Below, one piece after another: positions 1 through 64,000 of a stretch of DNA of 64,000 nt. The notes below the pieces were generated by a model. That model was not told the origin of the DNA. It did no database searches and worked only from the letters and a program-made list of their open reading frames with translations. Both the position numbers and the translations under genes were made by a program. The DNA is from Arcobacter cloacae (lineage in GTDB: Bacteria > Campylobacterota > Campylobacteria > Campylobacterales > Arcobacteraceae). Each line of letters opens with the position of its first letter. Position 1 is the first letter of the stretch. Location: the NCBI RefSeq assembly GCF_013201935.1, contig NZ_CP053833.1, forward strand, positions 1,426,001-1,490,000, in the 5' to 3' direction.

Positions 1-1674
<1,674 letters not shown>

Positions 1675-1693
1675 TTTATTCCTTTAAAATCCT

Positions 1694-1724
1694 AAAAGGC
1701 AAAGCTTTGGCTTTGCCTTTTTTT
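1694..1724 (+). terminator. Rho-independent terminator of icd
   Basis: A perfect 12-bp stem (arms 1694-1705 and 1710-1721) with a 4-nt loop runs into a T tract. It lies 20 bases after the icd stop and separates icd from malate dehydrogenase. Confidence 0.85.
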
Positions 1725-1773
1725 ATGCCCAAAAAGATATAATCATTTTAAATAAAAGTTAAAAGGTTATATT

Positions 1774-2712
1774 TTGAATAAAAAAACTGTTGGAATAGTT
1801 GGAGTTGGAAATGTAGGTTCAACTTTAGCTTTTACACTTGCTACTAAAAATATATGTTCAACTCTTCTTTTAAAAGATGTAAGAGAAAATTTTGTTCAAG
1901 CTATGGCACTTGATATTTCTCAAGCAACAAATGCTTCAAAAAGCAAAACTGTAACAAAAGCTTGTCTTAAAGATGAAGAGTTTAAAAATTGTGATGTTAT
2001 TGTTATAACTGCTGGAATTGCAAGACGTCCTGGAATGAGTAGAGATGATTTACTTCTTACAAATGCAAAAATCATGACTTCAGTTATAACACAAATTATT
2101 CCAAATAATCCAAATGCAGTAATTATAGTTGTTTCAAACCCTTTAGATGCAATGGTTTATATAGCTTTAAAAGCTTCAAATTGGTCAAGAAATAAAATTA
2201 TTGGAATGGCTGGAATTTTAGATAGTGCTAGAATGGCTCATTTTATATTTGAAAAATTAGGTTATGGTCAAGGACAAATTGAAGCTTCTGTTATGGGAGG
2301 TCATGGTGATGATATGGTTCCACTTGCAGATTTTTCAACAGTTGCAGGAGTTAGACTTAGTGAAGTTTTATCAAAAGAAGATATAGATGATATTGTATAT
2401 AAAACAAAAAATGGTGGAGCTCAAATAGTAAAACTACTTGAAACAGGTTCTGCTTATTATGCACCTGCATATAGTACAACTTTAATGATTGAAGCAATTT
2501 TAGAAGATAAAAAAGAGATTTATCCTTGTGCTGTTATGCTTGATGGTGAATATAGCTATGAAGATATAGTATCAGGTGTTCCTGTAATGTTAGGTGCAAA
2601 TGGTGTTGAAAAAATTATAGAATTAAATTTAAAAAATGAACAAAAAGAACAATTTTCAAAATCAATAGCTTCTGTTAAAGAATTGATTGATATTTTAAAG
2701 GAGAAATTATGA
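1774..2712 (+). CDS. mdh: Malate dehydrogenase
   Basis: NAD-dependent interconversion of malate and oxaloacetate (TCA cycle, cytoplasm). The 312 residues have the LDH/MDH fold: a GVGNVG dinucleotide loop at about residues 10-15, an acidic residue ending strand 2 that favours NAD, the ARRPGMSRDD active-site loop whose second Arg marks malate rather than lactate specificity, and the GGHGDD catalytic His near 175. The start is TTG at 1774, preceded by an AAAGG ribosome site; no ATG fits the conserved N-terminus better. The stop overlaps the next gene's ATG by four bases, so the two are probably translationally coupled. Confidence 0.92.
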   Translation: MNKKTVGIVGVGNVGSTLAFTLATKNICSTLLLKDVRENFVQAMALDISQATNASKSKTVTKACLKDEEFKNCDVIVITAGIARRPGMSRDDLLLTNAKIMTSVITQIIPNNPNAVIIVVSNPLDAMVYIALKASNWSRNKIIGMAGILDSARMAHFIFEKLGYGQGQIEASVMGGHGDDMVPLADFSTVAGVRLSEVLSKEDIDDIVYKTKNGGAQIVKLLETGSAYYAPAYSTTLMIEAILEDKKEIYPCAVMLDGEYSYEDIVSGVPVMLGANGVEKIIELNLKNEQKEQFSKSIASVKELIDILKEKL

Positions 2713-2999
2713 AGCAAACATTCGAAGTTTTAAATGTAAAATGTGGCGGTTGTGCTAATACCCTAATAAAAGCACTAAAAGATGAATTTGGAGAAGTTGA
2801 AGTAGATTTAGAAGTACATCCACGAAAAATCACTTTAGATATAAATGACGATAAAAAAGAAGAATTAAAACTTAAGCTTAGAACTTTAGGTTATCCTTTA
2901 ACAACAGATGAATTAAGTGGTTTTGAAAAAGCTACTACAACTGCAAAAAGTTTTGTATCTTGTGCAATTGGGAAATTTGATTTAGCAACAAAAAAATAG
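2709..2999 (+). CDS. Small heavy-metal-associated (HMA) domain protein
   Basis: A 96-residue protein whose first ~65 residues look like a ferredoxin-fold HMA domain, with a CGGC metal site at about residues 12-15 in the loop after strand 1. Such domains bind Cu(I) or Zn(II) and act as soluble metal chaperones or as parts of P-type ATPases. No ATPase is adjacent. The ~30-residue tail contains one further Cys and is not recognisable. The start overlaps the mdh stop (ATGA), so it is co-translated with mdh; a functional link to malate dehydrogenase is not obvious. The metal and partner are unknown. Confidence 0.75.
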   Translation: MKQTFEVLNVKCGGCANTLIKALKDEFGEVEVDLEVHPRKITLDINDDKKEELKLKLRTLGYPLTTDELSGFEKATTTAKSFVSCAIGKFDLATKK

Positions 3000-3094
3000 T
3001 AAAAAGTTTGTATTCTAAAGGGTTTATAACTCTTCTTTAGATACAATTGCGCCCTTTGTTGAGTATAAAAAACTTGTAAATTTAGGTTGAAAAA

Positions 3095-3502
3095 ATGAAA
3101 GTAGTTATTGGTGTAGTAGGTAACGATATTCACGTAGTTGCGAATAGACTAATTGATATATCATTACAAGCAAGAGGATTTGAAGTTTTTAATTTAGGAG
3201 TTAATACCTATTTAGAAGAGTTTATCGATGCAGTTATTGAAACGAATGCAGATGTTTTACTAATCTCTTCATTAAATGGTGAAGCAGAAGGTTGGTGCAG
3301 AGACCTACCTATTTTAAAATCAAAATATAAAAACTTAAAAGATGTGGTTTTTATGTTAGGTGGAAACTTAGCAGTTGGTGAAGGTGACGCTAGTGTTATT
3401 GTTCCAAAATTTAAAAACTATGGTTTTGATTTAGTATTTCATCAAGTTGATTTAAATACGGGACTTGATGAATTAGAAAAATTCCTAAAGGAGAGAAATT
3501 GA
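3095..3502 (+). CDS. glmS: Glutamate mutase small (sigma) subunit, B12-binding
   Basis: Small subunit of coenzyme-B12-dependent glutamate mutase (L-glutamate to (2S,3S)-3-methylaspartate). The 135 residues form a single Rossmann-like cobalamin domain, the usual family length. The cobalt-ligating His lies in DIHVVA (residues 11-16), where the family signature is DxHxxG, so the Gly is replaced by Ala. The later SSLNGEAE and GGNLAVGE segments match the loops that hold the nucleotide tail. It is the first gene of a tightly packed operon with glmE (overlapping), glmL and an adenylating enzyme. The symbol glmS here means glutamate mutase, not glucosamine synthase. Confidence 0.88.
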   Translation: MKVVIGVVGNDIHVVANRLIDISLQARGFEVFNLGVNTYLEEFIDAVIETNADVLLISSLNGEAEGWCRDLPILKSKYKNLKDVVFMLGGNLAVGEGDASVIVPKFKNYGFDLVFHQVDLNTGLDELEKFLKERN

Positions 3503-4866
3503 GTTTACTGCAAGAAGAAAGAAACATAATTGTTCAAAATAAATACGCAGATAATTTTGATTTTGCAGAGATTGAAGAGTTCATAAAAAATGCTTCTAAA
3601 AATCTTTTTATCTCTCACCATTTCAAAAATTCTAAAAAGATGTTAGTTCAACCACGAGGTGGTTTTCCTACTTATAAGAAAATGTTCTCTTTATATGAAT
3701 TTTTCGTTGGTGCTGATGTTGATGTATTACCATGTACAATTGACTCAAATACTAGATTAAATGATTATGCAACAAGTGCTAAGATGCTAAAACTTTCTGA
3801 AGAAAATGAAGTTGATATGCTAAATGGTTATCCACTTGTAAATCATGGTTATAGAACTACAAGAAAAATGATGACTCATTTTGATAAACCAATTTCTTTG
3901 CGACATGGAACTCCTGATGCAAGATTATTAATAGAAACAGCATTAGCTTCTGGTATTTTTGAAATTGAAGGTGGACCAATTACTTATCTTTTACCTTATT
4001 CAAAAAACTTTCCACTTGATAAAGCTTTTATGTATTGGAAATATGTTGAAAGAATTTGTGCTAACTACTCAAAATTAAATGAACCAATAAACAGAGAATC
4101 TTTTGGTCCATTAACTGCAACACTAGTTCCTCCTTGTGTAACAATAGTTATTCAACTTTGTGAAATGCTTTTATCACTTGAAGAAGGAGTAAAATCATTC
4201 TCTGTTTCATTTTCACAAACAGGTTCTATGATTCAAGATATAGTTACAGCTAAAGTTCTTAGAAAAATGGCAAAAGTTTATGCAGAACAAATTGGTTGTG
4301 GTGATGCTAGAATTAATTTAGTTTATCATCAATGGATGGGAGCATTTCCATCAAATAAAGATTTTTCAGAATCACTAATAAATACTTCAACAGTAATTGC
4401 TATGATGGTAAAAGCTGATAAAATTATTACAAAAACAAGAGATGAAGCATTTGGAATTCCAACACGAGAATCAAATGCAAAAACAGTTGCAAATACTCAA
4501 TATACACTAAGAATGTTACATGGTATTCCTGATATTACTGATGAGATGGAAGAAGAAATCCTAACTGAAGAAGTAAAAAGTATCATGGAAGCTGTATTTA
4601 ACGATAAAGCAGACACTTTATGGAGAAAGGTATTTAACTCTATAAAAGCAGGAATTATTGATGTTCCATACTCTCCTCATATTATAAACCATAATGAAGT
4701 AGTAACAGTAAGAGATAAAAATAAAAATATCAGAATCATAAAAAGAGGAAATCTTCCAATAAGTGATAGATGTTTTGAATATGAAAAATCAAAATGTGAT
4801 TTAAATAAAGATGCTTCGTCAATAGTAACTGACATTATTCATGATATAGGAATTATGCAATGGTAG
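3499..4866 (+). CDS. glmE: Glutamate mutase large (epsilon) subunit
   Basis: Catalytic TIM-barrel subunit of glutamate mutase; 455 residues, slightly shorter than the ~480 of clostridial enzymes. Substrate-binding arginines known from the Clostridium enzyme appear preserved in QPRGG, DSNTRLND and LRHGTPDAR, and the catalytic Glu in EGGPITY. VYHQWMGAFP, KTRDEAFGIPT and FGPLTATLVPP are also family hallmarks. The start is TTG, overlapping the glmS stop by four bases after a GGAG ribosome site, so subunit synthesis is coupled. It overlaps glmL at its 3' end. Function is well supported; the fate of the methylaspartate product is not. Confidence 0.92.
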   Translation: MSLLQEERNIIVQNKYADNFDFAEIEEFIKNASKNLFISHHFKNSKKMLVQPRGGFPTYKKMFSLYEFFVGADVDVLPCTIDSNTRLNDYATSAKMLKLSEENEVDMLNGYPLVNHGYRTTRKMMTHFDKPISLRHGTPDARLLIETALASGIFEIEGGPITYLLPYSKNFPLDKAFMYWKYVERICANYSKLNEPINRESFGPLTATLVPPCVTIVIQLCEMLLSLEEGVKSFSVSFSQTGSMIQDIVTAKVLRKMAKVYAEQIGCGDARINLVYHQWMGAFPSNKDFSESLINTSTVIAMMVKADKIITKTRDEAFGIPTRESNAKTVANTQYTLRMLHGIPDITDEMEEEILTEEVKSIMEAVFNDKADTLWRKVFNSIKAGIIDVPYSPHIINHNEVVTVRDKNKNIRIIKRGNLPISDRCFEYEKSKCDLNKDASSIVTDIIHDIGIMQW

Positions 4867-6044
4867 AAAATAAATTATTAATAGATGTGGGAAGTACATA
4901 TTTTAAAACTTGTGCAAATGGAAATGTAGAACAACATTTTAGAGATTTCAATAAAGATATTTTTGATGATTTAACTTCTAAATGTGGTGATACAATCTCA
5001 AAATTTAAAAAAGATGAAGTATTTATTTGTTCTTCTGCAAATGGTGGATTAACTACATTAATTATTGGAGTTACAAACTCTTTTTCTTTAAAATTTGCAA
5101 CAAATATTGCTTATAATTCAGGAATAAATATCATAAATACTGTTTTATATCAAGATATTGAAACAACTTCAATACCAAGTGATTTAATTGATGTTGTTAT
5201 TATTGTTGGTGGTATAAATAGTGTTAATGATATTTTTGATGAAAGATTATTTAAGTTTTTAGAAAATCTTAGATATTCAAATGTTGTTTTTGCAGGTTCT
5301 AAACTTGATGAAGAGTATTTAAAATCAAATATTAAAAATTTAGTTGTTGTTGAAAATATAATCAACAATAAACTTCATGTGGTTGAAGAGCCATTAAAAG
5401 AGTATTTAACAAACCTTTATCAAGCTGATATTATGGGGAAAGAAGATATAAAACATCTTTATGATTTAACTTCAAATCAAATCTATTCTACACCATATAT
5501 TGTAAATAAAACTCTTCCATTAATTGATACAAAATTTGCAGTTGTAAATCCATTTATTTTAATAGATATTGGTGGAGCTACAACAGATATTCATTATTCA
5601 AAAGATTTATCTATGGATAATATGGTAACTCAAAATGAATATGATAGATTAGTATTCAAAAAACTTGGAGTTTACAAATCAAAAGAGTCTTTAATTTTTG
5701 CAGCTAAAAACAATGAATTTGTTTATGAATTATTGGCTCATTTAAAAGTTACAGAAAATATTTTTAATGAAGATTCACCTAAATCATTGAAAATCCTAAT
5801 GCAATTAGCAATTTTCTTAGTTTTATACAAAGTTAGTGATGCTCATCCTTTATATATAAAATTAAAGTTAAATCTACTAAAATCTATTGTTTTAACGGGT
5901 GGAATTACAAAAGTTCTTAGTTTTGAAGAAGCTGTTGATATTATCTCATTTTTTTATAAGAAAATATTAAACTCAGATATTCATCCTTCAATTATCATGG
6001 ATTATGACTATGATATTTGGACTCTTGGTATCACACAACAATAA
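4860..6044 (+). CDS. glmL: GlmL/MutL-type glutamate mutase accessory ATPase
   Basis: A 394-residue ASKHA-fold (actin/Hsp70-like) protein of the MutL/GlmL type encoded with glutamate mutases. Visible motifs are the N-terminal phosphate loop LLIDVGSTYFKT (residues 5-16), a second phosphate motif LIDIGGATTDIHYS near 235-250, and a C-terminal adenosine segment VLTGGITKV. Its role is not firmly established; a chaperone or cofactor-handling function for the mutase is proposed for the family. It is shorter than the ~460 residues common in clostridia. It overlaps glmE by seven bases and is followed 11 bases later by the adenylating enzyme. Confidence 0.85.
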   Translation: MVENKLLIDVGSTYFKTCANGNVEQHFRDFNKDIFDDLTSKCGDTISKFKKDEVFICSSANGGLTTLIIGVTNSFSLKFATNIAYNSGINIINTVLYQDIETTSIPSDLIDVVIIVGGINSVNDIFDERLFKFLENLRYSNVVFAGSKLDEEYLKSNIKNLVVVENIINNKLHVVEEPLKEYLTNLYQADIMGKEDIKHLYDLTSNQIYSTPYIVNKTLPLIDTKFAVVNPFILIDIGGATTDIHYSKDLSMDNMVTQNEYDRLVFKKLGVYKSKESLIFAAKNNEFVYELLAHLKVTENIFNEDSPKSLKILMQLAIFLVLYKVSDAHPLYIKLKLNLLKSIVLTGGITKVLSFEEAVDIISFFYKKILNSDIHPSIIMDYDYDIWTLGITQQ

Positions 6045-6055
6045 AGGTGGTAATT

Positions 6056-7624
6056 ATGTCAATAAATTGTATAAGAACATTAATTGAAGATGCAAATATT
6101 TCAAATCCAAATAAAGTTGCTTTAATTCATGGAAATAACAAACTAACTTATAGTGAATTATTTTCAAAAGTTAATCAAATAGCTTTATATTTAAGTGAAC
6201 TTAATCTTCCAAAAGGTAGCAGAATTGGTATTTATTCAAATAAAGGAATAGACCAAGTAATAGCTATATTAGCAATTTTATCTACTGATTATGTTTTAGT
6301 TCCTCTAACAAGATTATTAAAACCTGAGCAAGTTGAATATATTATTGGTGATTGTGACATAAAATGTATAATTACAGATAGAATAAAAATAGAATCAATT
6401 GAAGAGATAAAATTTGATGGACATATTATCTCTTATGAAACAACACATAAAGATTTACCCTCTTTTGAAGAAATTTATAAATATTATAATAAACCTTACT
6501 CTTGTGATGTAAATGGGCATGATAATGCTGTTATAACTTACTCTTTTGGACTAAGTGGAAAACCAAAAGGCATAGTGATTTCTCATAGAAATTTAATAGA
6601 TAGTGCTAGAGTTGTATCACAATATTTACATTTAGAAGAAGATGATATTATCTCTGGTTTATTGATTTTCAATCTTGATTATGGATTAAATCAAATTTTT
6701 TGCTCACTTTATAAAAGAGCAACTCTAGCTTTACATAGATTTGTTTTACCAAATGACTTTTTTAATCATGTTATAAATGATAAAGTTACAGTATTACCTT
6801 TAATGCCTATTAATATTACTGAAATGTTTGATGAAGATGAACATAGGCTTCCAAATAAAGAGCTTCTTAAAAATGTAAGAATTATTACAAGTTCAGGTGG
6901 AAATGTTACTAAAAAAATGATTTCTGATATTGAGAAATATTTTGCAAATGCAAAATTTTACTCAATGCATGGTTTAACAGAAGCATTTAGATCAACATAT
7001 TTAGATCCAGCTCAATTAAAAATAAGACCTGATTCTATTGGAAAAGCAATTCCAGATGTGGAACTTTATGTAATAGATGAAAATGGAAATGAATGCCCTC
7101 CTAGAGTTATTGGTGAATTAATTCATAGGGGTGGATATATTTATAGAGGTTTTTGGAATGCGCCAAAAGAGACAAATGAAAGATTTAAATCTATAGAAAT
7201 ATTAAAGAATGTAATAAATCTAGAAGGTCAACTTTGTGATGAAATAGTTGTAAAAACAGGAGATTATGTTTACAAAGATGAAGAAGGATTTTTATACTTT
7301 GTATCAAGACATGATGATATGATAAAAACAAGAGGTTTTAGAGTAAACCCTTACGAGATAGAATCTGTTGTAGAAACAAATATAAAAGAGATTGAAAGAT
7401 GTGCTGTATTTTCAATAGAAAATGAAGAGATAGAAGAAGAGATTGTTTTAGTTTATACAGGAAAAAATGAGTTAAGTTCAAATGAAATTTTATTTGAATT
7501 AAAAAATCACTTAGCTTCATATATGCTTCCTTCTAAAATTATTTACAAAAAATCTTTACCTTTAGTTCCTTCTGATAAAAATAAAATAAATAAAGAAGAA
7601 TTAAAAAAAGAACTGACAAAATAA
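6056..7624 (+). CDS. AMP-forming adenylating enzyme (acyl-CoA synthetase / amino-acid adenylation family)
   Basis: A 522-residue ANL-superfamily enzyme that activates a carboxylate as acyl-AMP. Core motifs are a P-loop YSFGLSGKPKG (about residues 162-172, with FGL instead of the usual SG-T), MHGLTEAF, KTGDYVYKDEEGF, the hinge RHDDMIKTRGFRVNP, and a C-terminal Lys in PSDKNKINK. The start at 6056 is chosen because GGTGG precedes it; an in-frame ATG at 6017 lies inside glmL without a ribosome site. Position behind glutamate mutase suggests an amino-acid substrate. The actinomycete VinN enzyme, which adenylates 3-methylaspartate beside a glutamate mutase, is the closest precedent I know. No carrier-protein gene is adjacent. 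The substrate is inferred only. Confidence 0.8.
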   Translation: MSINCIRTLIEDANISNPNKVALIHGNNKLTYSELFSKVNQIALYLSELNLPKGSRIGIYSNKGIDQVIAILAILSTDYVLVPLTRLLKPEQVEYIIGDCDIKCIITDRIKIESIEEIKFDGHIISYETTHKDLPSFEEIYKYYNKPYSCDVNGHDNAVITYSFGLSGKPKGIVISHRNLIDSARVVSQYLHLEEDDIISGLLIFNLDYGLNQIFCSLYKRATLALHRFVLPNDFFNHVINDKVTVLPLMPINITEMFDEDEHRLPNKELLKNVRIITSSGGNVTKKMISDIEKYFANAKFYSMHGLTEAFRSTYLDPAQLKIRPDSIGKAIPDVELYVIDENGNECPPRVIGELIHRGGYIYRGFWNAPKETNERFKSIEILKNVINLEGQLCDEIVVKTGDYVYKDEEGFLYFVSRHDDMIKTRGFRVNPYEIESVVETNIKEIERCAVFSIENEEIEEEIVLVYTGKNELSSNEILFELKNHLASYMLPSKIIYKKSLPLVPSDKNKINKEELKKELTK

Positions 7625-7648
7625 GAATAACCTAAAAAGGTTATTCTT
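7623..7648 (+). terminator. Stem-loop at the end of the glutamate mutase operon
   Basis: A perfect 10-bp stem (7623-7632 with 7639-7648) and 6-nt loop begin inside the stop codon of the adenylating-enzyme gene. No T tract follows, so it may be an RNA-end stabiliser or weak terminator. Confidence 0.55.
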
Positions 7649-7716
7649 GACTAGAATCAATAAAAGTTTAAGAATATTTCTATATAATTTTGCTATCTTA
7701 CAAAAAAGGATTATTC

Positions 7717-7995
7717 ATGAAAAAAATAATTATCTCTACAGCTTTACTAACTGCATGTGTTGCATTTGCAAACCCTTATGCAAAATGTGCTACTTGTCAT
7801 GGTGCAAATGGTGAAAAAGTTGCTTTAGGAAAATCTAAAATCATCAAAGATATGACTAAAGAAGATTTCATAGCTTCTATGAAAGGTTACCAAGATGGAA
7901 CTTATGGAGGAGCTCAAAAAGCTTTAATGGTTGCACAAGTTAAAGATATGAGTGAAGAGACTATAAAAGAAATAGCAGATTTAATAATCAAATAA
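7717..7995 (+). CDS. Periplasmic c-type cytochrome (cytochrome c553-like)
   Basis: A 92-residue class I cytochrome c. It has a Sec signal peptide (residues 1-19, ending at AFA), then one haem site CATCHG just after cleavage, and candidate distal Met ligands in ALMVAQVKDM. It would shuttle electrons in the periplasm; c553-type cytochromes are common donors to terminal oxidases and peroxidases in Campylobacterota. The start at 7717 is preferred over the upstream in-frame codon at 7690 because AAAGGA precedes it and it gives a normal signal peptide. It is a single-gene unit, ending at a hairpin shared with the convergent gene. Confidence 0.88.
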   Translation: MKKIIISTALLTACVAFANPYAKCATCHGANGEKVALGKSKIIKDMTKEDFIASMKGYQDGTYGGAQKALMVAQVKDMSEETIKEIADLIIK

Positions 7996-8003
7996 TTCTT
8001 ATT

Positions 8004-8039
8004 ATTTAACAGTTAGTTTTTACTTACTAACTGTTAAAT
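8004..8039. terminator. Convergent stem-loop between the cytochrome gene and the 134-aa gene
   Basis: Perfect 13-bp inverted repeat, 8004-8016 with 8027-8039, 10-nt loop. It overlaps the stop codon of the reverse-strand gene and probably serves both transcripts, although neither side has a long T run. Confidence 0.55.
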
Positions 8040-8431
8040 ATCTTACTATCTTTTATCTCTTTTAATACATTTTGTAACTCTTCTTTTTCTTTTAATAATT
8101 GTTGTATTAAAATATCTTTTTCATCTATTACTGGATTTATGTTAATATTTTTTTGCTCCAATATTTTTCCTAAGTGAAACTCAAAACATCTATTTTTTAG
8201 TGAATAATCAACTTTTAAACACTCTATTACAATTTGAGGTTTATCTTCTCCTAAACCATTTGTTAAAATTATTTTTTTAAATTGTTTAATCTCATAAATT
8301 AATTTATCATCTTTTAAAGTTGGTTCTAATAACTCTTTTTTCCAATAATTTGTACTCTGTTTTTCTAAAATAAGAGTTTTTTTTAACAAAATATTTTCAA
8401 ATAAATCTTTATTTATAGAAAGTTTATACAC
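8027..8431 (-). CDS. Hypothetical protein with C-terminal coiled coil
   Basis: A 134-residue protein of no family I recognise. The first ~90 residues are mixed alpha/beta with a possible strand-rich core (KLIYEIKQFKKIILTNGL); the last ~35 residues are a Lys/Glu/Leu-rich helix typical of a short coiled coil. There is no signal peptide or membrane segment. It is the last gene of a four-gene reverse-strand block and starts 13 bases after the stop of the 447-aa gene, so co-transcription is likely. A cytoplasmic adaptor role is conceivable but unsupported. Confidence 0.6.
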   Translation of the reverse strand: MYKLSINKDLFENILLKKTLILEKQSTNYWKKELLEPTLKDDKLIYEIKQFKKIILTNGLGEDKPQIVIECLKVDYSLKNRCFEFHLGKILEQKNININPVIDEKDILIQQLLKEKEELQNVLKEIKDSKIFNS

Positions 8432-8444
8432 CCTATTTTCCTTT

Positions 8445-9788
8445 TTATTTTAAAATATCTTCTAATGCACTTTTTAAATCATCATTATATTTTATAGTTA
8501 CCCAATCACTAAGCCAATCTGTTTGTAAAAACCATAAAAAAATTTTATCATCTTTGGTGTATAAAAAAATCTCTTGCGTTGCATGATGTCCCTGTTCAGC
8601 ATTTGAATAAATCAACTTTTTTTTCCATAAATTTTTTTCTAATTTCTCTTTTATTTTATCTATTTTAGAAAATAATTCTGGATTTTTTTCAGTATCAAAA
8701 AAAATCTCATTATCAAAATTTTTATTTACAAATAAATCATTTATATAAAGCTCTGCAATACCTAAAAAGCGATGTAATCTCTCTTTTTCTTCCTTTGATA
8801 AAAAATTATAAACTTCAATATTAGGTAAAAGATGATACTCAAAAGATGAGAGATTATAGGCTTTTATTCCAAATTTTTCATCAAACTCAAATCTTAATTT
8901 TTTACCAAAAAGAAAAAGTGGATAATCTAAATCATAATATCCATAAGATTTTCTTTTTATGTTATTGTTTTCATCAATTTCATCTACAAAATATCGTGGA
9001 GAAAAATATTCATCATAATAACTATAATCCAATTGGGTTTTTCTATCATCTTCTAAAATTTCACTTTTAAAGCAGAAAATATTTTCATATCTTGTAAATA
9101 AAAAATCTACACTATTAAAATCTTCATCAATATCAATATTTATTCTGTAAGAACAAGTGGTGTTTTTATTATCTTTAAAAAGTATCTCTATAAATTCATT
9201 ATGATACTCTGTTTCATCAATACACATATGAAATATCTTGACAATTTTTTTCATATCTTGTAAAAATAAAGATTTTTTTGAATTTTCAAGTTTTTTATTA
9301 TCTATTGTAAATCCATAATATTGACCCATAGAACCCATTTGAAATTTTTTATATATAGTTAAATATTTTTCTATTTCATCTTTTTTATAAATTATTTCTA
9401 TAAAATCTTTTTTTTCATTAATAGAGGTAATCTCACAATTTTCAATATCTTTTAAAAGTTTCAACTCCTCTTTTTTTTCAAAAACTTTGAAACCCTTATT
9501 TATTGAGTTTTGCTCTAAAAAATCATAAACCCTAGAAGCAATTTGTTTTATATAAGCATCACAATCAAAATCATCATTTAATATTTTATAACTATATTTC
9601 CTATATTCAAAATATTTTTTTACCATAGAAGATTCATTATTTGTTTGATAATAAAAAAATTTCAAATCATCTTCAAGCTGTTTTTTTACAAACTCTCTAG
9701 CTTTAAAATCCTCTTCAAAATGTTTCAAAAGATACTTACTTTTATTCTCTTGAAATATTGCATATACGGTGTAATTTTGATTTTTCAT
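8445..9788 (-). CDS. Hypothetical 447-aa cytoplasmic protein
   Basis: I do not recognise this protein. It is acidic/lysine-rich, with many aromatic residues (Tyr/Phe clusters near 80-95 and 255-290), no signal peptide and no membrane span. The N-terminal ~100 residues seem helical, the middle beta-rich, and the C-terminus (GHHATQEIF ... DKIFLWFLQTDWLSDW) has a compact conserved-looking strand pattern. It is the third gene in a reverse-strand block between a cytochrome gene and a phosphatase gene, both on the other strand. The gene looks intact with an ATG start. Function unknown. Confidence 0.6.
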   Translation of the reverse strand: MKNQNYTVYAIFQENKSKYLLKHFEEDFKAREFVKKQLEDDLKFFYYQTNNESSMVKKYFEYRKYSYKILNDDFDCDAYIKQIASRVYDFLEQNSINKGFKVFEKKEELKLLKDIENCEITSINEKKDFIEIIYKKDEIEKYLTIYKKFQMGSMGQYYGFTIDNKKLENSKKSLFLQDMKKIVKIFHMCIDETEYHNEFIEILFKDNKNTTCSYRINIDIDEDFNSVDFLFTRYENIFCFKSEILEDDRKTQLDYSYYDEYFSPRYFVDEIDENNNIKRKSYGYYDLDYPLFLFGKKLRFEFDEKFGIKAYNLSSFEYHLLPNIEVYNFLSKEEKERLHRFLGIAELYINDLFVNKNFDNEIFFDTEKNPELFSKIDKIKEKLEKNLWKKKLIYSNAEQGHHATQEIFLYTKDDKIFLWFLQTDWLSDWVTIKYNDDLKSALEDILK

Positions 9789-9818
9789 AAAATTTTTCTT
9801 TTATTAGTTTCTACAACA

Positions 9819-10049
9819 TTATATATTTTTTTGTAATTTTGCTTTATATGAAGCCGTTGATAAATATTTACCTTGAGGTTTTTCATTTTCACAAATAACT
9901 TTATTTAACTTTGGTTGGTATTTTGTAGTTGATGAAATATTAGTTTCTGAACTTTCAATACTTTTTATTAAACCATTTTTTAAATTATTTAAAATAGTAA
10001 GTACTATTTCTAAATTTTCATCTTCTATGTTTAATTTTATTTGTTTCAT
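9819..10049 (-). CDS. Antitoxin-like small protein
   Basis: A 76-residue protein. The first ~30 residues (MKQIKLNIEDENLEIVLTIL...) have the strand-helix shape of small antitoxin DNA-binding or dimerisation domains, and the basic, disordered C-terminus ends in GKYLSTASYKAKL, which resembles the KYLSxxxFKxRL tails of antitoxins paired with RelE/ParE toxins. No RelE- or ParE-like ORF is adjacent: the neighbours are the 447-aa and 267-aa unknowns. It is either an orphan antitoxin or belongs to an unrecognised pair. The resemblance is from pattern reading only. Confidence 0.5.
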   Translation of the reverse strand: MKQIKLNIEDENLEIVLTILNNLKNGLIKSIESSETNISSTTKYQPKLNKVICENEKPQGKYLSTASYKAKLQKNI

Positions 10050-10058
10050 TATTTTTCC

Positions 10059-10862
10059 TTATTTTTCCTTATTTTTTATTTCCTCTTCAAATTTTTTACT
10101 ATTCCATTTTCCTACAAACCAAAAAACAGGAGAAGTTAAAATCACAACTCCTAGCATAATCATAGATAAACTAGAAATTACATCTATAAAATCATTTTCC
10201 ATACAACAAAACTCAAAATAACCATTTAAACCAAAAATCACCAATAAACCCATTATGAAAAAATATATTTTTTTCTCTTTTTGGTATATATTTTGACTTT
10301 TATCAAAAAAATAAGCTTCTTTTGAAATTAGCTGTAAAAATAGTGCTATATCTGAAATATTATTTGCAAAAATGCTCTCTCTTCTTCCATTTTCACTCTC
10401 AAAAATAAGAAGATTTTTTTGCATTTTTACTTTATGTACGACAAAAGGTTCATAATGATTTTTATTTCCTAAATATTCTAATTTCAAAATATTTTCTTTT
10501 AACAAAATAAGTTTAAAGTCATTTAGTGTTCCAAATTCAACAACTTTATTTTCTTCAAACTCTTTTAAAATGTTTTTAGTTCTAAAACTTGCTATTTCAT
10601 GGGATAAATTATAGATTTGTTTATATTTATCTTTTTTATTACTATCTATTTTTATGATATATGGTTTTGTTTGATTTTTTAAAAATAGTGTAAAATTAAG
10701 TTCATTTCCCTCATAAACACTATTTGTAAATTGCTTAGTTTCTTGATGATAATATGAAATAATATCTTCAAATTTGATGATATTTTCACCATCCTTGAAA
10801 TAATCACTTCCATTTTCAAAACTAATCACTCTTTTTTTTATTGTATCACTATTTAAAAACAC
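10059..10862 (-). CDS. Hypothetical membrane protein, two C-terminal TM segments
   Basis: A 267-residue protein of unknown family. Residues 1-190 are soluble and strand-rich with a repeated motif (a sheet around LNFTLFLKNQ, then LKLEYLGNK ... VVHKVKM), vaguely like PH-type domains. Two hydrophobic helices follow, at about 202-218 and 228-250, then a short charged tail. It would be an inner-membrane protein with a large cytoplasmic domain if the N-terminus stays inside. It is the first gene of the four-gene reverse-strand block; the start is ATG at 10862 with a plausible promoter in the AT-rich 10863-10957 gap. No function assigned. Confidence 0.6.
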   Translation of the reverse strand: MFLNSDTIKKRVISFENGSDYFKDGENIIKFEDIISYYHQETKQFTNSVYEGNELNFTLFLKNQTKPYIIKIDSNKKDKYKQIYNLSHEIASFRTKNILKEFEENKVVEFGTLNDFKLILLKENILKLEYLGNKNHYEPFVVHKVKMQKNLLIFESENGRRESIFANNISDIALFLQLISKEAYFFDKSQNIYQKEKKIYFFIMGLLVIFGLNGYFEFCCMENDFIDVISSLSMIMLGVVILTSPVFWFVGKWNSKKFEEEIKNKEK

Positions 10863-10957
10863 TATTTTCTCTTTATATAACTATTTTACTTTACTTCTAT
10901 ATTATATTTTATTATTTCTTTGTTTGATATAATCAAAATAAAAATACGGAATATGAA

Positions 10958-11686
10958 ATGACTTATATAATTGGTGATGTTCATGGAAATTTTGATACTT
11001 TAAAAACTTTAATCGCAAAACTTCCTTTAAATAGTGAAATCATTTTTGTTGGTGATTTAGTAGATAGAGGTTTAAATTCAAAAGAAGTTTTAGAGTTTAT
11101 AAGAATAAATAATTATAAATCTGTTCTTGGAAATCATGAAAGAATGATGATAGATTATGGAACTTCTGTCATAAAAAACTATCCAAAACATCATTATATG
11201 AACTATTACTTAAGTGATTGGCTATACAACGGTGGAAAACAAACTTTAATCTCTTATAAAATTGCTTCTATTGATAATTATGATAAAAAACTTATTTGCT
11301 TACAAAATGAAGAAGGATTTGAAGCATTCAAAAGCGATATAGAGTTTCTAAAAACTCTTCCTCTTTTTATAGAACTTCCAATAAAAAAAGATGAGAAAAT
11401 AGTTGTTATTTCCCATGCAAACATAGCTGATGTTTGGCATTTAGCAAAAGATGAAAAAAAACAAAATGAGCTTGAAGAGTATGCTTTATGGAATAGAAAA
11501 AATCCAAAAAAAGATGTTGAAATTTTTAATATTTTTGGACACACTCCAATAAAACATATTGATACTTCAAAACATTTTATAAACATAGATACAGGATGTT
11601 ACATAAAAAATAAAAGTGGATATGGAAAATTAAGTGCCTATTGTGTCCAAACAAATGAGATAATAAGCCAAAACTTTCAATCGTAA
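10958..11686 (+). CDS. Metallophosphatase, bacterial Ser/Thr protein phosphatase (PrpA/ApaH-like)
   Basis: A 242-residue calcineurin-type phosphoesterase. All metal motifs are present: GDVHGN (7-12), GDLVDRG (about 35-41), GNHE (about 66-69), and later His residues in SHANIAD and GHTPIKH. The family hydrolyses phospho-Ser/Thr or diadenosine polyphosphates with two metal ions; length and motif spacing fit PrpA/PrpB-type protein phosphatases better than ApaH (~270-280 aa). A strongly AT-rich promoter region precedes it. The next gene, a lipoprotein, starts 37 bases later with its own ribosome site and may be co-transcribed. Substrate unknown. Confidence 0.85.
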   Translation: MTYIIGDVHGNFDTLKTLIAKLPLNSEIIFVGDLVDRGLNSKEVLEFIRINNYKSVLGNHERMMIDYGTSVIKNYPKHHYMNYYLSDWLYNGGKQTLISYKIASIDNYDKKLICLQNEEGFEAFKSDIEFLKTLPLFIELPIKKDEKIVVISHANIADVWHLAKDEKKQNELEEYALWNRKNPKKDVEIFNIFGHTPIKHIDTSKHFINIDTGCYIKNKSGYGKLSAYCVQTNEIISQNFQS

Positions 11687-11723
11687 AATGGTACAATCAA
11701 CAAAAATTTATTAAGGGAGAAAA

Positions 11724-13007
11724 ATGATAAAAAATCTCAAAAATCTAATTTTAGTTGCACTATCAACTCTTCTATTTACAGCTTGTTCTATAAAAGAACC
11801 TATTACATCTGTAGTTGCTCCAAAAAATCAAGATATTGTTGAACTTTCAAAAAAAGCAAATGATGATTTTATAAATCAAAACAAAGCAACAAAAGATTAT
11901 TTTGATAAATATTTTAGACCTTGGAGTGCATCAAAAGTTTCATATCCTAAAAATGAAGCAATGTGGGGTCAATCATATAAAAATAGAAAAGTTTATTTAG
12001 AAAATCATCAATTAGCTACTAAAGAGTGGTTCGATAAAGTTATAAATAACTCAAATTTTGATGAATATAATGTTGTTCCTAAAAAAGCAATTACTTTAAA
12101 AAATACAAATGTTAGAGTTTTACCATCAAACTCTCCTATGTTTTATGACCCAACAAAACCAGGAGAAGGTTTTCCTTTTGATTATAATCAAAACTCTTTA
12201 ATCAAAATAAATACTCCTGTTTTAGTTTCTCATTTATCAAAAGATAAAGCATGGGCTTACATAGAATCAAGTATTGTTGGTGGTTGGGTTGAGATAAATT
12301 CTATTGCTTTTGTAAATGATGAGTTTATAAAAAATTTTAAAACTACAAACTATTATGTAAGTGTAAAAGAGAAGTTCCCTATTTATGACCCAATTTTTAG
12401 AGAATATGTAAAAGTTTCGACTATTTTTCCTAAAAAAGGAGATAAATATATAATCGCAAAAAAAGATGATAATCAAAATGCAATCATTACTTATATAGAT
12501 TTACAAAATGATGAAATTGAAGCAATGCCTGTTAGTTTTAATTCAGCAAATAGAATAAAACTATTGAATGAACTTTTAGAAGAGCCTTATGGATGGGGTG
12601 GATTACTAAATAATAGAGATTGTTCAAGTTTTACTCAAGATTTTTTCGCTCCTTTTGGAAAATTTTTACATAGAAACTCAAAAGCTCAAACTACAAATGG
12701 AAAGTTTCTTGATATGTCAAATCTAAGTTTAGACGAGAAAAAAGAGTTTATGAAAAAACATGGTGTTCCTTTTTCTACTTTAGTATATTTAAAAGGTCAT
12801 ATTATGCTTTATGTTGGGATTAAAAACAACGAACCTTTAGTAGTTCATAATGTTTGGAGTGTAAGATTAAAAGATGACACAGGAAGAAAATATAGACACA
12901 TTATTGGAAAAGCAACAATCACAACTTTAGAACCTGGTAAAGGTATGAAAGATTTTGATGAAGATAATAATATTCTAAAAAAAGTGACTGGAATTACTAT
13001 TTTATAG
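11724..13007 (+). CDS. SH3 / NlpC-P60 peptidoglycan hydrolase lipoprotein
   Basis: A 427-residue lipoprotein. It has a signal peptide with lipobox LFTACS (Cys at about residue 21), tandem bacterial SH3-like domains (about 120-270), then a C40 NlpC/P60 peptidase domain with the catalytic Cys in DCSSF (~residue 300), a His in GHIMLYVG and a third polar residue in VVHNVWSV. The arrangement matches YkfC-like endopeptidases that cleave peptide stems at gamma-D-Glu-diaminopimelate. It would act in the periplasm on peptidoglycan. ATG start with GGGAG upstream; ends in a terminator. Confidence 0.85.
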   Translation: MIKNLKNLILVALSTLLFTACSIKEPITSVVAPKNQDIVELSKKANDDFINQNKATKDYFDKYFRPWSASKVSYPKNEAMWGQSYKNRKVYLENHQLATKEWFDKVINNSNFDEYNVVPKKAITLKNTNVRVLPSNSPMFYDPTKPGEGFPFDYNQNSLIKINTPVLVSHLSKDKAWAYIESSIVGGWVEINSIAFVNDEFIKNFKTTNYYVSVKEKFPIYDPIFREYVKVSTIFPKKGDKYIIAKKDDNQNAIITYIDLQNDEIEAMPVSFNSANRIKLLNELLEEPYGWGGLLNNRDCSSFTQDFFAPFGKFLHRNSKAQTTNGKFLDMSNLSLDEKKEFMKKHGVPFSTLVYLKGHIMLYVGIKNNEPLVVHNVWSVRLKDDTGRKYRHIIGKATITTLEPGKGMKDFDEDNNILKKVTGITIL

Positions 13008-13033
13008 GCTTAGAGTTTTTCTAAGCCTTTTTT
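13006..13033 (+). terminator. Terminator of the NlpC/P60 gene
   Basis: An 8-bp stem (13006-13013 with 13021-13028) with a 7-nt loop followed by a run of T. It overlaps both stop codons of the convergent genes. Confidence 0.8.
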
Positions 13034-16000
13034 TACATCTTTCTTAAATATACAATTCTGTAAATCATTGGAACAAAATATAGATTTAAAATAGTTGCCC
13101 ATAATAATCCAAAACCTAAAGAAACAGCCATTGGTTGTAAAATCAAAGCTTGACCTGAAGAGAAGAAAATAAGCGTTGAAAGTCCTAATATCGTAGTTAT
13201 TGAAGTTAATAAAATAGGTCTTAATCTCATTTTTGCATATCTTACTAAATCCTCTAAATCTTTTGATTTTTTGATAAAATCCATCATTATTATTCCATCA
13301 TTTACAATAACACCTGCAAGTCCAACCATTCCTATTAAACTAGGCATTGAGATATTTATTCCCATAATAACATGCCCTACTAATACTCCTAGTATTGATA
13401 AAGGAATAGTAGATAAAATAATCAAAGGTTTAACAATAGAATCAAACATCCAAATTAAAGCCATAAAAATTAATATAATAGCTATTAATGCAGCTTGTGC
13501 CATCTCTTTTTTTACCTTTTCATTCTCTTCTTGTTCACCCTTTATTGCTAATTTAACATCTTTTTTTAACTCATTTAATTCTACTTCTATCTTTTCAAAA
13601 AGTTCTGAAGAAGTAATATTTGATAACGATGCTGTTACACTTATAATTTGCTCATTATTCTCTTTGAATATTTGAGAATAAGCTGGAATCTTTATAAACT
13701 CAGCCACATCTTTTAAAAGTACCTTTTGATTAGAGATATTAATTGTAAAAGTATCTAAACTTTGTAAAATATCTTTATGTTCACTCTCAAAAACAATATC
13801 AATAAGTCCTTCTTTATCAAACATTTTTGAATAAGTTCCTTTAAAATAAAAAGGTCTTAACTGATTTAAAACCAACTCTTCAGTAACTCCTAAACTATAT
13901 CCATAAGAGTTGATTTTAAATTTTAATTCATAATTTCCTAAAATAGAATCATCAGCTATATTTGTAACACCTTGCACATTTGCTAATATATCTTTTAATT
14001 TTTCAACAGCTATTAATGTCTCCTCTTTTTTTCCCAAAACAGCTATTTCTACATCATTTTTTACTATTCCAGTTTGAGGAACAAATATTTTTAATTCTTC
14101 AAATTTATTTGATTTTACCTCTTTATCCAAAATCTTTTTAAGTTCATCTTCTATCTCTTGTGCACTTAAATCTCTAATCATATTTGAATCATCATATTTT
14201 GGAGATAAATATGGATTTATATATTTCTCAAAAAGATTTTCAGCTGCTCTTTCATGTAAATTTACAAAGATATGAAAATAAAACTCCTCATAATGAGGTA
14301 AATTTTTACCATCTAATTTCATACCAGTTACAGAACTAACTGAGCTAATACTATTTTTAAAATCCAAAGAATTTAAAAGTTTCTTTTCTATTTCAAAAAC
14401 TATTTGTTCTGTTTGTTCTATTTTTTTACCAACACCAATAGAACCTGTTATATAAACCTGCGTAGAATCAAACTCTGGCATAAATTTAAATTTTTGATTT
14501 TTCATTATTAAAAAAGAACTAGCAACTATCAAAATTAACATTGTAAAAATCGCTATATATTTACCTTTTAATAAAAACTCTAAAATATTTCCATAAAGTT
14601 TATAGTTAAAATCCCAAATCTTATGTGATTTTTTTTCAGCTTTATTAACTTTAAAAATCTCTTTTGCATGTAATGGTAAAAAGAAAAATGCCTCAATCAA
14701 AGAACTTAAAAGTAAAATTGTTATCATAATTGGAAGAATTTGCATAAATTTTCCAACCTCTCCACTCATAAGTAAAATTGGTAAAAATGCAAATATTGTT
14801 GTTGCTGTTGCTGTTAAAACAGCGGGAAACATCTCTAAAGCTCCATCACGTGCTGCTGTAAATCTATCTTTTCCCATTTCCATATGTCGGTAAATATTTT
14901 CAGCAACAACAATAGCTTCATCAACCAACATTCCAAGGGCAATTAAAGCGCCCAGTAAAGAGAGCATATTTAAGCTATATCCTAAATATTCAGCACTAAT
15001 AAGTCCAATCATAAATGAAGTTGGAATTCCTATTGCTATTACTATTGCTATTCTTAAATTTATGAAAAAAAGTAAAGCAAGAAAGAGTAAGATAAGTCCA
15101 AATAAAATATTTGAAACAACTGTATTTAACCTATTTTTTATCCAAATAGAAGTGTCAATATACGTATCAAACTCTAAATTTTCATATTTTGCTTCAAACT
15201 CTTTTGTAATATCTTTAATTTTTTTAACCAATTCTATAGCATCACCACTAAAGCCTTTATTTATTCCAACAGCAATATTTGTGTTTGCATTAAAGTGAGA
15301 AATATTAGAGACATCACCTAATTGATAATCAATTTTTGCAATATCTTTTAAACGAACAGATTTACCATCTATTTTTAAAATAATCTCTTTGATTTTTTCA
15401 ACATCTTTTTCTCCATTAAAAGTTGATAAATAGTAATGAGTTGAACTATCTTTTATCATTCCTATTGGAAAGATTGAACTTAAAGAGGATATTGCATTTA
15501 TAACTTTTATCTTCTCAAAACCATAAGCAGAAATCTTTTCATCATTTAAAGTAATTAAAAGTTCCTTATCACTTTCACCTAAAACTTGAACTTGTGATAA
15601 ATCTTTTAGTTGCATAACTTTAGATTTTACCTCTTTTGCAACTTCAATTAAATACTCTTTTGAATCACTATTTTTTGAATAAACAGCAACTGTTATTAAA
15701 GGAAATGCAAACTCAACCGCCTTTACAGTTGGCTCATCCATATCAGAAGGTAAATCAGCTTTAATTTTTGTAATAATATCTTTTACATCATCTAAAATAT
15801 CTTTTGCTTTATATCCATCTTTTAAATCCACATTTATTGAAAAACTACCATTTTTTATAGTTGAAGAGATAGTATCAGCACTACTTAAAGTCAATATTTC
15901 ATCTTCTATTTGTGAAACTGCTATCTTATCAAGTAATTCAGAACTAGCCCCCGTGTAAGCTCCATTTATAATTACAGCATCAGTTGTAGAAGGAGGAAAA

Positions 16001-16113
16001 ATCTCTTTTGGAATTTTAAAATAAGCAAATATAGAAAGAAGAAAAATAAATAGAAGAATAAAATGATTTAAAAGAGGTTTTCTTAAAGAAAACTCTATTA
16101 AATTTTGAATCAT
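13033..16113 (-). CDS. RND efflux transporter permease (AcrB/HAE family)
   Basis: A 1026-residue inner-membrane RND pump: an N-terminal TM, a large periplasmic loop, TM2-6 (about 335-480), a second periplasmic loop and TM8-12. In TM4 the proton-relay pair reads LVDEAIVVAEN where AcrB has Asp-Asp, so the second acidic residue is Glu. TM10 has GLAGVIVNDGI. Substrate (drug, metal or lipid) is not evident. No membrane-fusion protein or outer-membrane channel is beside it; instead it overlaps the FtsL-like gene by four bases and sits in the rsmH operon. It may share partners encoded elsewhere or export a cell-envelope component. Confidence 0.88.
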   Translation of the reverse strand: MIQNLIEFSLRKPLLNHFILLFIFLLSIFAYFKIPKEIFPPSTTDAVIINGAYTGASSELLDKIAVSQIEDEILTLSSADTISSTIKNGSFSINVDLKDGYKAKDILDDVKDIITKIKADLPSDMDEPTVKAVEFAFPLITVAVYSKNSDSKEYLIEVAKEVKSKVMQLKDLSQVQVLGESDKELLITLNDEKISAYGFEKIKVINAISSLSSIFPIGMIKDSSTHYYLSTFNGEKDVEKIKEIILKIDGKSVRLKDIAKIDYQLGDVSNISHFNANTNIAVGINKGFSGDAIELVKKIKDITKEFEAKYENLEFDTYIDTSIWIKNRLNTVVSNILFGLILLFLALLFFINLRIAIVIAIGIPTSFMIGLISAEYLGYSLNMLSLLGALIALGMLVDEAIVVAENIYRHMEMGKDRFTAARDGALEMFPAVLTATATTIFAFLPILLMSGEVGKFMQILPIMITILLLSSLIEAFFFLPLHAKEIFKVNKAEKKSHKIWDFNYKLYGNILEFLLKGKYIAIFTMLILIVASSFLIMKNQKFKFMPEFDSTQVYITGSIGVGKKIEQTEQIVFEIEKKLLNSLDFKNSISSVSSVTGMKLDGKNLPHYEEFYFHIFVNLHERAAENLFEKYINPYLSPKYDDSNMIRDLSAQEIEDELKKILDKEVKSNKFEELKIFVPQTGIVKNDVEIAVLGKKEETLIAVEKLKDILANVQGVTNIADDSILGNYELKFKINSYGYSLGVTEELVLNQLRPFYFKGTYSKMFDKEGLIDIVFESEHKDILQSLDTFTINISNQKVLLKDVAEFIKIPAYSQIFKENNEQIISVTASLSNITSSELFEKIEVELNELKKDVKLAIKGEQEENEKVKKEMAQAALIAIILIFMALIWMFDSIVKPLIILSTIPLSILGVLVGHVIMGINISMPSLIGMVGLAGVIVNDGIIMMDFIKKSKDLEDLVRYAKMRLRPILLTSITTILGLSTLIFFSSGQALILQPMAVSLGFGLLWATILNLYFVPMIYRIVYLRKM

Positions 16114-16373
16114 CTATTCTCTTCTAATTTTAATAAAGGATTAAATAATAAAGAATCAATAATTTGATTTTTAAATTTCATATCCTCAAGCTGTTGAGCT
16201 AAAAAAGTATTCTCTTCTTGTAAAGAGACATAATGAGCATATAATTTGTTTATATCTTTACTAACATAATATATATTATTTCTTAAATATATTTTTGGAA
16301 AAAACAGAGCTAAACCAAAAAATAACATAGCAAAAACAATAATAAGTGAGTTTTTAGCATTTAGTTTAATCAA
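16110..16373 (-). CDS. ftsL: FtsL-like small division membrane protein
   Basis: An 87-residue bitopic protein: a short basic N-terminus, one TM helix (about 9-28), then a periplasmic coiled coil (about 35-75). Size, topology and position immediately after rsmH (mraW), overlapping it by eight bases, are those of FtsL, which joins FtsB and FtsQ in the divisome and activates septal synthesis. FtsL sequences diverge too far for confident recognition by sequence alone, so the call rests on context and architecture. It overlaps the RND gene downstream, which is an unusual operon partner. Confidence 0.72.
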   Translation of the reverse strand: MIKLNAKNSLIIVFAMLFFGLALFFPKIYLRNNIYYVSKDINKLYAHYVSLQEENTFLAQQLEDMKFKNQIIDSLLFNPLLKLEENR

Positions 16374-17268
16374 ATTTAAAAATCCTTAATTTAGAACTTC
16401 GACTTCTTGGATTTTGTTTAATCTCAAGTGCAGTTGGAATTATAGGTTTTTTTGTAATAATTTTTCCTAAAGCGTGATTGTTTCCACATTCACATCTAAA
16501 AACTCCTTCGGGACAGATACAAGATTTACTCCATTTTTTAAAATAGTTTTTTACAATTCTATCTTCTAAAGAGTGAAATGAAATAATAGCAACTATACAA
16601 TTTTTTAATTTTGCCTCTTCTAATGAATCAAAAAGTCTTTCTAAAACACCAAGTTCATCATTTACTTCTATTCGAATTCCTTGAAAAGGCAGAGTTGCTG
16701 GATGAATTTTTCCTTTTGACATTTTTTTTGATAAAAGTTCTGAAATCTGTTTTGCACTAATAAAAGGTCTATTATTTACTATTAAAGATGCAACTTTTTT
16801 ATACTCTCTTACTTCCCCATACTCTTTAAAAACTCGTTCAAGTTCTGCTTGTGAATATGTATTTACAACAGTTGCTGCATCTAAAGATTGGTTTTGATTC
16901 ATTCTCATATCAAGTGTTTCACTTTCAAAACCAAAACCACGCTCAAGTTTATCAAGTTGTAAAGAAGAGACTCCAATATCTGCTAAAACTCCTCTTATCT
17001 CATAATCTTTAAATGTTTTAATAACAAGTTCAAAATTTCCTTTATTAAAAGTCACCCTATTTTCAAAATCTCTTAATCTATTTTTTGAAAATATTAAAGC
17101 CTCATCATCTTGATCATTACAAATTAATTTTACATTTTCATTTTGAGTTAATAAGCCGTTACTATGACCTGCAAAACCTGTTGTACAATCAATAATATAT
17201 CCATCATTAATATCTTTGAAAGCATCTAATGTTTCATTATACAAAACAGGTATGTGTGGAATATTCAT
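16366..17268 (-). CDS. rsmH: 16S rRNA (cytosine(1402)-N(4))-methyltransferase RsmH
   Basis: SAM-dependent methylation of C1402 in the ribosomal P site; formerly MraW. The 300 residues match the family (~310): N-terminal HIPVLYNE, SAM loop DCTTGFAGHSNG (about 28-39), then GVLADIGVSSLQLD, DMRMNQNQSLDA, and the C-terminal IISFHSLEDRIVK and PRSRSSKLR. The start is an ATG with AAGG upstream. It heads the operon with ftsL and the RND pump, and is divergent from the aldolase-like gene, sharing a ~60-bp promoter region. Confidence 0.95.
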   Translation of the reverse strand: MNIPHIPVLYNETLDAFKDINDGYIIDCTTGFAGHSNGLLTQNENVKLICNDQDDEALIFSKNRLRDFENRVTFNKGNFELVIKTFKDYEIRGVLADIGVSSLQLDKLERGFGFESETLDMRMNQNQSLDAATVVNTYSQAELERVFKEYGEVREYKKVASLIVNNRPFISAKQISELLSKKMSKGKIHPATLPFQGIRIEVNDELGVLERLFDSLEEAKLKNCIVAIISFHSLEDRIVKNYFKKWSKSCICPEGVFRCECGNNHALGKIITKKPIIPTALEIKQNPRSRSSKLRIFKFD

Positions 17269-17328
17269 TAAAAAGGTCCTTATTTAAATTAATATATAAT
17301 ACCCAAAAATATATTTAAGGCTTTTAAA

Positions 17329-17907
17329 ATGATTGACAAAGATGTTGTGAAATTACTTTCTGACTTATCATTAACAATGTTTGCAAAAAACTTTTTTGGT
17401 ATTTACCATGGAGCAATTTCTACAAAATTAGATCAAAACAATTTTATAATCAATACAAGTGATGCGATATTTGATAAAATGGAAGATAAATCTTTTTGTA
17501 CATTAAATGTAAATAAAAGGGATTATAGATGGAATATTGCAAGTATTGAATCTCATATTCACGCTACAATATATACAAATATACATGAAGCAAAATATAT
17601 AGCCTTTGGAATGCCTATTCATACAACAGCTTATACCTTAGAGCATGATAATATAGTATTTGAAGATTTTTTTGGAAAAACAATTTTTAAAGAGCTACCA
17701 ATTTATGATCCAGGAGATTTTTCTACATGGTATAAAAGAAATGCACTTGAAATTACAAAATATTTAAAAGAATCTGAACATAATATAATGGTAATAAAAG
17801 GAATAGGTACTTACGTGTATGATAGAGACATCCATGAATTAGTTAAAAAGATAGCAATTCTTGAAAACTCTTGTCGTCTTTTAAGTATAAAATCATCATT
17901 TCAATAA
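17329..17907 (+). CDS. Class II aldolase/adducin-family protein
   Basis: A 192-residue protein with the class II aldolase fold (fuculose-phosphate aldolase, MtnB and relatives). Possible zinc-binding histidines lie in the HIHATIYTN segment (about 86-90) and in PIHTTAYTLEHD, with a later GIGTYVYDRDIHEL segment equivalent to the C-terminal metal His region. Not every classical metal ligand is obviously placed, so it may be an aldolase, an epimerase-like enzyme or a non-catalytic member. This form is found as a stand-alone gene in Campylobacterota. Substrate unknown. ATG start, monocistronic. Confidence 0.7.
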   Translation: MIDKDVVKLLSDLSLTMFAKNFFGIYHGAISTKLDQNNFIINTSDAIFDKMEDKSFCTLNVNKRDYRWNIASIESHIHATIYTNIHEAKYIAFGMPIHTTAYTLEHDNIVFEDFFGKTIFKELPIYDPGDFSTWYKRNALEITKYLKESEHNIMVIKGIGTYVYDRDIHELVKKIAILENSCRLLSIKSSFQ

Positions 17908-18017
17908 AAAAAATAAATTTTTAATTATTTTTGTTTCTAAAAGCCCTAATTTTAGCTATTTCAAAGCTTAAATACTATAAAGTTTTCACAATTTAATTTT
18001 ATACAAGGAGTTCATCC

Positions 18018-18296
18018 ATGAACAAGGCAGAATTTATTGATGCAGTAGCTGCAAAAGCTGGTTTATCTAAAAAAGACGCAAAAGGTGCAGTTGATGCAGT
18101 TTTAGACACAATTACTGAGGCTTTAGTTAAAAAAGAGTCTGTAAGTTTTATCGGATTTGGTACATTCGCTGTTAGCGAAAGAGCTGCAAGAACTGCAAAA
18201 GTTCCAGGAACAGATAAAACTGTTGATGTTCCAGCTACTACTGTTGCTAAATTCAAAGTTGGAAAAGCTCTAAAAGAAGCTGTTTCTGGTAAATAG
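18018..18296 (+). CDS. hup: HU family DNA-binding protein
   Basis: A 92-residue histone-like nucleoid protein. It has the HU/IHF fold: N-terminal helices (MNKAEFIDAVA ...), the conserved FIGFGTFAV turn (about 44-52), a beta arm (residues ~55-75, with KVPGTDKT instead of the classic NP-tipped RNPxTG) and a C-terminal helix. HU dimers bend and compact DNA without sequence specificity. A strong ribosome site (AAGGAG) and an upstream -10-like TATAAA suggest high expression. The arm tip departs from the usual RNPQTG and may affect DNA binding. Confidence 0.92.
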   Translation: MNKAEFIDAVAAKAGLSKKDAKGAVDAVLDTITEALVKKESVSFIGFGTFAVSERAARTAKVPGTDKTVDVPATTVAKFKVGKALKEAVSGK

Positions 18297-18304
18297 TTTT
18301 TTAT

Positions 18305-18344
18305 AATAAGAAGAATTCTTTAACTAGAATTTTTCTTATTTTTT
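18305..18344 (+). terminator. Terminator of the HU gene
   Basis: A 15-bp stem with weak central pairing (18305-18319 with 18326-18340) and a T run after it, nine bases beyond the HU stop. Confidence 0.75.
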
Positions 18345-18394
18345 AATTTATAATTATTTAAGTAAACTTAACTATAATTTCGCTTCAAATGCAA

Positions 18395-18479
18395 GCCGAT
18401 GTGGAGAAATTGGTAAACTCAGTTGATTCAAAATCAACCGCTTCACAGCTTGCCGGTTCGAGTCCGGCCATCGGTACCA
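18395..18479 (+). tRNA. tRNA-Leu (anticodon CAA)
   Basis: An 85-nt tRNA with a 7-bp acceptor stem (18395-18401 with 18469-18475), a 5-bp anticodon stem closing the loop TTCAAAA (anticodon CAA, reading UUG), a long class II variable arm as expected for Leu, a GGTTCGAGTCC T arm, and an encoded CCA end. It stands alone between the HU gene and a convergent reverse-strand gene. Confidence 0.93.
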
Positions 18480-18493
18480 CTTATAATCAATTT

Positions 18494-19069
18494 TTATTTT
18501 AAATTTTCTAAAATTACTTTCATATCTTTTTCAAATTCTTCTTTAGTAAATCCTTTTGTTAGTGCAGCTTCTTTTACATAACCATCAGATACTTTTTCTA
18601 TAGTTCCATCTATTTTTAGTTTAAAAACAAAATATTTATTTTGTTTTACATCATTTACTCCTAAATTACGAACAAATATTCCATCAGAATCATTTATTAA
18701 AGAAATTTTTGAATCTTTATACATTTTTTCTAATTCACCATTAACTGCAATTTGTTTTATAAGCCAAGGAGTATTTGAAATATTTGCAACTAAAACTATA
18801 TTTTTATCTGTTTTTGTATATAAATCTTTAAAAACAGCTAAAGCATCATGGTTTAATACAATAATAAACTTCTCTTCATTACTTTTAAATATCTCTTCAA
18901 ATTTTGTATAAGGATTTCCACCAACAATATCAAAATATTTTGGAATTGACTCAATTGTTAAACTTCTATTTTGTTCAAAATTTTTATTGAAATTTTCAGG
19001 CATTGTAAAATAAACTAATGCAGAAAAACCAATTATTCCTAAAAATATGATTTTCAATGTATTTTTCAT
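18494..19069 (-). CDS. Hypothetical exported or membrane-anchored protein
   Basis: A 191-residue protein with an N-terminal hydrophobic helix (about 5-22) that is a signal anchor or uncleaved signal peptide, then a periplasmic domain. The order of strands and helices (EEKFIIVLNHD, KNIVLVANISNTPWLIKQI, SLINDSDGIFVRNLG, KYFVFKLKIDGTIE) recalls a thioredoxin-like fold, but there is no Cys anywhere, so it cannot be a thiol redox protein. The fold assignment is my inference. It follows the MnmC-like gene by nine bases and is likely co-transcribed. Function unknown. Confidence 0.6.
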   Translation of the reverse strand: MKNTLKIIFLGIIGFSALVYFTMPENFNKNFEQNRSLTIESIPKYFDIVGGNPYTKFEEIFKSNEEKFIIVLNHDALAVFKDLYTKTDKNIVLVANISNTPWLIKQIAVNGELEKMYKDSKISLINDSDGIFVRNLGVNDVKQNKYFVFKLKIDGTIEKVSDGYVKEAALTKGFTKEEFEKDMKVILENLK

Positions 19070-19078
19070 ATATAACCT

Positions 19079-20242
19079 TTATCTTTTTTGTTTTTTAGCC
19101 CATTTAGAAAAGAGCCTATAATTTGTCAAATTTTCATCTAATTCTTTATTATTTACAACATTCTCAACCAACTTATTTGCAAGATATAGCGATAAAACAA
19201 ATCCTCTACCACCTACTCCATTTAAAACAAACAGATTATCTATCATAATTAAGTTTTCATTTTTTATATGTGTTCCATTTTTTATATGGGGATACTTCTC
19301 TATACTTTTTTTAGAATCGACTAATTTTCCAACCATTGGGAAATAATCAATACTTGAAGCTCTTGCTCCAATTTTAATATCAATTACTTCAATATTCTCA
19401 AGTTTTTTTATATCATTTGCTTTTTTTAAGAGTTTATCAACATCATTTTTCATGATATTTTTCGTCTCTTCATTGTGTTGTAAATTATTAATATTGGATA
19501 ATTTTAAATTATAACTTGTGTTATCCATATTTTTATCAAATCTATTATGTGTTGCACCAACTGATACTAAAAATCTATTTTTTTCTATCTCTTTAGCTTT
19601 TGATAAAGAGCACTCTTTATGATAATTTATTTCCACATTACTAGATGTAATAATATCGATTTTTTGCCCCCAAACTGCTCTAATATCAAAATATTCTTCA
19701 TCTATCAATGAAATATCAGCACCCGTTGTTAAAAAAAGATTTTTAGTTTTATACTCTTTATTTATAATCCAAAAATCATCTTCTTTTTCTATTTTTGTAA
19801 CTTCATAATTAAATAATTTTTGAACATCTTTTGAGAGTTTTTTACATACCTCATAGGGATTAACAATACTTCCTATAGGAAAAAAATAACCATCTTCAAA
19901 CTTTTCATACTCAAAATCCATATAAGGAATATATGTTTGAAATTTATCTTCATCTTCCCTATTTTTAGGGATTCTGCAAGTTCCACAGTTTGTCAAATAT
20001 TCGCAAAAATAATTTTTATAATATTCTATTGAAAATTTTAGAGCTTTTGTAACTAAATCTTTAAAACTATTTGGTTTTCCTAAAAGTGGTGACAAAAATG
20101 CACCAGCTGCTCCACTTGCACCAAACGCTACATCTTTATTTTTATCAATCAATAAAATTGAGTCTTTATATTTTTTTAAAAAATGTGCTAAAGAACATCC
20201 TGCAATTCCAGCACCTATAATAATATTTTCAAACTCTTTCAT
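19079..20242 (-). CDS. FAD-dependent oxidoreductase resembling the MnmC oxidase domain
   Basis: A 387-residue DAO-family flavoprotein. The dinucleotide motif is GAGIAGCSLA (about 9-18); ASGAAGAFLSPLLGKP and the C-terminal GVGGRGFVLS match the FAD-dependent C-terminal domain of MnmC, which trims cmnm5s2U to nm5s2U at the tRNA wobble base. Bifunctional MnmC proteins exceed 650 residues; here the methyltransferase half is absent, as in other split enzymes. Other DAO enzymes (glycine oxidase type) remain possible. Its start overlaps the stop of the rhodanese-like gene by four bases, which would suit sulfur or thiouridine metabolism. Confidence 0.72.
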   Translation of the reverse strand: MKEFENIIIGAGIAGCSLAHFLKKYKDSILLIDKNKDVAFGASGAAGAFLSPLLGKPNSFKDLVTKALKFSIEYYKNYFCEYLTNCGTCRIPKNREDEDKFQTYIPYMDFEYEKFEDGYFFPIGSIVNPYEVCKKLSKDVQKLFNYEVTKIEKEDDFWIINKEYKTKNLFLTTGADISLIDEEYFDIRAVWGQKIDIITSSNVEINYHKECSLSKAKEIEKNRFLVSVGATHNRFDKNMDNTSYNLKLSNINNLQHNEETKNIMKNDVDKLLKKANDIKKLENIEVIDIKIGARASSIDYFPMVGKLVDSKKSIEKYPHIKNGTHIKNENLIMIDNLFVLNGVGGRGFVLSLYLANKLVENVVNNKELDENLTNYRLFSKWAKKQKR

Positions 20243-20556
20243 TTTAATTCTTCTAAAAGTTTAAAATTTGGTCTAAAATAAGCTCTACCACCTTTTAAAC
20301 TAATACATTTATAATCTGGAAATTTTTTCTTGTAATAAGGTAATCTCTCTTTTGTACTTTTCCCTGTATCACAGTAAAAAACAAAAACTGTACCTTTAGG
20401 ATATAAATTCATTTCATAAGGATTATAAGTAATTACTTCTAAATTATCAAGAGGTTTTAATATAGTATCAACAATAATCACCTTTATCCCCTCTTTTTCT
20501 AATAATTTTTTATTTTTAAATAACTCTACTTGTGTCCACTCATCTTTTAAAAACAT
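20239..20556 (-). CDS. Rhodanese-like domain protein
   Basis: A 105-residue single-domain protein. The C-terminal half has the rhodanese active-site loop YCDTGKST (Cys at about residue 64) followed by the typical SLKGGRAYF strand-turn. Rhodaneses carry a persulfide on this Cys and hand sulfur to acceptors such as thiolated tRNA or Fe-S assembly. The N-terminal half is divergent. It lies directly upstream of, and overlaps, the MnmC-like gene. No signal peptide, so cytoplasmic. The sulfur acceptor is unknown. Confidence 0.75.
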   Translation of the reverse strand: MFLKDEWTQVELFKNKKLLEKEGIKVIIVDTILKPLDNLEVITYNPYEMNLYPKGTVFVFYCDTGKSTKERLPYYKKKFPDYKCISLKGGRAYFRPNFKLLEELK

Positions 20557-20670
20557 TAAGTGCTTTTCCTTTTTATAAAAGCTAATATTAGTATATTCCC
20601 TATTAAATAAAAGTAATTCTTATATAAAATAAGATAAAATAATTTTTAAATAGAAAATAGGAAATGATTT

Positions 20671-21051
20671 ATGAAGATTTTAGTTACTGATGATTCTAAA
20701 ATGGCAAGAAAGATGGTTATTAAGACTTTAAAAGAGTCTTCTTCTAATGAGTTAGAAATTTTTGAAGCACAAAATGGTCTTGAAGCTTTAGATTTATATA
20801 AACAAAATCTACCTAAGATTGTTTTCTTGGATTTAACAATGCCTGTTATGGATGGATTTGAAGCTTTAGAAAAAATTAAACAATTTGACGAAAATGCAAA
20901 AGTTGTAATTATTTCAGCTGATATACAAAAACTTTCGATGGATAGAGTTTTGGCTCTTGGAGCTTTTAATTTTATTAAAAAACCTGTTGATACACAAAAA
21001 ATGCAACAAATACTAAAAAAAATAGAAGAATCGGAAAATAATGAAATCTAA
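20671..21051 (+). CDS. CheY-like single-domain response regulator
   Basis: A 126-residue receiver domain with an acidic pair (DDS, residues 6-8), a phospho-acceptor Asp in FLDLTMPVMDG (~residue 53), a conserved Ser in IISAD and Lys in KKPVD. There is no output domain, so it acts by protein contact. It is the first gene of an operon with a CheC-like phosphatase (11-base overlap) and a PAS histidine kinase. Together these form a complete phospho-signalling unit apart from the usual chemotaxis cluster. Its target could be a flagellar switch or another protein. Confidence 0.88.
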   Translation: MKILVTDDSKMARKMVIKTLKESSSNELEIFEAQNGLEALDLYKQNLPKIVFLDLTMPVMDGFEALEKIKQFDENAKVVIISADIQKLSMDRVLALGAFNFIKKPVDTQKMQQILKKIEESENNEI

Positions 21052-21658
21052 TATAAATTTAACGGAAGATGAAAAAGATTGTTTACAAGAGTTGATGAAT
21101 ATCGCTTATGGAAGTGCAACAGCTGCTATTACTGAAATTTTAAATGCATTTGCAAAATTATCTATTCCAAAAATACAAATTATTGATGCAATTGAATTAA
21201 AACCTTATTTAGCAAAAGAGTTAAATCTAAATGAAGAACATTTAGTCTCTTTACAACAAATAAATGGAACAATTAGCGGTGAAAATATGTTTGTTATAAA
21301 TAAAAAATCTGCTAGAAATATTGCTTTTAAATTTGGTCTTGAAGAAGATGAAATAAATGATGAAGAGATTTGCGATATCGTTTTAGAAATCACAAATATA
21401 TTATCTTCTTCAACTATAAGTAAATTAGCAGAAGATATTGATACAAATGTCTCTTTTTCAGCACCTATAATAAAAAATTTAACATCAATAAGTGAATTAA
21501 ATAATCTATTTATCAGTAAATATGAAAAAGTTATTATAATTTCAACTCAACTAAATTTTGAAGATTTAAATATTCATGCTGAACTATTTATTTTTACAAC
21601 TGATAACTCTATTTTATATATAAAAGAGAAACTAAATAAAATATTGGATGAACTTTGA
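21041..21658 (+). CDS. CheC-family phosphatase
   Basis: A 205-residue CheC-type protein. Two pseudo-symmetric helices carry the phosphatase signatures: ELMNIAYGSATAAI (about 14-27) and, near residue 110, EICDIVLEITNILSSSTI, where CheC has E-x3-N dyads. CheC proteins dephosphorylate CheY-P; here the substrate is presumably the receiver encoded just upstream. It overlaps both neighbours, and its last bases contain the TTG start of the kinase. Two intact motifs suggest CheC rather than the smaller CheX. Confidence 0.75.
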   Translation: MKSNINLTEDEKDCLQELMNIAYGSATAAITEILNAFAKLSIPKIQIIDAIELKPYLAKELNLNEEHLVSLQQINGTISGENMFVINKKSARNIAFKFGLEEDEINDEEICDIVLEITNILSSSTISKLAEDIDTNVSFSAPIIKNLTSISELNNLFISKYEKVIIISTQLNFEDLNIHAELFIFTTDNSILYIKEKLNKILDEL

Positions 21659-23148
21659 AATTAGACAATAGCAAATTTGATATTATCTGTAATACTGTAG
21701 ATAATGGAATTATATTAATCAATAAAAATTTAGAAGTACAATTTTGGAATAAATGGTTAGAAATTAGAACAGGAATAAATTCCAATGATATTGTTGGAGA
21801 TAATTTATTAAATTTCTATCCAAATATTGATGAAAAAAAATTGATAAGAAAAATTACAACTGCCTTAAAACTTAACTCTTCAACCTTTTATACTCCGCAG
21901 ATTAGTAAATTTCTTGTAGATATAGAACTTGGGAAAGTTGCTGATAAAGTTTTTGATAATATGCAACAAAGTATTACAATAACTCCACTTGATTTGGAAA
22001 ATGAATTAGTTATTATTTATGTTTATGATGTAACTTTATTGTCTGAAATAAATTTTAAATTAAATGAGATAAAAGAAAAAGTTGAAGAAAAAAATGAAGA
22101 ATTAAAACTTTTATTCGATACCACAATGGAAGCAATTCTAGTTTTTAAAGATAATAAAATTATAGATTGTAATCAAGTTGCTATTGATTTATTTGAATAC
22201 TCTTCGAAAAAATCTCTTTTAGATAAAAATTTTGAACAAATTATATCGAATAAAAATATTTTAGAAAAAACAAGTGACAAACCATTTGAAACAACTATTC
22301 ATAAAGAAGATGGAACTTCTTTTAAAGCATTAATAAATATAAAAGATAATACTTTCAAATCTCAAAGTTTTAAAATATTAACAATTGTTGATATAAGTGA
22401 TATAAAAAGAAAAGAGACTCTATTAGCAGAGCAATCAAAACTTGCAGCTATGGGTGAAATGATTGGTAATATTGCTCATCAATGGAGACAACCTTTAAAT
22501 ATTATTTCTATAACTGCTTCAAGTACAAAACTAAAAAAAGAGATTGGATTATTAACAGATAAAGTTTTAATTGATGCATTAAAACTCATTTCAGATACTA
22601 CAGAACATCTATCTAATACAATCGATGTATTTAAAGATTTCCTAAAAGAAGATAAAGAGAAATCCTTATTTAATTTATCTCAAAATATACAAAATAATAT
22701 CTCTTTGATTGAAACTATTTTAAATGAAAATAAAATAAAAGTTCAATTAGATTTAGATAACGACATATACTTATATAATTATTCTAATGAATTTAGCCAA
22801 GCTTTTATAAATATAGTAAATAATGCAAGTGATGCAATTAGTTTAAATTTAGCTCAAGATGAATTAAGATTAATAAAAATATCTACAAAACAAGAAAATA
22901 ACGAAGTTATTATATCAATAGTAGATAATGCAGGTGGAATAAATAAAAATATTATAAACAAAATATTTGAACCATATTTTACAACAAAACATAAATTTCA
23001 AGGAACAGGCTTAGGTCTTTATATGACCCATAAAATTATAAAAACAAGTATGAAAGGTAAAATAACTGTTTTAAATGAAACCTTTACTTATGAAGATAAA
23101 CTCTATACAGGAGCTGCATTTAAAATTGTCTTAGCAAGTCATAGTTGA
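21655..23148 (+). CDS. PAS-domain sensor histidine kinase
   Basis: A 497-residue cytoplasmic kinase without membrane spans. Two PAS-like domains (about 1-130 and 155-260, linked by a coiled coil), then a HisKA-type dimerisation helix with the phospho-His in NIAHQWRQPLN (~residue 273), and an HATPase domain (N box NIVNNASDAI, G1 IVDNAGG, F/G2 TTKHKFQGTGLGLY). The IAHQWRQPL form is common in epsilonproteobacterial kinases. The start is TTG at 21655, overlapping the CheC-like stop by four bases. Its partner is likely the receiver at the operon start. Confidence 0.88.
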   Translation: MKLDNSKFDIICNTVDNGIILINKNLEVQFWNKWLEIRTGINSNDIVGDNLLNFYPNIDEKKLIRKITTALKLNSSTFYTPQISKFLVDIELGKVADKVFDNMQQSITITPLDLENELVIIYVYDVTLLSEINFKLNEIKEKVEEKNEELKLLFDTTMEAILVFKDNKIIDCNQVAIDLFEYSSKKSLLDKNFEQIISNKNILEKTSDKPFETTIHKEDGTSFKALINIKDNTFKSQSFKILTIVDISDIKRKETLLAEQSKLAAMGEMIGNIAHQWRQPLNIISITASSTKLKKEIGLLTDKVLIDALKLISDTTEHLSNTIDVFKDFLKEDKEKSLFNLSQNIQNNISLIETILNENKIKVQLDLDNDIYLYNYSNEFSQAFINIVNNASDAISLNLAQDELRLIKISTKQENNEVIISIVDNAGGINKNIINKIFEPYFTTKHKFQGTGLGLYMTHKIIKTSMKGKITVLNETFTYEDKLYTGAAFKIVLASHS

Positions 23149-23177
23149 TTGACATAGACTCAACCTTTTGATATAAT
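23144..23177 (+). promoter_or_regulatory. Putative HspR (HAIR-like) operator and -10 box for cbpA-hspR
   Basis: GTTGATT-N7-ACTCAAC (23144-23164) resembles the HAIR consensus CTTGAGT-N7-ACTCAAG with exact spacing (5/7 and 6/7 matches). It sits just upstream of a TATAAT box (23172-23177) and about 60 bases before the cbpA start. Repressor binding here would block the promoter, giving autoregulation by HspR. Confidence 0.55.
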
Positions 23178-23225
23178 TCCATTTTAAAGAATTTAAAAAT
23201 TATATAAATATAAATAGGATTTAAA

Positions 23226-24095
23226 ATGGCAAAAAGTTTATATGAAACATTAGAAATAAATGAAAATGCATCAGCAGATGAGATAAAAAAAGCTTATAGA
23301 AAATTAGCAAGAAAATATCATCCTGATGTAAATAAAGATCCAAAAGCAGAAGAAAAATTTAAAGAGATAAACGCTGCATACGAAGTTTTAAGTAATCCAG
23401 AGAAAAAACAACAATACGACCAATATGGTGATTCTATGTTTGGTGGTCAAAATTTCCATGATTTTGCAAGAAATCAAGGCTCAAACGTAGACTTAGATGA
23501 AATTCTAAGACAAATGTTTGGTGGTGGTGCTGGTTTTGGGCGTTCTGGTTTCTCTCAAGGAGGATTTGGTGGATTTGGAGGGTTTAGTGAACCTGACTTA
23601 GATACGAATGCTCAAATAACTATTCCTTTTGATGTGGCTGTTCTTGGAGGGAAACAACATATTAGTTTAAATAATGACTCTTTTGATGTAAAGATTCCTG
23701 AAGGAATAGAAGATGGTCAAAAAATTAGAGCAAAAGGAAAAGGAAAATCTTATCAAGGGCAAAAGGGTGATTTGATTTTAAAAATCAATATAGCTCAAAG
23801 TCCTGAATATACAAGGGAAAATGATACTTTAACTAAATATTTTGATGTTCCATTGAAAACAGCTTTATTTGGTGGAAAAGTTGAAATTAAAACAATTCAT
23901 AAAGATATAACTCTAAAAATCCCACAAAATACAAAACAAAATCAAAAATTTAGAGTTAAAGAACTAGGAGTTTTAAATAGAAAATCAGGAATAAAAGGTG
24001 ATTTGTATTTAAAAGCAAATATTGTTTTACCTAAAATTGAAGATTTAGATGAAGATTTTGTAAAAATACTTGAAGCAAAACTTCCTGAAAAATAA
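23226..24095 (+). CDS. cbpA: DnaJ-family co-chaperone CbpA
   Basis: A 289-residue class B J-protein: J domain (1-70) with HPD in KYHPDVN, a Gly/Phe-rich linker (about 75-125), then two C-terminal beta-barrel client-binding domains (about 130-285). There is no CxxCxGxG zinc finger, which separates it from DnaJ. It stimulates DnaK ATPase. It is followed 12 bases later by hspR, an arrangement known in Helicobacter and Campylobacter, where HspR represses heat-shock operons. A candidate operator is present upstream. Confidence 0.92.
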
Positions 24096-24107
24096 AAGGT
24101 TATTAAT

Positions 24108-24491
24108 ATGGAAACAAATAGTTATATTGAACCTGTATATCTAATCTCAGCAGTTGCTGAGATTTTAAATATTCATCCACAAACTTTAAGGCAATACGAA
24201 AGAGAAGGATTAATTAAACCTTCGCGGACAAATGGAAAAATAAGACTCTATTCTCAAAAAGATATTGATAATATCAAATACGTTTTAACTCTAACAAGAG
24301 AACTAGGGGTAAATTTAGCTGGAGTAGACATAATATTACAACTAAATAAAAAAATAGAGGAATTAGAAAAAGATATTTATGTCTATAAAAATAAAATAAA
24401 AAGTATAAATAGCTTATCAGTTGTTCCAGACACAAAAGCATTAGTTGTTCAAAAAACATCTTTTGATATGGTAATAGTTAAAAAGTCTTAA
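24108..24491 (+). CDS. hspR: Heat-shock repressor HspR (MerR family)
   Basis: A 127-residue MerR-type regulator. The N-terminal winged helix (about 10-75) has ISAVAEILNIHPQTLRQYEREGLIKPSR and the wing residues RLYSQKDI, followed by a dimerisation coiled coil (about 90-115). In this phylum HspR represses chaperone operons, often with HrcA, and uses DnaK-system capacity as feedback. It is co-transcribed with cbpA. The mobile element begins seven bases after its stop. Confidence 0.9.
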   Translation: METNSYIEPVYLISAVAEILNIHPQTLRQYEREGLIKPSRTNGKIRLYSQKDIDNIKYVLTLTRELGVNLAGVDIILQLNKKIEELEKDIYVYKNKIKSINSLSVVPDTKALVVQKTSFDMVIVKKS

Positions 24492-24497
24492 AAAATA

Positions 24498-24547
24498 TGG
24501 CGACCCCAGCAAGATTCGAACTTGCGTGTTTAGGAGGAAATCCTAAA
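24498..24547. repeat. Left attachment repeat (partial tRNA-Glu copy)
   Basis: A roughly 50-bp copy of the 3' half of tRNA-Glu (CCA end through the anticodon arm), directly repeated at 34022-34071. It lacks the rest of the tRNA, so it is a by-product of integration. The right end of this copy is certain only to a base or so. Confidence 0.88.
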
Positions 24548-24620
24548 CTATAAATATTTCCAATAATCCTTAAATATTAAAATACTCTACAAATAGCCTT
24601 TTTATAGGCTTTATATAAAC

Positions 24621-24649
24621 TTGACAAATTCAAATAATCTCTATAAAAT
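24621..24649 (+). promoter_or_regulatory. Promoter of the integrase gene
   Basis: TTGACA (24621-24626), 17-bp spacer, TAAAAT (24644-24649): a near-consensus sigma-70 promoter 30 bases before the integrase GTG, unusually canonical for this AT-rich genome. Confidence 0.6.
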
Positions 24650-24668
24650 TCAATATTATTATTCTAAG

Positions 24669-24687
24669 GTGGGAAATAAGTGGGAAA
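24669..24687 (+). repeat. Tandem GTGGGAAA repeat at the integrase start (candidate arm-type site)
   Basis: Two direct GTGGGAAA copies 11 bp apart, overlapping the integrase start codon. The same arrangement recurs at 33954-33972 near the other end (17 of 19 bases identical). Paired sites near both att sites fit integrase arm-binding sites. Confidence 0.5.
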
Positions 24688-25813
24688 TATTGAAGCAAAA
24701 ACGATCAATTATTCTAAAAGATTTAATACCAAATTTAATGGTGTGTTTTATAGAGAATCTATAACAAATGATAAGCTAGATAAAACATATTATATCAGAT
24801 ACAAAGATAAAGACAATAAAGATAAAGAAATAAAAATAGGCAAATATTCTGAGGGATTTAGAGAAAATTATTGCAATCAATTAAGAAATGAAATTATAAC
24901 AAAACAAAGAATTGGAGAAGAACCTCCAGCTGCAGCAAGAAATAAAAAGAGAACAATCTTATCAATTGAAACTATTTCAGAAAATTATTTTTCTGAAAGA
25001 AAAGAGGGACAAAATAAAGGGACAGATAAATCAAATTATAAAAACTACATATTACCCTACTTTAAAACTCTTGACTTTGAAAACATATCAAAAGATGATA
25101 TACAAACATTTTCTAATCAATTAAAAAAAACAAAATCATTAATAAAAAAAGACCTTATTTCAGATAAAACAATAAATAATATTTTAAACTTTTTAAAAGC
25201 TCTGATTAAATACGCATTTAGAAATGACTATATCAAAAATGACTTTTCAAAATATATTCAGTTATTAGAGATAGATAATGCTCGAGAAAGATTTTTAACT
25301 AAAGATGAGATAAAACTATTGTTTGAATATTCAAAAGATGATGAGACCCTTTATTTGCTTTTTAAACTAGCATTAAATACTGGAGGAAGATTAGCAACCC
25401 TATTAAATATCCATAAAAAAGACATTGACTTTACACATGATTTAATAACACTAAAAGACTTCAAAAATAATAGTACATATAAAGCTTTTTTAACTGATGA
25501 TTTAAAAGAGCTTCTAGAGAAAAGAGTAAATTCTTTAAAACCAAATGATATACTTTTTACATCAAATCCTGAAAGAAGATTAAGAGCTAAATTAGACGAA
25601 CTATTTAACAAAGATATTGATGATAACGATAGAAAAAATAAGATTGTTTTTCACTCTTTAAGACATACTTTTGCAAGTCATTTAGCTATTAATGGAACAC
25701 CTATCTTTACAATTCAAAAGCTTATGAACCATAGAGATATTAGAATGACTTTGCGATATGCTAAATTAAGTCCTGATAGTGGTCGAGAAGCTGTTATTAA
25801 TTTAGGATTGTAA
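24680..25813 (+). CDS. int: Tyrosine-type site-specific integrase
   Basis: A 377-residue tyrosine recombinase: an N-terminal arm-binding-like region (1-95), a SAM-like core-binding domain (about 100-195), and a catalytic domain with Arg in TGGRLATLLN (~232), HSLRHTFASH (HxxR), a later His in LMNHRDIRMT, and the nucleophile Tyr in LRYAKLS. It catalyses integration and excision between the tRNA-Glu att repeats. GTG start with AAGGTGGG upstream. Location beside the left repeat, reading inward, is standard for tRNA-targeting elements. It is followed 19 bases later by the small relaxase-like gene. Confidence 0.93.
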   Translation: MGNIEAKTINYSKRFNTKFNGVFYRESITNDKLDKTYYIRYKDKDNKDKEIKIGKYSEGFRENYCNQLRNEIITKQRIGEEPPAAARNKKRTILSIETISENYFSERKEGQNKGTDKSNYKNYILPYFKTLDFENISKDDIQTFSNQLKKTKSLIKKDLISDKTINNILNFLKALIKYAFRNDYIKNDFSKYIQLLEIDNARERFLTKDEIKLLFEYSKDDETLYLLFKLALNTGGRLATLLNIHKKDIDFTHDLITLKDFKNNSTYKAFLTDDLKELLEKRVNSLKPNDILFTSNPERRLRAKLDELFNKDIDDNDRKNKIVFHSLRHTFASHLAINGTPIFTIQKLMNHRDIRMTLRYAKLSPDSGREAVINLGL

Positions 25814-25832
25814 ATTTGAAAAAGGATAAATT

Positions 25833-26438
25833 ATGTTGCCAGATGAATTAGAAGAAGAATTAAAACGGCGAAGAGCCCTAGAACCAATCGAAAAAGTTTT
25901 TTGTCCCTCTTATGAAAGGGAAAAATATCAACATGGTAAAATTCCAGTTATAAAAAATATATCTTCACTTGGACCAATCAATACAAAAAATGCTTTGGAA
26001 TATATCACAAAAAACACTAATGATGGTTTATTGTTTTCTAAAGATGGAGAAAAAATAAGTGTTGAAGATAAATATAATGAATGGAAAAAAGATTTTTCCC
26101 TTTTAGAAAATAGTAAAGAAGCTTTGCATTTAGTTTTTATTATTAACGAAAAGAAAAATGCAAAAAATTTTGAAGTTTTAGAAAAAAGTGTTTTTGATAC
26201 TCTCCGCGAAAATTTTTTTGAATATGACTATATTTATGTGTTACATAAAACGCAAGAAAAACCGCACGCTCATGTTATATTAAATAAAAGAAATATCTAT
26301 ACAAAAAAGAAAATTCATTTAAATAATAATGATTTTGAAGCATTCTTTGGAAAATTAAGAAGCGATTTTGCGGATAATCTAAATTTTTATAACAAAGATT
26401 TTAACTATAAATCTTATTATAATGACTTTGAGATATAA
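25833..26438 (+). CDS. Small relaxase/mobilization nuclease-like protein
   Basis: A 201-residue protein with two features of MOBP/VirD2-type relaxases: a Tyr motif (NALEYITKN, about residues 49-57) and a histidine metal motif KPHAHVILNKRN (~148-159) preceded by a typical strand-helix (ALHLVFIIN ...). Relaxases nick oriT and covalently hold the DNA 5' end during transfer. It is short: only the nuclease domain, with no helicase, primase or long tail. It is probably co-transcribed with the integrase. It could instead be a replication or excision nuclease for the element. The gene appears intact. Confidence 0.62.
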   Translation: MLPDELEEELKRRRALEPIEKVFCPSYEREKYQHGKIPVIKNISSLGPINTKNALEYITKNTNDGLLFSKDGEKISVEDKYNEWKKDFSLLENSKEALHLVFIINEKKNAKNFEVLEKSVFDTLRENFFEYDYIYVLHKTQEKPHAHVILNKRNIYTKKKIHLNNNDFEAFFGKLRSDFADNLNFYNKDFNYKSYYNDFEI

Positions 26439-26457
26439 AAAGCTATCGTTTGATAGC
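26437..26457 (-). terminator. Terminator of the ART-ATPase cargo operon
   Basis: On the reverse strand: GCTATC-AAAC-GATAGC followed by five T. It begins 28 bases after the stop of the 320-aa gene and defines the 3' end of the four-gene operon; it also touches the relaxase-like stop on the other strand. Confidence 0.75.
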
Positions 26458-26484
26458 AGAAAAAAAACTAAAATCTGCTAAGTA

Positions 26485-27447
26485 TCAAAAAACTAAATCT
26501 TTAAAAAAATCATAATGAGCAAAACTATAAACTTTATTAGTAGTCAATTTATTTTTATATGCATTTATCTCTGATTCATCACCTATTCTAACAGCAAGTA
26601 AGAAATTATAAATATCTATTTCTTTTCCTTTTAGCATTTTTATATCTTTGCTCAATAATAATTCATTTATAGAATTAAATGTATCCTCTTCTTTACTATA
26701 TATAACTAATTCAAATATATCTAAAAGTTCTATAACATTCCATTTTTTTATAGCTTCAAAATTTTTATTAAAAATTTCTTTGAATCCTTTTTTATCTTTT
26801 GATACCATCTTACATTCAATTAAAGTATATATTCTTGTACTATCAAATCCAAAAAGATCTTTGGCTATTTTACAAAGCTCTAGCATTCTTGTTTTATCTT
26901 TTAAATAGCTAAATCTCTCCTTTTCACTTTTTAGAGAAATCAATTTATAAAGTAAAATGTCATTATAATAAATATTGTCTTCTTGAATTATATTAAGTTT
27001 ATTTAAAATATTTATGAATTCTATAACTTCTGTATATTCTGATTCTGAATACTTAGTGTATATTATATAAAATATAAAATCTATGTTTTTAATGTTTTCC
27101 TTAAAAAGTTTTTCTATATTCTCTTTTTTTAAATACTTTGTTATATATTTTACATACTCTCTTGTTTTTACTTTTAAATCATTTATACTATTATTAAAAT
27201 TAGAAAAAATATCTTCTATTTTCATTAATAAATTATCTATATCTTCTTTATTTAGTTTATTATTAACAAACTTATCAAGTAAGTTTTTCCTTGATTCATC
27301 TGTTACATTTGGAGCTAAAAGTAAACTGTTTAAAAATGTTTCATTATTTTTATCTATTTTTGATAACATTTCATTATTCAACAAATAAGTATAATCTAAA
27401 TTAATATTTAATTTTTCTAAAAATAGTTTATAATTCAATTTTTTCAC
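26485..27447 (-). CDS. Unknown all-helical protein, last gene of the cargo operon
   Basis: A 320-residue protein with no family I recognise. It reads as almost wholly alpha-helical: short amphipathic helices rich in Lys, Asn, Ile and Leu, repeated every ~35-40 residues (e.g. FYIIYTKYSESEYTEVIEF, ALxL-like pairs near 190-290), which could be a TPR/HEAT-like solenoid. No membrane span, signal peptide or obvious catalytic motif. Its start overlaps the ATPase stop by 20 bases, so the products are likely made together and may interact. An effector-, sensor- or scaffold-type role is possible; nothing in the sequence decides. Confidence 0.6.
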   Translation of the reverse strand: MKKLNYKLFLEKLNINLDYTYLLNNEMLSKIDKNNETFLNSLLLAPNVTDESRKNLLDKFVNNKLNKEDIDNLLMKIEDIFSNFNNSINDLKVKTREYVKYITKYLKKENIEKLFKENIKNIDFIFYIIYTKYSESEYTEVIEFINILNKLNIIQEDNIYYNDILLYKLISLKSEKERFSYLKDKTRMLELCKIAKDLFGFDSTRIYTLIECKMVSKDKKGFKEIFNKNFEAIKKWNVIELLDIFELVIYSKEEDTFNSINELLLSKDIKMLKGKEIDIYNFLLAVRIGDESEINAYKNKLTTNKVYSFAHYDFFKDLVF

Positions 27448-28321
27448 CTATAAGTGTTCGATCAATTTGATTTGATATATCTATAACCTGTTTTTTATAT
27501 AAATCATTATCTTCTTCTCTTTCCCACACTGTAAAATCATTTGTTACTATTACTGAAGCATAATCTATTTCCATAATACCTTTCCAATTAAAAGCATTTT
27601 TTAATTCTTTATTATCATCTAAATTTGCTTCTGATTTAAGTTGCTCAATTTTATTATCACTATCTTTGGGTTTTAAAGATAAAACTCTTATTATATTATG
27701 CTTTTTCTTTGCAGATTCATCATTTATTAAATCTAAAACAGAGTTAATACCTTTTATATTTTGTTTGTTATAAGCAGATACTAAAATCTTTAAATCCACT
27801 TCAGTAGAAAACAAAATATCACCAATTTCTGTAAAACCTGTTCTTGAGTCAAAAAATATATAATCATATTGACCAGTTTCTAGAAGTTTATCCTTTATAG
27901 CATCAAAAATAGCATCTGAAAGGGTCATATTTTCACTTATTTTTTCTTTTAATTTTGAGTTTAAATCATAACTAAATTGTGAAAATTTTACTAATAACTC
28001 ATGATAAGGTCTAATATTTGTCATATCATATATAGGTACTAAACTTAAGTTATCTGATATTTTTCTTACACATAGTTTATTTGTATCTTCCTCTCCACTA
28101 AAATATTTAATTATGTAGTTAAGCAGATAGTCTTCTCCTTCGGCCTTAAGGTCATAAGTATCATCCCAATAACTTAGTCCAGGAGCATGAATGTCAAAAT
28201 CTACCATCAAAATATTTTTACCTTTTGAAGCTAAATATTTGGCACTATTTAACATAAGTTGAGTTCTTCCTACTCCACCTTTAAAACTATAAAAAAGCAC
28301 TGTTTTTGTATTAGCATTCAT
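27428..28321 (-). CDS. ParA/MinD-like ATPase with KGGVGRT P-loop
   Basis: A 297-residue SIMIBI-class ATPase. The deviant Walker A is SFKGGVGRTQ (about residues 12-21): the signature Lys is present, but the Lys of GKT is Arg. It is followed by LMVDFDIHAPGLSYWDD (A' motif with the 'D-D-APGL' pattern), and Walker B-like YIFFDSRTGFTEIGD (~152-166). KGGVGRT/APGL ATPases are a distinct subgroup often encoded beside conflict- or signalling-type proteins rather than beside parB. No parB or parS-like gene is adjacent. It overlaps both neighbours, so it acts with them; switching by nucleotide-dependent dimerisation is inferred from the class. Confidence 0.8.
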   Translation of the reverse strand: MNANTKTVLFYSFKGGVGRTQLMLNSAKYLASKGKNILMVDFDIHAPGLSYWDDTYDLKAEGEDYLLNYIIKYFSGEEDTNKLCVRKISDNLSLVPIYDMTNIRPYHELLVKFSQFSYDLNSKLKEKISENMTLSDAIFDAIKDKLLETGQYDYIFFDSRTGFTEIGDILFSTEVDLKILVSAYNKQNIKGINSVLDLINDESAKKKHNIIRVLSLKPKDSDNKIEQLKSEANLDDNKELKNAFNWKGIMEIDYASVIVTNDFTVWEREEDNDLYKKQVIDISNQIDRTLIGEKIEL

Positions 28322-28550
28322 CTTCTTTAACCTTTGCTTTTAATTTTTCAGTCATTATTTTTAATCTGCCAGACGTTATTTTTATTTTTTCATTTATTTC
28401 ATTTTTTCTAACTTCTTCGTATATATCTTTTAGAGTTAGATAGCTTTCATTATCTGTAGAAATATTATTTTTAGTTATACATTGTTCTAGTTTTTCAAAA
28501 AACTCTTCTTTGTTTAATCGAAAATAATTGTAAAGTTGATTTAATTTCAA
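28311..28550 (-). CDS. Unknown 79-aa protein between the ART and ATPase genes
   Basis: A small, charged, probably helical protein (79 residues) without a recognised domain. It begins ATGA-overlapped with the ART gene stop and overlaps the ATPase start by 11 bases. DUF3990-type proteins are often paired with a small helical partner (DUF3791 is one); this one does not look like DUF3791 but occupies the same genetic position, so an antitoxin or adaptor role is a reasonable hypothesis. Confidence 0.55.
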   Translation of the reverse strand: MKLNQLYNYFRLNKEEFFEKLEQCITKNNISTDNESYLTLKDIYEEVRKNEINEKIKITSGRLKIMTEKLKAKVKEDEC

Positions 28551-29056
28551 AATATATCTACCTTTTTAAATTCTTGTATTACATCTTTACTTTTAACACA
28601 AATTTGTATATCACCATATGCAAAAAGAGTCTTGGCATTCGAATTTATAGGTACGAAATGATTTTTTGCTTTTAAATCCATCATTGAAATTACTTTTAAG
28701 TCTATATCTAATTCATAAATTAAAAAATCAATAAAAGAACCAAAGTGTAAACCTTTTTTCATACAAACTTCATTAAATATCTTTAAAACTTCAAGTTCAT
28801 TTGACCATTTTGATGATGTAAAATTTAAAATTTCATCTTCATTAACTTGCAATTCAATTTCTAAAACACTATTTAAACCATTACTCTCATGTTGATTATC
28901 TGTCCAATTCTTAGCTCTATATGGTGAATCTCTCCATAAATAAAATCCACAACCTAAAAAATGATCTTGGTATTGTTTATACTGAAAGTTTATATCTTCT
29001 TTAGACTTAATTTCTTTATTCGTACCATGATAACCAATAGCCTTAAAAATAGCCAT
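28547..29056 (-). CDS. DUF3990-like ADP-ribosyltransferase-fold protein
   Basis: A 169-residue protein whose layout fits the small ADP-ribosyltransferase (ART) families near DUF3990. YHGTN at residues 9-13 supplies the first-motif His; LGCGFYLWRDSPYRAKNW (~33-50) matches the FGxGFYxTxxxxxAxxWA strand-helix with the second-motif Tyr; the C-terminal GDIQICVKSKDVI corresponds to the QIxFxTxxAL segment where a Gln or Glu forms the third motif. If active it would transfer ADP-ribose from NAD+ to an unknown target. It is the first gene of the cargo operon. The family call is from motif reading and needs structural confirmation. Confidence 0.62.
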   Translation of the reverse strand: MAIFKAIGYHGTNKEIKSKEDINFQYKQYQDHFLGCGFYLWRDSPYRAKNWTDNQHESNGLNSVLEIELQVNEDEILNFTSSKWSNELEVLKIFNEVCMKKGLHFGSFIDFLIYELDIDLKVISMMDLKAKNHFVPINSNAKTLFAYGDIQICVKSKDVIQEFKKVDIF

Positions 29057-29357
29057 TTATTCTCTCTTTTTAATTCTAATTTTAAATTTTCATAGATTAT
29101 ACTTAAAATTTATTTATATCTAAATTTTTCTATTTATTTCTATTCAAATTTTTAGTAGTGTATTGTATCATTTTTTTAATATTACAATAAATTATTGCAT
29201 TACTATATTTTATTTGTTTTTATTATATGAAGAAAAATAAAGGCTAATACTTCAAAATATACAAAAATATTATATTTAAATATAAGACTCTTTTTCAGTG
29301 AGTTATTATTACTCCTAACTCACTAAAATGAAATTTATATCACTAAAATACTTTTTA
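29057..29357. other. Intergenic region upstream of the cargo operon
   Basis: About 300 bases of very AT-rich DNA between the ART gene and the broken mobilization gene. It must hold the cargo promoter, but no clear -35 is visible. A 9-bp hairpin (29297-29305 with 29316-29324) sits after the mobilization gene; it lacks a T tract on either strand. Confidence 0.6.
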
Positions 29358-30686
29358 TTAATCTCTTTCAAATCCTCTATCTTTATTGTTAGCCTTTTTA
29401 ACGTCTATTCTAGGCATTTTCTCTTTTATAAGCTCTTTTATTTTATCAAAATCGGATGTTTTAAAATATGCTGTTGCAAATAATTTAAATCTTTCATATT
29501 GATTAGCTTTCTCTTGTAAGATATCATTACTTTTTTCTAATTGTTCAACTTTTCGATTGAGTTCTTCTTCTTTGCTCTTTGATTTTACAATAAAGCTATC
29601 TACACTTTCAGTCTGATAAATATATCGTTCTTCTTTTTTTAGTATGCCTTTTGAGATAGTAACTCTCTCTTTAAGAATTTCCCCTTTTACTGTTAAAGTT
29701 GTATTTTTTTCTTTTTGCTCCAGTTTAGTTAATTTTTCATTTTGAATATTTATAGTTTTAACTTTTTCATCTATTAATTGTTTTAAATCTTCTAAACTTA
29801 GCTCTTTAAGTTCTAATTGCTGTTTTAAATCTTTATTTACTTACTCTAGCTTTGCATACTCTGGTCTAGTTGCTTTTTGTTCTTTTAACTCTTCTCTTTG
29901 ATTGTTTATTGCTAATTTTAATAATCTAAGTTTTTCTAAATACTCTTCTTTTTCTTTCATAACAGCTTTATACTCTTTATGACCTAATCTTTTTGCTTTA
30001 CTTCCATGTTCTCCTCTTTCCATTCCTAAGTGTTCAGCAACAATATCTTGAAGCTTTATAAGCTTAGTTCTGTTCATGTGTTCTCTTCTATACATTTGTT
30101 GTCCAGTTTCTTTATCAAGAGTAAAAAAACTTATATGTGCATGATGATTTTTTCTAATTAGTTTTCCATCTTTTTCTTGACCTTCATCTTTATGAATTGC
30201 AACTTGAATTGTTTGAAATCCAGTTTCTTTTTCAATTTTTTTTGCGAGTTCTAAAACATCATTTAACTTATGCTCTGTTTTTAAATTTACTATTGCTTCC
30301 CATAAAGTATTTTTTTTATCAGCTGTTTTATTTAATCCTTTTTCTAATCTATTTTCTTTAGCTATTTTATACATTTCATTAAACTTTATTAATGCTTCTT
30401 TTGAGCCAATATCAAACTCATTATCTTTTGTATATTCTTCAAAGATTGTATTAGCTTTTTTTTCTTCTTCTCTAGCATTATGTTTAAAAGCATGGATATT
30501 TACTTTTTGAAAATTTATAGAAGATTTTGCAACTTTTTTACTTGAAGAATTTAATTTATTTTTTTCGCCCGCGAAATTATTAGTAGTATTTTCATAATCA
30601 TTTTTTGAAGTTTTAAATCCACCTTTTGGAGTTGGTGTTCCACTATTTTTTTCAAATTCATCTTCTAATTCATATTCAAAACTCAT
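29358..30686 (-). pseudogene. MobA/MobV-like relaxase interrupted by an in-frame TAA
   Basis: A mobilization protein of about 442 codons split by one stop. Residues 1-281 contain the relaxase domain: FQTIQVAIHKDEGQ, NHHAHISFFTLDKETG (histidine motif, ~175-190) and NRTKLIKLQDIVAEHLGMERGEHG. A TAA at 29841-29843 then ends the frame, but the same frame stays open for 160 more codons with a Lys/Glu coiled coil and DRGFERD end, stopping at 29358-29360. No frameshift is needed. The N-terminal part could still be made as a truncated relaxase. The downstream part has no good start. It lies just downstream of the oriT-like palindrome. Confidence 0.8.
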
Positions 30687-30720
30687 TAGAAAAACTCCTC
30701 CCTTTTTTATAAAAAGAATC

Positions 30721-30819
30721 TACCCTTGTGGTAGAAGCAACTAAATTACAATTTCAATTGGATAGTGCGCACTATCCAATAGACTAAGTCTATTTATAGT
30801 TTTACATACCACAAGGGTA
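30721..30819. repeat. Nested inverted repeats, candidate oriT
   Basis: Outer perfect 13-bp arms TACCCTTGTGGTA (30721-30733) and complement (30807-30819) enclose a perfect 24-bp palindrome (30757-30780, centre TGCGCA) and a smaller AGACT-A-AGTCT element. Directly upstream of the mobilization gene, which is the usual place for oriT. The nic site cannot be named. Confidence 0.6.
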
Positions 30820-30869
30820 TAGAAATAAAAGGGAGAAATCAATCTCCCAATTTTTATCACACATTCAAT

Positions 30870-31124
30870 TCACTCACGCCCTGCTCTGCGTTTTATATTT
30901 TGTTTTTCAATCGTTTCTGTAAGTAGTTCAATTTTATCTTCATCTATACATATTGATTTTCTTGCCAGTTCTGCCATGTCAGCTAAAGCGCTACTCAAAA
31001 ATAAATTTTGGTCGAATAATTCTGAAATTTCAGCTTTCAGAATCATATTTTCTATTTTCAAATTCTCATTTCTTGATGTTTCATTTTTTTTAATTAACTC
31101 TTCTATTGTATAATTCTTATTCAT
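30870..31124 (-). CDS. Small coiled-coil protein of the mobilization region
   Basis: An 84-residue, highly charged protein, largely coiled coil (about 8-70), ending in a basic tail KRRAGRE. No known domain. It sits between the VirB6-like gene and the candidate oriT, in the same orientation as the mobilization genes. A relaxosome accessory or oriT-binding role is plausible from position and the basic end, but it lacks a recognisable ribbon-helix-helix motif. Confidence 0.5.
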   Translation of the reverse strand: MNKNYTIEELIKKNETSRNENLKIENMILKAEISELFDQNLFLSSALADMAELARKSICIDEDKIELLTETIEKQNIKRRAGRE

Positions 31125-31209
31125 GATTTTCCTTTTTATATTTCTAAAAGCTTTGCACTTTGAATGTTTAGATAGCCTTGAATTCTATTTGCTTTCATGC
31201 TCTGCGCTC

Positions 31210-32223
31210 CTATCTAATTTGCACTTTATTTGCTAATGCGTCTTTTAGCCCACTTACTATTGTTCTACCTGCACTTTTTGCTGTTTGATTAATCGCTTGT
31301 CCAGCAAATTTCAATCCAGTGTATTTTGAAAACGAGCTTATCATAGCCCCACCAGCTGATAAAGTACCTACACCACTTGTTAAACTACTTCCCTCGTTTG
31401 AGCTACCTATCAACTGATTAATAATATTAGGTATTTTAAACACTCCAATAATCACTAAACCTTGCGCTAATATTAGAACTAAAATAAATTGTATATTTTG
31501 TTCAAAACTTGTATCTATTGCCTTAGCTGTTACCATAGTTAAATCAACTACTTTTATTGATACTAAACCGAAAAGTATTGTAAACGGAGCATACAAAGAA
31601 ATAGATATATAAAGTTTTAGCCACGAAAAAAATACATACTCTGTTTTCTTCCAAATTAATGTAGGTAAAATAAGAGGTAATAAAGCTAAAACAATCTCAC
31701 TTAAAAAGATTGAAAAAACAGTATTTAAAATAATCACTAACATCAATAAAGACCCAGAAAACCAAACAATAATTCCATAAATAAAAGGAGCAATATCTGT
31801 AATACCTCCTTTATCAAAAATACTTTTAGTAATTAATGTTTGTGCGCTGTACAATGAATTAATGATATTTTCAACATCAGCTGAATTATTAGCTTTTCTA
31901 ATTAAACTATGTATTGCTGTTGTAAATGTTTCTCTTGGTAAATTAAAAATATCAATTAAATTCTGATATACAGAATGATTTATTAATAACATTTTTACAG
32001 TTGAAAAAACCAATATAGTCCATATTGATTTATATGCTATTTCTTCACTTCCAAATTTTTTAAAAGCAATCATAAAGCCGATATAAATTATTGCAAAAGC
32101 AAAAGCAATATTGAAAAATCCGTTATCAAAAATCGCTTTCGAACTTTGATACAAGCCATTCTGAATATCTCCAGTTACATTTTCGAATATGGCTATCAGA
32201 TATTTAAAAATATTTTGTTCCAT
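31210..32223 (-). CDS. TrbL/VirB6-like type IV secretion membrane protein
   Basis: A 337-residue polytopic inner-membrane protein. Six or seven hydrophobic segments (about 28-52, 60-80, 145-170, 172-195, 200-225, 240-262) and a Gly/Ser-rich C-terminus match TrbL/VirB6 proteins, which line the inner-membrane part of conjugative channels. It is the only T4SS channel component in this element; no VirB4, VirB8-10 or coupling protein is present. It may plug into a helper system or protect against a second element. Starts immediately at the stop of the 98-aa gene. Confidence 0.75.
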   Translation of the reverse strand: MEQNIFKYLIAIFENVTGDIQNGLYQSSKAIFDNGFFNIAFAFAIIYIGFMIAFKKFGSEEIAYKSIWTILVFSTVKMLLINHSVYQNLIDIFNLPRETFTTAIHSLIRKANNSADVENIINSLYSAQTLITKSIFDKGGITDIAPFIYGIIVWFSGSLLMLVIILNTVFSIFLSEIVLALLPLILPTLIWKKTEYVFFSWLKLYISISLYAPFTILFGLVSIKVVDLTMVTAKAIDTSFEQNIQFILVLILAQGLVIIGVFKIPNIINQLIGSSNEGSSLTSGVGTLSAGGAMISSFSKYTGLKFAGQAINQTAKSAGRTIVSGLKDALANKVQIR

Positions 32224-32520
32224 TTAGATTTCCTTTCGCCAATTATCAGGATTTTCTCCCTTTTTATTCTCCTCTAATTTTCTTAATTCTAATTTTATTT
32301 TTTCAAATTCATCTTTAGCGCTAAAAGGTGTTTTTATATAACTTTTTAGATTTTTAATCTCCTCTTCAAGTTCCATTCGAGTAGTTAGTAAATCTGTAAT
32401 ATAAGCTTTTGAATCTTTTATCAAATTATCTGATGCTATATATAAGCTTATTAAGATAGCTCTTTCTTTTTCCAATTCCAATATCTTCTCTTGTAATTGT
32501 TTTTTGCTTAGATGATTCAT
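32224..32520 (-). CDS. Hypothetical coiled-coil protein
   Basis: A 98-residue protein made mostly of Glu/Lys/Leu-rich helices (two coiled-coil segments, about 3-30 and 45-85). It overlaps the DUF4373-type gene by four bases and abuts the VirB6-like start, so it belongs to the same operon. No family or function recognised; possibly a structural or regulatory partner of the mobilization apparatus. Confidence 0.5.
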   Translation of the reverse strand: MNHLSKKQLQEKILELEKERAILISLYIASDNLIKDSKAYITDLLTTRMELEEEIKNLKSYIKTPFSAKDEFEKIKLELRKLEENKKGENPDNWRKEI

Positions 32521-33140
32521 TGTAGTATTTCCTTTAATAAATAATCTTGATGATTTTCTGCATAATCGACAGTTTTTTGAAGACCTATTTTTTCAATAAA
32601 CTTCAAAGTTGCATTTTCTAATGAAAGTTTTTGTATGTTCACTCTAGATAGTTCTTCTGATGATAAAGACGAAAGAGATAATAATGCCTCTATATTTTCT
32701 TTTATTTTATTTACTTTACTTTTATTTAATTGTTCAACATTCGTTGAACGGCCGTTTAATTTTTGTTCAATTTTCTTATTCCTTCTTGCTTCTCCACTTT
32801 TAATTCCAGCTAGTTTTGCTTGCTCTCTTTTATTATTCATAAGCTCCATACGTTTATTTAAACTACAACTAAAAAAGAATGTGTCATTTTCAACTACAAA
32901 CAAATCATAATTTCTAACAACTACTTCCATTTTTACGACAGTAGTATTATACTTTCGAGCTAAACTTGAAAGTAATTTAAGAGGATATATAAAGTTTTTT
33001 TGTTGCCTAAGTGTTTCAACTAAGACCCAAAATATTCCGTAACCTTCAAGTCCTAATTCTTCAATTAAAAGCATGCATTTAGGGTCATCTTTTGCATCAC
33101 TATCATGAGAGAAATAGTATGCATCTTTTTTATTTGACAT
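32517..33140 (-). CDS. DUF4373 (Lin1244/Lin1753 N-terminal) domain protein
   Basis: A 207-residue protein. The first ~95 residues (YYFSHDSDAKDDPKC, ELGLEGYGIFWVLVETLRQ, then a winged-helix-like stretch) match the DUF4373 domain found at the N-terminus of phage and plasmid replication-initiation or primosome-loader proteins. The C-terminal half is a basic low-complexity linker (RRNKK) and a short helical end. In this element it may start replication of the excised circle, or regulate. First gene of the DUF4373-coiled coil-VirB6 operon; a repeated CACTTTTGACC site lies upstream. Confidence 0.68.
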   Translation of the reverse strand: MSNKKDAYYFSHDSDAKDDPKCMLLIEELGLEGYGIFWVLVETLRQQKNFIYPLKLLSSLARKYNTTVVKMEVVVRNYDLFVVENDTFFFSCSLNKRMELMNNKREQAKLAGIKSGEARRNKKIEQKLNGRSTNVEQLNKSKVNKIKENIEALLSLSSLSSEELSRVNIQKLSLENATLKFIEKIGLQKTVDYAENHQDYLLKEILQ

Positions 33141-33210
33141 AATAATCCTTATTTACTTTTCCAATAAGAAAACTATGCTAAGATTCCATATTGCCTTATT
33201 GGTAATACTA

Positions 33211-33251
33211 GTCCACTTTTGACCGTTCGCCAAAACTTTTTAAAAGTGGAC
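33211..33251. repeat. Inverted repeat between the HTH and DUF4373 genes
   Basis: A perfect 10-bp inverted repeat, GTCCACTTTT (33211-33220) and its complement (33242-33251), three bases beyond the HTH gene stop and 71 bases upstream of the DUF4373-type start. The left arm begins a CACTTTTGACC motif (33214-33224) repeated exactly at 33635-33645. Operator rather than terminator, since no T tract follows. Confidence 0.5.
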
Positions 33252-33253
33252 GC

Positions 33254-33490
33254 CTAACTAACTTTTATATTTTGAGAATTTAAAAATTCTAGTAATTTTG
33301 TTTTCAAATACATCACCCTATTTTTTGACCCCTTTCCTACTTTTATGTATTCCAGAGAAATACCCTCTGCTCTCCAGTTTGCTAAAGTACTTGAAGATAC
33401 ACCTAAAAGTTGTGAAACTTGAGACTGATTTAAGCAAGCTTGTTTTCTTTGCTCTGGTGGCAAAATTGAATTTAGCTCTTGTAAATTCAT
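33254..33490 (-). CDS. Helix-turn-helix (AlpA/excisionase-like) protein
   Basis: A 78-residue DNA-binding protein. LNQSQVSQLLGVSSSTLANWRAEG (split here over about residues 20-43) is a MerR/excisionase-type helix-turn-helix, followed by a wing (YIKVGKGSKNRVMYLKTKLLEFL). Proteins of this size next to integrases act as recombination directionality factors or regulators (AlpA type). It is near the right att site and may control excision together with the integrase. Starts at ATG with AAAGGAG upstream. Confidence 0.75.
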   Translation of the reverse strand: MNLQELNSILPPEQRKQACLNQSQVSQLLGVSSSTLANWRAEGISLEYIKVGKGSKNRVMYLKTKLLEFLNSQNIKVS

Positions 33491-34021
33491 AGAAACTCCT
33501 TTATTATAAAGATTGTGTTTATTTCATAATTATTTGAAACATGAAATTATAAACATTAAAAATTCTAAATGTCAAATGAGAAAATCAATTTTAGTGCTTC
33601 AAATTAGCTTAGATAAATATACGCATTTTTGACTCACTTTTGACCCACTTAAAACTTCTATAAGACCGATAAATTAGCTCTTAGATAAACTTTTCTTGAA
33701 ACTGAAAAATGAAATTTAAAAATTCGTAAAATTTTGATTTTTTTGAAGTTTTTTTTATTGAAGTTTTTTGATATTTTTTGCTGTTTTTTGCATGTAAGTG
33801 TTAAAATTAATATTAATTCTGTTTTCATTAATATCTTTTTTCATTTGATTAAATAATGAAATAAATTAAGATTTAGTTAAATTTAAAGATGAAATAAGCA
33901 ACTTTTTATAATTAGAACTTTTCTAATCTTAAATATTGTAGTTTAATAAACTAGTGGGAAATGGGTGGGAAAGAGTAAATTTCAATAAAACTTAAAAAGC
34001 TTTAGAAAGCCCTTTAAATCA
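33491..34021. other. 530-bp non-coding right end of the element
   Basis: No convincing gene. It is very AT-rich with poly-A/T tracts (33670-33800 notably), contains the second CACTTTTGACC copy (33635-33645) and the tandem GTGGGAAA site (33954-33972). It is likely to hold promoter and operator for the HTH gene, integrase and excision factor arm sites, and possibly a replication origin. Confidence 0.6.
33954..33972 (+). repeat. Tandem GTGGGAAA repeat near the right attachment site
   Basis: GTGGGAAAT-GG-GTGGGAAA, matching 17 of 19 bases of 24669-24687 in the same orientation and lying 50 bases inside the right att repeat. Candidate integrase arm-type site. Confidence 0.5.
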
Positions 34022-34071
34022 ATGGCGACCCCAGCAAGATTCGAACTTGCGTGTTTAGGAGGAAATCCTAA
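34022..34071. repeat. Right attachment repeat (inside intact tRNA-Glu)
   Basis: The 50-bp direct repeat shared with the left end. It spans the tRNA 3' half from CCA to the anticodon stem; identity stops at 34071 within the tRNA. Confidence 0.88.
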
Positions 34072-34098
34072 CGTCCTTGGCCACTAGACGACAGGGTC
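34023..34098 (-). tRNA. tRNA-Glu (anticodon TTC), element integration target
   Basis: A 76-nt cloverleaf on the reverse strand with acceptor stem starting GACCCTG, D arm GTCTAGTGGCCAAGGAC, anticodon loop ATTTCCT (anticodon TTC) closed by TTAGG/CCTAA, T arm GTTCGAATC and encoded CCA. The gene is regenerated intact at the element's right boundary, so glutamate decoding is preserved. Confidence 0.93.
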
Positions 34099-34156
34099 AA
34101 ATTTAAGAGGAATATTATATTTTAGTTTGAGTTTGTTTTTGCTTAAAACTTCTGTA

Positions 34157-34600
34157 TTATCGTAACTTTAAACTTTGTTTTTTTGATAATTTAATTATAG
34201 TTGATGCTTTTGTTTCATAAAAACCTCTTTTATCTTCCACAATTATCTCAGCACCATTTTGTGCAAAATCTCTTTCAAACTTCTCAGTGGTTTTATTTGC
34301 AGAAGTAGAATATAAAACACCAAATTTATGAATAAAATTGTAAAAATCTGAATTCTTATCTACTACTCTAAAAGAGTGTCCATTTGGATAAATAAATGTA
34401 GTTTTCTTACTATTTCTTACTTTTTTTCTAAAATTTTTTGGAACTCTTGTATTTTTATTTAATGTGGAAAATGAATCAACCGTATTTAAAATCTTCTTTG
34501 TTTGAGGTCTTTGTTTTAATAAAGAAAGTTTCTCATCACTTGATGATGAGAAACCTACTGTTGTATCTGTTTGAACAAGATAAATTAGATTTGAATCCAT
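34157..34600 (-). CDS. Sua5/YciO/YrdC-family protein (short form)
   Basis: A 147-residue protein related to threonylcarbamoyl-AMP synthase (TsaC/Sua5). LVQTDTTVGF at the N-terminus matches the family's PTDTVYGL entry, and LLKQRPQTKKIL matches the KxRP region; VLYSTSANKTTE matches the STSAN motif. It is shorter than TsaC (~190), lacking part of the C-terminal domain, so it may be a divergent t6A synthase or a nucleotide-binding relative. Its start overlaps the last base of carB, placing it in the carB operon. Confidence 0.72.
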   Translation of the reverse strand: MDSNLIYLVQTDTTVGFSSSSDEKLSLLKQRPQTKKILNTVDSFSTLNKNTRVPKNFRKKVRNSKKTTFIYPNGHSFRVVDKNSDFYNFIHKFGVLYSTSANKTTEKFERDFAQNGAEIIVEDKRGFYETKASTIIKLSKKQSLKLR

Positions 34601-37600
34601 TAGTCGTTTAAAAACTCTTGAATTGATTTTGGAGTTGAAACATCAGCTGTTTTTAGAACTTTTATTGCTTCAACAGCTGCGATTGCAGCAGCTACTGTTG
34701 TAAAATATGGAACATTATTTTTTAGAACCGTTCTTCTTATCTCTTTTCCATCATCTTTTGATGACTCTTTTGCTTCACTTGTATTAATCGCCATTGAAAT
34801 ATCACCATTTGTAAGTAAATCTGTAATATTTGGTCTTCCTTCACTAACTTTTAATACTTTTTCACACTCTATTCCTGCTTGAATTATTGTGTTATAAGTA
34901 CCACCTGTTGCAACAATAGTAAACCCATTTTGCGTTAAACCTTCTGCAATACTAGGAGCAAACTCTTTGTCTAAATCACATAATGAAATAAATACTTTTC
35001 CTGCTTTTGGAAGATGATTTTTAGCAGCACTTTGAGATTTTGCAAATGCCATACCAAAGCAATTTGAAATACCCATAACTTCACCAGTTGATTTCATTTC
35101 AGGACTTAAAAGTAAATCAGCACCTGTTAATTTATTAAATGGGAAAACTGCTTCTTTAACAGCAACATGATTTTTTAATCTTGGTTTTAATACACCATTA
35201 TCTTCATAAACAATATTTTTATCATAAACATTTAAAGCATCTCTTAAAGATTGATTCCACATAACTCTTGTTGCAATTTTAGCTAGTGGCATTCCCGTTG
35301 CTTTAGATACAAATGGAACTGTTCTAGAAGCTCTTGGATTTACTTCGATTAGATAAATCTGACCTTTGTGAATTGCATATTGAACATTCATAAGTCCAAC
35401 TACACCTAAACCTAAAGCCATCTCTTTTGTTTTTGTTTCTAATTCTTTAATTAATCTATCTTCTATTGAAACGGGTGGTAATGAACAAGCTGAATCTCCT
35501 GAGTGAATACCTGCTTCTTCAATATGTTGCATGATTCCACCAATATAAACCTCTTTTCCATCACAAATACAATCAACATCAAGTTCAATTGCTCTATCTA
35601 GGAATTTATCAATTAACACAGGGGCATCATTTGAAACTGAAACTGCTTCATCCATATATTGTTTTAACTCTTCAGTAGAATAAACTATTCTCATTCCTCT
35701 TCCACCAAGTACGAAAGAAGGTCGCACTAAAACTGGATAACCAATTTTTTCAGCAATTTCTATTGCCTCGTTTACTTCAACTGCTGTACCATTTTCAGGT
35801 TGTAAAAGTCCAATATTTTCAACAAATGCAGAGAATTTTTTTCTATCTTCAGCTAAATCAATAGTTGCTGCACTTGTTCCTATAATTTTCCCACCAAAAT
35901 TATGAATTGCATTTGCAAGTTTTAATGGAGTTTGTCCACCAAAATGAACAATAATACCATCTGGTTGTTCTTGTTCTATTACACTTCTTACGTGTTCAAA
36001 ATCAATTGGTTCAAAGTATAAAATATCTGAAGTATCATAATCTGTTGAAACTGTCTCAGGGTTACAGTTATACATGATAGTTGTTACTCCCATTTCATTT
36101 AAAGCAAAACTTGCATGTACACAACAATAATCAAACTCAATACCTTGACCAATTCTATTTGGTCCTCCACCAATAATCATAACTTTTTTGTTAGTTGATT
36201 CACTTTTCGTAACTTTTGGTAATTTAGTGATATTTGTAGTTGAATATAAGTATGGCGTTAAAGCTTTAAATTCAGCAGCACAAGTGTCTACTTCATTATA
36301 CTCAAAATCTACTCCTAAAGCTTTTCTAGCCACATAAACTTCATCTTCTATTTTTCCAATTAGATTTGCAATCATCTTATCACTAAATCCATTTGTTTTG
36401 ATTTTTCTCATAAAAATTTCATCAGTTAAAATAGACTCATTGATTGAAGCTTCTAAATTACAAATTTCTCTAAATTTAGATAAGAACCAAGGATCAATTT
36501 TTGATAATTCAAAAATATCTTCATTTGTTAAACCTTGTCTCATACCTTCCATTAGATATAAAAGTCTCTTATCATTTGGTCTTCTAATCTCTTTTTTGAT
36601 TAAATCTAAATCACCAGCTATTCTATCAAAACCTACAAGTCCTGTTTCAAGAGAACAAAGTGCTTTTTGAATTGATTCATTAAACGTTCTTCCAATAGCC
36701 ATAACTTCACCAACAGATTTCATCGAAGTTGTTAAAGTTGAATTTGCTTTAGGGAATTTTTCAAAAGTAAATCTAGGGATTTTTGTAACAACATAGTCAA
36801 TTACAGGTTCAAATGAGGCAGCAGTTCCTGTAATATCGTTAGTAATTTCATCTAATGTAAATCCAACTGCTAAAAGTGTAGCAACTTTTGCAATTGGATA
36901 ACCAGTTGCTTTTGAAGCAAGTGCTGAACTTCTACTAACTCTTGGATTCATTTCAATTACAATCATTCTTCCAGTATTTGGACAAATTGAGAATTGAACA
37001 TTTGAACCACCTGTATCAACTCCAATTTCTCTAAGAATTGCAAAAGAAGCATTTCTCATATCTTGATACTCTTTATCTGTAAGAGTTAAAGCAGGTGCAA
37101 TAGTGATACTATCACCTGTATGAACACCCATAGGGTCTAAGTTTTCAATAGAACATACAATAATACAGTTATCTTTGTGGTCTCTGATAACTTCCATTTC
37201 ATACTCTTTCCATCCAAGCATCGATTCCATAATTTCGATTTCGTTGATTGGACTAGCCTCTAATCCTGCAACTGCAAGAGCTTTAAACTCTTCCATATTA
37301 TAAGCAACACCACTTCCACCACCTGCAAGTGTAAATGAAGCTCTTGAAATTACTGGAAACCCTATCTCTTTGGCTACTCTTATAGCCTCTTCTAAGTTAT
37401 AAGCATTTGCACTTTTTGGTAAATCCATACCAATTTTTATCATTGCTTCATTAAAAAGATGTCTATCTTCACCTTTTTTAATAGCATCAGGATGAGCTCC
37501 AAGGAATTTTACACCTTCTAGCATACCTTTTTCATACATAGATGTTGCAACATTAAGAGCTGTTTGTCCACCCATTGTTGGTAAAATAGCATCTATTTTC

Positions 37601-37842
37601 TCTTTTTCAATAATCTTAGCAACAACTTCTTCTGTGATTGGTTCAATGTAAGTTTTATCAGCAAATTCTGGATCTGTCATGATTGTAGCTGGATTTGAAT
37701 TTATTAAAACAACTCGGTATCCTAGTTCTTTTAGCGTTTTTGTAGCTTGAGTACCTGAATAATCAAACTCACACGCTTGACCAATTACAATTGGTCCAGA
37801 ACCAATAAGTAAAATAGACTTTATATCTTCTCTTTTTGGCAT
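34600..37842 (-). CDS. carB: Carbamoyl-phosphate synthase large subunit
   Basis: A 1080-residue enzyme, full family length (~1075). Two homologous ATP-grasp halves (about 1-400 and 555-930), an oligomerisation domain between, and a C-terminal MGS-type allosteric domain (about 940-1075, [13 protein letters not shown]). It makes carbamoyl phosphate from bicarbonate, ATP and glutamine-derived ammonia with CarA, for arginine and pyrimidine synthesis. Signature [20 protein letters not shown] at the N-terminus and [18 protein letters not shown] in the second half. carA is not in the window. A promoter must lie in 37843-37913. Confidence 0.97.
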
Positions 37843-37913
37843 AAAAATTCCCCATATTTATTTTATAAAATTTGGATAGTGTATCTAAAAAGGGCTTAAA
37901 ATTCGGTTACATA

Positions 37914-38540
37914 TTACTGTTTTGTAATCACAAGTTTTATAGCAAGTGCTAAAAATATAAAACTTGTTAATCTATTTAATATTTTTTGAGCCAAAATAGA
38001 ATTAGTGAAAAACTTAGATAATGTTGAAGAAAAAATAGCTATTAATCCAAAAACCAAAATTGTTGAAATTATAAAAAGTAATCCTAAAATTAATATCTGT
38101 AAATTAATATTTCCTATTTTCTCATTAGTAAATTGAGGAAAAAAAGCTAAAAAGAAAATAAAAACTTTAGGATTTGTAATATTCATAAAAATACCTTTTA
38201 AATAGAGTTTTTTATAATCTACTAAAATATTTTTATTAAATTTCAATTTAGAATTTGAACTTCTAAAAAGTTGCCAAGCAAGATATAAAAGATATGTTGC
38301 ACCTACTATTTTAAGTAGTGTAAAAGCAAATAAAGAAGTTTGGAAAATTAATGAAACTCCTATTACAACCATTAAAGTATGAAATAAAAGACCTGTACAT
38401 AAGCCAAAAATTATCATGAAGGCTGCCTTTTTACCTTGCATGATAGATTGAGTCAAAACATAAATATTATCAGGCCCTGGAATTAAAGCTAATAAAATAG
38501 AAGCTGTAAAAAAAGCTATTAAACTATCTATTTCTAGCAC
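37914..38540 (-). CDS. LysE/RhtB-family amino-acid exporter
   Basis: A 208-residue inner-membrane protein with six hydrophobic segments. The N-terminal IPGPDNIYVLTQSIMQGKKAA is the LysE/RhtB signature, and ITNPKVFIFFLAFFPQF in the middle is typical. Family members export lysine, homoserine, threonine or related amino acids. Substrate not predictable. Starts seven bases after the ThiF-like gene stop, so the two probably form an operon. Confidence 0.85.
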   Translation of the reverse strand: MLEIDSLIAFFTASILLALIPGPDNIYVLTQSIMQGKKAAFMIIFGLCTGLLFHTLMVVIGVSLIFQTSLFAFTLLKIVGATYLLYLAWQLFRSSNSKLKFNKNILVDYKKLYLKGIFMNITNPKVFIFFLAFFPQFTNEKIGNINLQILILGLLFIISTILVFGLIAIFSSTLSKFFTNSILAQKILNRLTSFIFLALAIKLVITKQ

Positions 38541-38546
38541 TTTGAT

Positions 38547-39230
38547 TTATGCTTTTGGAAGATTAAATTTTTTTGTATTTAAAATACCTTCACTATCAAA
38601 TGATAGATAATATAAAACATCTTTTTTTACTTCTAAACCTGCTAAATATCTCAAAGCTAAATTTGCTTGTAAAGAACCTATATGCATAACAATAGGACAA
38701 GCTATTCCATTTGGTTTTCTATCATTTATCTGAAAAACAGCTTCATAAGAAGCTTTTTCAAAAAAACAAACTTGACCATGAAATTCTTCAACACTTCCAT
38801 AAATCCAAGGTTGATTATGTTTCATACAATACTCATTTATTGCTGCTCGTGTTGGAAGATTATCAGTTGCATCTATGATTAAATCAAAAGTTAATCCTCT
38901 TTTAGCAAACTCATCAAAACTCTCTTTATAAGCATTTACTTTAACATAAGGGCATCTTGATTCCATCAAATCTTTTAGAACTTCAGCTTTGTATTTTCCA
39001 TCATCTCCAACTTTAAAACCAATTTGTCTATGGATATTATGAACCCCAACTGTATCAAAATCAACAAAAGAGAACTCCCCTATTCCAGAAGCTCCTAAAG
39101 CAATTCCTAAAGTACATCCTAATCCACCACTTCCAATAATTGCTATTTTCTTATTTTGAAGTGAGTCTTGTGTTTCTTGTCCCCAAAGTTTTATTTGTCT
39201 ATTAAAATATTCATTAAATTCTTGATTCAT
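38547..39230 (-). CDS. ThiF/MoeB/HesA-family adenylyltransferase (E1-like)
   Basis: A 227-residue E1-like enzyme: nucleotide loop IIGSGGLGCTLG (about 30-41), then DFDTVGVHNIHRQIGF, KAEVLKDLM and IIDATDN (~118-124). MoeB and ThiF adenylate the C-terminal Gly of MoaD or ThiS sulfur carriers. It is shorter than MoeB (~250) and the usual paired Cys-x-x-Cys zinc site near the C-terminus is not evident (one Cys in IACPIV). It could serve thiamine, molybdopterin or another sulfur carrier. No partner carrier gene is adjacent. Confidence 0.8.
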   Translation of the reverse strand: MNQEFNEYFNRQIKLWGQETQDSLQNKKIAIIGSGGLGCTLGIALGASGIGEFSFVDFDTVGVHNIHRQIGFKVGDDGKYKAEVLKDLMESRCPYVKVNAYKESFDEFAKRGLTFDLIIDATDNLPTRAAINEYCMKHNQPWIYGSVEEFHGQVCFFEKASYEAVFQINDRKPNGIACPIVMHIGSLQANLALRYLAGLEVKKDVLYYLSFDSEGILNTKKFNLPKA

Positions 39231-39427
39231 TTTTATTCCTTACTATATTAGTTAAGATTATTATTTTTATACTATTTTGTAATAATATCAAATTAAAATT
39301 AAAATCCTATGACTAAAATCAAATATAAAAAAATAATTTTACTTTGTAACCTTATTGTAATAATTTCAACATAAAATAGAAAAAATATAATTAAAAAATT
39401 TTATAAAATTAATCAAAAGGTATTTTA

Positions 39428-41164
39428 ATGTTACAAAAATGGATAGATATCCTAAAAGAGTTAGATTTTGCTTTTCAACCAATAATTCACACTTTTACAG
39501 GTAAAATTTATGCTGTAGAAGCACTTCTTAGAAATGTTGAAATAGCAACAGATTTTCACAATATTCAAGACCTATTTGATACGGCATTTGAAGATGACTT
39601 ACTTTATCAAGTTGATTTAGAACTAAGAAGAAAAGCTATAAAGAAATTCAAAAAAATTGATATTGAAAATATCAAACTATTTTACAATTTAGATAATAGA
39701 ATAATATATAGTAAAAATTGTCCCCAAGGACAAACAGCTAAAATATTAGAAGAAAATGGTTTAAAAAAAGATGCAATTTATTTTGAACTAAGTGAAAAAG
39801 GCTCTATGATAGAACAAAATGCTTTAAGTTCTATGATTTACAAATATAAAAATGATGGTTATTCAATAGCTATTGATGATTTTGGAATAGGTATTTCTGG
39901 TTTAAAATTACTCTATTATAGTGAGGCAAATATTATTAAATTAGATAGATTTTTCGTTACAAATATAAATGCCGATTCGAAAAAAAAACTTTTTTGCTCT
40001 TCAATAATCGATATGGCACATACAATGGGAATGAAAGTAGTAGCAGAAGGTGTTGAAACAAAAGAAGAGTATTACACTTGTAAAAATATGGGTGTTGATT
40101 TTATACAAGGTTTTTTAGTACAAAAACCAACATTAATAACTCAAGAAATTACTGAAAGTTACAAACATATTATAAAATTTTTAAAAGAAGATAGAAGAGA
40201 TAACTCTAAAAATTCTATAGATAAATCTTTTATTGAAGATATCAAACCTTTACATATTGATACCTCTTTACATGATTTATTTTTATATTTTAAAGAACAT
40301 CCATATAATACTTTTGTTCCAATAATTGATAACTACAAACATTTAAAAGGTGTCATTTATGAAGTTGATGTAAAACAAATCTCTTATTCTCAATATGGAT
40401 TTTCTCTAGCCAAAAATATCTCTTATTGCAGTAATATTTGTAAATATATAAAACCCGCCTTATCTGTTGAATCAACATGGGGGATTGATAAAACTTTAGA
40501 ACTTTATAATATGAATGAAACTGATTCAAAAGGTATTTTTGTAACAAATGCAAACAAATATGAAGGTTTTATAAATGTAAATTCTTTATTATCTTTATCA
40601 CATAAAAGAAATTTAGAGATTGCAAAAAATCAAAATCCACTTTCAAAACTTCCTGGAAATAACCAAATTGAAGAGTTTATTCATAAAAGTTTTAAACTAA
40701 TAAAAGATGATAATACTTTTCATATGTTATATTTTGATTTTAATGATTTTAAACCATTTAATGATACTTATGGTTTTAGACAAGGAGATAGAGCAATATT
40801 AATTTTTACAGAGATATTGCAAAAATATCTTCCTTTAAACTCTTTTATAGCACATGTTGGGGGAGATGATTTTTTTGTAGGTTTCTCTTGCTTAAAATAT
40901 GAAGAAGTTTATGAATATGCTTTAAAAATACAAAAAGAGTTTAAACATAGCGTAAAAAATCTTTATGAAAAACAAGATATAGAAAATGGTTATATAACTT
41001 GTTATGATAGATTTAATGTTCAAAGAAAATTTGAATTATTAAGTGTTTCTTGCGCTATTATAGAGATTAGTTTAAATAGTAAAAAGAAAAATTTTGACTA
41101 TATTTTAGGAATAATTAAAAAAAGTTCAAAAAAAATCAACTTCCCAGTTGGAATATGTATTTAA
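39428..41164 (+). CDS. EAL-CBS-GGDEF cyclic-di-GMP protein
   Basis: A 578-residue cytoplasmic signalling protein. The order is unusual: an EAL phosphodiesterase domain first (about 10-240; AVEALLRN, NLDNR, FELSEKG, IDDFGIG, IIKLDRFF, VAEGVE, IQGF all present), a pair of CBS-type domains (about 265-395), then GGDEF (about 405-575) with HVGGDDFFVGF, an E-to-D change in the signature. EAL motifs look competent for c-di-GMP hydrolysis; the cyclase may be weak or serve as a GTP-binding regulatory domain. No transmembrane segment. ATG start with AAAGG. Monocistronic. Confidence 0.88.
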   Translation: MLQKWIDILKELDFAFQPIIHTFTGKIYAVEALLRNVEIATDFHNIQDLFDTAFEDDLLYQVDLELRRKAIKKFKKIDIENIKLFYNLDNRIIYSKNCPQGQTAKILEENGLKKDAIYFELSEKGSMIEQNALSSMIYKYKNDGYSIAIDDFGIGISGLKLLYYSEANIIKLDRFFVTNINADSKKKLFCSSIIDMAHTMGMKVVAEGVETKEEYYTCKNMGVDFIQGFLVQKPTLITQEITESYKHIIKFLKEDRRDNSKNSIDKSFIEDIKPLHIDTSLHDLFLYFKEHPYNTFVPIIDNYKHLKGVIYEVDVKQISYSQYGFSLAKNISYCSNICKYIKPALSVESTWGIDKTLELYNMNETDSKGIFVTNANKYEGFINVNSLLSLSHKRNLEIAKNQNPLSKLPGNNQIEEFIHKSFKLIKDDNTFHMLYFDFNDFKPFNDTYGFRQGDRAILIFTEILQKYLPLNSFIAHVGGDDFFVGFSCLKYEEVYEYALKIQKEFKHSVKNLYEKQDIENGYITCYDRFNVQRKFELLSVSCAIIEISLNSKKKNFDYILGIIKKSSKKINFPVGICI

Positions 41165-41218
41165 ATTATTTTACTTTTTAGGATATTATTTTAAATTAAA
41201 TATTCTAAAAGGTATAAA

Positions 41219-42013
41219 ATGAGTAAATTTTTTTCAATCTTCATCTTTCTTTTTCTTTTTTCTTCAACTTTAAGTTCAAACTCTTTTGATACAAAAAATT
41301 ATGAAAAATTAAAAAAAGAGCTAAATGAAAAATATAAAAATCAAAACCCTAAAGAGTGGGGAGAGAATGTTACAGGAGTAAAAAGTAAAATTAATACAAA
41401 TGATAAATTAATAGCTATTACAATGGATGCATGTGGAAGTCCTCATGGTATGGGTTTTGATAAAGAATTAATAGATTTTTTAGAAAAACATAATATTCCT
41501 GCAACTTTATTTATAAATGCAAGATGGATAGATAGAAATCTTGAAATTTTTAAAACTTTAGCAAAAAAACCTCTTTTTGAAATAGGTAATCATGGACTTT
41601 TACATAAACCAGCTTCAGTAAATGGTAAAAGTGTTTATAATTTAGAAGGAACTAAAAATATAGATGAATTAATTGATGAAATAGAATTAAATGCAAAAAA
41701 AATTGAATCTATTACAAATAAAAGACCAAAATATTTCCGTTCTGGAACAGCTTATTATGATGAAATAGCTGTAAAAATAGCAAATGAATTAAATCATGAA
41801 GTAATTGGTTTTTCAATATTAGGAGATGCAGGAGCTACATTTAATGCAAAAAAAGTAAAAGAAGCTATTTTAAACTCTAAAGAAGGAGATATAATAATCG
41901 TTCATTTTAATCATCCACTATCTCAAACAAAAGAAGGAATGAGTAAAGCCCTTTTAAAACTAAAAAAAGAAGGGTATAAATTTGTAAAATTATCTGATTA
42001 TTCTTTAAAATAA
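41219..42013 (+). CDS. Periplasmic polysaccharide deacetylase
   Basis: A 264-residue carbohydrate esterase family 4-type protein. Signal peptide (residues 1-20), then a NodB homology domain: AITMDACGS (~70) carries the first Asp where the family has TFDDG; EIGNHGLLH (~120) has the metal histidines; YFRSGTAYYD the next motif; and IIVHFNHP the final His motif. It would remove acetyl groups from peptidoglycan or another polysaccharide. The second Asp of the first motif is Ala, which occurs in a known subgroup. ATG start. Confidence 0.82.
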   Translation: MSKFFSIFIFLFLFSSTLSSNSFDTKNYEKLKKELNEKYKNQNPKEWGENVTGVKSKINTNDKLIAITMDACGSPHGMGFDKELIDFLEKHNIPATLFINARWIDRNLEIFKTLAKKPLFEIGNHGLLHKPASVNGKSVYNLEGTKNIDELIDEIELNAKKIESITNKRPKYFRSGTAYYDEIAVKIANELNHEVIGFSILGDAGATFNAKKVKEAILNSKEGDIIIVHFNHPLSQTKEGMSKALLKLKKEGYKFVKLSDYSLK

Positions 42014-42021
42014 TCAGATAA
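41990..42021. terminator. Convergent terminator hairpin, deacetylase / SLC13 genes
   Basis: A 13-bp perfect stem (41990-42002 with 42009-42021) overlapping the deacetylase stop codon, six bases before the reverse-strand transporter stop. Likely bidirectional. Confidence 0.6.
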
Positions 42022-42026
42022 AACTC

Positions 42027-43361
42027 TTAGATAAAATATTGCCAATAAACTAAAGCAACAAAAGTTATCATCAAAATAGCTAAAATATTAATAAAAAATC
42101 CAAATTTTGCCATATCTTTTACTTTTACAGCTCCACTACTCATAGCTATAGCATTTGGTGGCGTTGCTATTGGAAGCATAAAGGCATAAGAGGCACAAAT
42201 AGTTGCAACCATTAAAATCAATGTCATATCTACATTTGCAACTTGACCTAATGAATAAATTATAGGTAAAGCTATTGAAATTAAAGCTGTATTTGAAGTA
42301 ATTTCAGTGGTGAAAGTAATAAGTGATGCAATCATTAAAATAAGAATAATTACAGGTAAATTTGTTAAAGCCAACATATAATTTGCAACTTCACTTGCTA
42401 GTCCTGTTTTTGAAAAAGCTGCTGCTATTGTAAAACCTGCTCCAAATAAGAAAATTATTTCATAAGGAATTTTTTTAGCATCTTCCCACTCTATAAATCC
42501 AATTTTTGGAACAAACATTAAAAGTCCAAAACTTAATAAAATAGCTGTTTCATTAAGTCCTAAACCTGAATAATAAGGCTCAATTTTTGAATTTACCAAT
42601 AAAGTTATAATTAAACCCAAAAGTATATAAAGCAATCTTTTTTGTGCAGGTTGTAATTCTTCTTTATGCTCAAGTGTATTATCAAGTTTTACATCGCTTA
42701 AACCTAAAGATAAGATATAAGGAATTATTAACAACATAATAAAAGCTAAAGGAGCTGTTAAAAATATCCATTGAATAAATGCAATAGGCTCAAGAGAGTT
42801 TTGTTGCATAAAGCCTAATAATATTAAATTTGGTGGTGTTCCAATTGGAGTGATTATTCCGCCTATACTACATCCATAAGCAATAGCCAAAGCTAATCTT
42901 GCTTTTAATTTGATGTTTTCTGTTAAAAATATAGCAATTGGAATTAATAAAAGTGCTGTTGTAGAGTTTGATAAAACAGAACTTAACAATGCCCCTGTAA
43001 ATGCTACAGAAAATATCATTCCTCTTGGAGTTTTGGGGAAAATTGTTAAAAGTTTATTTGAGATATATTTGTGTAAATCTATTTTTTGAGTAGCAATTGC
43101 TATCATAAATCCACCCATAAACAAAAATATAGTTGGATTAGAATAATTTGCAGTTGCCGTTTTTACATCAATTAAGCCAAAAGCTGGAAATAAAACTATT
43201 GGAAGTAATGAAACAACTCCAATGGGTAAAGCTTCATTTGTCCACAAAATTACAAGTAAAGCTATTAAAGCTATTAAAATTGAATGTTGTGTTGAAAAAA
43301 ACATAGTTGCAAGGAAAAAAAATCCAATAGATGCAACAATTGAAATAAATATATTTTTCAA
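42027..43361 (-). CDS. SLC13/DASS-family anion (dicarboxylate) transporter
   Basis: A 444-residue polytopic inner-membrane protein with about 11 TM segments. The paired SNT motifs of DASS carriers are visible in SNSTTALLLIP (~130) and TSNTALISIALP (~355), and IATPPNAIAMSSG (~400) is a family hallmark. Such transporters carry succinate, citrate or sulfate with sodium. Dicarboxylate use would fit a TCA-driven arcobacter. It follows the mogA gene by 18 bases and may be in the aroB-to-mogA operon. Confidence 0.82.
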   Translation of the reverse strand: MKNIFISIVASIGFFFLATMFFSTQHSILIALIALLVILWTNEALPIGVVSLLPIVLFPAFGLIDVKTATANYSNPTIFLFMGGFMIAIATQKIDLHKYISNKLLTIFPKTPRGMIFSVAFTGALLSSVLSNSTTALLLIPIAIFLTENIKLKARLALAIAYGCSIGGIITPIGTPPNLILLGFMQQNSLEPIAFIQWIFLTAPLAFIMLLIIPYILSLGLSDVKLDNTLEHKEELQPAQKRLLYILLGLIITLLVNSKIEPYYSGLGLNETAILLSFGLLMFVPKIGFIEWEDAKKIPYEIIFLFGAGFTIAAAFSKTGLASEVANYMLALTNLPVIILILMIASLITFTTEITSNTALISIALPIIYSLGQVANVDMTLILMVATICASYAFMLPIATPPNAIAMSSGAVKVKDMAKFGFFINILAILMITFVALVYWQYFI

Positions 43362-43379
43362 AAATATCCTTTATAAATT

Positions 43380-43916
43380 TTATTTTTTAGGTCTAAAAGC
43401 TTTAATAACCTCTTCATTTGTTACTAAATAAGGTCCATCCATCAAATCAATACAATAAGGAATAGCAGGAAATACTGCATCTAAACACTCTTTTATAGAT
43501 TTTGGTTTTCCAGGAAGATTTACTATTAAAGAACTTCCTCTAAGCCCTGCTGTTTGACGTGAAAGAATTGCTGTTGGAACAAATTTTAGTGATTCTGCTC
43601 TCATAAGTTCTCCAAAACCTGGCATCATTCTATCACATACAGCTTCTGTAGCTTCTGGAGTTACATCTCTTAAAGCTGGTCCTGTTCCACCTGTTGTAAC
43701 GACTAAACAACACTTTTGAGTATCAACTAACTCTTTTAATGTTTGCTCAATAGTATCTTTATCATCAGCTATACATTTATAAACAGGTTCCCATGGAGAT
43801 GTTAAATATTCATTTAATGTATCTATTATAGCTTTCCCTGATAAATCTTCATAAATACCAGCACTTGCCCTATCACTTGCTGTTACAATACCAATTTTTG
43901 CTATTTTTTCACTCAT
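43380..43916 (-). CDS. mogA: Molybdopterin adenylyltransferase
   Basis: A 178-residue MogA/MoaB-fold protein. VTTGGTGPALRDVTPEAT (~70-87) is the MogA signature, and GLRGSSLIVNLPGKPKSIKEC the conserved C-terminal loop. It adenylates molybdopterin before molybdate insertion. It overlaps bioV by four bases. Operon order bioV-mogA is seen in other Campylobacterota. Confidence 0.9.
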   Translation of the reverse strand: MSEKIAKIGIVTASDRASAGIYEDLSGKAIIDTLNEYLTSPWEPVYKCIADDKDTIEQTLKELVDTQKCCLVVTTGGTGPALRDVTPEATEAVCDRMMPGFGELMRAESLKFVPTAILSRQTAGLRGSSLIVNLPGKPKSIKECLDAVFPAIPYCIDLMDGPYLVTNEEVIKAFRPKK

Positions 43917-44431
43917 AATAAATGTCCTTTGTTTTTTATATAATATGTGGTCGCATAATTTTTAAAAAACTCTTTTACTTTTAAAGAGTCTATTATTTTG
44001 TCTTTTTCTCCCAAATAAACTTCAATAATCGTCCCTTTATCTACTAATTTTTGAAGTTTATTCTCACTCCATTCATAAAATAGAAGTTCTTCTAACTCTT
44101 TTGCTGTCTCTTTTTTAAAATATTTTGAAATATCAATTTCTTTTGGATAAACAACATTTTTCAAAAAATTTTCTATATAAGTATCTTCATCTTTTTTAAA
44201 ATAGAGTAATTGTGCTCTTTTAAACTTTTCATCAAAGTTTTGGAAAAAAGCAGGAGAAAAGAGTTGAAGTCTATCAACCCTTTCTTTAGAGTTTAAAGCC
44301 TCTTCAAAGGCTTTAATAGCACCATAAGAAAACCCACTAATTGTAAAATCATTAGTTATTAAATATTCACTAAAAAGTTCTGATTCATTGAAAAAACAAA
44401 AACCAGAATAAAAATTTTTAGAAATCTTCAA
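43913..44431 (-). CDS. bioV: Pimeloyl-ACP methyl ester esterase BioV
   Basis: A 172-residue alpha/beta hydrolase of the short BioV type known from Helicobacter and Campylobacter, doing the job of BioH in releasing pimeloyl-ACP for biotin synthesis. The nucleophile elbow is GFSYGA (Ser ~34), with a plausible Asp in GEKDKIID and the catalytic His in NKGHLL at the extreme C-terminus. BioV lacks the lid domain, which explains the small size. It overlaps the FtsH-like gene by 14 bases and mogA by four. Confidence 0.88.
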   Translation of the reverse strand: MKISKNFYSGFCFFNESELFSEYLITNDFTISGFSYGAIKAFEEALNSKERVDRLQLFSPAFFQNFDEKFKRAQLLYFKKDEDTYIENFLKNVVYPKEIDISKYFKKETAKELEELLFYEWSENKLQKLVDKGTIIEVYLGEKDKIIDSLKVKEFFKNYATTYYIKNKGHLL

Positions 44432-45887
44432 GGGTAATTACCTCATTTTTCAGCATTATCTCTTTTAATCTAATTATTTCATCTATATTTGAAGAGATTT
44501 TTGTTCTTAAATCATTTTTGATATCCAATAAAAGCTCTTGAGTTGAAGTCGCCATTTTATATCTATTTACAATCTCATTTGCTATGTTTTCTGCATTTTC
44601 TAAGTCATTTGGATTTACAGCGTACTTCTCTTTTTTAATCACTTCAACACCAATAAAACCTGCTAAATCTCTTCTTATATTTTCACATAATTCTAAATAT
44701 GAAGGAAAAGTAGAATTTAATTTTTGAACACTCTCATCAAGAAGTGCTACTTTTGTTTTTGAAATAAATGCCTTTGAAGCTTGATATGTAGCTAAAATAT
44801 CTTTTTGCTCATCATCTAATATTTTTATCTGTTTTTTACCAAATTCAAGTTTATTTTTTGCTATTTCAATATCTTCATTTTCAAGTATTTTTTTACCAGT
44901 TTTAATCATATATAAAAGTGCTTCATTTATTAATGTAGCCAAAGAAGCAGAACTAAATCCAGCTGTTTCATTTACTAATTTTTCTATATTTATCTCATGA
45001 TTTTTACCATTTAAATACAACTCTAATATCTTTTTTCTATCTTCAATATTTGGTAAACCTACATGAACACGTCTATCAAATCTTCCAGCACGTAATAAGG
45101 CATCATCTAAAACTTCTATTTTATTAGTTGCTGCTATTACAATAACCCCACTATCCCCATCAAATCCATCCATTTGAGTTAAAAGTTCGTTTAGTGTTGA
45201 TTCTCTTTCATCATTTGATTTTCCACTTCTTGCTTTTCCAACAGCATCAATTTCATCTATAAACACAATAGCAGGGGCACTTTGTTTTGCTTTTGCAAAA
45301 AGTTCTCGAACCTTTTTAGCACCCATTCCCACATAAATATGTACAAAACTAGCACCACTTTGATAAAAAAATGGAACATCTGCTTCACCAGCAACTGCAC
45401 GTGCAATTAAAGTTTTTCCAACACCAGGAGGTCCTACTAAAAGTACACCTTTTGGAAGTTTTACTCCAAATTCAAGATATTTTTTTGGATTATTTAAAAA
45501 ATCAACTATCTCTTCAAGCTCTTCTTTTATCTCTTTAATACCAGCCACATCTTTAAATGTAACATTTGAAGTTACAGCTTTTATATTTGAATTTAAATCT
45601 TCATTTGATATTTTTGCCCTTGTTTTTATAAGTTCATTGTCAAAAGCTGATGATTGTTTTTTATTTTTATTAAAAAATGCCTTTACTTTATCTTCTTTAA
45701 ATTTTAGTAATAATGCCAAAAAAAGAAGAACAAATAGAAAAATAATTCCTACATAATAAGAACTTCCTTGAATGTGTGAACTACTTTTATAAATAGTATA
45801 AACAAATAATATCAACAAAACTATTGCTGATATTGCCATTAATTTTAGATTTTTATCTATATTCTTTTTATTTGAATCTTGCAACAT
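44418..45887 (-). CDS. FtsH-like membrane AAA+ ATPase without the HExxH protease motif
   Basis: A 489-residue protein. Two N-terminal TM helices (about 14-32 and 43-62) flank a short periplasmic loop, then an FtsH-type AAA domain: GPPGVGKT (Walker A, ~152-159), VFIDEIDAV (Walker B), and second region of homology RAGRFDRR. After it comes a peptidase-like region, but where FtsH has HEAGH this protein has TYQASK, so zinc binding and proteolysis should be lost. Likely an unfoldase or dislocase, or a pseudoprotease partner of true FtsH. It overlaps mtaB by 20 bases. Confidence 0.85.
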   Translation of the reverse strand: MLQDSNKKNIDKNLKLMAISAIVLLILFVYTIYKSSSHIQGSSYYVGIIFLFVLLFLALLLKFKEDKVKAFFNKNKKQSSAFDNELIKTRAKISNEDLNSNIKAVTSNVTFKDVAGIKEIKEELEEIVDFLNNPKKYLEFGVKLPKGVLLVGPPGVGKTLIARAVAGEADVPFFYQSGASFVHIYVGMGAKKVRELFAKAKQSAPAIVFIDEIDAVGKARSGKSNDERESTLNELLTQMDGFDGDSGVIVIAATNKIEVLDDALLRAGRFDRRVHVGLPNIEDRKKILELYLNGKNHEINIEKLVNETAGFSSASLATLINEALLYMIKTGKKILENEDIEIAKNKLEFGKKQIKILDDEQKDILATYQASKAFISKTKVALLDESVQKLNSTFPSYLELCENIRRDLAGFIGVEVIKKEKYAVNPNDLENAENIANEIVNRYKMATSTQELLLDIKNDLRTKISSNIDEIIRLKEIMLKNEVITLEDF

Positions 45888-47136
45888 TTTTATCTGCCTT
45901 TACTTCATACTCATCTAAGTATACCCAATCTCCAACTAAATCAACACTTGAATCAATCTCAATAGTATTAAAAAATTGATCAAGTCCTATATATTTTCCA
46001 TTTTTTTCTTGCTCAATTAAAACTTCTAAAGTTTTTTTATTTGCTGTTCTAAAATCAAAGTTTTTTTGCTCAATAATGCTAACTAATTCATTATATCTTT
46101 GTTTTGCTATATCACCTTTTATTTCAGGTTTCATAGTAGCACTTGGCGTTCCATCTCTTTTTGAATAGGTAAATGCGTGAACATGAGTTAGAGGAAATCT
46201 ATGAAGATTTTCCATAGCTTCTTTCCAAATTTCAGCTGTTTCACCTGGATGTCCAACTATAAAATCAGTTCCTAAAGCATATCCGTTGTCTCTTAAAAAC
46301 TCAAAAAGTTCCAAATCAGATAAAACTTTATTTCTTCTATTCATAATTTTTAACATCTCTTTTGAAGTATGTTGAAGTGCAATATGAAGATGTTTTGCCA
46401 TAAACGGCTCATTTATAAGCTCTTTAAACTCATCATCAATTTGAATAGGTTCAATACTTCCCATTCTTATACGTCTAACACCTTTGATTAATGCCATTTT
46501 TTTAAGAAGTTTTGCCAAACTTGTATGCTGTTTTTTTCCATAACTTCCAACATTTGTTCCTGTTAAAATAAACTCTCCAAAACCATTTGCTGCTAAAGTT
46601 GTTACTTGCTCTAAGATTTTATCTTCACTATAACTTCTTGCATCGCCCCTTACGTAAGGAATAATACAATATGAACATCTAAAATCACACCCCTCTTGAA
46701 TTTTGATAAATGCCCTACTTTTACCAACAAACTCTTCAACAATTGTTTCATCAATGTGAGTTAAATCACCAGCATTGAAAAATCTATTTTCATTTAATAA
46801 AAGTTCATTTATTTTCTCTTTTTCAGAGTGTCCAAAAAGTGAATCAACCTTATTTTCATTAAAAAGTGCTTCACCTTTTGTCCAAACCCCACACCCTGTA
46901 AAAACAACTCTTGGATCTTTTGGAAGTTTTTTCAAACCATTTATATAACCACGTGCAGTACTATCAGCACTATTTGTAACTGTACATGAGTTTATTACAA
47001 CAACATCCGCTAAAGATTCATCTTGAGTTACTTCAAAATCTTTTAAATTACTCATCATAACTTGAGTATCAAATACATTTGTTCTACAACCAAAAGTTTT
47101 AAAATATACTTTTGGTTTGTTTTGTGAAAAATTCAT
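45868..47136 (-). CDS. mtaB: tRNA (t6A37) methylthiotransferase MtaB
   Basis: A 422-residue radical-SAM methylthiotransferase. N-terminal UPF0004 domain with three Fe-S cysteines (TFGCRTN, INSCTVTN, TGCGVW), then a radical-SAM core with GCDFRCSYCIIPYVRG (CxxxCxxC), and a short C-terminal TRAM-like domain. It converts t6A37 to ms2t6A37 in tRNAs reading ANN codons. MiaB and RimO differ at the first motif. Position between mscS and the FtsH-like gene fits the conserved Campylobacterota order. Confidence 0.9.
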   Translation of the reverse strand: MNFSQNKPKVYFKTFGCRTNVFDTQVMMSNLKDFEVTQDESLADVVVINSCTVTNSADSTARGYINGLKKLPKDPRVVFTGCGVWTKGEALFNENKVDSLFGHSEKEKINELLLNENRFFNAGDLTHIDETIVEEFVGKSRAFIKIQEGCDFRCSYCIIPYVRGDARSYSEDKILEQVTTLAANGFGEFILTGTNVGSYGKKQHTSLAKLLKKMALIKGVRRIRMGSIEPIQIDDEFKELINEPFMAKHLHIALQHTSKEMLKIMNRRNKVLSDLELFEFLRDNGYALGTDFIVGHPGETAEIWKEAMENLHRFPLTHVHAFTYSKRDGTPSATMKPEIKGDIAKQRYNELVSIIEQKNFDFRTANKKTLEVLIEQEKNGKYIGLDQFFNTIEIDSSVDLVGDWVYLDEYEVKADKNVARFK

Positions 47137-47152
47137 AAATCTCTTTTCCTAA

Positions 47153-48889
47153 TTATCTTCTTATTATTTCATCTTCTAAATCTTTTGGAACAGGTCTTGG
47201 TTTTGAAGCTGGTCCATAAGCATTTTCTGTTTTATTTATATTGATTTGTTGAGTTGGGTAAGCTATGTGAATATCATCTTCTTTCATAAAAGCATCTAGT
47301 ATTTCAGGACTTATCGTACTTCTTAAAACTAAAGCTGCATAAGAGTTTGTTAAATACCAAGATGAAATTACAATACCATGAGATTCTACAAAAGTAAATA
47401 CTCTAGGTTCAACTCCAGTTGCACGTAATTGGTACTTATTTCTCATTTTAGAAAGTTGTTTTCTTGTAATATCAGTATAACCTTTTGAATAGTGTTTTAA
47501 AATATCTCTTGCGATTTTTTGGGCTTTTTTATGATTTGAATCAAAAGTAATTGTAATATCAATTCCATCCCAAACAGTTCTTAAACCTGAGTGTGTATAG
47601 TTTGAAATAAGCTCTGAAAAAATATAGTTATTTGGAATAAAGAAGATTCTTCCACTTCTTCTATTTACCATATAAGAAGTCAAAGTAATATCTTCTCTTA
47701 TTGTTATTTTAAATAAAGAGATATCCAAAACATCACCAACTGTTTCAACTCCACCTTTTGTAACTTTTATTCTATCTCCTACTTGAATAGAACCTGAAGT
47801 AACTATTACCATCCATCCAAAAATTGACATAAACCAATCTTTTAGGGCAATAGCAATACCAGCTGAAGCAAATCCAAGAATTGTTACAAGATATGAAACA
47901 TTATCTATATATGAAAATAAAACTACCATAACAACTAAAAAAACCAATGTAAAATTGATTATTTTATTTATCATATAGTAATTTTCATTTTGTGAAAAAT
48001 ACTTCTTAAGAGCTAGTTTTACCAAAAATGAAATCACAAATAAAACTAAAATAATCAAAAATATCACAAACATTTTTTGTATTTGTTGAGAAATCTGATT
48101 TTTAATCTCTAAAATTACTTGTTCAATTTTTCTTGTATAAACCTCTTCACTTGTAGATACAATATCTAAAACCATAGAAAAATCTTTTTTCTGTTTATCT
48201 AAAAAAGTGATTTTTTCCTTATATTCTGCTTTAGGTTCTAAATTAAAAAGTTCTAAATATAAAACCAACTCTTCATCAAGTTTTGTTACTAAACTATCTA
48301 TTTGAATATCAAGATTTTTAAACTGCTTTTTGTTGTTTTCTAATTTTTTAATATGAGATAAAGCGTTAATTATCCCAAAAGGATTAGTTATGTTTTCATA
48401 TTTTTCAATCTCTGGAGGATTAATCAAAGCCCCAATTGGTGAACCTTTATACTCATCAATTAACTCTAACTCATTCTCTTTTACTCTAATTTTGTTATGT
48501 AATTGATAAATTTGCTCATCAGTAGTGTTTGTTTTTTTCTTTAAACCATCTTTTAAAATCTCTAATTCTGTAGAAATTTTACTATAAGATAAGTAGTTAG
48601 AGTATCTTTTTAATAAAATATTATCTCTTAATTCAAGGTCAATTGAAGCAATTCTTTGAAGTAAGCTATTTATTTGAGCTAAATTTTTCATATTTAACTC
48701 TTTTGCTTTTTGTTCTTCTAGTTCTTGAAGTTTTTTCTCTTCTTCAAGCTTTAAAGCCTCTTCTTGCTTCTCTTGAATAATATTTTGTTCTATTTTTGCG
48801 ACTTCTGCTTTATCTTTTTTATTTAAAACATTCTCTTGTGAAAAACAAAAAGAGACTAAAAATAAAAGAGTAAATATTTTTTTAAACAC
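47153..48889 (-). CDS. MscS-family mechanosensitive channel
   Basis: A 578-residue inner-membrane protein. Signal peptide (1-17), a long periplasmic coiled-coil region (about 20-270) with Glu/Lys-rich heptads, three or four TM helices (about 273-292, 310-328, 333-360), then the MscS pore helix (VTILGFASAGIAIALKDW) and cytoplasmic beta and alpha/beta domains (SGSIQVGDRIKV ... VRR...FIPNN). Releases solutes on hypo-osmotic shock. The size puts it between MscS and the large MscK/MscM types. It follows aroB by one base. Confidence 0.88.
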   Translation of the reverse strand: MFKKIFTLLFLVSFCFSQENVLNKKDKAEVAKIEQNIIQEKQEEALKLEEEKKLQELEEQKAKELNMKNLAQINSLLQRIASIDLELRDNILLKRYSNYLSYSKISTELEILKDGLKKKTNTTDEQIYQLHNKIRVKENELELIDEYKGSPIGALINPPEIEKYENITNPFGIINALSHIKKLENNKKQFKNLDIQIDSLVTKLDEELVLYLELFNLEPKAEYKEKITFLDKQKKDFSMVLDIVSTSEEVYTRKIEQVILEIKNQISQQIQKMFVIFLIILVLFVISFLVKLALKKYFSQNENYYMINKIINFTLVFLVVMVVLFSYIDNVSYLVTILGFASAGIAIALKDWFMSIFGWMVIVTSGSIQVGDRIKVTKGGVETVGDVLDISLFKITIREDITLTSYMVNRRSGRIFFIPNNYIFSELISNYTHSGLRTVWDGIDITITFDSNHKKAQKIARDILKHYSKGYTDITRKQLSKMRNKYQLRATGVEPRVFTFVESHGIVISSWYLTNSYAALVLRSTISPEILDAFMKEDDIHIAYPTQQININKTENAYGPASKPRPVPKDLEDEIIRR

Positions 48890-48890
48890 T

Positions 48891-49925
48891 TTAGAAACCT
48901 TTTAATATTTCAATAACATCTGTTTTACTAACTTCATTAGTAATCTTACAATTTCCTATTCCAACAGGTAAAATAAACTTGATTTTATTATCCAACGATT
49001 TTTTATCTAAGAAAAAATGCTCATAAAAATCTTCAACATCTTTTATTTTATAAGTTGTTGGAATATTATACTTTTCAAGTAAACTTTTTACCCTTAACGC
49101 TTCTTCTTGACTCATCAGTCCTATTTTTACAGCTAAAGCATTTGCCATACACATACCAATTCCCACAGCTTCACCATGTAAATATGTATCGTAGTTTGTT
49201 TCATTTTCAATAACATGCCCAAAAGTATGACCATAATTTAAAGCTGCTCTTATTCCTAACTCTTTTTCATCTTGTGAAACAACATCAGCTTTTGTTTGAA
49301 CAGATTTTGCAATAGCTATTTGAATATTTTTTTCATCATTTAAATCATTTTGTTCTAACCACTCAAAAAAATCTTTGTTAAAAGTAACTGCCATTTTTAC
49401 AATCTCAGCAACTCCTGCGCCAAACTCTCTTTTTGGTAAAGTTTTTAGCATTGATGGGTCGATATAAACTGCAATTGGTTGATGAAAAGCACCAATTAAA
49501 TTTTTTCCAAATTTATTATTTATTCCTGTTTTCCCACCAACACTTGCATCAACTTGAGAAAGTAAAGTTGTTGGTATTTGTACAAAATCAATTCCTCTTT
49601 GATAAATTGAAGCAGCAAATCCAGTCATATCTCCAATAACTCCACCACCAAAAGCAACAAGAAGCGATTTTCTATCTAATCTTTTTTCAAAACAATGTTC
49701 TAAAATAGATTCTAATGTTTGCATATGCTTATACTCTTCACCATCAGGGATTGTACAAACACTTAACTCTCGTGCATTAAGCTTTGATTTTAAATACTCC
49801 AAATGAAAACCACTAACAGTAGGATTTGTAACTATTACTACTTTTCTATCAAAATATAACTCTTTTAGTTCTTCTATAAAAATTTCGTATGAATTATCAT
49901 GGGGTAAATTTATTTTAACAGTCAT
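48891..49925 (-). CDS. aroB: 3-dehydroquinate synthase
   Basis: A 344-residue NAD-dependent enzyme converting DAHP to 3-dehydroquinate in the shikimate pathway. Hallmarks are LVAFGGGVIGDMTGFAASIYQRG (nucleotide site; shown in part), TLLSQVDASVGGKTGIN with metal and catalytic residues, and metal histidines in NYGHTFGH and LHGEAVG. Length normal (~345-360). First gene of the run aroB-mscS-mtaB-ftsH-like-bioV-mogA. ATG start, after an AT-rich promoter shared with the divergent helicase gene. Confidence 0.95.
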   Translation of the reverse strand: MTVKINLPHDNSYEIFIEELKELYFDRKVVIVTNPTVSGFHLEYLKSKLNARELSVCTIPDGEEYKHMQTLESILEHCFEKRLDRKSLLVAFGGGVIGDMTGFAASIYQRGIDFVQIPTTLLSQVDASVGGKTGINNKFGKNLIGAFHQPIAVYIDPSMLKTLPKREFGAGVAEIVKMAVTFNKDFFEWLEQNDLNDEKNIQIAIAKSVQTKADVVSQDEKELGIRAALNYGHTFGHVIENETNYDTYLHGEAVGIGMCMANALAVKIGLMSQEEALRVKSLLEKYNIPTTYKIKDVEDFYEHFFLDKKSLDNKIKFILPVGIGNCKITNEVSKTDVIEILKGF

Positions 49926-50063
49926 TTTATTTATCCAAATTATTTATTTAATAAGGTTTCTATATTAGCTAAATTGAGGTTAAACAAGGCTAAATTATTT
50001 TAAATTCAAATCTAATCTACTTTTAGCTATAATAAAATAAAATCAAGATTAAAAGGATTTCTT

Positions 50064-51371
50064 ATTAAAACTTTTACTTCATTAAACTTAGATGAAAAAA
50101 TTATAAAAGCATTAGAAGATTTAAATTACGAAGAAGCTACGCAAATACAAACAAAAACTATTCCTTTGGCACTTAAAAAAAGAGATATTTTAGCAGCTGC
50201 ACAAAGTGGTACAGGTAAAACTGCTGCTTTTTTATTGCCAATTTTAGAAGAACTATTAGAGAAAAAACAACCTAACACTCCTATTTTAAGAGCTTTAATT
50301 TTAGTTCCAACAAGAGAACTTGCAACTCAAATAGCAAAAGCTGTTGATGATTATGCTAAATATATGGATATTGAAAGACTAGCTGTTTTTGGTGGCGTTT
50401 CTGCAAAAGAACAAGAGAGAAAAATAGCAAAAGGTATTGATATTTTAGTTGCTACAAGTGGTAGATTGATGGAACATATAAAAAATAAAAGTGTTGATTT
50501 ATCAAGTGTTACAACTGTTGTAATCGATGAAGTTGATACTATGCTTGATATGGGATTTTTAGAAGATATTGAATCTATTTTACCAAATGTTGGACCACAT
50601 AGACAAATTATGATGTTTAGTGCAACAATGAATCAAAATGTAAAAAAACTTGCAAAAGAGTTTTTAACAGACCCTGTTGTAATTGAAGTAGCAAGCCAAC
50701 GTTCAACTGTAAAAATAATTGATCAACAAATAGTTTTAGTTGATGAAAACAAAAAAGCTGAACTATTATCTTATTTAATTGGTTCAAGAAACTACTCTCA
50801 AGTTTTAGTTTTTGTTAATATGAAAAAAGAGGCTGATGAATTAGTAGAACACCTTGAACTTGATGGACTAAGTGCTTTATGTATACATGGAGATGTAAGA
50901 CAAAGCGCAAGAGGAAAAGCTCTTAAAAAGTTTAAATCAGGGGATATTAGAGTTCTAGTAGCAACAGATATTGCAGCACGGGGAATTGATATAGAACTTC
51001 TTCCTGTTGTTGTAAATTATGCTTTACCTGAAACAATAAGTGATTATACACATAGAATTGGAAGAACAGGACGTGCTGGAAATGCGGGAACTGCAATCAC
51101 TCTTTTAAGTGTAAAAGATTATAAATTGATGATTGAAATTGAAAAAGAGTTAATTATAAACGTACCAAGAGTAGAGATTGAAGGTTTTGAAACAACAGAA
51201 AAAAAACCAAGACTTTTCAAAGCAAGACCAAAACAACTAAGTGTTAAAAAAGCAGAAGCAAAAAAAGCTGCCAAAAAAACAGGTTATACAAAAACTAATG
51301 CACCTGAAAAAAAACCTGCTAAAAAAAGAAAAACAACAAAAAGAGATTCAAATAGAAGTTTTGGAAAATAA
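50064..51371 (+). CDS. DEAD-box RNA helicase (RhlE-like), apparent ATT start
   Basis: An ATP-dependent RNA helicase of 435 residues if begun at ATT 50064. Motifs: Q motif TSLNLDEKI ... EATQIQ, AAAQSGTGKT (I), PTRELATQ (Ia), VIDEVD (II, DEVD rather than DEAD), FSAT (III), HRIGRTGRAG (VI), and a basic, Lys-rich tail. The Q motif lies upstream of the first standard start (TTG 50166), and no ATG/GTG/TTG occurs between, so translation probably starts at ATT 50064, six bases after AAAAGGA. Cytoplasmic; RhlE/CsdA-type roles in ribosome assembly or RNA decay. Confidence 0.8.
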   Translation: MKTFTSLNLDEKIIKALEDLNYEEATQIQTKTIPLALKKRDILAAAQSGTGKTAAFLLPILEELLEKKQPNTPILRALILVPTRELATQIAKAVDDYAKYMDIERLAVFGGVSAKEQERKIAKGIDILVATSGRLMEHIKNKSVDLSSVTTVVIDEVDTMLDMGFLEDIESILPNVGPHRQIMMFSATMNQNVKKLAKEFLTDPVVIEVASQRSTVKIIDQQIVLVDENKKAELLSYLIGSRNYSQVLVFVNMKKEADELVEHLELDGLSALCIHGDVRQSARGKALKKFKSGDIRVLVATDIAARGIDIELLPVVVNYALPETISDYTHRIGRTGRAGNAGTAITLLSVKDYKLMIEIEKELIINVPRVEIEGFETTEKKPRLFKARPKQLSVKKAEAKKAAKKTGYTKTNAPEKKPAKKRKTTKRDSNRSFGK

Positions 51372-51396
51372 AAGTAGTAAAAAACTACTTTTATTT
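51366..51396. terminator. Terminator between the helicase and hemH genes
   Basis: A 13-bp perfect stem (51366-51378 with 51384-51396), 5-nt loop, overlapping the helicase stop; T/A-rich flanks suit both strands. Confidence 0.75.
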
Positions 51397-51401
51397 AAAA
51401 A

Positions 51402-52331
51402 CTACTTCATACTTTCATAAATACCTTTTATAGCATCCATAAAATAAGGATGATGATTAGGAGCCTTTGCAACTCTATAATCTTTAATACCAAGCTCATG
51501 GGCAACTTCACCGTACTCAAGAACTAATTCACCTTGTGTTTCTGAATTATCAACTGTAAATGAAATAGGATAGATTATTACTTTTGATTTTATCTCTTTT
51601 AATTTATCTTCCATATAAGGTCGTAACCACTCCATTGGTCCTAATCTTGATTGATATGCAACATGGATTTTTTTAAAACTTATATTTTGATCTTCTAACT
51701 CTTTTTTTGCACATTCCACATTTGCTAAAATATGTTTTTGATATAAATCACCTTTGTTTATAGTTCTTTGTGTTAAACCATGTGCTGAAAAAACCAATTC
51801 AAAATCATTTGAATCTTCACCATTTAAAGCCTCTTTTATTCGCTCAACTATTACTTTGTTATACAAAGGATTATCATAATAACTATCTATTGTTTTTATT
51901 TTTTTATCAATATTATATTTTTTTGCAACTTTTATAAAATCTTCAATAGATGATTTTGTAGTTGTACTTGAATAGTGTGGATACATAGGAATTGCATATA
52001 TCTCATCATAATTTTTAAGTTTTGGCATAATATCACTTGCGAAGGGTGGTGTGTATCTCATTTCATAAAAAACATCAGCATCAAGCTGTTTATTCAATCT
52101 TCTTACTAATCTTTTTGTATGTCCAACAATAGGAGACATTCCACCTAATTCTTTGTAGTTTTGCTTTGCAATTTCCAATCTTTTAAACACAATTAATGAA
52201 CCAATCATTGCTCTTATTGGTTGAGGAGCGCCAATTATATATTTATCATTAAACATATTTTTTAGAAAAACTTTTACTTCATTTAGGTTATTTGGTCCAC
52301 CCATATTCATCAAAACAACTGCTCTTTTCAA
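51402..52331 (-). CDS. hemH: Ferrochelatase
   Basis: Inserts Fe2+ into protoporphyrin IX, the last step of haem b synthesis; relevant here given the cytochromes. 309 residues, normal for the bacterial enzyme. VLMNMGGPNNLNEVKVFL at the N-terminus, IPMYPHYSSTTTKS mid-protein and SAHGLTQRTINKGDLY (catalytic His ~185) are family signatures. Its start overlaps the SRPBCC gene stop by four bases. Confidence 0.93.
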   Translation of the reverse strand: MKRAVVLMNMGGPNNLNEVKVFLKNMFNDKYIIGAPQPIRAMIGSLIVFKRLEIAKQNYKELGGMSPIVGHTKRLVRRLNKQLDADVFYEMRYTPPFASDIMPKLKNYDEIYAIPMYPHYSSTTTKSSIEDFIKVAKKYNIDKKIKTIDSYYDNPLYNKVIVERIKEALNGEDSNDFELVFSAHGLTQRTINKGDLYQKHILANVECAKKELEDQNISFKKIHVAYQSRLGPMEWLRPYMEDKLKEIKSKVIIYPISFTVDNSETQGELVLEYGEVAHELGIKDYRVAKAPNHHPYFMDAIKGIYESMK

Positions 52332-52780
52332 TTTTTACCCTTTTCTAAAATCTCTTTTGTAGCTTTATGTCTATAATCAAACATTTTTTGTAAATCTTTT
52401 TTTACAAATCCCTCTAGTAATTTTCCAAAAATTCCAAAAGGCATTTTAAAAGTAATTACATCTTTCATTTCACACATATTTCCATGTTTTATAAAAATAT
52501 GTTTATGTTCCCAATAGGAAAATGGTGATTTTAATGCAAAATCAACCAATAAATTTGGCTCATCAATCTTTTCTATTTTTACTTCCCAATTCATTGGTAT
52601 AAAATATTTAGTACTTTTGATTTTTAATATTTGTCCAACTTGTGGTTTAAAATCTTTTGTTAAGAGTTCGACTTTTGTATCTTTTGGAGTGATAAATGTT
52701 AGATTATTTGTATCTAAGTGAAACTCAAATAAAGATTTTATATCACAACTTATATATGAACTTTTTATAAATGTTTGCAT
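52328..52780 (-). CDS. SRPBCC/START-like lipid-binding family protein
   Basis: A 150-residue protein of the cyclase/dehydrase (SRPBCC) type: N-terminal SYISCDIKSLFEFHLDTNNLTFITP, a curved sheet and the long C-terminal helix (FGKLLEGFVKKDLQKMFDYRHKATKE). It would bind a hydrophobic ligand. The start at 52780 is chosen because AAGGA lies seven bases before it; a TTG at 52798 is less likely. Co-transcribed with hemH. Ligand and role unknown; a SRPBCC gene beside hemH recurs in this phylum as far as I recall. Confidence 0.72.
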   Translation of the reverse strand: MQTFIKSSYISCDIKSLFEFHLDTNNLTFITPKDTKVELLTKDFKPQVGQILKIKSTKYFIPMNWEVKIEKIDEPNLLVDFALKSPFSYWEHKHIFIKHGNMCEMKDVITFKMPFGIFGKLLEGFVKKDLQKMFDYRHKATKEILEKGKN

Positions 52781-52912
52781 TTTTGTATCCTTGTACAAAA
52801 TATTTTATACAAGGGAAATTTACAAAAATAAAGGCTTGTTTAGTAGGTTGTTTTTGTAGGTTTATAGATTAGTTCTTCTTTTAATAATTATCAACAAATT
52901 AAAAATTCTTAT

Positions 52913-53602
52913 TTAATCATCTTCAAAATTCAATCTACAACCAAGTGATGGGCTTGTTTCTATTAGTTGATGATTGAATTTACTTCTTAATCTATATAAT
53001 AATGTTCTTAATGTACTATCAGATATAGAGTTATTTCCCCATATATAATGTTCTATCGATTCAAAAGGAACAGTTGTTCCTTTTGCTTTTATGAGAACTT
53101 CTAAAAATAATCTTTCATTTTTTGTGATAGATATTTCTTGTGTTTCATAATAAATTTTCAAATGTTCTTCAAAACTATAATAATAGTTTGAAGAGAGTTT
53201 TTGCCTATTAATTATAATTTTTTCTTTTAGATTTTTTTGTAATTTATAAGCTACTAAATTTATTGTTGTTTTTAAATCATTACGATTAAATGGTTTAACT
53301 AAATATCCAGCTGGTTCTGTTGCAACAGCATTAGCTACTGTTTCATCATCACAATAAGCACTTACAAATATTATTGGAATACTATCTTTTTCATTTATTT
53401 TCTTGGATATTTCAATACCATTTATACTATTTTTTAGAAATATATCCATCAAAATAATATCAGGTTTGTTATCTAAAATTGATTTCATTGTATCTTCATA
53501 ATTTGTTACAATATCCGTTACTTCGTACCCTAATTTTTTTAAAGTACTTTTTGTATCAAGTGCAACAATTGTTTCATCTTCAACTATTAAAATTTTTATC
53601 AT
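52913..53602 (-). CDS. OmpR-type response regulator
   Basis: A 229-residue regulator. Receiver domain (1-120): acidic pair EDE, phospho-acceptor Asp in ILMDIFLK (~52), a Ser in VSAYCDD and Lys in LVKPF. C-terminal winged helix (about 145-225): ITKNERLFLEVLIKAKG, SDSTLRTLLYRLRSKF recognition helix, and a wing ending SLGCRLNF, as in PhoB/OmpR. Start at 53602 is preferred (GAGGT upstream) over the in-frame 53647, which lies inside the operator. It follows its kinase gene with a separate operator between them. Confidence 0.88.
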   Translation of the reverse strand: MIKILIVEDETIVALDTKSTLKKLGYEVTDIVTNYEDTMKSILDNKPDIILMDIFLKNSINGIEISKKINEKDSIPIIFVSAYCDDETVANAVATEPAGYLVKPFNRNDLKTTINLVAYKLQKNLKEKIIINRQKLSSNYYYSFEEHLKIYYETQEISITKNERLFLEVLIKAKGTTVPFESIEHYIWGNNSISDSTLRTLLYRLRSKFNHQLIETSPSLGCRLNFEDD

Positions 53603-53641
53603 TATAAAATCTACCTCTATTTTTTTATAATACAAAACTAT

Positions 53642-53659
53642 CGTCACATTCTCGTCACA
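53642..53659 (-). promoter_or_regulatory. Tandem operator upstream of the response-regulator gene
   Basis: On the reverse strand TGTGACG-AGAA-TGTGACG: two direct half-sites with an 11-bp period, the arrangement bound by OmpR/PhoB-type dimers. It ends 39 bases before the regulator ATG and lies 3 bases from the kinase stop. The same 18 bases recur at 55564-55581. Confidence 0.75.
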
Positions 53660-53662
53660 ATA

Positions 53663-55489
53663 CTATTCTTTCCATTTTATTTCAATTTTAACACCATCAT
53701 TTGATAAAATTTTCAAACTAGCTTTTAACTGTTTTTTTGCAAGAGTTTCTATTAAAACTAAACCTAATGACTCTTTTTTATCTATTTGATTATAACCTTG
53801 ACCATTATCACTGTAGTATAAATAGTATGAATTATTTTTACTATAAAAAGTAATATTTATAAATCCATCTTTTTTGTTTATAAAAGCATGTTTAAAACTG
53901 TTTGTTACAAGTTCATTGATTATTAATCCACAATAAATAGCAGATTCAGAACTAATAGTAGAATTGATTTCATATTTTATTTTTACATTTTTATCAAAAC
54001 TTTGTTCCACTTCAAATATAATTTTTTCAAAATACTCATTTGCATCTATAAAAGTAATAGCATCTTTTTGATATAGAAGTTCATGTAAATGACTCATTGC
54101 ACTAATTCTATTTTGAATAGTTGTAAGAAGAGTATTTATAGTAATATCATCTATTTCATCATTTTGTAATCTAATTAGTGAGATTATAGTTTGCATATTA
54201 TTTTTTACACGATGGTTTAACTCTTTGAGTAATATATCTTTTTCTTCAAGAGCTTTGTTTAATTTATCAGTTTTTTGAATTACTAGCTTATTTAATTTTT
54301 CTTCATTATCTTTTTGTTCTTCTATAAGCTTAATTTGAATTTTGTTTTTCTCTTCTTGAAGTCTTTTTATTCTATTTGATAAGGCAATTGAAAATACTAA
54401 CGCCTCTAAAATAAATGAAATTTCAACCACATAATATGATGTTAAATCAACATTAAAAATCCCTACACTTGATAAATACATTATTAAACCTGCAATAAGT
54501 ATCGCAGCCCAACCAAATAAAATTAGTTTTGCTTGAGCATTCTTTTTAATAAATGCATACAAAGTAATTCCAAATAGATAACTCATAAGTAAAATTGGTA
54601 CTATATTTCTATATTTCAAAAGATAATTAAAAAAGCTAAAGTAAATCACAGAAATAATCATCACTAACATTAAGATATTTAAAATCATATTTATTTTTGG
54701 ATATTGTTTTATTTCTAAAAATGATTTAGAGAAAAAAGCCAAAAACAAAACAGGAAGAGCGATAAATAAAGCTGCATAATCAACAATGATTTTCATAAAT
54801 CTATCATCAACAAAATATAAATTAGCAAAACCAACATAAAGCAGATGATGAAATACTAAAGTAGTTATATATCCAACATAATATAAATAACTAATATCCT
54901 TAATCATTAAAAAAATGGCAAAGTTATATAAAGCCAATATTATCATCGCTCCAAAAAATAAAGCTAAAATAACCTGATGAAATATCTCTTTTGAATAAAA
55001 TTCATCATTTGAATAAAGATTTAAATTTAATGTAAGTGCAGTCTTTTTTGAAAAGACTTTTAGATAAAAAGTTTTTGTTTCATTTTTATCAAGATTGATT
55101 ACAAAAGTAGGATTAACGCTCTTTCTATTAATATCTTTATTTAGTAAACCTTCATTTTTTATAAGATTAGTATCTTCATAAAAAGAGATATTTGTCACTA
55201 AAGAATTTGAAAACTCTAAAATTTTTGTAATAGGTTCATCTTTTTTATTATGTAATGTAAATTTAATCCAAACATCAAACTTGGGTGAATAACCATAATT
55301 TTTTATAGAACTATTTACATTTACAAAATTCTTATCATTTTTTATGATTTCATCAATATTTAGTTTTCTTGTATTATCTATGTAAATTTTTGATTGAGAT
55401 AATATTTCTAAATTATTTGAATTTAGTTCTATTATATTTCCAAATAAATTAGAGATAAAAATTATTAAAACAATTAAAAGTTTTTTCAA
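53663..55489 (-). CDS. 7TMR-DISM sensor histidine kinase
   Basis: A 608-residue membrane kinase. Signal peptide (1-17), an extracytoplasmic 7TMR-DISM ligand domain (about 25-165), seven TM helices (about 175-375), a coiled coil, then a HisKA_2-type phospho-acceptor region (LKELNHRVKNNMQTI, His ~420) and an HATPase domain (NELVTNSFKHAF, DNGQGY). DISM receptors often sense carbohydrates or small organics. The kinase class (HWE/HisKA_2) is not the usual partner for an OmpR regulator, but the genes are adjacent. Divergent from the paralog pair at 55.6 kb. Confidence 0.88.
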   Translation of the reverse strand: MKKLLIVLIIFISNLFGNIIELNSNNLEILSQSKIYIDNTRKLNIDEIIKNDKNFVNVNSSIKNYGYSPKFDVWIKFTLHNKKDEPITKILEFSNSLVTNISFYEDTNLIKNEGLLNKDINRKSVNPTFVINLDKNETKTFYLKVFSKKTALTLNLNLYSNDEFYSKEIFHQVILALFFGAMIILALYNFAIFLMIKDISYLYYVGYITTLVFHHLLYVGFANLYFVDDRFMKIIVDYAALFIALPVLFLAFFSKSFLEIKQYPKINMILNILMLVMIISVIYFSFFNYLLKYRNIVPILLMSYLFGITLYAFIKKNAQAKLILFGWAAILIAGLIMYLSSVGIFNVDLTSYYVVEISFILEALVFSIALSNRIKRLQEEKNKIQIKLIEEQKDNEEKLNKLVIQKTDKLNKALEEKDILLKELNHRVKNNMQTIISLIRLQNDEIDDITINTLLTTIQNRISAMSHLHELLYQKDAITFIDANEYFEKIIFEVEQSFDKNVKIKYEINSTISSESAIYCGLIINELVTNSFKHAFINKKDGFINITFYSKNNSYYLYYSDNGQGYNQIDKKESLGLVLIETLAKKQLKASLKILSNDGVKIEIKWKE

Positions 55490-55563
55490 ATCAATCCTAC
55501 ATTTTAGTTTTAAAGCAAAGAAGTATATTTAAATTTATATAAAAATAATTATATCTTTGATTT

Positions 55564-55581
55564 TGTGACGAGAATGTGACG
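55564..55581 (+). promoter_or_regulatory. Tandem operator upstream of the paralog pair
   Basis: TGTGACG-AGAA-TGTGACG, exactly the reverse complement of 53642-53659. It precedes a -10-like TATACT (about 55589-55596) and the paralog start at 55624, placing it at the -35 region as for an activator. It also lies 75 bases before the divergent kinase gene start. Confidence 0.75.
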
Positions 55582-55623
55582 GATAAATTATATACTTATC
55601 TTATTAATATTCAAGGAATGCAA

Positions 55624-56637
55624 ATGGAAATAAATAACTCATATTCACAAAATTCATATCAATCACAAACTTCATCAACAAAAAAAGTTGATGAAGTAAA
55701 TAGTGGTGGAATACTAAATACATTTGAAAGATTAATAGATAAAGTAAATACAAATAATACAGATAATGTAAAAACATCAGCTGCATATTATGAAAGTTCC
55801 AATATTCAATCAACTTCAAGTGTAACCTATGAAAAACCAACACCAGTTAAATGGGAAGATCAATTACTTTATCCTACTATGAATAAATATGACTATGATC
55901 CAGGAGCTTACGAAGGATATAAAAATTTACAATCTTATGATCCTATTGGTTATGAATGGCAAACTCAAATGATGAAAGCAACAAATGGGAATAAATATGA
56001 AGATGCTCCTGAATTTGAAGCTTTTATAAAAAAATGGATGGATAAAGGTGAAAGTGAAGACCGAGCTTTAGGAAGAGCAACACTTTATGCAAGAGCAGGA
56101 TTATTAGATTATGGTAAACAAAGAGCTCATCAAATAGATGAAAAATTACCTTATGGAGATATAAAACAACATGGGTTTCATTTAATAAATAATGAACCAT
56201 TAAAAAATGCTGTAATGAAAACTCTTGATAGTTTAAATTATGAAGATGCTTATGATTTAGTACGTTCAATTTTTGATGGCTATCCTGAAAATAATGGCGT
56301 CCCTTCGAGTTTCCAAGAATTACTTGATAACTTTGGAATTAAACTAGAAGAATTAAAAAAACTGAATCCTGAAACTGCTAAAAATGATAAATTTACTTTT
56401 ACAGGTGATGTAAATTTAAAAGATGGAACGGATTCTAAAGAATACAATAACTTTATATTTGATACTTTAATAAAATTCTTTGAAGATAGAATTGAAAAAT
56501 TTGATTACTATGTTGCAAATAAACCTCCTGAAGATACTCCTGATTATCATGAAGTAAGAGATGGTTTAAATTCTTTGATAGATAACTTTAAAAAAGAAGT
56601 AGCTGGTTATAATGGAGAAAACAATGGAAATAAATAA
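55624..56637 (+). CDS. Paralog A of a tandem pair, unknown function
   Basis: A 337-residue protein of a family I do not recognise. The first ~60 residues are Asn/Ser/Thr/Gln-rich and probably disordered; no Sec signal or TM. The rest is helical and acidic, with a compact C-terminal region (KNAVMKTLDSLNYEDAYDL ... YNNFIFDTLIKFFEDRIEK). A flexible N-terminus like this is typical of substrates of flagellar-type or other specialised secretion, but that is speculation. Start at 55624 (AAGGA six bases upstream); the GTG at 55576 is inside the operator. Under the operator shared with the response regulator. Confidence 0.7.
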   Translation: MEINNSYSQNSYQSQTSSTKKVDEVNSGGILNTFERLIDKVNTNNTDNVKTSAAYYESSNIQSTSSVTYEKPTPVKWEDQLLYPTMNKYDYDPGAYEGYKNLQSYDPIGYEWQTQMMKATNGNKYEDAPEFEAFIKKWMDKGESEDRALGRATLYARAGLLDYGKQRAHQIDEKLPYGDIKQHGFHLINNEPLKNAVMKTLDSLNYEDAYDLVRSIFDGYPENNGVPSSFQELLDNFGIKLEELKKLNPETAKNDKFTFTGDVNLKDGTDSKEYNNFIFDTLIKFFEDRIEKFDYYVANKPPEDTPDYHEVRDGLNSLIDNFKKEVAGYNGENNGNK

Positions 56638-57613
56638 CTCATATTCACAAAATTCATATCAATCAAAAACTTCATCAACAAAAAAAGTTGATGAAGTAAA
56701 TGGTGGTGGAATACTAAATACATTTGAAAGATTAGTAGATAAAGCAAATAGAAATAATACAGATAATGTAAAAACATCAGCTGCATATTATGAGAGTTCA
56801 AATATTCAATCAACATCAAGTGTAACCTATGAAAAACCAACACCAGTTAAATGGGAAGATCAATTGGTTTATCCATTTCTCTCTGAACCTGAACTTATTG
56901 AAGTATATAAAAGTTTAAAAGATACAGATCCTGAAGCATATAAATGGCATGTTCAATTAGTAGTAGCAACAAATGGAAATAAGTATGAAGATGCTCCTGA
57001 GTTTGAAGCTTTTGTAAAGAAATGGATGGCTAAAGGTGAAAGTGAAGATGTAGCAATATTTAGAGCAGTTACTTATGCAGAAGCAGGATTACTTGATTAT
57101 GGAAAACAAAGAGTTCATCAAGTAGGTAAAGATTTACCTTATGGAGATATTAAGCAACATGGTTTTCATTTAATCAATAATGAACCATTAAAAAATGCTG
57201 TAATGAAAACCCTTGATAGTTTAGATTATGAAGATGCTTATGATTTAGTACGTTCTATTTTTGAAGGTTTTCCTGAAAATAAAGGAGTTCCCTCAAGTTT
57301 CCAAGAATTACTTGATAACTTTGGAATTAAACTAGAAGAATTAAAAAAACTGAATCCTGAAACTGCTAAAAATGATAAATTTACTTTTACAGGTGATATA
57401 AATCTAAAAGATGGAACTGATTCTAAAGAATACAATAACTTTATATTTGATACTTTAATAAAATTCTTTAAAGATAGAATTGAAAAATTAGATTATGTTA
57501 TTGAAAATAAACCTCCTGAAGAGAGCCGTGATTTTCATGAATTAAGAGATGGTTTAAATTCTTTAATAGATAACTTTAAAAAAGAAGTAGATGGTTATAA
57601 CAGTAATTTTTAA
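56624..57613 (+). CDS. Paralog B of a tandem pair, unknown function
   Basis: A 329-residue paralog of the preceding gene. The first ~80 residues and the C-terminal ~180 are nearly identical to copy A; residues about 80-130 diverge. The ATG at 56624 (GGAG upstream) lies inside the last codons of copy A, so they overlap by 14 bases: copy A ends in the very bases that begin copy B. This is a recent tandem duplication at the start-codon sequence followed by change of the middle. Cytoplasmic by sequence, or exported by an unknown route. Confidence 0.72.
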   Translation: MEINNSYSQNSYQSKTSSTKKVDEVNGGGILNTFERLVDKANRNNTDNVKTSAAYYESSNIQSTSSVTYEKPTPVKWEDQLVYPFLSEPELIEVYKSLKDTDPEAYKWHVQLVVATNGNKYEDAPEFEAFVKKWMAKGESEDVAIFRAVTYAEAGLLDYGKQRVHQVGKDLPYGDIKQHGFHLINNEPLKNAVMKTLDSLDYEDAYDLVRSIFEGFPENKGVPSSFQELLDNFGIKLEELKKLNPETAKNDKFTFTGDINLKDGTDSKEYNNFIFDTLIKFFKDRIEKLDYVIENKPPEESRDFHELRDGLNSLIDNFKKEVDGYNSNF

Positions 57614-57637
57614 AATCCTACAAAATGATTTAACTTA

Positions 57638-57666
57638 AGTGGCAAAAGATATTTTCTTTTGCTACT
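57638..57666. terminator. Hairpin between the paralog pair and the LytTR regulator gene
   Basis: A 12-bp stem with one G-T pair (57638-57649 with 57655-57666) between convergent genes; weak T tracts. Confidence 0.45.
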
Positions 57667-57685
57667 ATTCTTTAAAAAAATAATT

Positions 57686-58396
57686 TTATAAACTTCTTCT
57701 TTCAATATACTCTCTAAAATCCTTCGCACCCTCTTTTGAGCTTGTGATAATCTCTGCAATTCCGTCAAAAGAGATTTCAAGTTTTGATTGTTCTACACTT
57801 CTCATAGATTTTATTTTATCCACATTTACGATGTAAGACCTATGAATTCTAAAGAAATTTTTTCCACTTAAAAGTGTCTCTAAATCCCCTATTTTTCTTC
57901 TTACATAAGCGTCTGCTTCTTTTATTTTGATTATTACTTCGTCTAAGTCAGCTTTGATATAATAAATATCATTTATATCTATTAAATATAACTTATCGCC
58001 TCTTTTTCCTAAGATTTTTTTTGATTCTTCATTTGATGTAGTTTTGAAATTTCTTACTTTTTCTAATATATTTTTTATATCATTTGATTCTATTGGTTTT
58101 ACTAAATATCCCATTCCACCGCTTTTATAAGCTTCAAGTGCAAATTCTGAATATGCTGTTTGAAAAATAATAAAAGTTTTAGGCTCTAGTTGAATTATAG
58201 AATCAGCAAGTTCAAGTCCTGTAATATTTGGCATAGAAATATCTAAAAAAACCGCATCAAACTTTGTTTTTGTAATCTCTTTTAGTGCATCAATTGGATT
58301 ATCAAAAGCTGTAATATCTTCAATCCCATTTTCATTTAATAATCTTTTTAATCTGCTTAAAGCCAAACTTTCATCATCAACAATCATTATTTTCAA
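57686..58396 (-). CDS. LytTR-type response regulator
   Basis: A 236-residue regulator: receiver domain (1-118; acidic pair DDE, phospho-acceptor Asp in AVFLDISMPNITG ~54, Lys in LVKPIES) and a C-terminal LytTR DNA-binding domain (about 135-232; YIKADLDEVIIKI, NFFRIHRSYIVNVDKIKS). LytTR proteins control cell-envelope, toxin or metabolite genes. Partner kinase is encoded just upstream. The 122-bp gap between them is rich in hairpins. Confidence 0.88.
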   Translation of the reverse strand: MKIMIVDDESLALSRLKRLLNENGIEDITAFDNPIDALKEITKTKFDAVFLDISMPNITGLELADSIIQLEPKTFIIFQTAYSEFALEAYKSGGMGYLVKPIESNDIKNILEKVRNFKTTSNEESKKILGKRGDKLYLIDINDIYYIKADLDEVIIKIKEADAYVRRKIGDLETLLSGKNFFRIHRSYIVNVDKIKSMRSVEQSKLEISFDGIAEIITSSKEGAKDFREYIERRSL

Positions 58397-58445
58397 TTTT
58401 TATCCTTTAAAATGTCCCATTTTAAAGGGACCATATATTTAATAA

Positions 58446-58514
58446 CTACTTTTTAACGATGAATAAAATTCATCTAAAAGTAGCAAAATCCTAAAGAAGG
58501 CAACGAGTTGCCTT
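58446..58514 (-). other. Hairpin-rich leader between the LytS-like kinase and LytTR genes
   Basis: Two stem-loops: AAGGCAA/TTGCCTT (58497-58503 with 58508-58514), and a nested structure with outer arms CTACTTTT (58446-58453) and AAAAGTAG (58476-58483) around GATGAAT/ATTCATC (58458-58464 with 58468-58474). Candidate intercistronic terminator/attenuator reducing regulator relative to kinase, or a processing site. Confidence 0.5.
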
Positions 58515-58518
58515 TTAT

Positions 58519-59505
58519 TTATTTTAACTCTATTATAAATACCATCTTATCATCTAAAATCTGATGACTCAAACTTCCAACATTTTGAAGTTCCAATCTT
58601 TTTTGAAGATTTGATAAACCTGTTCCAAATTTCACTATGTTAGCTATTTTACCATCATTTTGTACTATTATTTTGTCTTTTGAAAAGTTTATATAAATAT
58701 TTAATACTTTTCCCAAATATCCATGTTTTATTGCATTTTCAACCAAAAGTTGAATAGAGAATTTTGGTATTTTTATATTCTTATACTCAGCTATATTTTC
58801 AATATTCAAAACAATCTTTTCATCAAATCTAACATTTTCTATATTTACATAAGTTTTTACCATAGAAAGTTCAGTTTCTAAAGTAATTAAACTCTCTTTA
58901 TTTATGGCATTTCGTAAAAATTTTGAGATTTCAATAACTGCATTTTCTGCTTTTTTAGGGTCTTGATAAATCAACTCAGAAACTGAATTTAAAGCATTAA
59001 ATAAAAAATGAGGATTAAGCTCATTTTCTAAAGCTTTTAGTTTTGTTTCTAAAACTTGAGTTTTTATCTCTTCGTTTTTGTATTTCATAGAGATAAATTG
59101 ATGCAAAATCAATCCAACTAAAAAAGTCAAAAATCCAATAGTTATAGAGATATAAATCCAAAAAGCAGAAATTATATGCAAAATCTTAAAATCACCAAAA
59201 GAAAAAAGCAAAAAAGAAAAGGTAAATCCCAAAAATCCTGATAAAAAAGAGAAGACAAAACTAATCAAATACCAAAATCTTTTTTCAACCTTAGGAAGAA
59301 TAAATTTATTTGAGATGGTTATTAAAAAAAATGCAAATAAAGAGATTAAAATAGCCGTACTTGTACTAAAAATAATAGTTGAAATATTTTGTAAATCATA
59401 ACTTACAAAATAAAAACATAAAGAGATAAAAAAACCAAAAAATGCCCCAATTATTATAATATAAAGCCAATCTTTAGGTGCTATTTTTAATTCAACTTTT
59501 TGCAT
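58519..59505 (-). CDS. LytS/YehU-like sensor histidine kinase
   Basis: A 328-residue membrane kinase with four TM helices (about 14-34, 43-62, 80-100, 108-132), then a His_kinase domain (ELNPHFLFNALNSVSELI, phospho-His ~168) and an HATPase_c domain (LLVENAIKHGYLGK, GTGLSNLQKRL). It is the partner of the LytTR regulator. The TM region is short compared with LytS 5TM receptors; the signal is unknown. ATG start. Confidence 0.88.
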   Translation of the reverse strand: MQKVELKIAPKDWLYIIIIGAFFGFFISLCFYFVSYDLQNISTIIFSTSTAILISLFAFFLITISNKFILPKVEKRFWYLISFVFSFLSGFLGFTFSFLLFSFGDFKILHIISAFWIYISITIGFLTFLVGLILHQFISMKYKNEEIKTQVLETKLKALENELNPHFLFNALNSVSELIYQDPKKAENAVIEISKFLRNAINKESLITLETELSMVKTYVNIENVRFDEKIVLNIENIAEYKNIKIPKFSIQLLVENAIKHGYLGKVLNIYINFSKDKIIVQNDGKIANIVKFGTGLSNLQKRLELQNVGSLSHQILDDKMVFIIELK

Positions 59506-59546
59506 TTATTTCCTTATTTTTATAGTTACTTTTTAATATTTTCACT

Positions 59547-59939
59547 CTAATACCAATCAATCAATTGCAAATTTTCAACTCTTTGAAACTCTTTCGTATT
59601 TCTTGTAACTAAAATAAGATTATTAGCTTTTGCACAACCAGCTATTAAAATATCTATAGAACCTATTGGTGTTCCTTTTTTCTCTAAATCTGCTCTTATT
59701 TTTGCACTTTGAACTGCTTCTGTTTGAGTAAAATTTATAATATTTATTTGTGATAGTAGCTTTTTTAATTGCTCTTGCCTTTTTTGACTATCATTTGATT
59801 TTGCAATTCCCACTTCAAGTTCATAAACTACAATTGAGGGAATAAAAATATCTTTTGGAGAAACATTAAATAAATTCTTTGAAATATCACCTAATCCTTT
59901 AAAAAAATAAATAACTGTATTTGTATCTAATAAATACAT
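59547..59939 (-). CDS. vapC: PIN-domain toxin (VapC-like)
   Basis: A 130-residue PIN nuclease. Acidic residues of the active site: Asp in YLLDTNTVIY (5), Glu in VVYELEVGIAK (~43), Asp in GSIDILIAGCA (~100), and a later TRNTKEF where many VapC have an Asp nearby. Cleaves tRNA or rRNA when freed from antitoxin. It starts immediately after the antitoxin gene stop, so the two are translated together. Confidence 0.88.
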   Translation of the reverse strand: MYLLDTNTVIYFFKGLGDISKNLFNVSPKDIFIPSIVVYELEVGIAKSNDSQKRQEQLKKLLSQINIINFTQTEAVQSAKIRADLEKKGTPIGSIDILIAGCAKANNLILVTRNTKEFQRVENLQLIDWY

Positions 59940-60167
59940 CTAAAACTCTTCTCTTTTTATTTCTATTGTATTGTTTCTTATCTCTTCAAGTGTTGGAAAA
60001 TCACTCCAAGAACCACTTAGATTTTTTATATCTTCATTCCAACTATTGTTTAATTTTTGCTCGATTGCATTTGAGATATATTTACTTATTGATTGCCCTG
60101 TACTTTTAGCTACTTCTTTTATTTTTTCTTCTAAATTATTATCTATATAAATTGTTATTTGTGCCAT
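59940..60167 (-). CDS. vapB: Antitoxin of the VapC-like toxin (ribbon-helix-helix)
   Basis: A 75-residue protein. The N-terminal ITIYIDNNLEEKIKEVAKSTGQSISKYISNAI is a ribbon-helix-helix (CopG/MetJ) DNA-binding unit (here split in reading); the C-terminal WNEDIKNLSGSWSDFPTLEEIR is the flexible region that blocks the PIN active site. It represses its own promoter. Upstream of vapC as usual. Confidence 0.85.
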   Translation of the reverse strand: MAQITIYIDNNLEEKIKEVAKSTGQSISKYISNAIEQKLNNSWNEDIKNLSGSWSDFPTLEEIRNNTIEIKREEF

Positions 60168-60203
60168 TTTAAACTCCTAAATATAAGTGTACTTATAAGT
60201 GTA

Positions 60204-61622
60204 TTATATTTTATTTAATTCTTTGTTTAAAACATTTACCCCTATTGCAACTCCTGGCCAGCCTTGACCTGCAAAAACTGTATCTCCTACATTATACAAA
60301 CCATCAAATGGCGTGTTACAACTTGGAAGTTGAAATATTGTTTTTGCGGTTATTGGTTTTCCACCACAATTACTTCTATTTATGTATCTGTAAAAAGTTT
60401 TTGAAGTGGCACTAAAAAGGGTTTTTATATTCTCTTTTTTTATATTATCAAAATTATTTAAAAACTCTGTTATTATAAAATTTTGTGTGAACTCTTTTTT
60501 TTCTTCATATTCATTTTTTGTTAAACCTTCCCAAAATATCGCTTTTGAGTGGGTTGAAATTGTTATACTATAGCCATCACGTGATAATTTTTCATCATTT
60601 ATATCAGAAACTGAAACAAAAAAAGAGTTTGAAATACAATTTGGAATATCCTCTTTTAAAATTATTTGATAGTGATGTAAAAGTTTCTCTTTTGAATCCA
60701 ACTGTAGATAAACCACAAAAGCACTTTGGTCGCTAAATGAAAATTTATCATAATACTTTTTTATATTTTCATCTAAAAAAAGTTTTGAACTTTCAAAAAT
60801 TGCAGAATTTAATATAACTTTTGAAGCCAAATATTCATCTTTTGTAGAGATTAATCTGTATCTATTTTGCTCTTTTTTTATTGAAATAATTTTCTCTTTA
60901 TTTTGAACATTTACATCTTTTAATAAATCTTCTATGATTTGTCCCATTCCACCAATTGGATAAAAAACCTTATGAAATGGATAAGCTAAACCCAAACTCA
61001 TAGCTAAAAGTGATAAATCCTTTGAGTCAGTTTGAAGAGTTATTAAAAGTTGTGAATTTATAAAAGCTTTATACTCTTTTGAAATATTTGGTAAAACTTC
61101 ATTTATATATCCATCAGCTGTTTTAAAAAGCATAAAACCAAACTCTTTTAGAAGTTCAGCTACAAACAAAGCTGTTTTAGCGTAAGCTTGAAAGCCATAT
61201 TTTGCAAAATATACTTTTTTTAAAGTCCAAAATCTCTCATCAATCTCTTTAATTGTTTTCCAAAAAATTCTATTATTTTTATGATAATAAACATTGTTTA
61301 GATTTGTTAAAAACTCCTCAAAATTTGCAACTCTATCAACTATTTTTCTGTTTTGTATTGTTCTAATTGCGATTTTACTCTCAAGAATATTTGGAACAAC
61401 TCCTACTTTATCAAAGATATTTTTGATTGGATGATTATTTTCATAACCTACAAAAGTAGTTGCTCCTGCGTTAAAATAAGTTCCCAATCTTTTAAAAGTT
61501 GAAGCACAACCTCCAAGATTTTTATCCTTTTCAAAAAGGATTAAATCTTTGTTTTTATTTAAAGCAGAAATCAGACTTCCACCTATTCCACTTCCAATAA
61601 CTGCAATATCAATATTTTTCAT
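60204..61622 (-). CDS. Phytoene-desaturase-like FAD oxidoreductase (CrtI/CrtISO type)
   Basis: A 472-residue flavoprotein. ADP-binding loop AVIGSGIGGSLISAL (about 6-20) and the C-terminal LYNVGDTVFAGQGWPGVAIG match CrtI/CrtISO and related desaturase/isomerases. It could act on carotenoids, retinoids or other polyenes, or another hydrophobic substrate. No other carotenoid gene is adjacent. Start at 61622 (ATG) overlaps the photolyase gene end; the in-frame codon at 61670 lies deep in that gene. Position downstream of photolyase hints at light response, but this is inference. Confidence 0.75.
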   Translation of the reverse strand: MKNIDIAVIGSGIGGSLISALNKNKDLILFEKDKNLGGCASTFKRLGTYFNAGATTFVGYENNHPIKNIFDKVGVVPNILESKIAIRTIQNRKIVDRVANFEEFLTNLNNVYYHKNNRIFWKTIKEIDERFWTLKKVYFAKYGFQAYAKTALFVAELLKEFGFMLFKTADGYINEVLPNISKEYKAFINSQLLITLQTDSKDLSLLAMSLGLAYPFHKVFYPIGGMGQIIEDLLKDVNVQNKEKIISIKKEQNRYRLISTKDEYLASKVILNSAIFESSKLFLDENIKKYYDKFSFSDQSAFVVYLQLDSKEKLLHHYQIILKEDIPNCISNSFFVSVSDINDEKLSRDGYSITISTHSKAIFWEGLTKNEYEEKKEFTQNFIITEFLNNFDNIKKENIKTLFSATSKTFYRYINRSNCGGKPITAKTIFQLPSCNTPFDGLYNVGDTVFAGQGWPGVAIGVNVLNKELNKI

Positions 61623-62961
61623 TGTTTGCTCTTTTGAACTCTTCAATAGCCCTATTTCTTGAGTATTCAATAGAAACTATTTGTTTTGGATAATCTAAAA
61701 ACATATTTGATTGAACACCATTTTCGCTATGAATGAGTTTTGCATTTACATCTTTTAGTTCAGGAATTACAGACTTTATAAAAATAGCATCTTTATCAAA
61801 TTTTGCTGATTGTAAATAGGGATTAAAAACTCTAAAATATGGCACTGCATCAGCACCCGTACTAGCTGCCCATTGCCAAGAACCTATATTTGAACTTGCT
61901 TCATAATCAAGAAGTCTTGAAGCGAAATATTGTTCTCCTTTTTTCCAATCTATAAGCAAATTTTTTGTTAAATATGAAGAGACTATCATTCTTAAACGGT
62001 TATGCATAGTTCCAGTTTCGTTGAAGTATCTCATGCTCGCATCAATCAAAGGAACGCCTGTATTTCCCTCACACCATTTTTGAAAAACTGTTTCATCTTC
62101 ATTCCAATCTACTTTTATCTCATTTAGATTTTCAAACTCACTTTTTGGAAAATGAAACAAAATATAGTTATAAAATTCTCTCCAAAAAAGCTCTCTTATA
62201 TAAAAATCTTTTTGGCTTTTTATAGCTCTCATTTTTTTGATTTTATTAAAAAGTTCCCTTGGACTTATAAGTCCAAATCTTAAATGAACAGCTAAATTTG
62301 AAGTAGAATTTTTATAAAAAAAATCTCGTCCTTCTTGATAATCTGAAATTTTTAAAGAAAACTCATTTATAAGTTCATCTGCACTTTTTTCCAAAAATTC
62401 TGGTAATTTTTGCTTCTTAAATCCCATCTCTTGTAAAGTTGGAACAAAATCATAATCAAACTCTATTTTTTTTAAATTTTTATTTCTTTCAAACAAAACT
62501 AAACTCTCACTCTCCCAAATAAACTCTAAATTTTTATAATATGGAGTAAAAACTTTATAAGGTGTATTATCTTTTTTTAGACAATTATTTGGATGAGTAA
62601 TAAATGAATCGGTAAAAGTCTGCATTGGAATAATTTTATTTATCGCTTCATCTCTTTTTCTTGCATAATTATCAAAATCAACTGAACATAAAACAGAATC
62701 AAAACCTTGATTTTTTAAAGTTTCAAAAACCTCTTTAGGAGTTGAGTAAAATATAGCTAAATCTAGCCCTATTTCTTTCAAATCTTCTTTTAATTTTAAA
62801 ACACTTTTATAGATAAAGGTAACTCTTTTATCATCTTTATTTAATTTATCTAAGATATTTTTATCAAAAATAAAAATAGGCAATACTTCATCTTTTGCAT
62901 TTGCTAATATCGCACTATCGTTTATTCTTAAATCTCTTCTAAACCATAAGATTTGTTTCAT
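61609..62961 (-). CDS. phrB: Deoxyribodipyrimidine photo-lyase (class I CPD)
   Basis: A 450-residue DNA photolyase: N-terminal antenna-binding domain (LWFRRDLRINDS...), FAD-binding C-terminal half with ELFWREFYNYILFHFP, RLRMIVSSYLTKNLLIDW, and LDYEASSNIGSWQWAASTGADA, the class I signature. Repairs cyclobutane dimers in light. Length normal. It is directly after the DUF523/DUF1722 gene (one-base overlap), the same pairing as ybgA-phrB in E. coli. Confidence 0.93.
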   Translation of the reverse strand: MKQILWFRRDLRINDSAILANAKDEVLPIFIFDKNILDKLNKDDKRVTFIYKSVLKLKEDLKEIGLDLAIFYSTPKEVFETLKNQGFDSVLCSVDFDNYARKRDEAINKIIPMQTFTDSFITHPNNCLKKDNTPYKVFTPYYKNLEFIWESESLVLFERNKNLKKIEFDYDFVPTLQEMGFKKQKLPEFLEKSADELINEFSLKISDYQEGRDFFYKNSTSNLAVHLRFGLISPRELFNKIKKMRAIKSQKDFYIRELFWREFYNYILFHFPKSEFENLNEIKVDWNEDETVFQKWCEGNTGVPLIDASMRYFNETGTMHNRLRMIVSSYLTKNLLIDWKKGEQYFASRLLDYEASSNIGSWQWAASTGADAVPYFRVFNPYLQSAKFDKDAIFIKSVIPELKDVNAKLIHSENGVQSNMFLDYPKQIVSIEYSRNRAIEEFKRANNEKY

Positions 62962-63917
62962 TATTTATAAGCCTTAATATCGCTTCTTAAAGCCAATTCA
63001 CTAGGATATGGATTTAAAAATTTTTGCACTTTTAAATACTGCACATCAAATCTTTTTACATATAAATTTATTATTTTCATAACAGCAATTAAAGGAATAA
63101 TTTTTTCTTTATACTCTGCTAAAGCTTGTAAAATCTCCTCTTTTTCCTCTTTTGTTATAAGTTTTTTAAAATATCCAAAAATATGAAGTAGAACATTATA
63201 AGTTTTATTTACACTTCCTTTTTGACTAATAGCTTTTAAAAACTCCTCTTTATACTCTCCTAAAACTTCGTTTAGTTGATTTTTTTCTTTATTTGCAACA
63301 ATTCGTCCTAAAGTTGTATATGATTTTTGAGATTTTGAATAAATAAGATATTTATATGAAGTGTGAAAAATCACTAAATCATTGAAAGTTGGATTTGATT
63401 TCAAAAACTCATGTAAATGTTGATAAGCAAAAATCTGCATCAAAAAATTTTCCCTAAGCCAAGAGTCAATCAATCTTCCCTCTTCTTCAACTGGCAAATA
63501 TGGATATTTCTCTTTTATTTTTCTTGCAAATACTCCAACTCCTTGTTTTACACTTGGAGCATTAAAAGGTTTATAGATTTTTACTCTTTCAAGTCCACAG
63601 GTCGGAGATGCTGATTTTAAAATAAAACCACACAAATCATCATTTTTAATTTCATCTGAACACTGTTCTGAAATATCTTCAAGCTCTTTTGTCACATCTT
63701 TTGGATTTTTAGTAGAAGTTAGGATTTTTAATTCCCCATTTTCATCATGAACTTGTCGTATAGCCTCTCTAGGGCTTCCCCAAATTATAGTTTCAGGACA
63801 ATAAGGAACTGTTTTAAAATATTTTTGCAAAATATCAACTATAAATTTATCACTAGCACCAACTCCATCATATCTACACTTTGTACCTATTAAACAAGAT
63901 GATACGCCTAAATTCAT
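62961..63917 (-). CDS. DUF523 (TudS-like) plus DUF1722 (YbgA) protein
   Basis: A 318-residue two-domain protein. N-terminal DUF523 (about 1-140) has the three invariant cysteines, SSCLIG, PYCPE and SPTCGL, which in TudS hold a [4Fe-4S] cluster for thiouracil desulfidation. C-terminal DUF1722 (about 190-310; FHTSYKYLIYSKSQKSYTTLGRIVA) is the YbgA part. The fusion is widespread and often next to phrB. The exact reaction of the fusion is not established. First gene of the photolyase operon. Confidence 0.85.
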   Translation of the reverse strand: MNLGVSSCLIGTKCRYDGVGASDKFIVDILQKYFKTVPYCPETIIWGSPREAIRQVHDENGELKILTSTKNPKDVTKELEDISEQCSDEIKNDDLCGFILKSASPTCGLERVKIYKPFNAPSVKQGVGVFARKIKEKYPYLPVEEEGRLIDSWLRENFLMQIFAYQHLHEFLKSNPTFNDLVIFHTSYKYLIYSKSQKSYTTLGRIVANKEKNQLNEVLGEYKEEFLKAISQKGSVNKTYNVLLHIFGYFKKLITKEEKEEILQALAEYKEKIIPLIAVMKIINLYVKRFDVQYLKVQKFLNPYPSELALRSDIKAYK

Positions 63918-64000
63918 AAAAAATCCTTTTTATTTTATTTTATAATAAAAAATGTATTACTTGTAGGACTATTTATACTTTTTATAGTTTTAGATTCATT

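Follow-up and report, generated by a model that had tools for sequence, protein, structure and literature searches.

Gene content of the locus

We observed four genes in head-to-tail order, GlmS-GlmE-GlmL-ligase, in the window, by which we mean the whole 64,000-nucleotide stretch of Arcobacter cloacae DNA analysed here, from a genome of 2.81 Mb in two contigs (Table 1). The initial annotation had described glutamate mutase genes followed by an AMP-forming ligase, with no methylaspartase after it, and Pfam and NCBIfam matches confirmed all four reading frames (B12-binding/methylaspartate mutase S, Met_asp_mut_E, MutL and AMP-binding). The ORF listing begins the ligase at TTG 6017; homologues, with the N-terminus MSINCIR, favour ATG 6056 as the most likely start codon. 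The cytochrome gene downstream recurs in one to three copies at the same place in most Arcobacteraceae.

Table 1. Features of the window; the four-gene block spans 3095-7624 in the ORF listing.
Feature	Position	Strand	Length	Match or remark
GlmS/MutS, B12-binding subunit of glutamate mutase	3095..3502	+	135 aa	NF002612, 165 bits (cut-off 110)
GlmE/MutE, catalytic subunit of glutamate mutase	3499..4866	+	455 aa	PF06368, 387.6 bits
GlmL/MutL, divergent mutase accessory protein, ASKHA ATPase-type	4860..6044	+	394 aa	PF13941, 100.9 bits
Ligase, adenylation-domain-like protein with VinN-like pocket	6056..7624	+		PF00501, 202.6 bits
Monomeric isocitrate dehydrogenase and malate dehydrogenase	136..2712			Directly upstream of the block; the former cut by the window start
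Small monohaem c-type cytochrome	7690..7995			3' of the ligase; CATCHG
Region resembling an integrated mobile element	24680..34600			Integrase, MobA/relaxase-like, ParA-like and conjugation-type genes, read by eye

By their sequences, GlmS and GlmE are clearly subunits of glutamate mutase. GlmE matched the Clostridium cochlearium enzyme in the PDB (6h9e/1cb7, E=1.7e-80), and R66, R100, R149, E171, Y177, Y181, K326 and E330 (C. cochlearium numbering) showed no variation across 107 homologues; the first six of these are the substrate-binding residues expected of an E subunit, and all are present in our protein. In GlmS, the cobalt-ligand His13 sits in DxHxxA, not DxHxxG. D11, H13 and A16 are constant in 99/99 rows with letters there, and we count the Ala that replaces the final Gly in every member as a motif variant. 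GlmE scored 374 against the TIGR01503 equivalog cut-off of 390, slightly under it, and GlmL scored 82 against the NF040745 cut-off of 475, far under it; together these scores identify a divergent branch. Another uncharacterised mutase cluster lies on a plasmid of Methylobacter sp. YRD-M1, where a mutase that is divergent (30% to GlmE) and carries the annotation of a hypothetical protein has a B12-binding protein, asparagine synthetase A, an EamA transporter and an aminotransferase as neighbours.

Distribution and co-inheritance of the module

Among 300 relatives, glmE was present in 93, the ligase in 91 and both in 90, so that 90 of the 94 genomes with either gene possess both (Fisher p ~6e-72, a statistic that ignores phylogeny). 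Three genomes had glmE without the ligase and one the ligase without glmE, and three of these four are incomplete or fragmented assemblies. The four are G058 (97% complete), G076 and G092 (fragmentary glmE) and G275 (81% complete). In the genus to which the window belongs, the two genes occur together in 14 genomes and are both missing from 17. GlmS, GlmE, GlmL and the ligase were contiguous in nearly all of the ~40 loci that we read in Campylobacterales, and such recurrence in other genomes argues that the gene order is not due to chance. GlmL lies between GlmE and the ligase wherever the module is intact, and the ligase follows it immediately in 110 of 118 loci. Since pairwise distances of GlmE and ligase are also correlated (r=0.88 over 103 loci), the four genes travel together.

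Scanning species genomes with the ligase alignment revealed the same module in marine Gammaproteobacteria at a ligase identity of ~71-78%, with Neptuniibacter, Colwellia, Thalassotalea, Granulosicoccus, Haliea, HTCC2143 and HTCC2148 among the holders, and in single MAGs of Rhodothermales and Desulfobulbaceae. The high identity suggests that the module may have been transferred between Campylobacterota and marine Gammaproteobacteria. Among named sources, Aliarcobacter MAGs and Arcobacter caeni have the ligases closest to the one studied here. We considered the isocitrate and malate dehydrogenase genes as pathway partners and rejected them; among the genomes read, only that of the window and those of its closest congeners have them beside the module, which in other genera lies elsewhere. 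A search of the open literature for glutamate mutase in Arcobacter, Campylobacterota or Sulfurimonas returned nothing, and a broader one had no relevant paper among its top rows.

The ligase has a VinN-like substrate pocket

The best NCBIfam model for the ligase is TIGR03098, at 429.7 bits and under its cut-off of 592. When the ligase core (residues 195-345, window 6641-7093) was searched against the PDB, VinN entries were the sole matches at E<1e-4, and the alignment was gap-free across the pocket. In VinN, D230 holds the beta-amino group, and F231 and S299 are bulkier residues facing a shortened loop that bears K330 and R331 (PMC11253843). The initial annotation had proposed that the two pockets be compared, and we found counterparts of D230/F231/S299/R331 in D207/Y208/S279/R311 of the ligase, that is, the VinN-type set of an Asp for the amino group, a bulky next residue, and a Ser together with a loop Arg to hold the second carboxylate. 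D207, Y208, N211, Q212, S279 and R311 are constant in 119 homologues, and F310 is kept in all but one, which has L. These residues suggest a pocket that would fit an amino-dicarboxylic acid, and the adjoining mutase makes 3-methylaspartate the obvious candidate ligand. This is not proof; R311 is also common to the TIGR03098 ligases and thus cannot by itself establish 3-methylaspartate as the ligand. A structure model of the ligase (mean pLDDT 81.7) has the standard ANL fold. As a pointer to VinN specificity the fold search was discarded, VinN being among the top rows (Z 43.2) and tied with many ANL enzymes within Z 1.

Adenylation motifs vary across the ligase family

In GrsA, K517 of motif A10 stabilises the adenylation state and K434 of motif A8 the thiolation state (PMC11253843). 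The A8 lysine (K423) is kept in 118/118 members of the ligase family, and the E308-R428 pair, D402 and R417 are without variation. The pocket and AMP-site residues are 100% constant, yet the A10 position varies widely over 119 members (K 65, Q 35, R 11, L 4, E 3, V 1), with at least 23 changes of state on a FastTree tree from which the A10 columns were left out. A two-residue insertion in the A10 loop permits an alternative register; Lys is missing at both positions in 26 of the 119, and in 20 the loop is free of Lys altogether. The P-loop is remodelled as well, usually reading YSFGLTGTPKG against the canonical YTSGSTGKPKG. The Ser that ends the canonical T-S pair is replaced, nearly always by Phe (117/119), and the P-loop Lys is replaced by N or R in 13. 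Both motifs are intact in 19/19 acetyl-CoA synthetases of the same order and in three TIGR03098-like outgroups. The initial annotation took the protein for an ordinary AMP-forming ligase, but adenylation-specific residues have degenerated across the family; the window copy retains K507/K509 and the P-loop Lys, with SFGLSG in place of the canonical TSGSTG. We do not claim loss of adenylation for the window's strain, whose ligase has lysines at both A10 positions.

Pathway partners and linked genes

We searched for methylaspartase (PF07476) beyond the operon and obtained no match in the window's genome and one sub-threshold match among the other family members searched; none was noticed in the operon among the loci read. 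The carrier protein and decarboxylase that had been reported as missing locally are missing from the genome too, at least as dedicated partners. The carrier search (E<=0.001) returned AcpP only, with no other small carrier protein seen in window 16000-40000, and the search for a VinO-type PLP decarboxylase returned two PF02784 proteins only (411 aa and 617 aa), LysA-like and SpeA-like by size, both of which mutase-free relatives also have. Judged by these searches, the genome has the partners for neither the mesaconate route nor a complete VinN-VinL-VinO route to a macrolactam starter. The proposed analogy with VinN stands for one step, which has the pocket residues and the VinN-only core match behind it, and does not extend to the VinL carrier and VinO decarboxylase. 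Some congeners have additional carrier proteins not far from glmE; these were dismissed as weak matches of a kind that genomes lacking the glm genes have too. One congener, G018, has an unrelated ANL gene of 483 aa nearby.

Upstream of glmS and divergent from it, 77 of the 94 loci with enough upstream sequence (some of the 94 being duplicate records of one genome) have an RraA-family gene, which directly adjoins glmS in 64. All 77 linked proteins carry E/D-X20-R-D, which we take to be the exact form of the RraA metal-binding motif and in which E may be able to stand in for D. In the window's genome, the RraA gene of this subtype is unlinked to the module (G000:C1:1247015, locus L164). The subtype was found in all five genomes with the glm genes that we sampled and, among the RraA genes read from genomes that lack them, only in G041, which has no glmE.

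At L164 (G000:C1:1247015-1252394), three further genes come after the RraA-family one. The first encodes a 191-aa protein that by eye resembles gamma-glutamylcyclotransferase but matched no family, the second a 739-aa protein and the third the ovothiol synthase OvoA (TIGR04344/04345); several Arcobacteraceae have similar-sized genes and OvoA beside the glm module. Within the window's genus, OvoA occurs in 14/14 genomes with the glm genes and in 4/17 without. We rejected an ovothiol link to the module, as OvoA exceeded its cut-off in 156 of 300 genomes and several lineages with the glm genes have no OvoA; the association is probably ecological. An AspC/TyrB-type aminotransferase gene adjoins the RraA gene in ~20 gammaproteobacterial loci. 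It was rejected as a general partner of the module, since it is missing from 119/120 Campylobacterota relatives, the window's genome included.

Proposed role of the module

The block most likely serves specifically to handle 3-methylaspartate, in an anabolic or a regulatory role and not in mesaconate fermentation. GlmS and GlmE would convert glutamate to (2S,3S)-3-methylaspartate, with GlmL as the presumed reactivating or assembly factor of the mutase. We infer that the ligase would bind 3-methylaspartate as a beta-amino acid, with D207 gripping the amino group, R311 and S279 holding the free alpha-carboxylate and the distal carboxylate facing the AMP site. Our tentative preference is for a self-contained module in which the fourth protein recognises 3-methylaspartate and goes on to activate the methylaspartyl group or pass it on, towards a small product. 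The protein would in that case still be catalytic, and CoA or AcpP, the sole obvious thiol acceptors, might receive the group. Against this reading, the analysis turned up neither an acceptor protein nor a gene for the product or a later enzyme, and the variable A10 Lys and remodelled P-loop speak against ordinary ATP-dependent activation in many members.

Those same motif changes could instead mean that the fourth protein is a pseudo- or half-adenylase, which binds 3-methylaspartate together with an adenosine ligand (AMP or another), has kept its thiolation-state residues while losing ATP adenylation, and serves as a product sink, a sensor or a structural partner of the mutase. We consider this somewhat unlikely. 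The repeated changes at A10 beside an unchanging pocket, the near-universal Phe in the P-loop and the intact motifs of the acetyl-CoA synthetases all point towards it, as does the failure to find a dedicated carrier protein partner; they are offset by the Lys at one or both candidate A10 positions in the window copy and many others, by the A10 register, which the insertion makes uncertain, and by the P-loop Lys and most P-loop glycines, which are still there. A more specific version, in which a co-inherited pseudo-adenylase under strict selection for pocket, AMP-site and thiolation-state residues senses or captures 3-methylaspartate instead of activating it with ATP, perhaps along with AMP or with some ligand of the mutase cycle that resembles adenosine, is in our estimate unlikely.

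The linked RraA-family gene raises the question of whether the module feeds 2-oxobutyrate and isoleucine synthesis: transamination of 3-methylaspartate would give methyloxaloacetate, the RraA-family protein would act as a class II aldolase/decarboxylase to yield 2-oxobutyrate, and the ligase would be accessory. The majority of RraA/HMG-aldolase homologues have either of two metal-binding motifs and probably function as pyruvate aldolases of class II; HMG/CHA aldolase has oxaloacetate decarboxylation as an additional activity (PMC5065237). The gammaproteobacterial aminotransferase would supply the first step; in the Campylobacterota searched, it is missing from all but one. Nearly all relatives, with or without glmE, have threonine deaminase (TIGR01127), as does the window's genome, so an isoleucine bypass is unneeded and was rejected as the reason for the module. 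The ligase would also be left unexplained, and we find this route doubtful. Catabolic use, with the mutase opening glutamate fermentation or a methylaspartate cycle and an unrecognised enzyme performing the lyase step, would agree with the closer match of GlmE to catabolic glutamate mutases (33-38%) than to actinomycete ones (25-29%, Streptomyces plasmids). The genome-wide lack of methylaspartase and the VinN-like pocket with its conserved Arg make it very improbable, and the biosynthetic rather than catabolic use suggested in the initial annotation is, as far as it denies catabolism, likely.

Glutamate mutase has its established settings in fermentation, in the haloarchaeal methylaspartate cycle and in a few antibiotics. 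Here it belongs to a conserved and transferable module, seemingly not described before, which many Campylobacterota and marine Gammaproteobacteria share and in which it is tied to a single adenylation-like protein. The module suggests a B12-dependent metabolite or regulatory circuit that has gone unrecognised, and its ligase family is a natural setting in which to ask whether adenylation enzymes can do without the A10 lysine.

Comparison with known systems

The vicenistatin cluster of Streptomyces, in which glutamate mutase is encoded beside VinN, likewise combines the mutase with a stand-alone adenylating enzyme, whose four pocket residues have direct counterparts here. That system has the VinL carrier and the VinO PLP decarboxylase, neither type of which was found in this genome; the module described here, in contrast, includes GlmL, stands outside a polyketide cluster and belongs to a family in which the P-loop and A10 lysine are degenerate. 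The exosortase-A-associated acyl-CoA ligases of TIGR03098 are 34-35% identical to the ligase and have D207, R311 and the TEAFRSTYLDP segment in common with it. They differ in having A at 208 (here Y), T at 279 (here S) and a canonical P-loop and A10. Their partners are a TIGR03099 PLP decarboxylase and a carrier protein in exopolysaccharide-type clusters, as in Aureimonas and Sinorhizobium, where the TIGR03098 proteins adjoin genes for both, whereas the partner here is a mutase. The clostridial and enterobacterial operon glmS-mutL-glmE-mal includes methylaspartase, in whose stead the present module has the ligase, and our GlmL is strongly divergent; the same three mutase genes are nevertheless present, and the active site is conserved.
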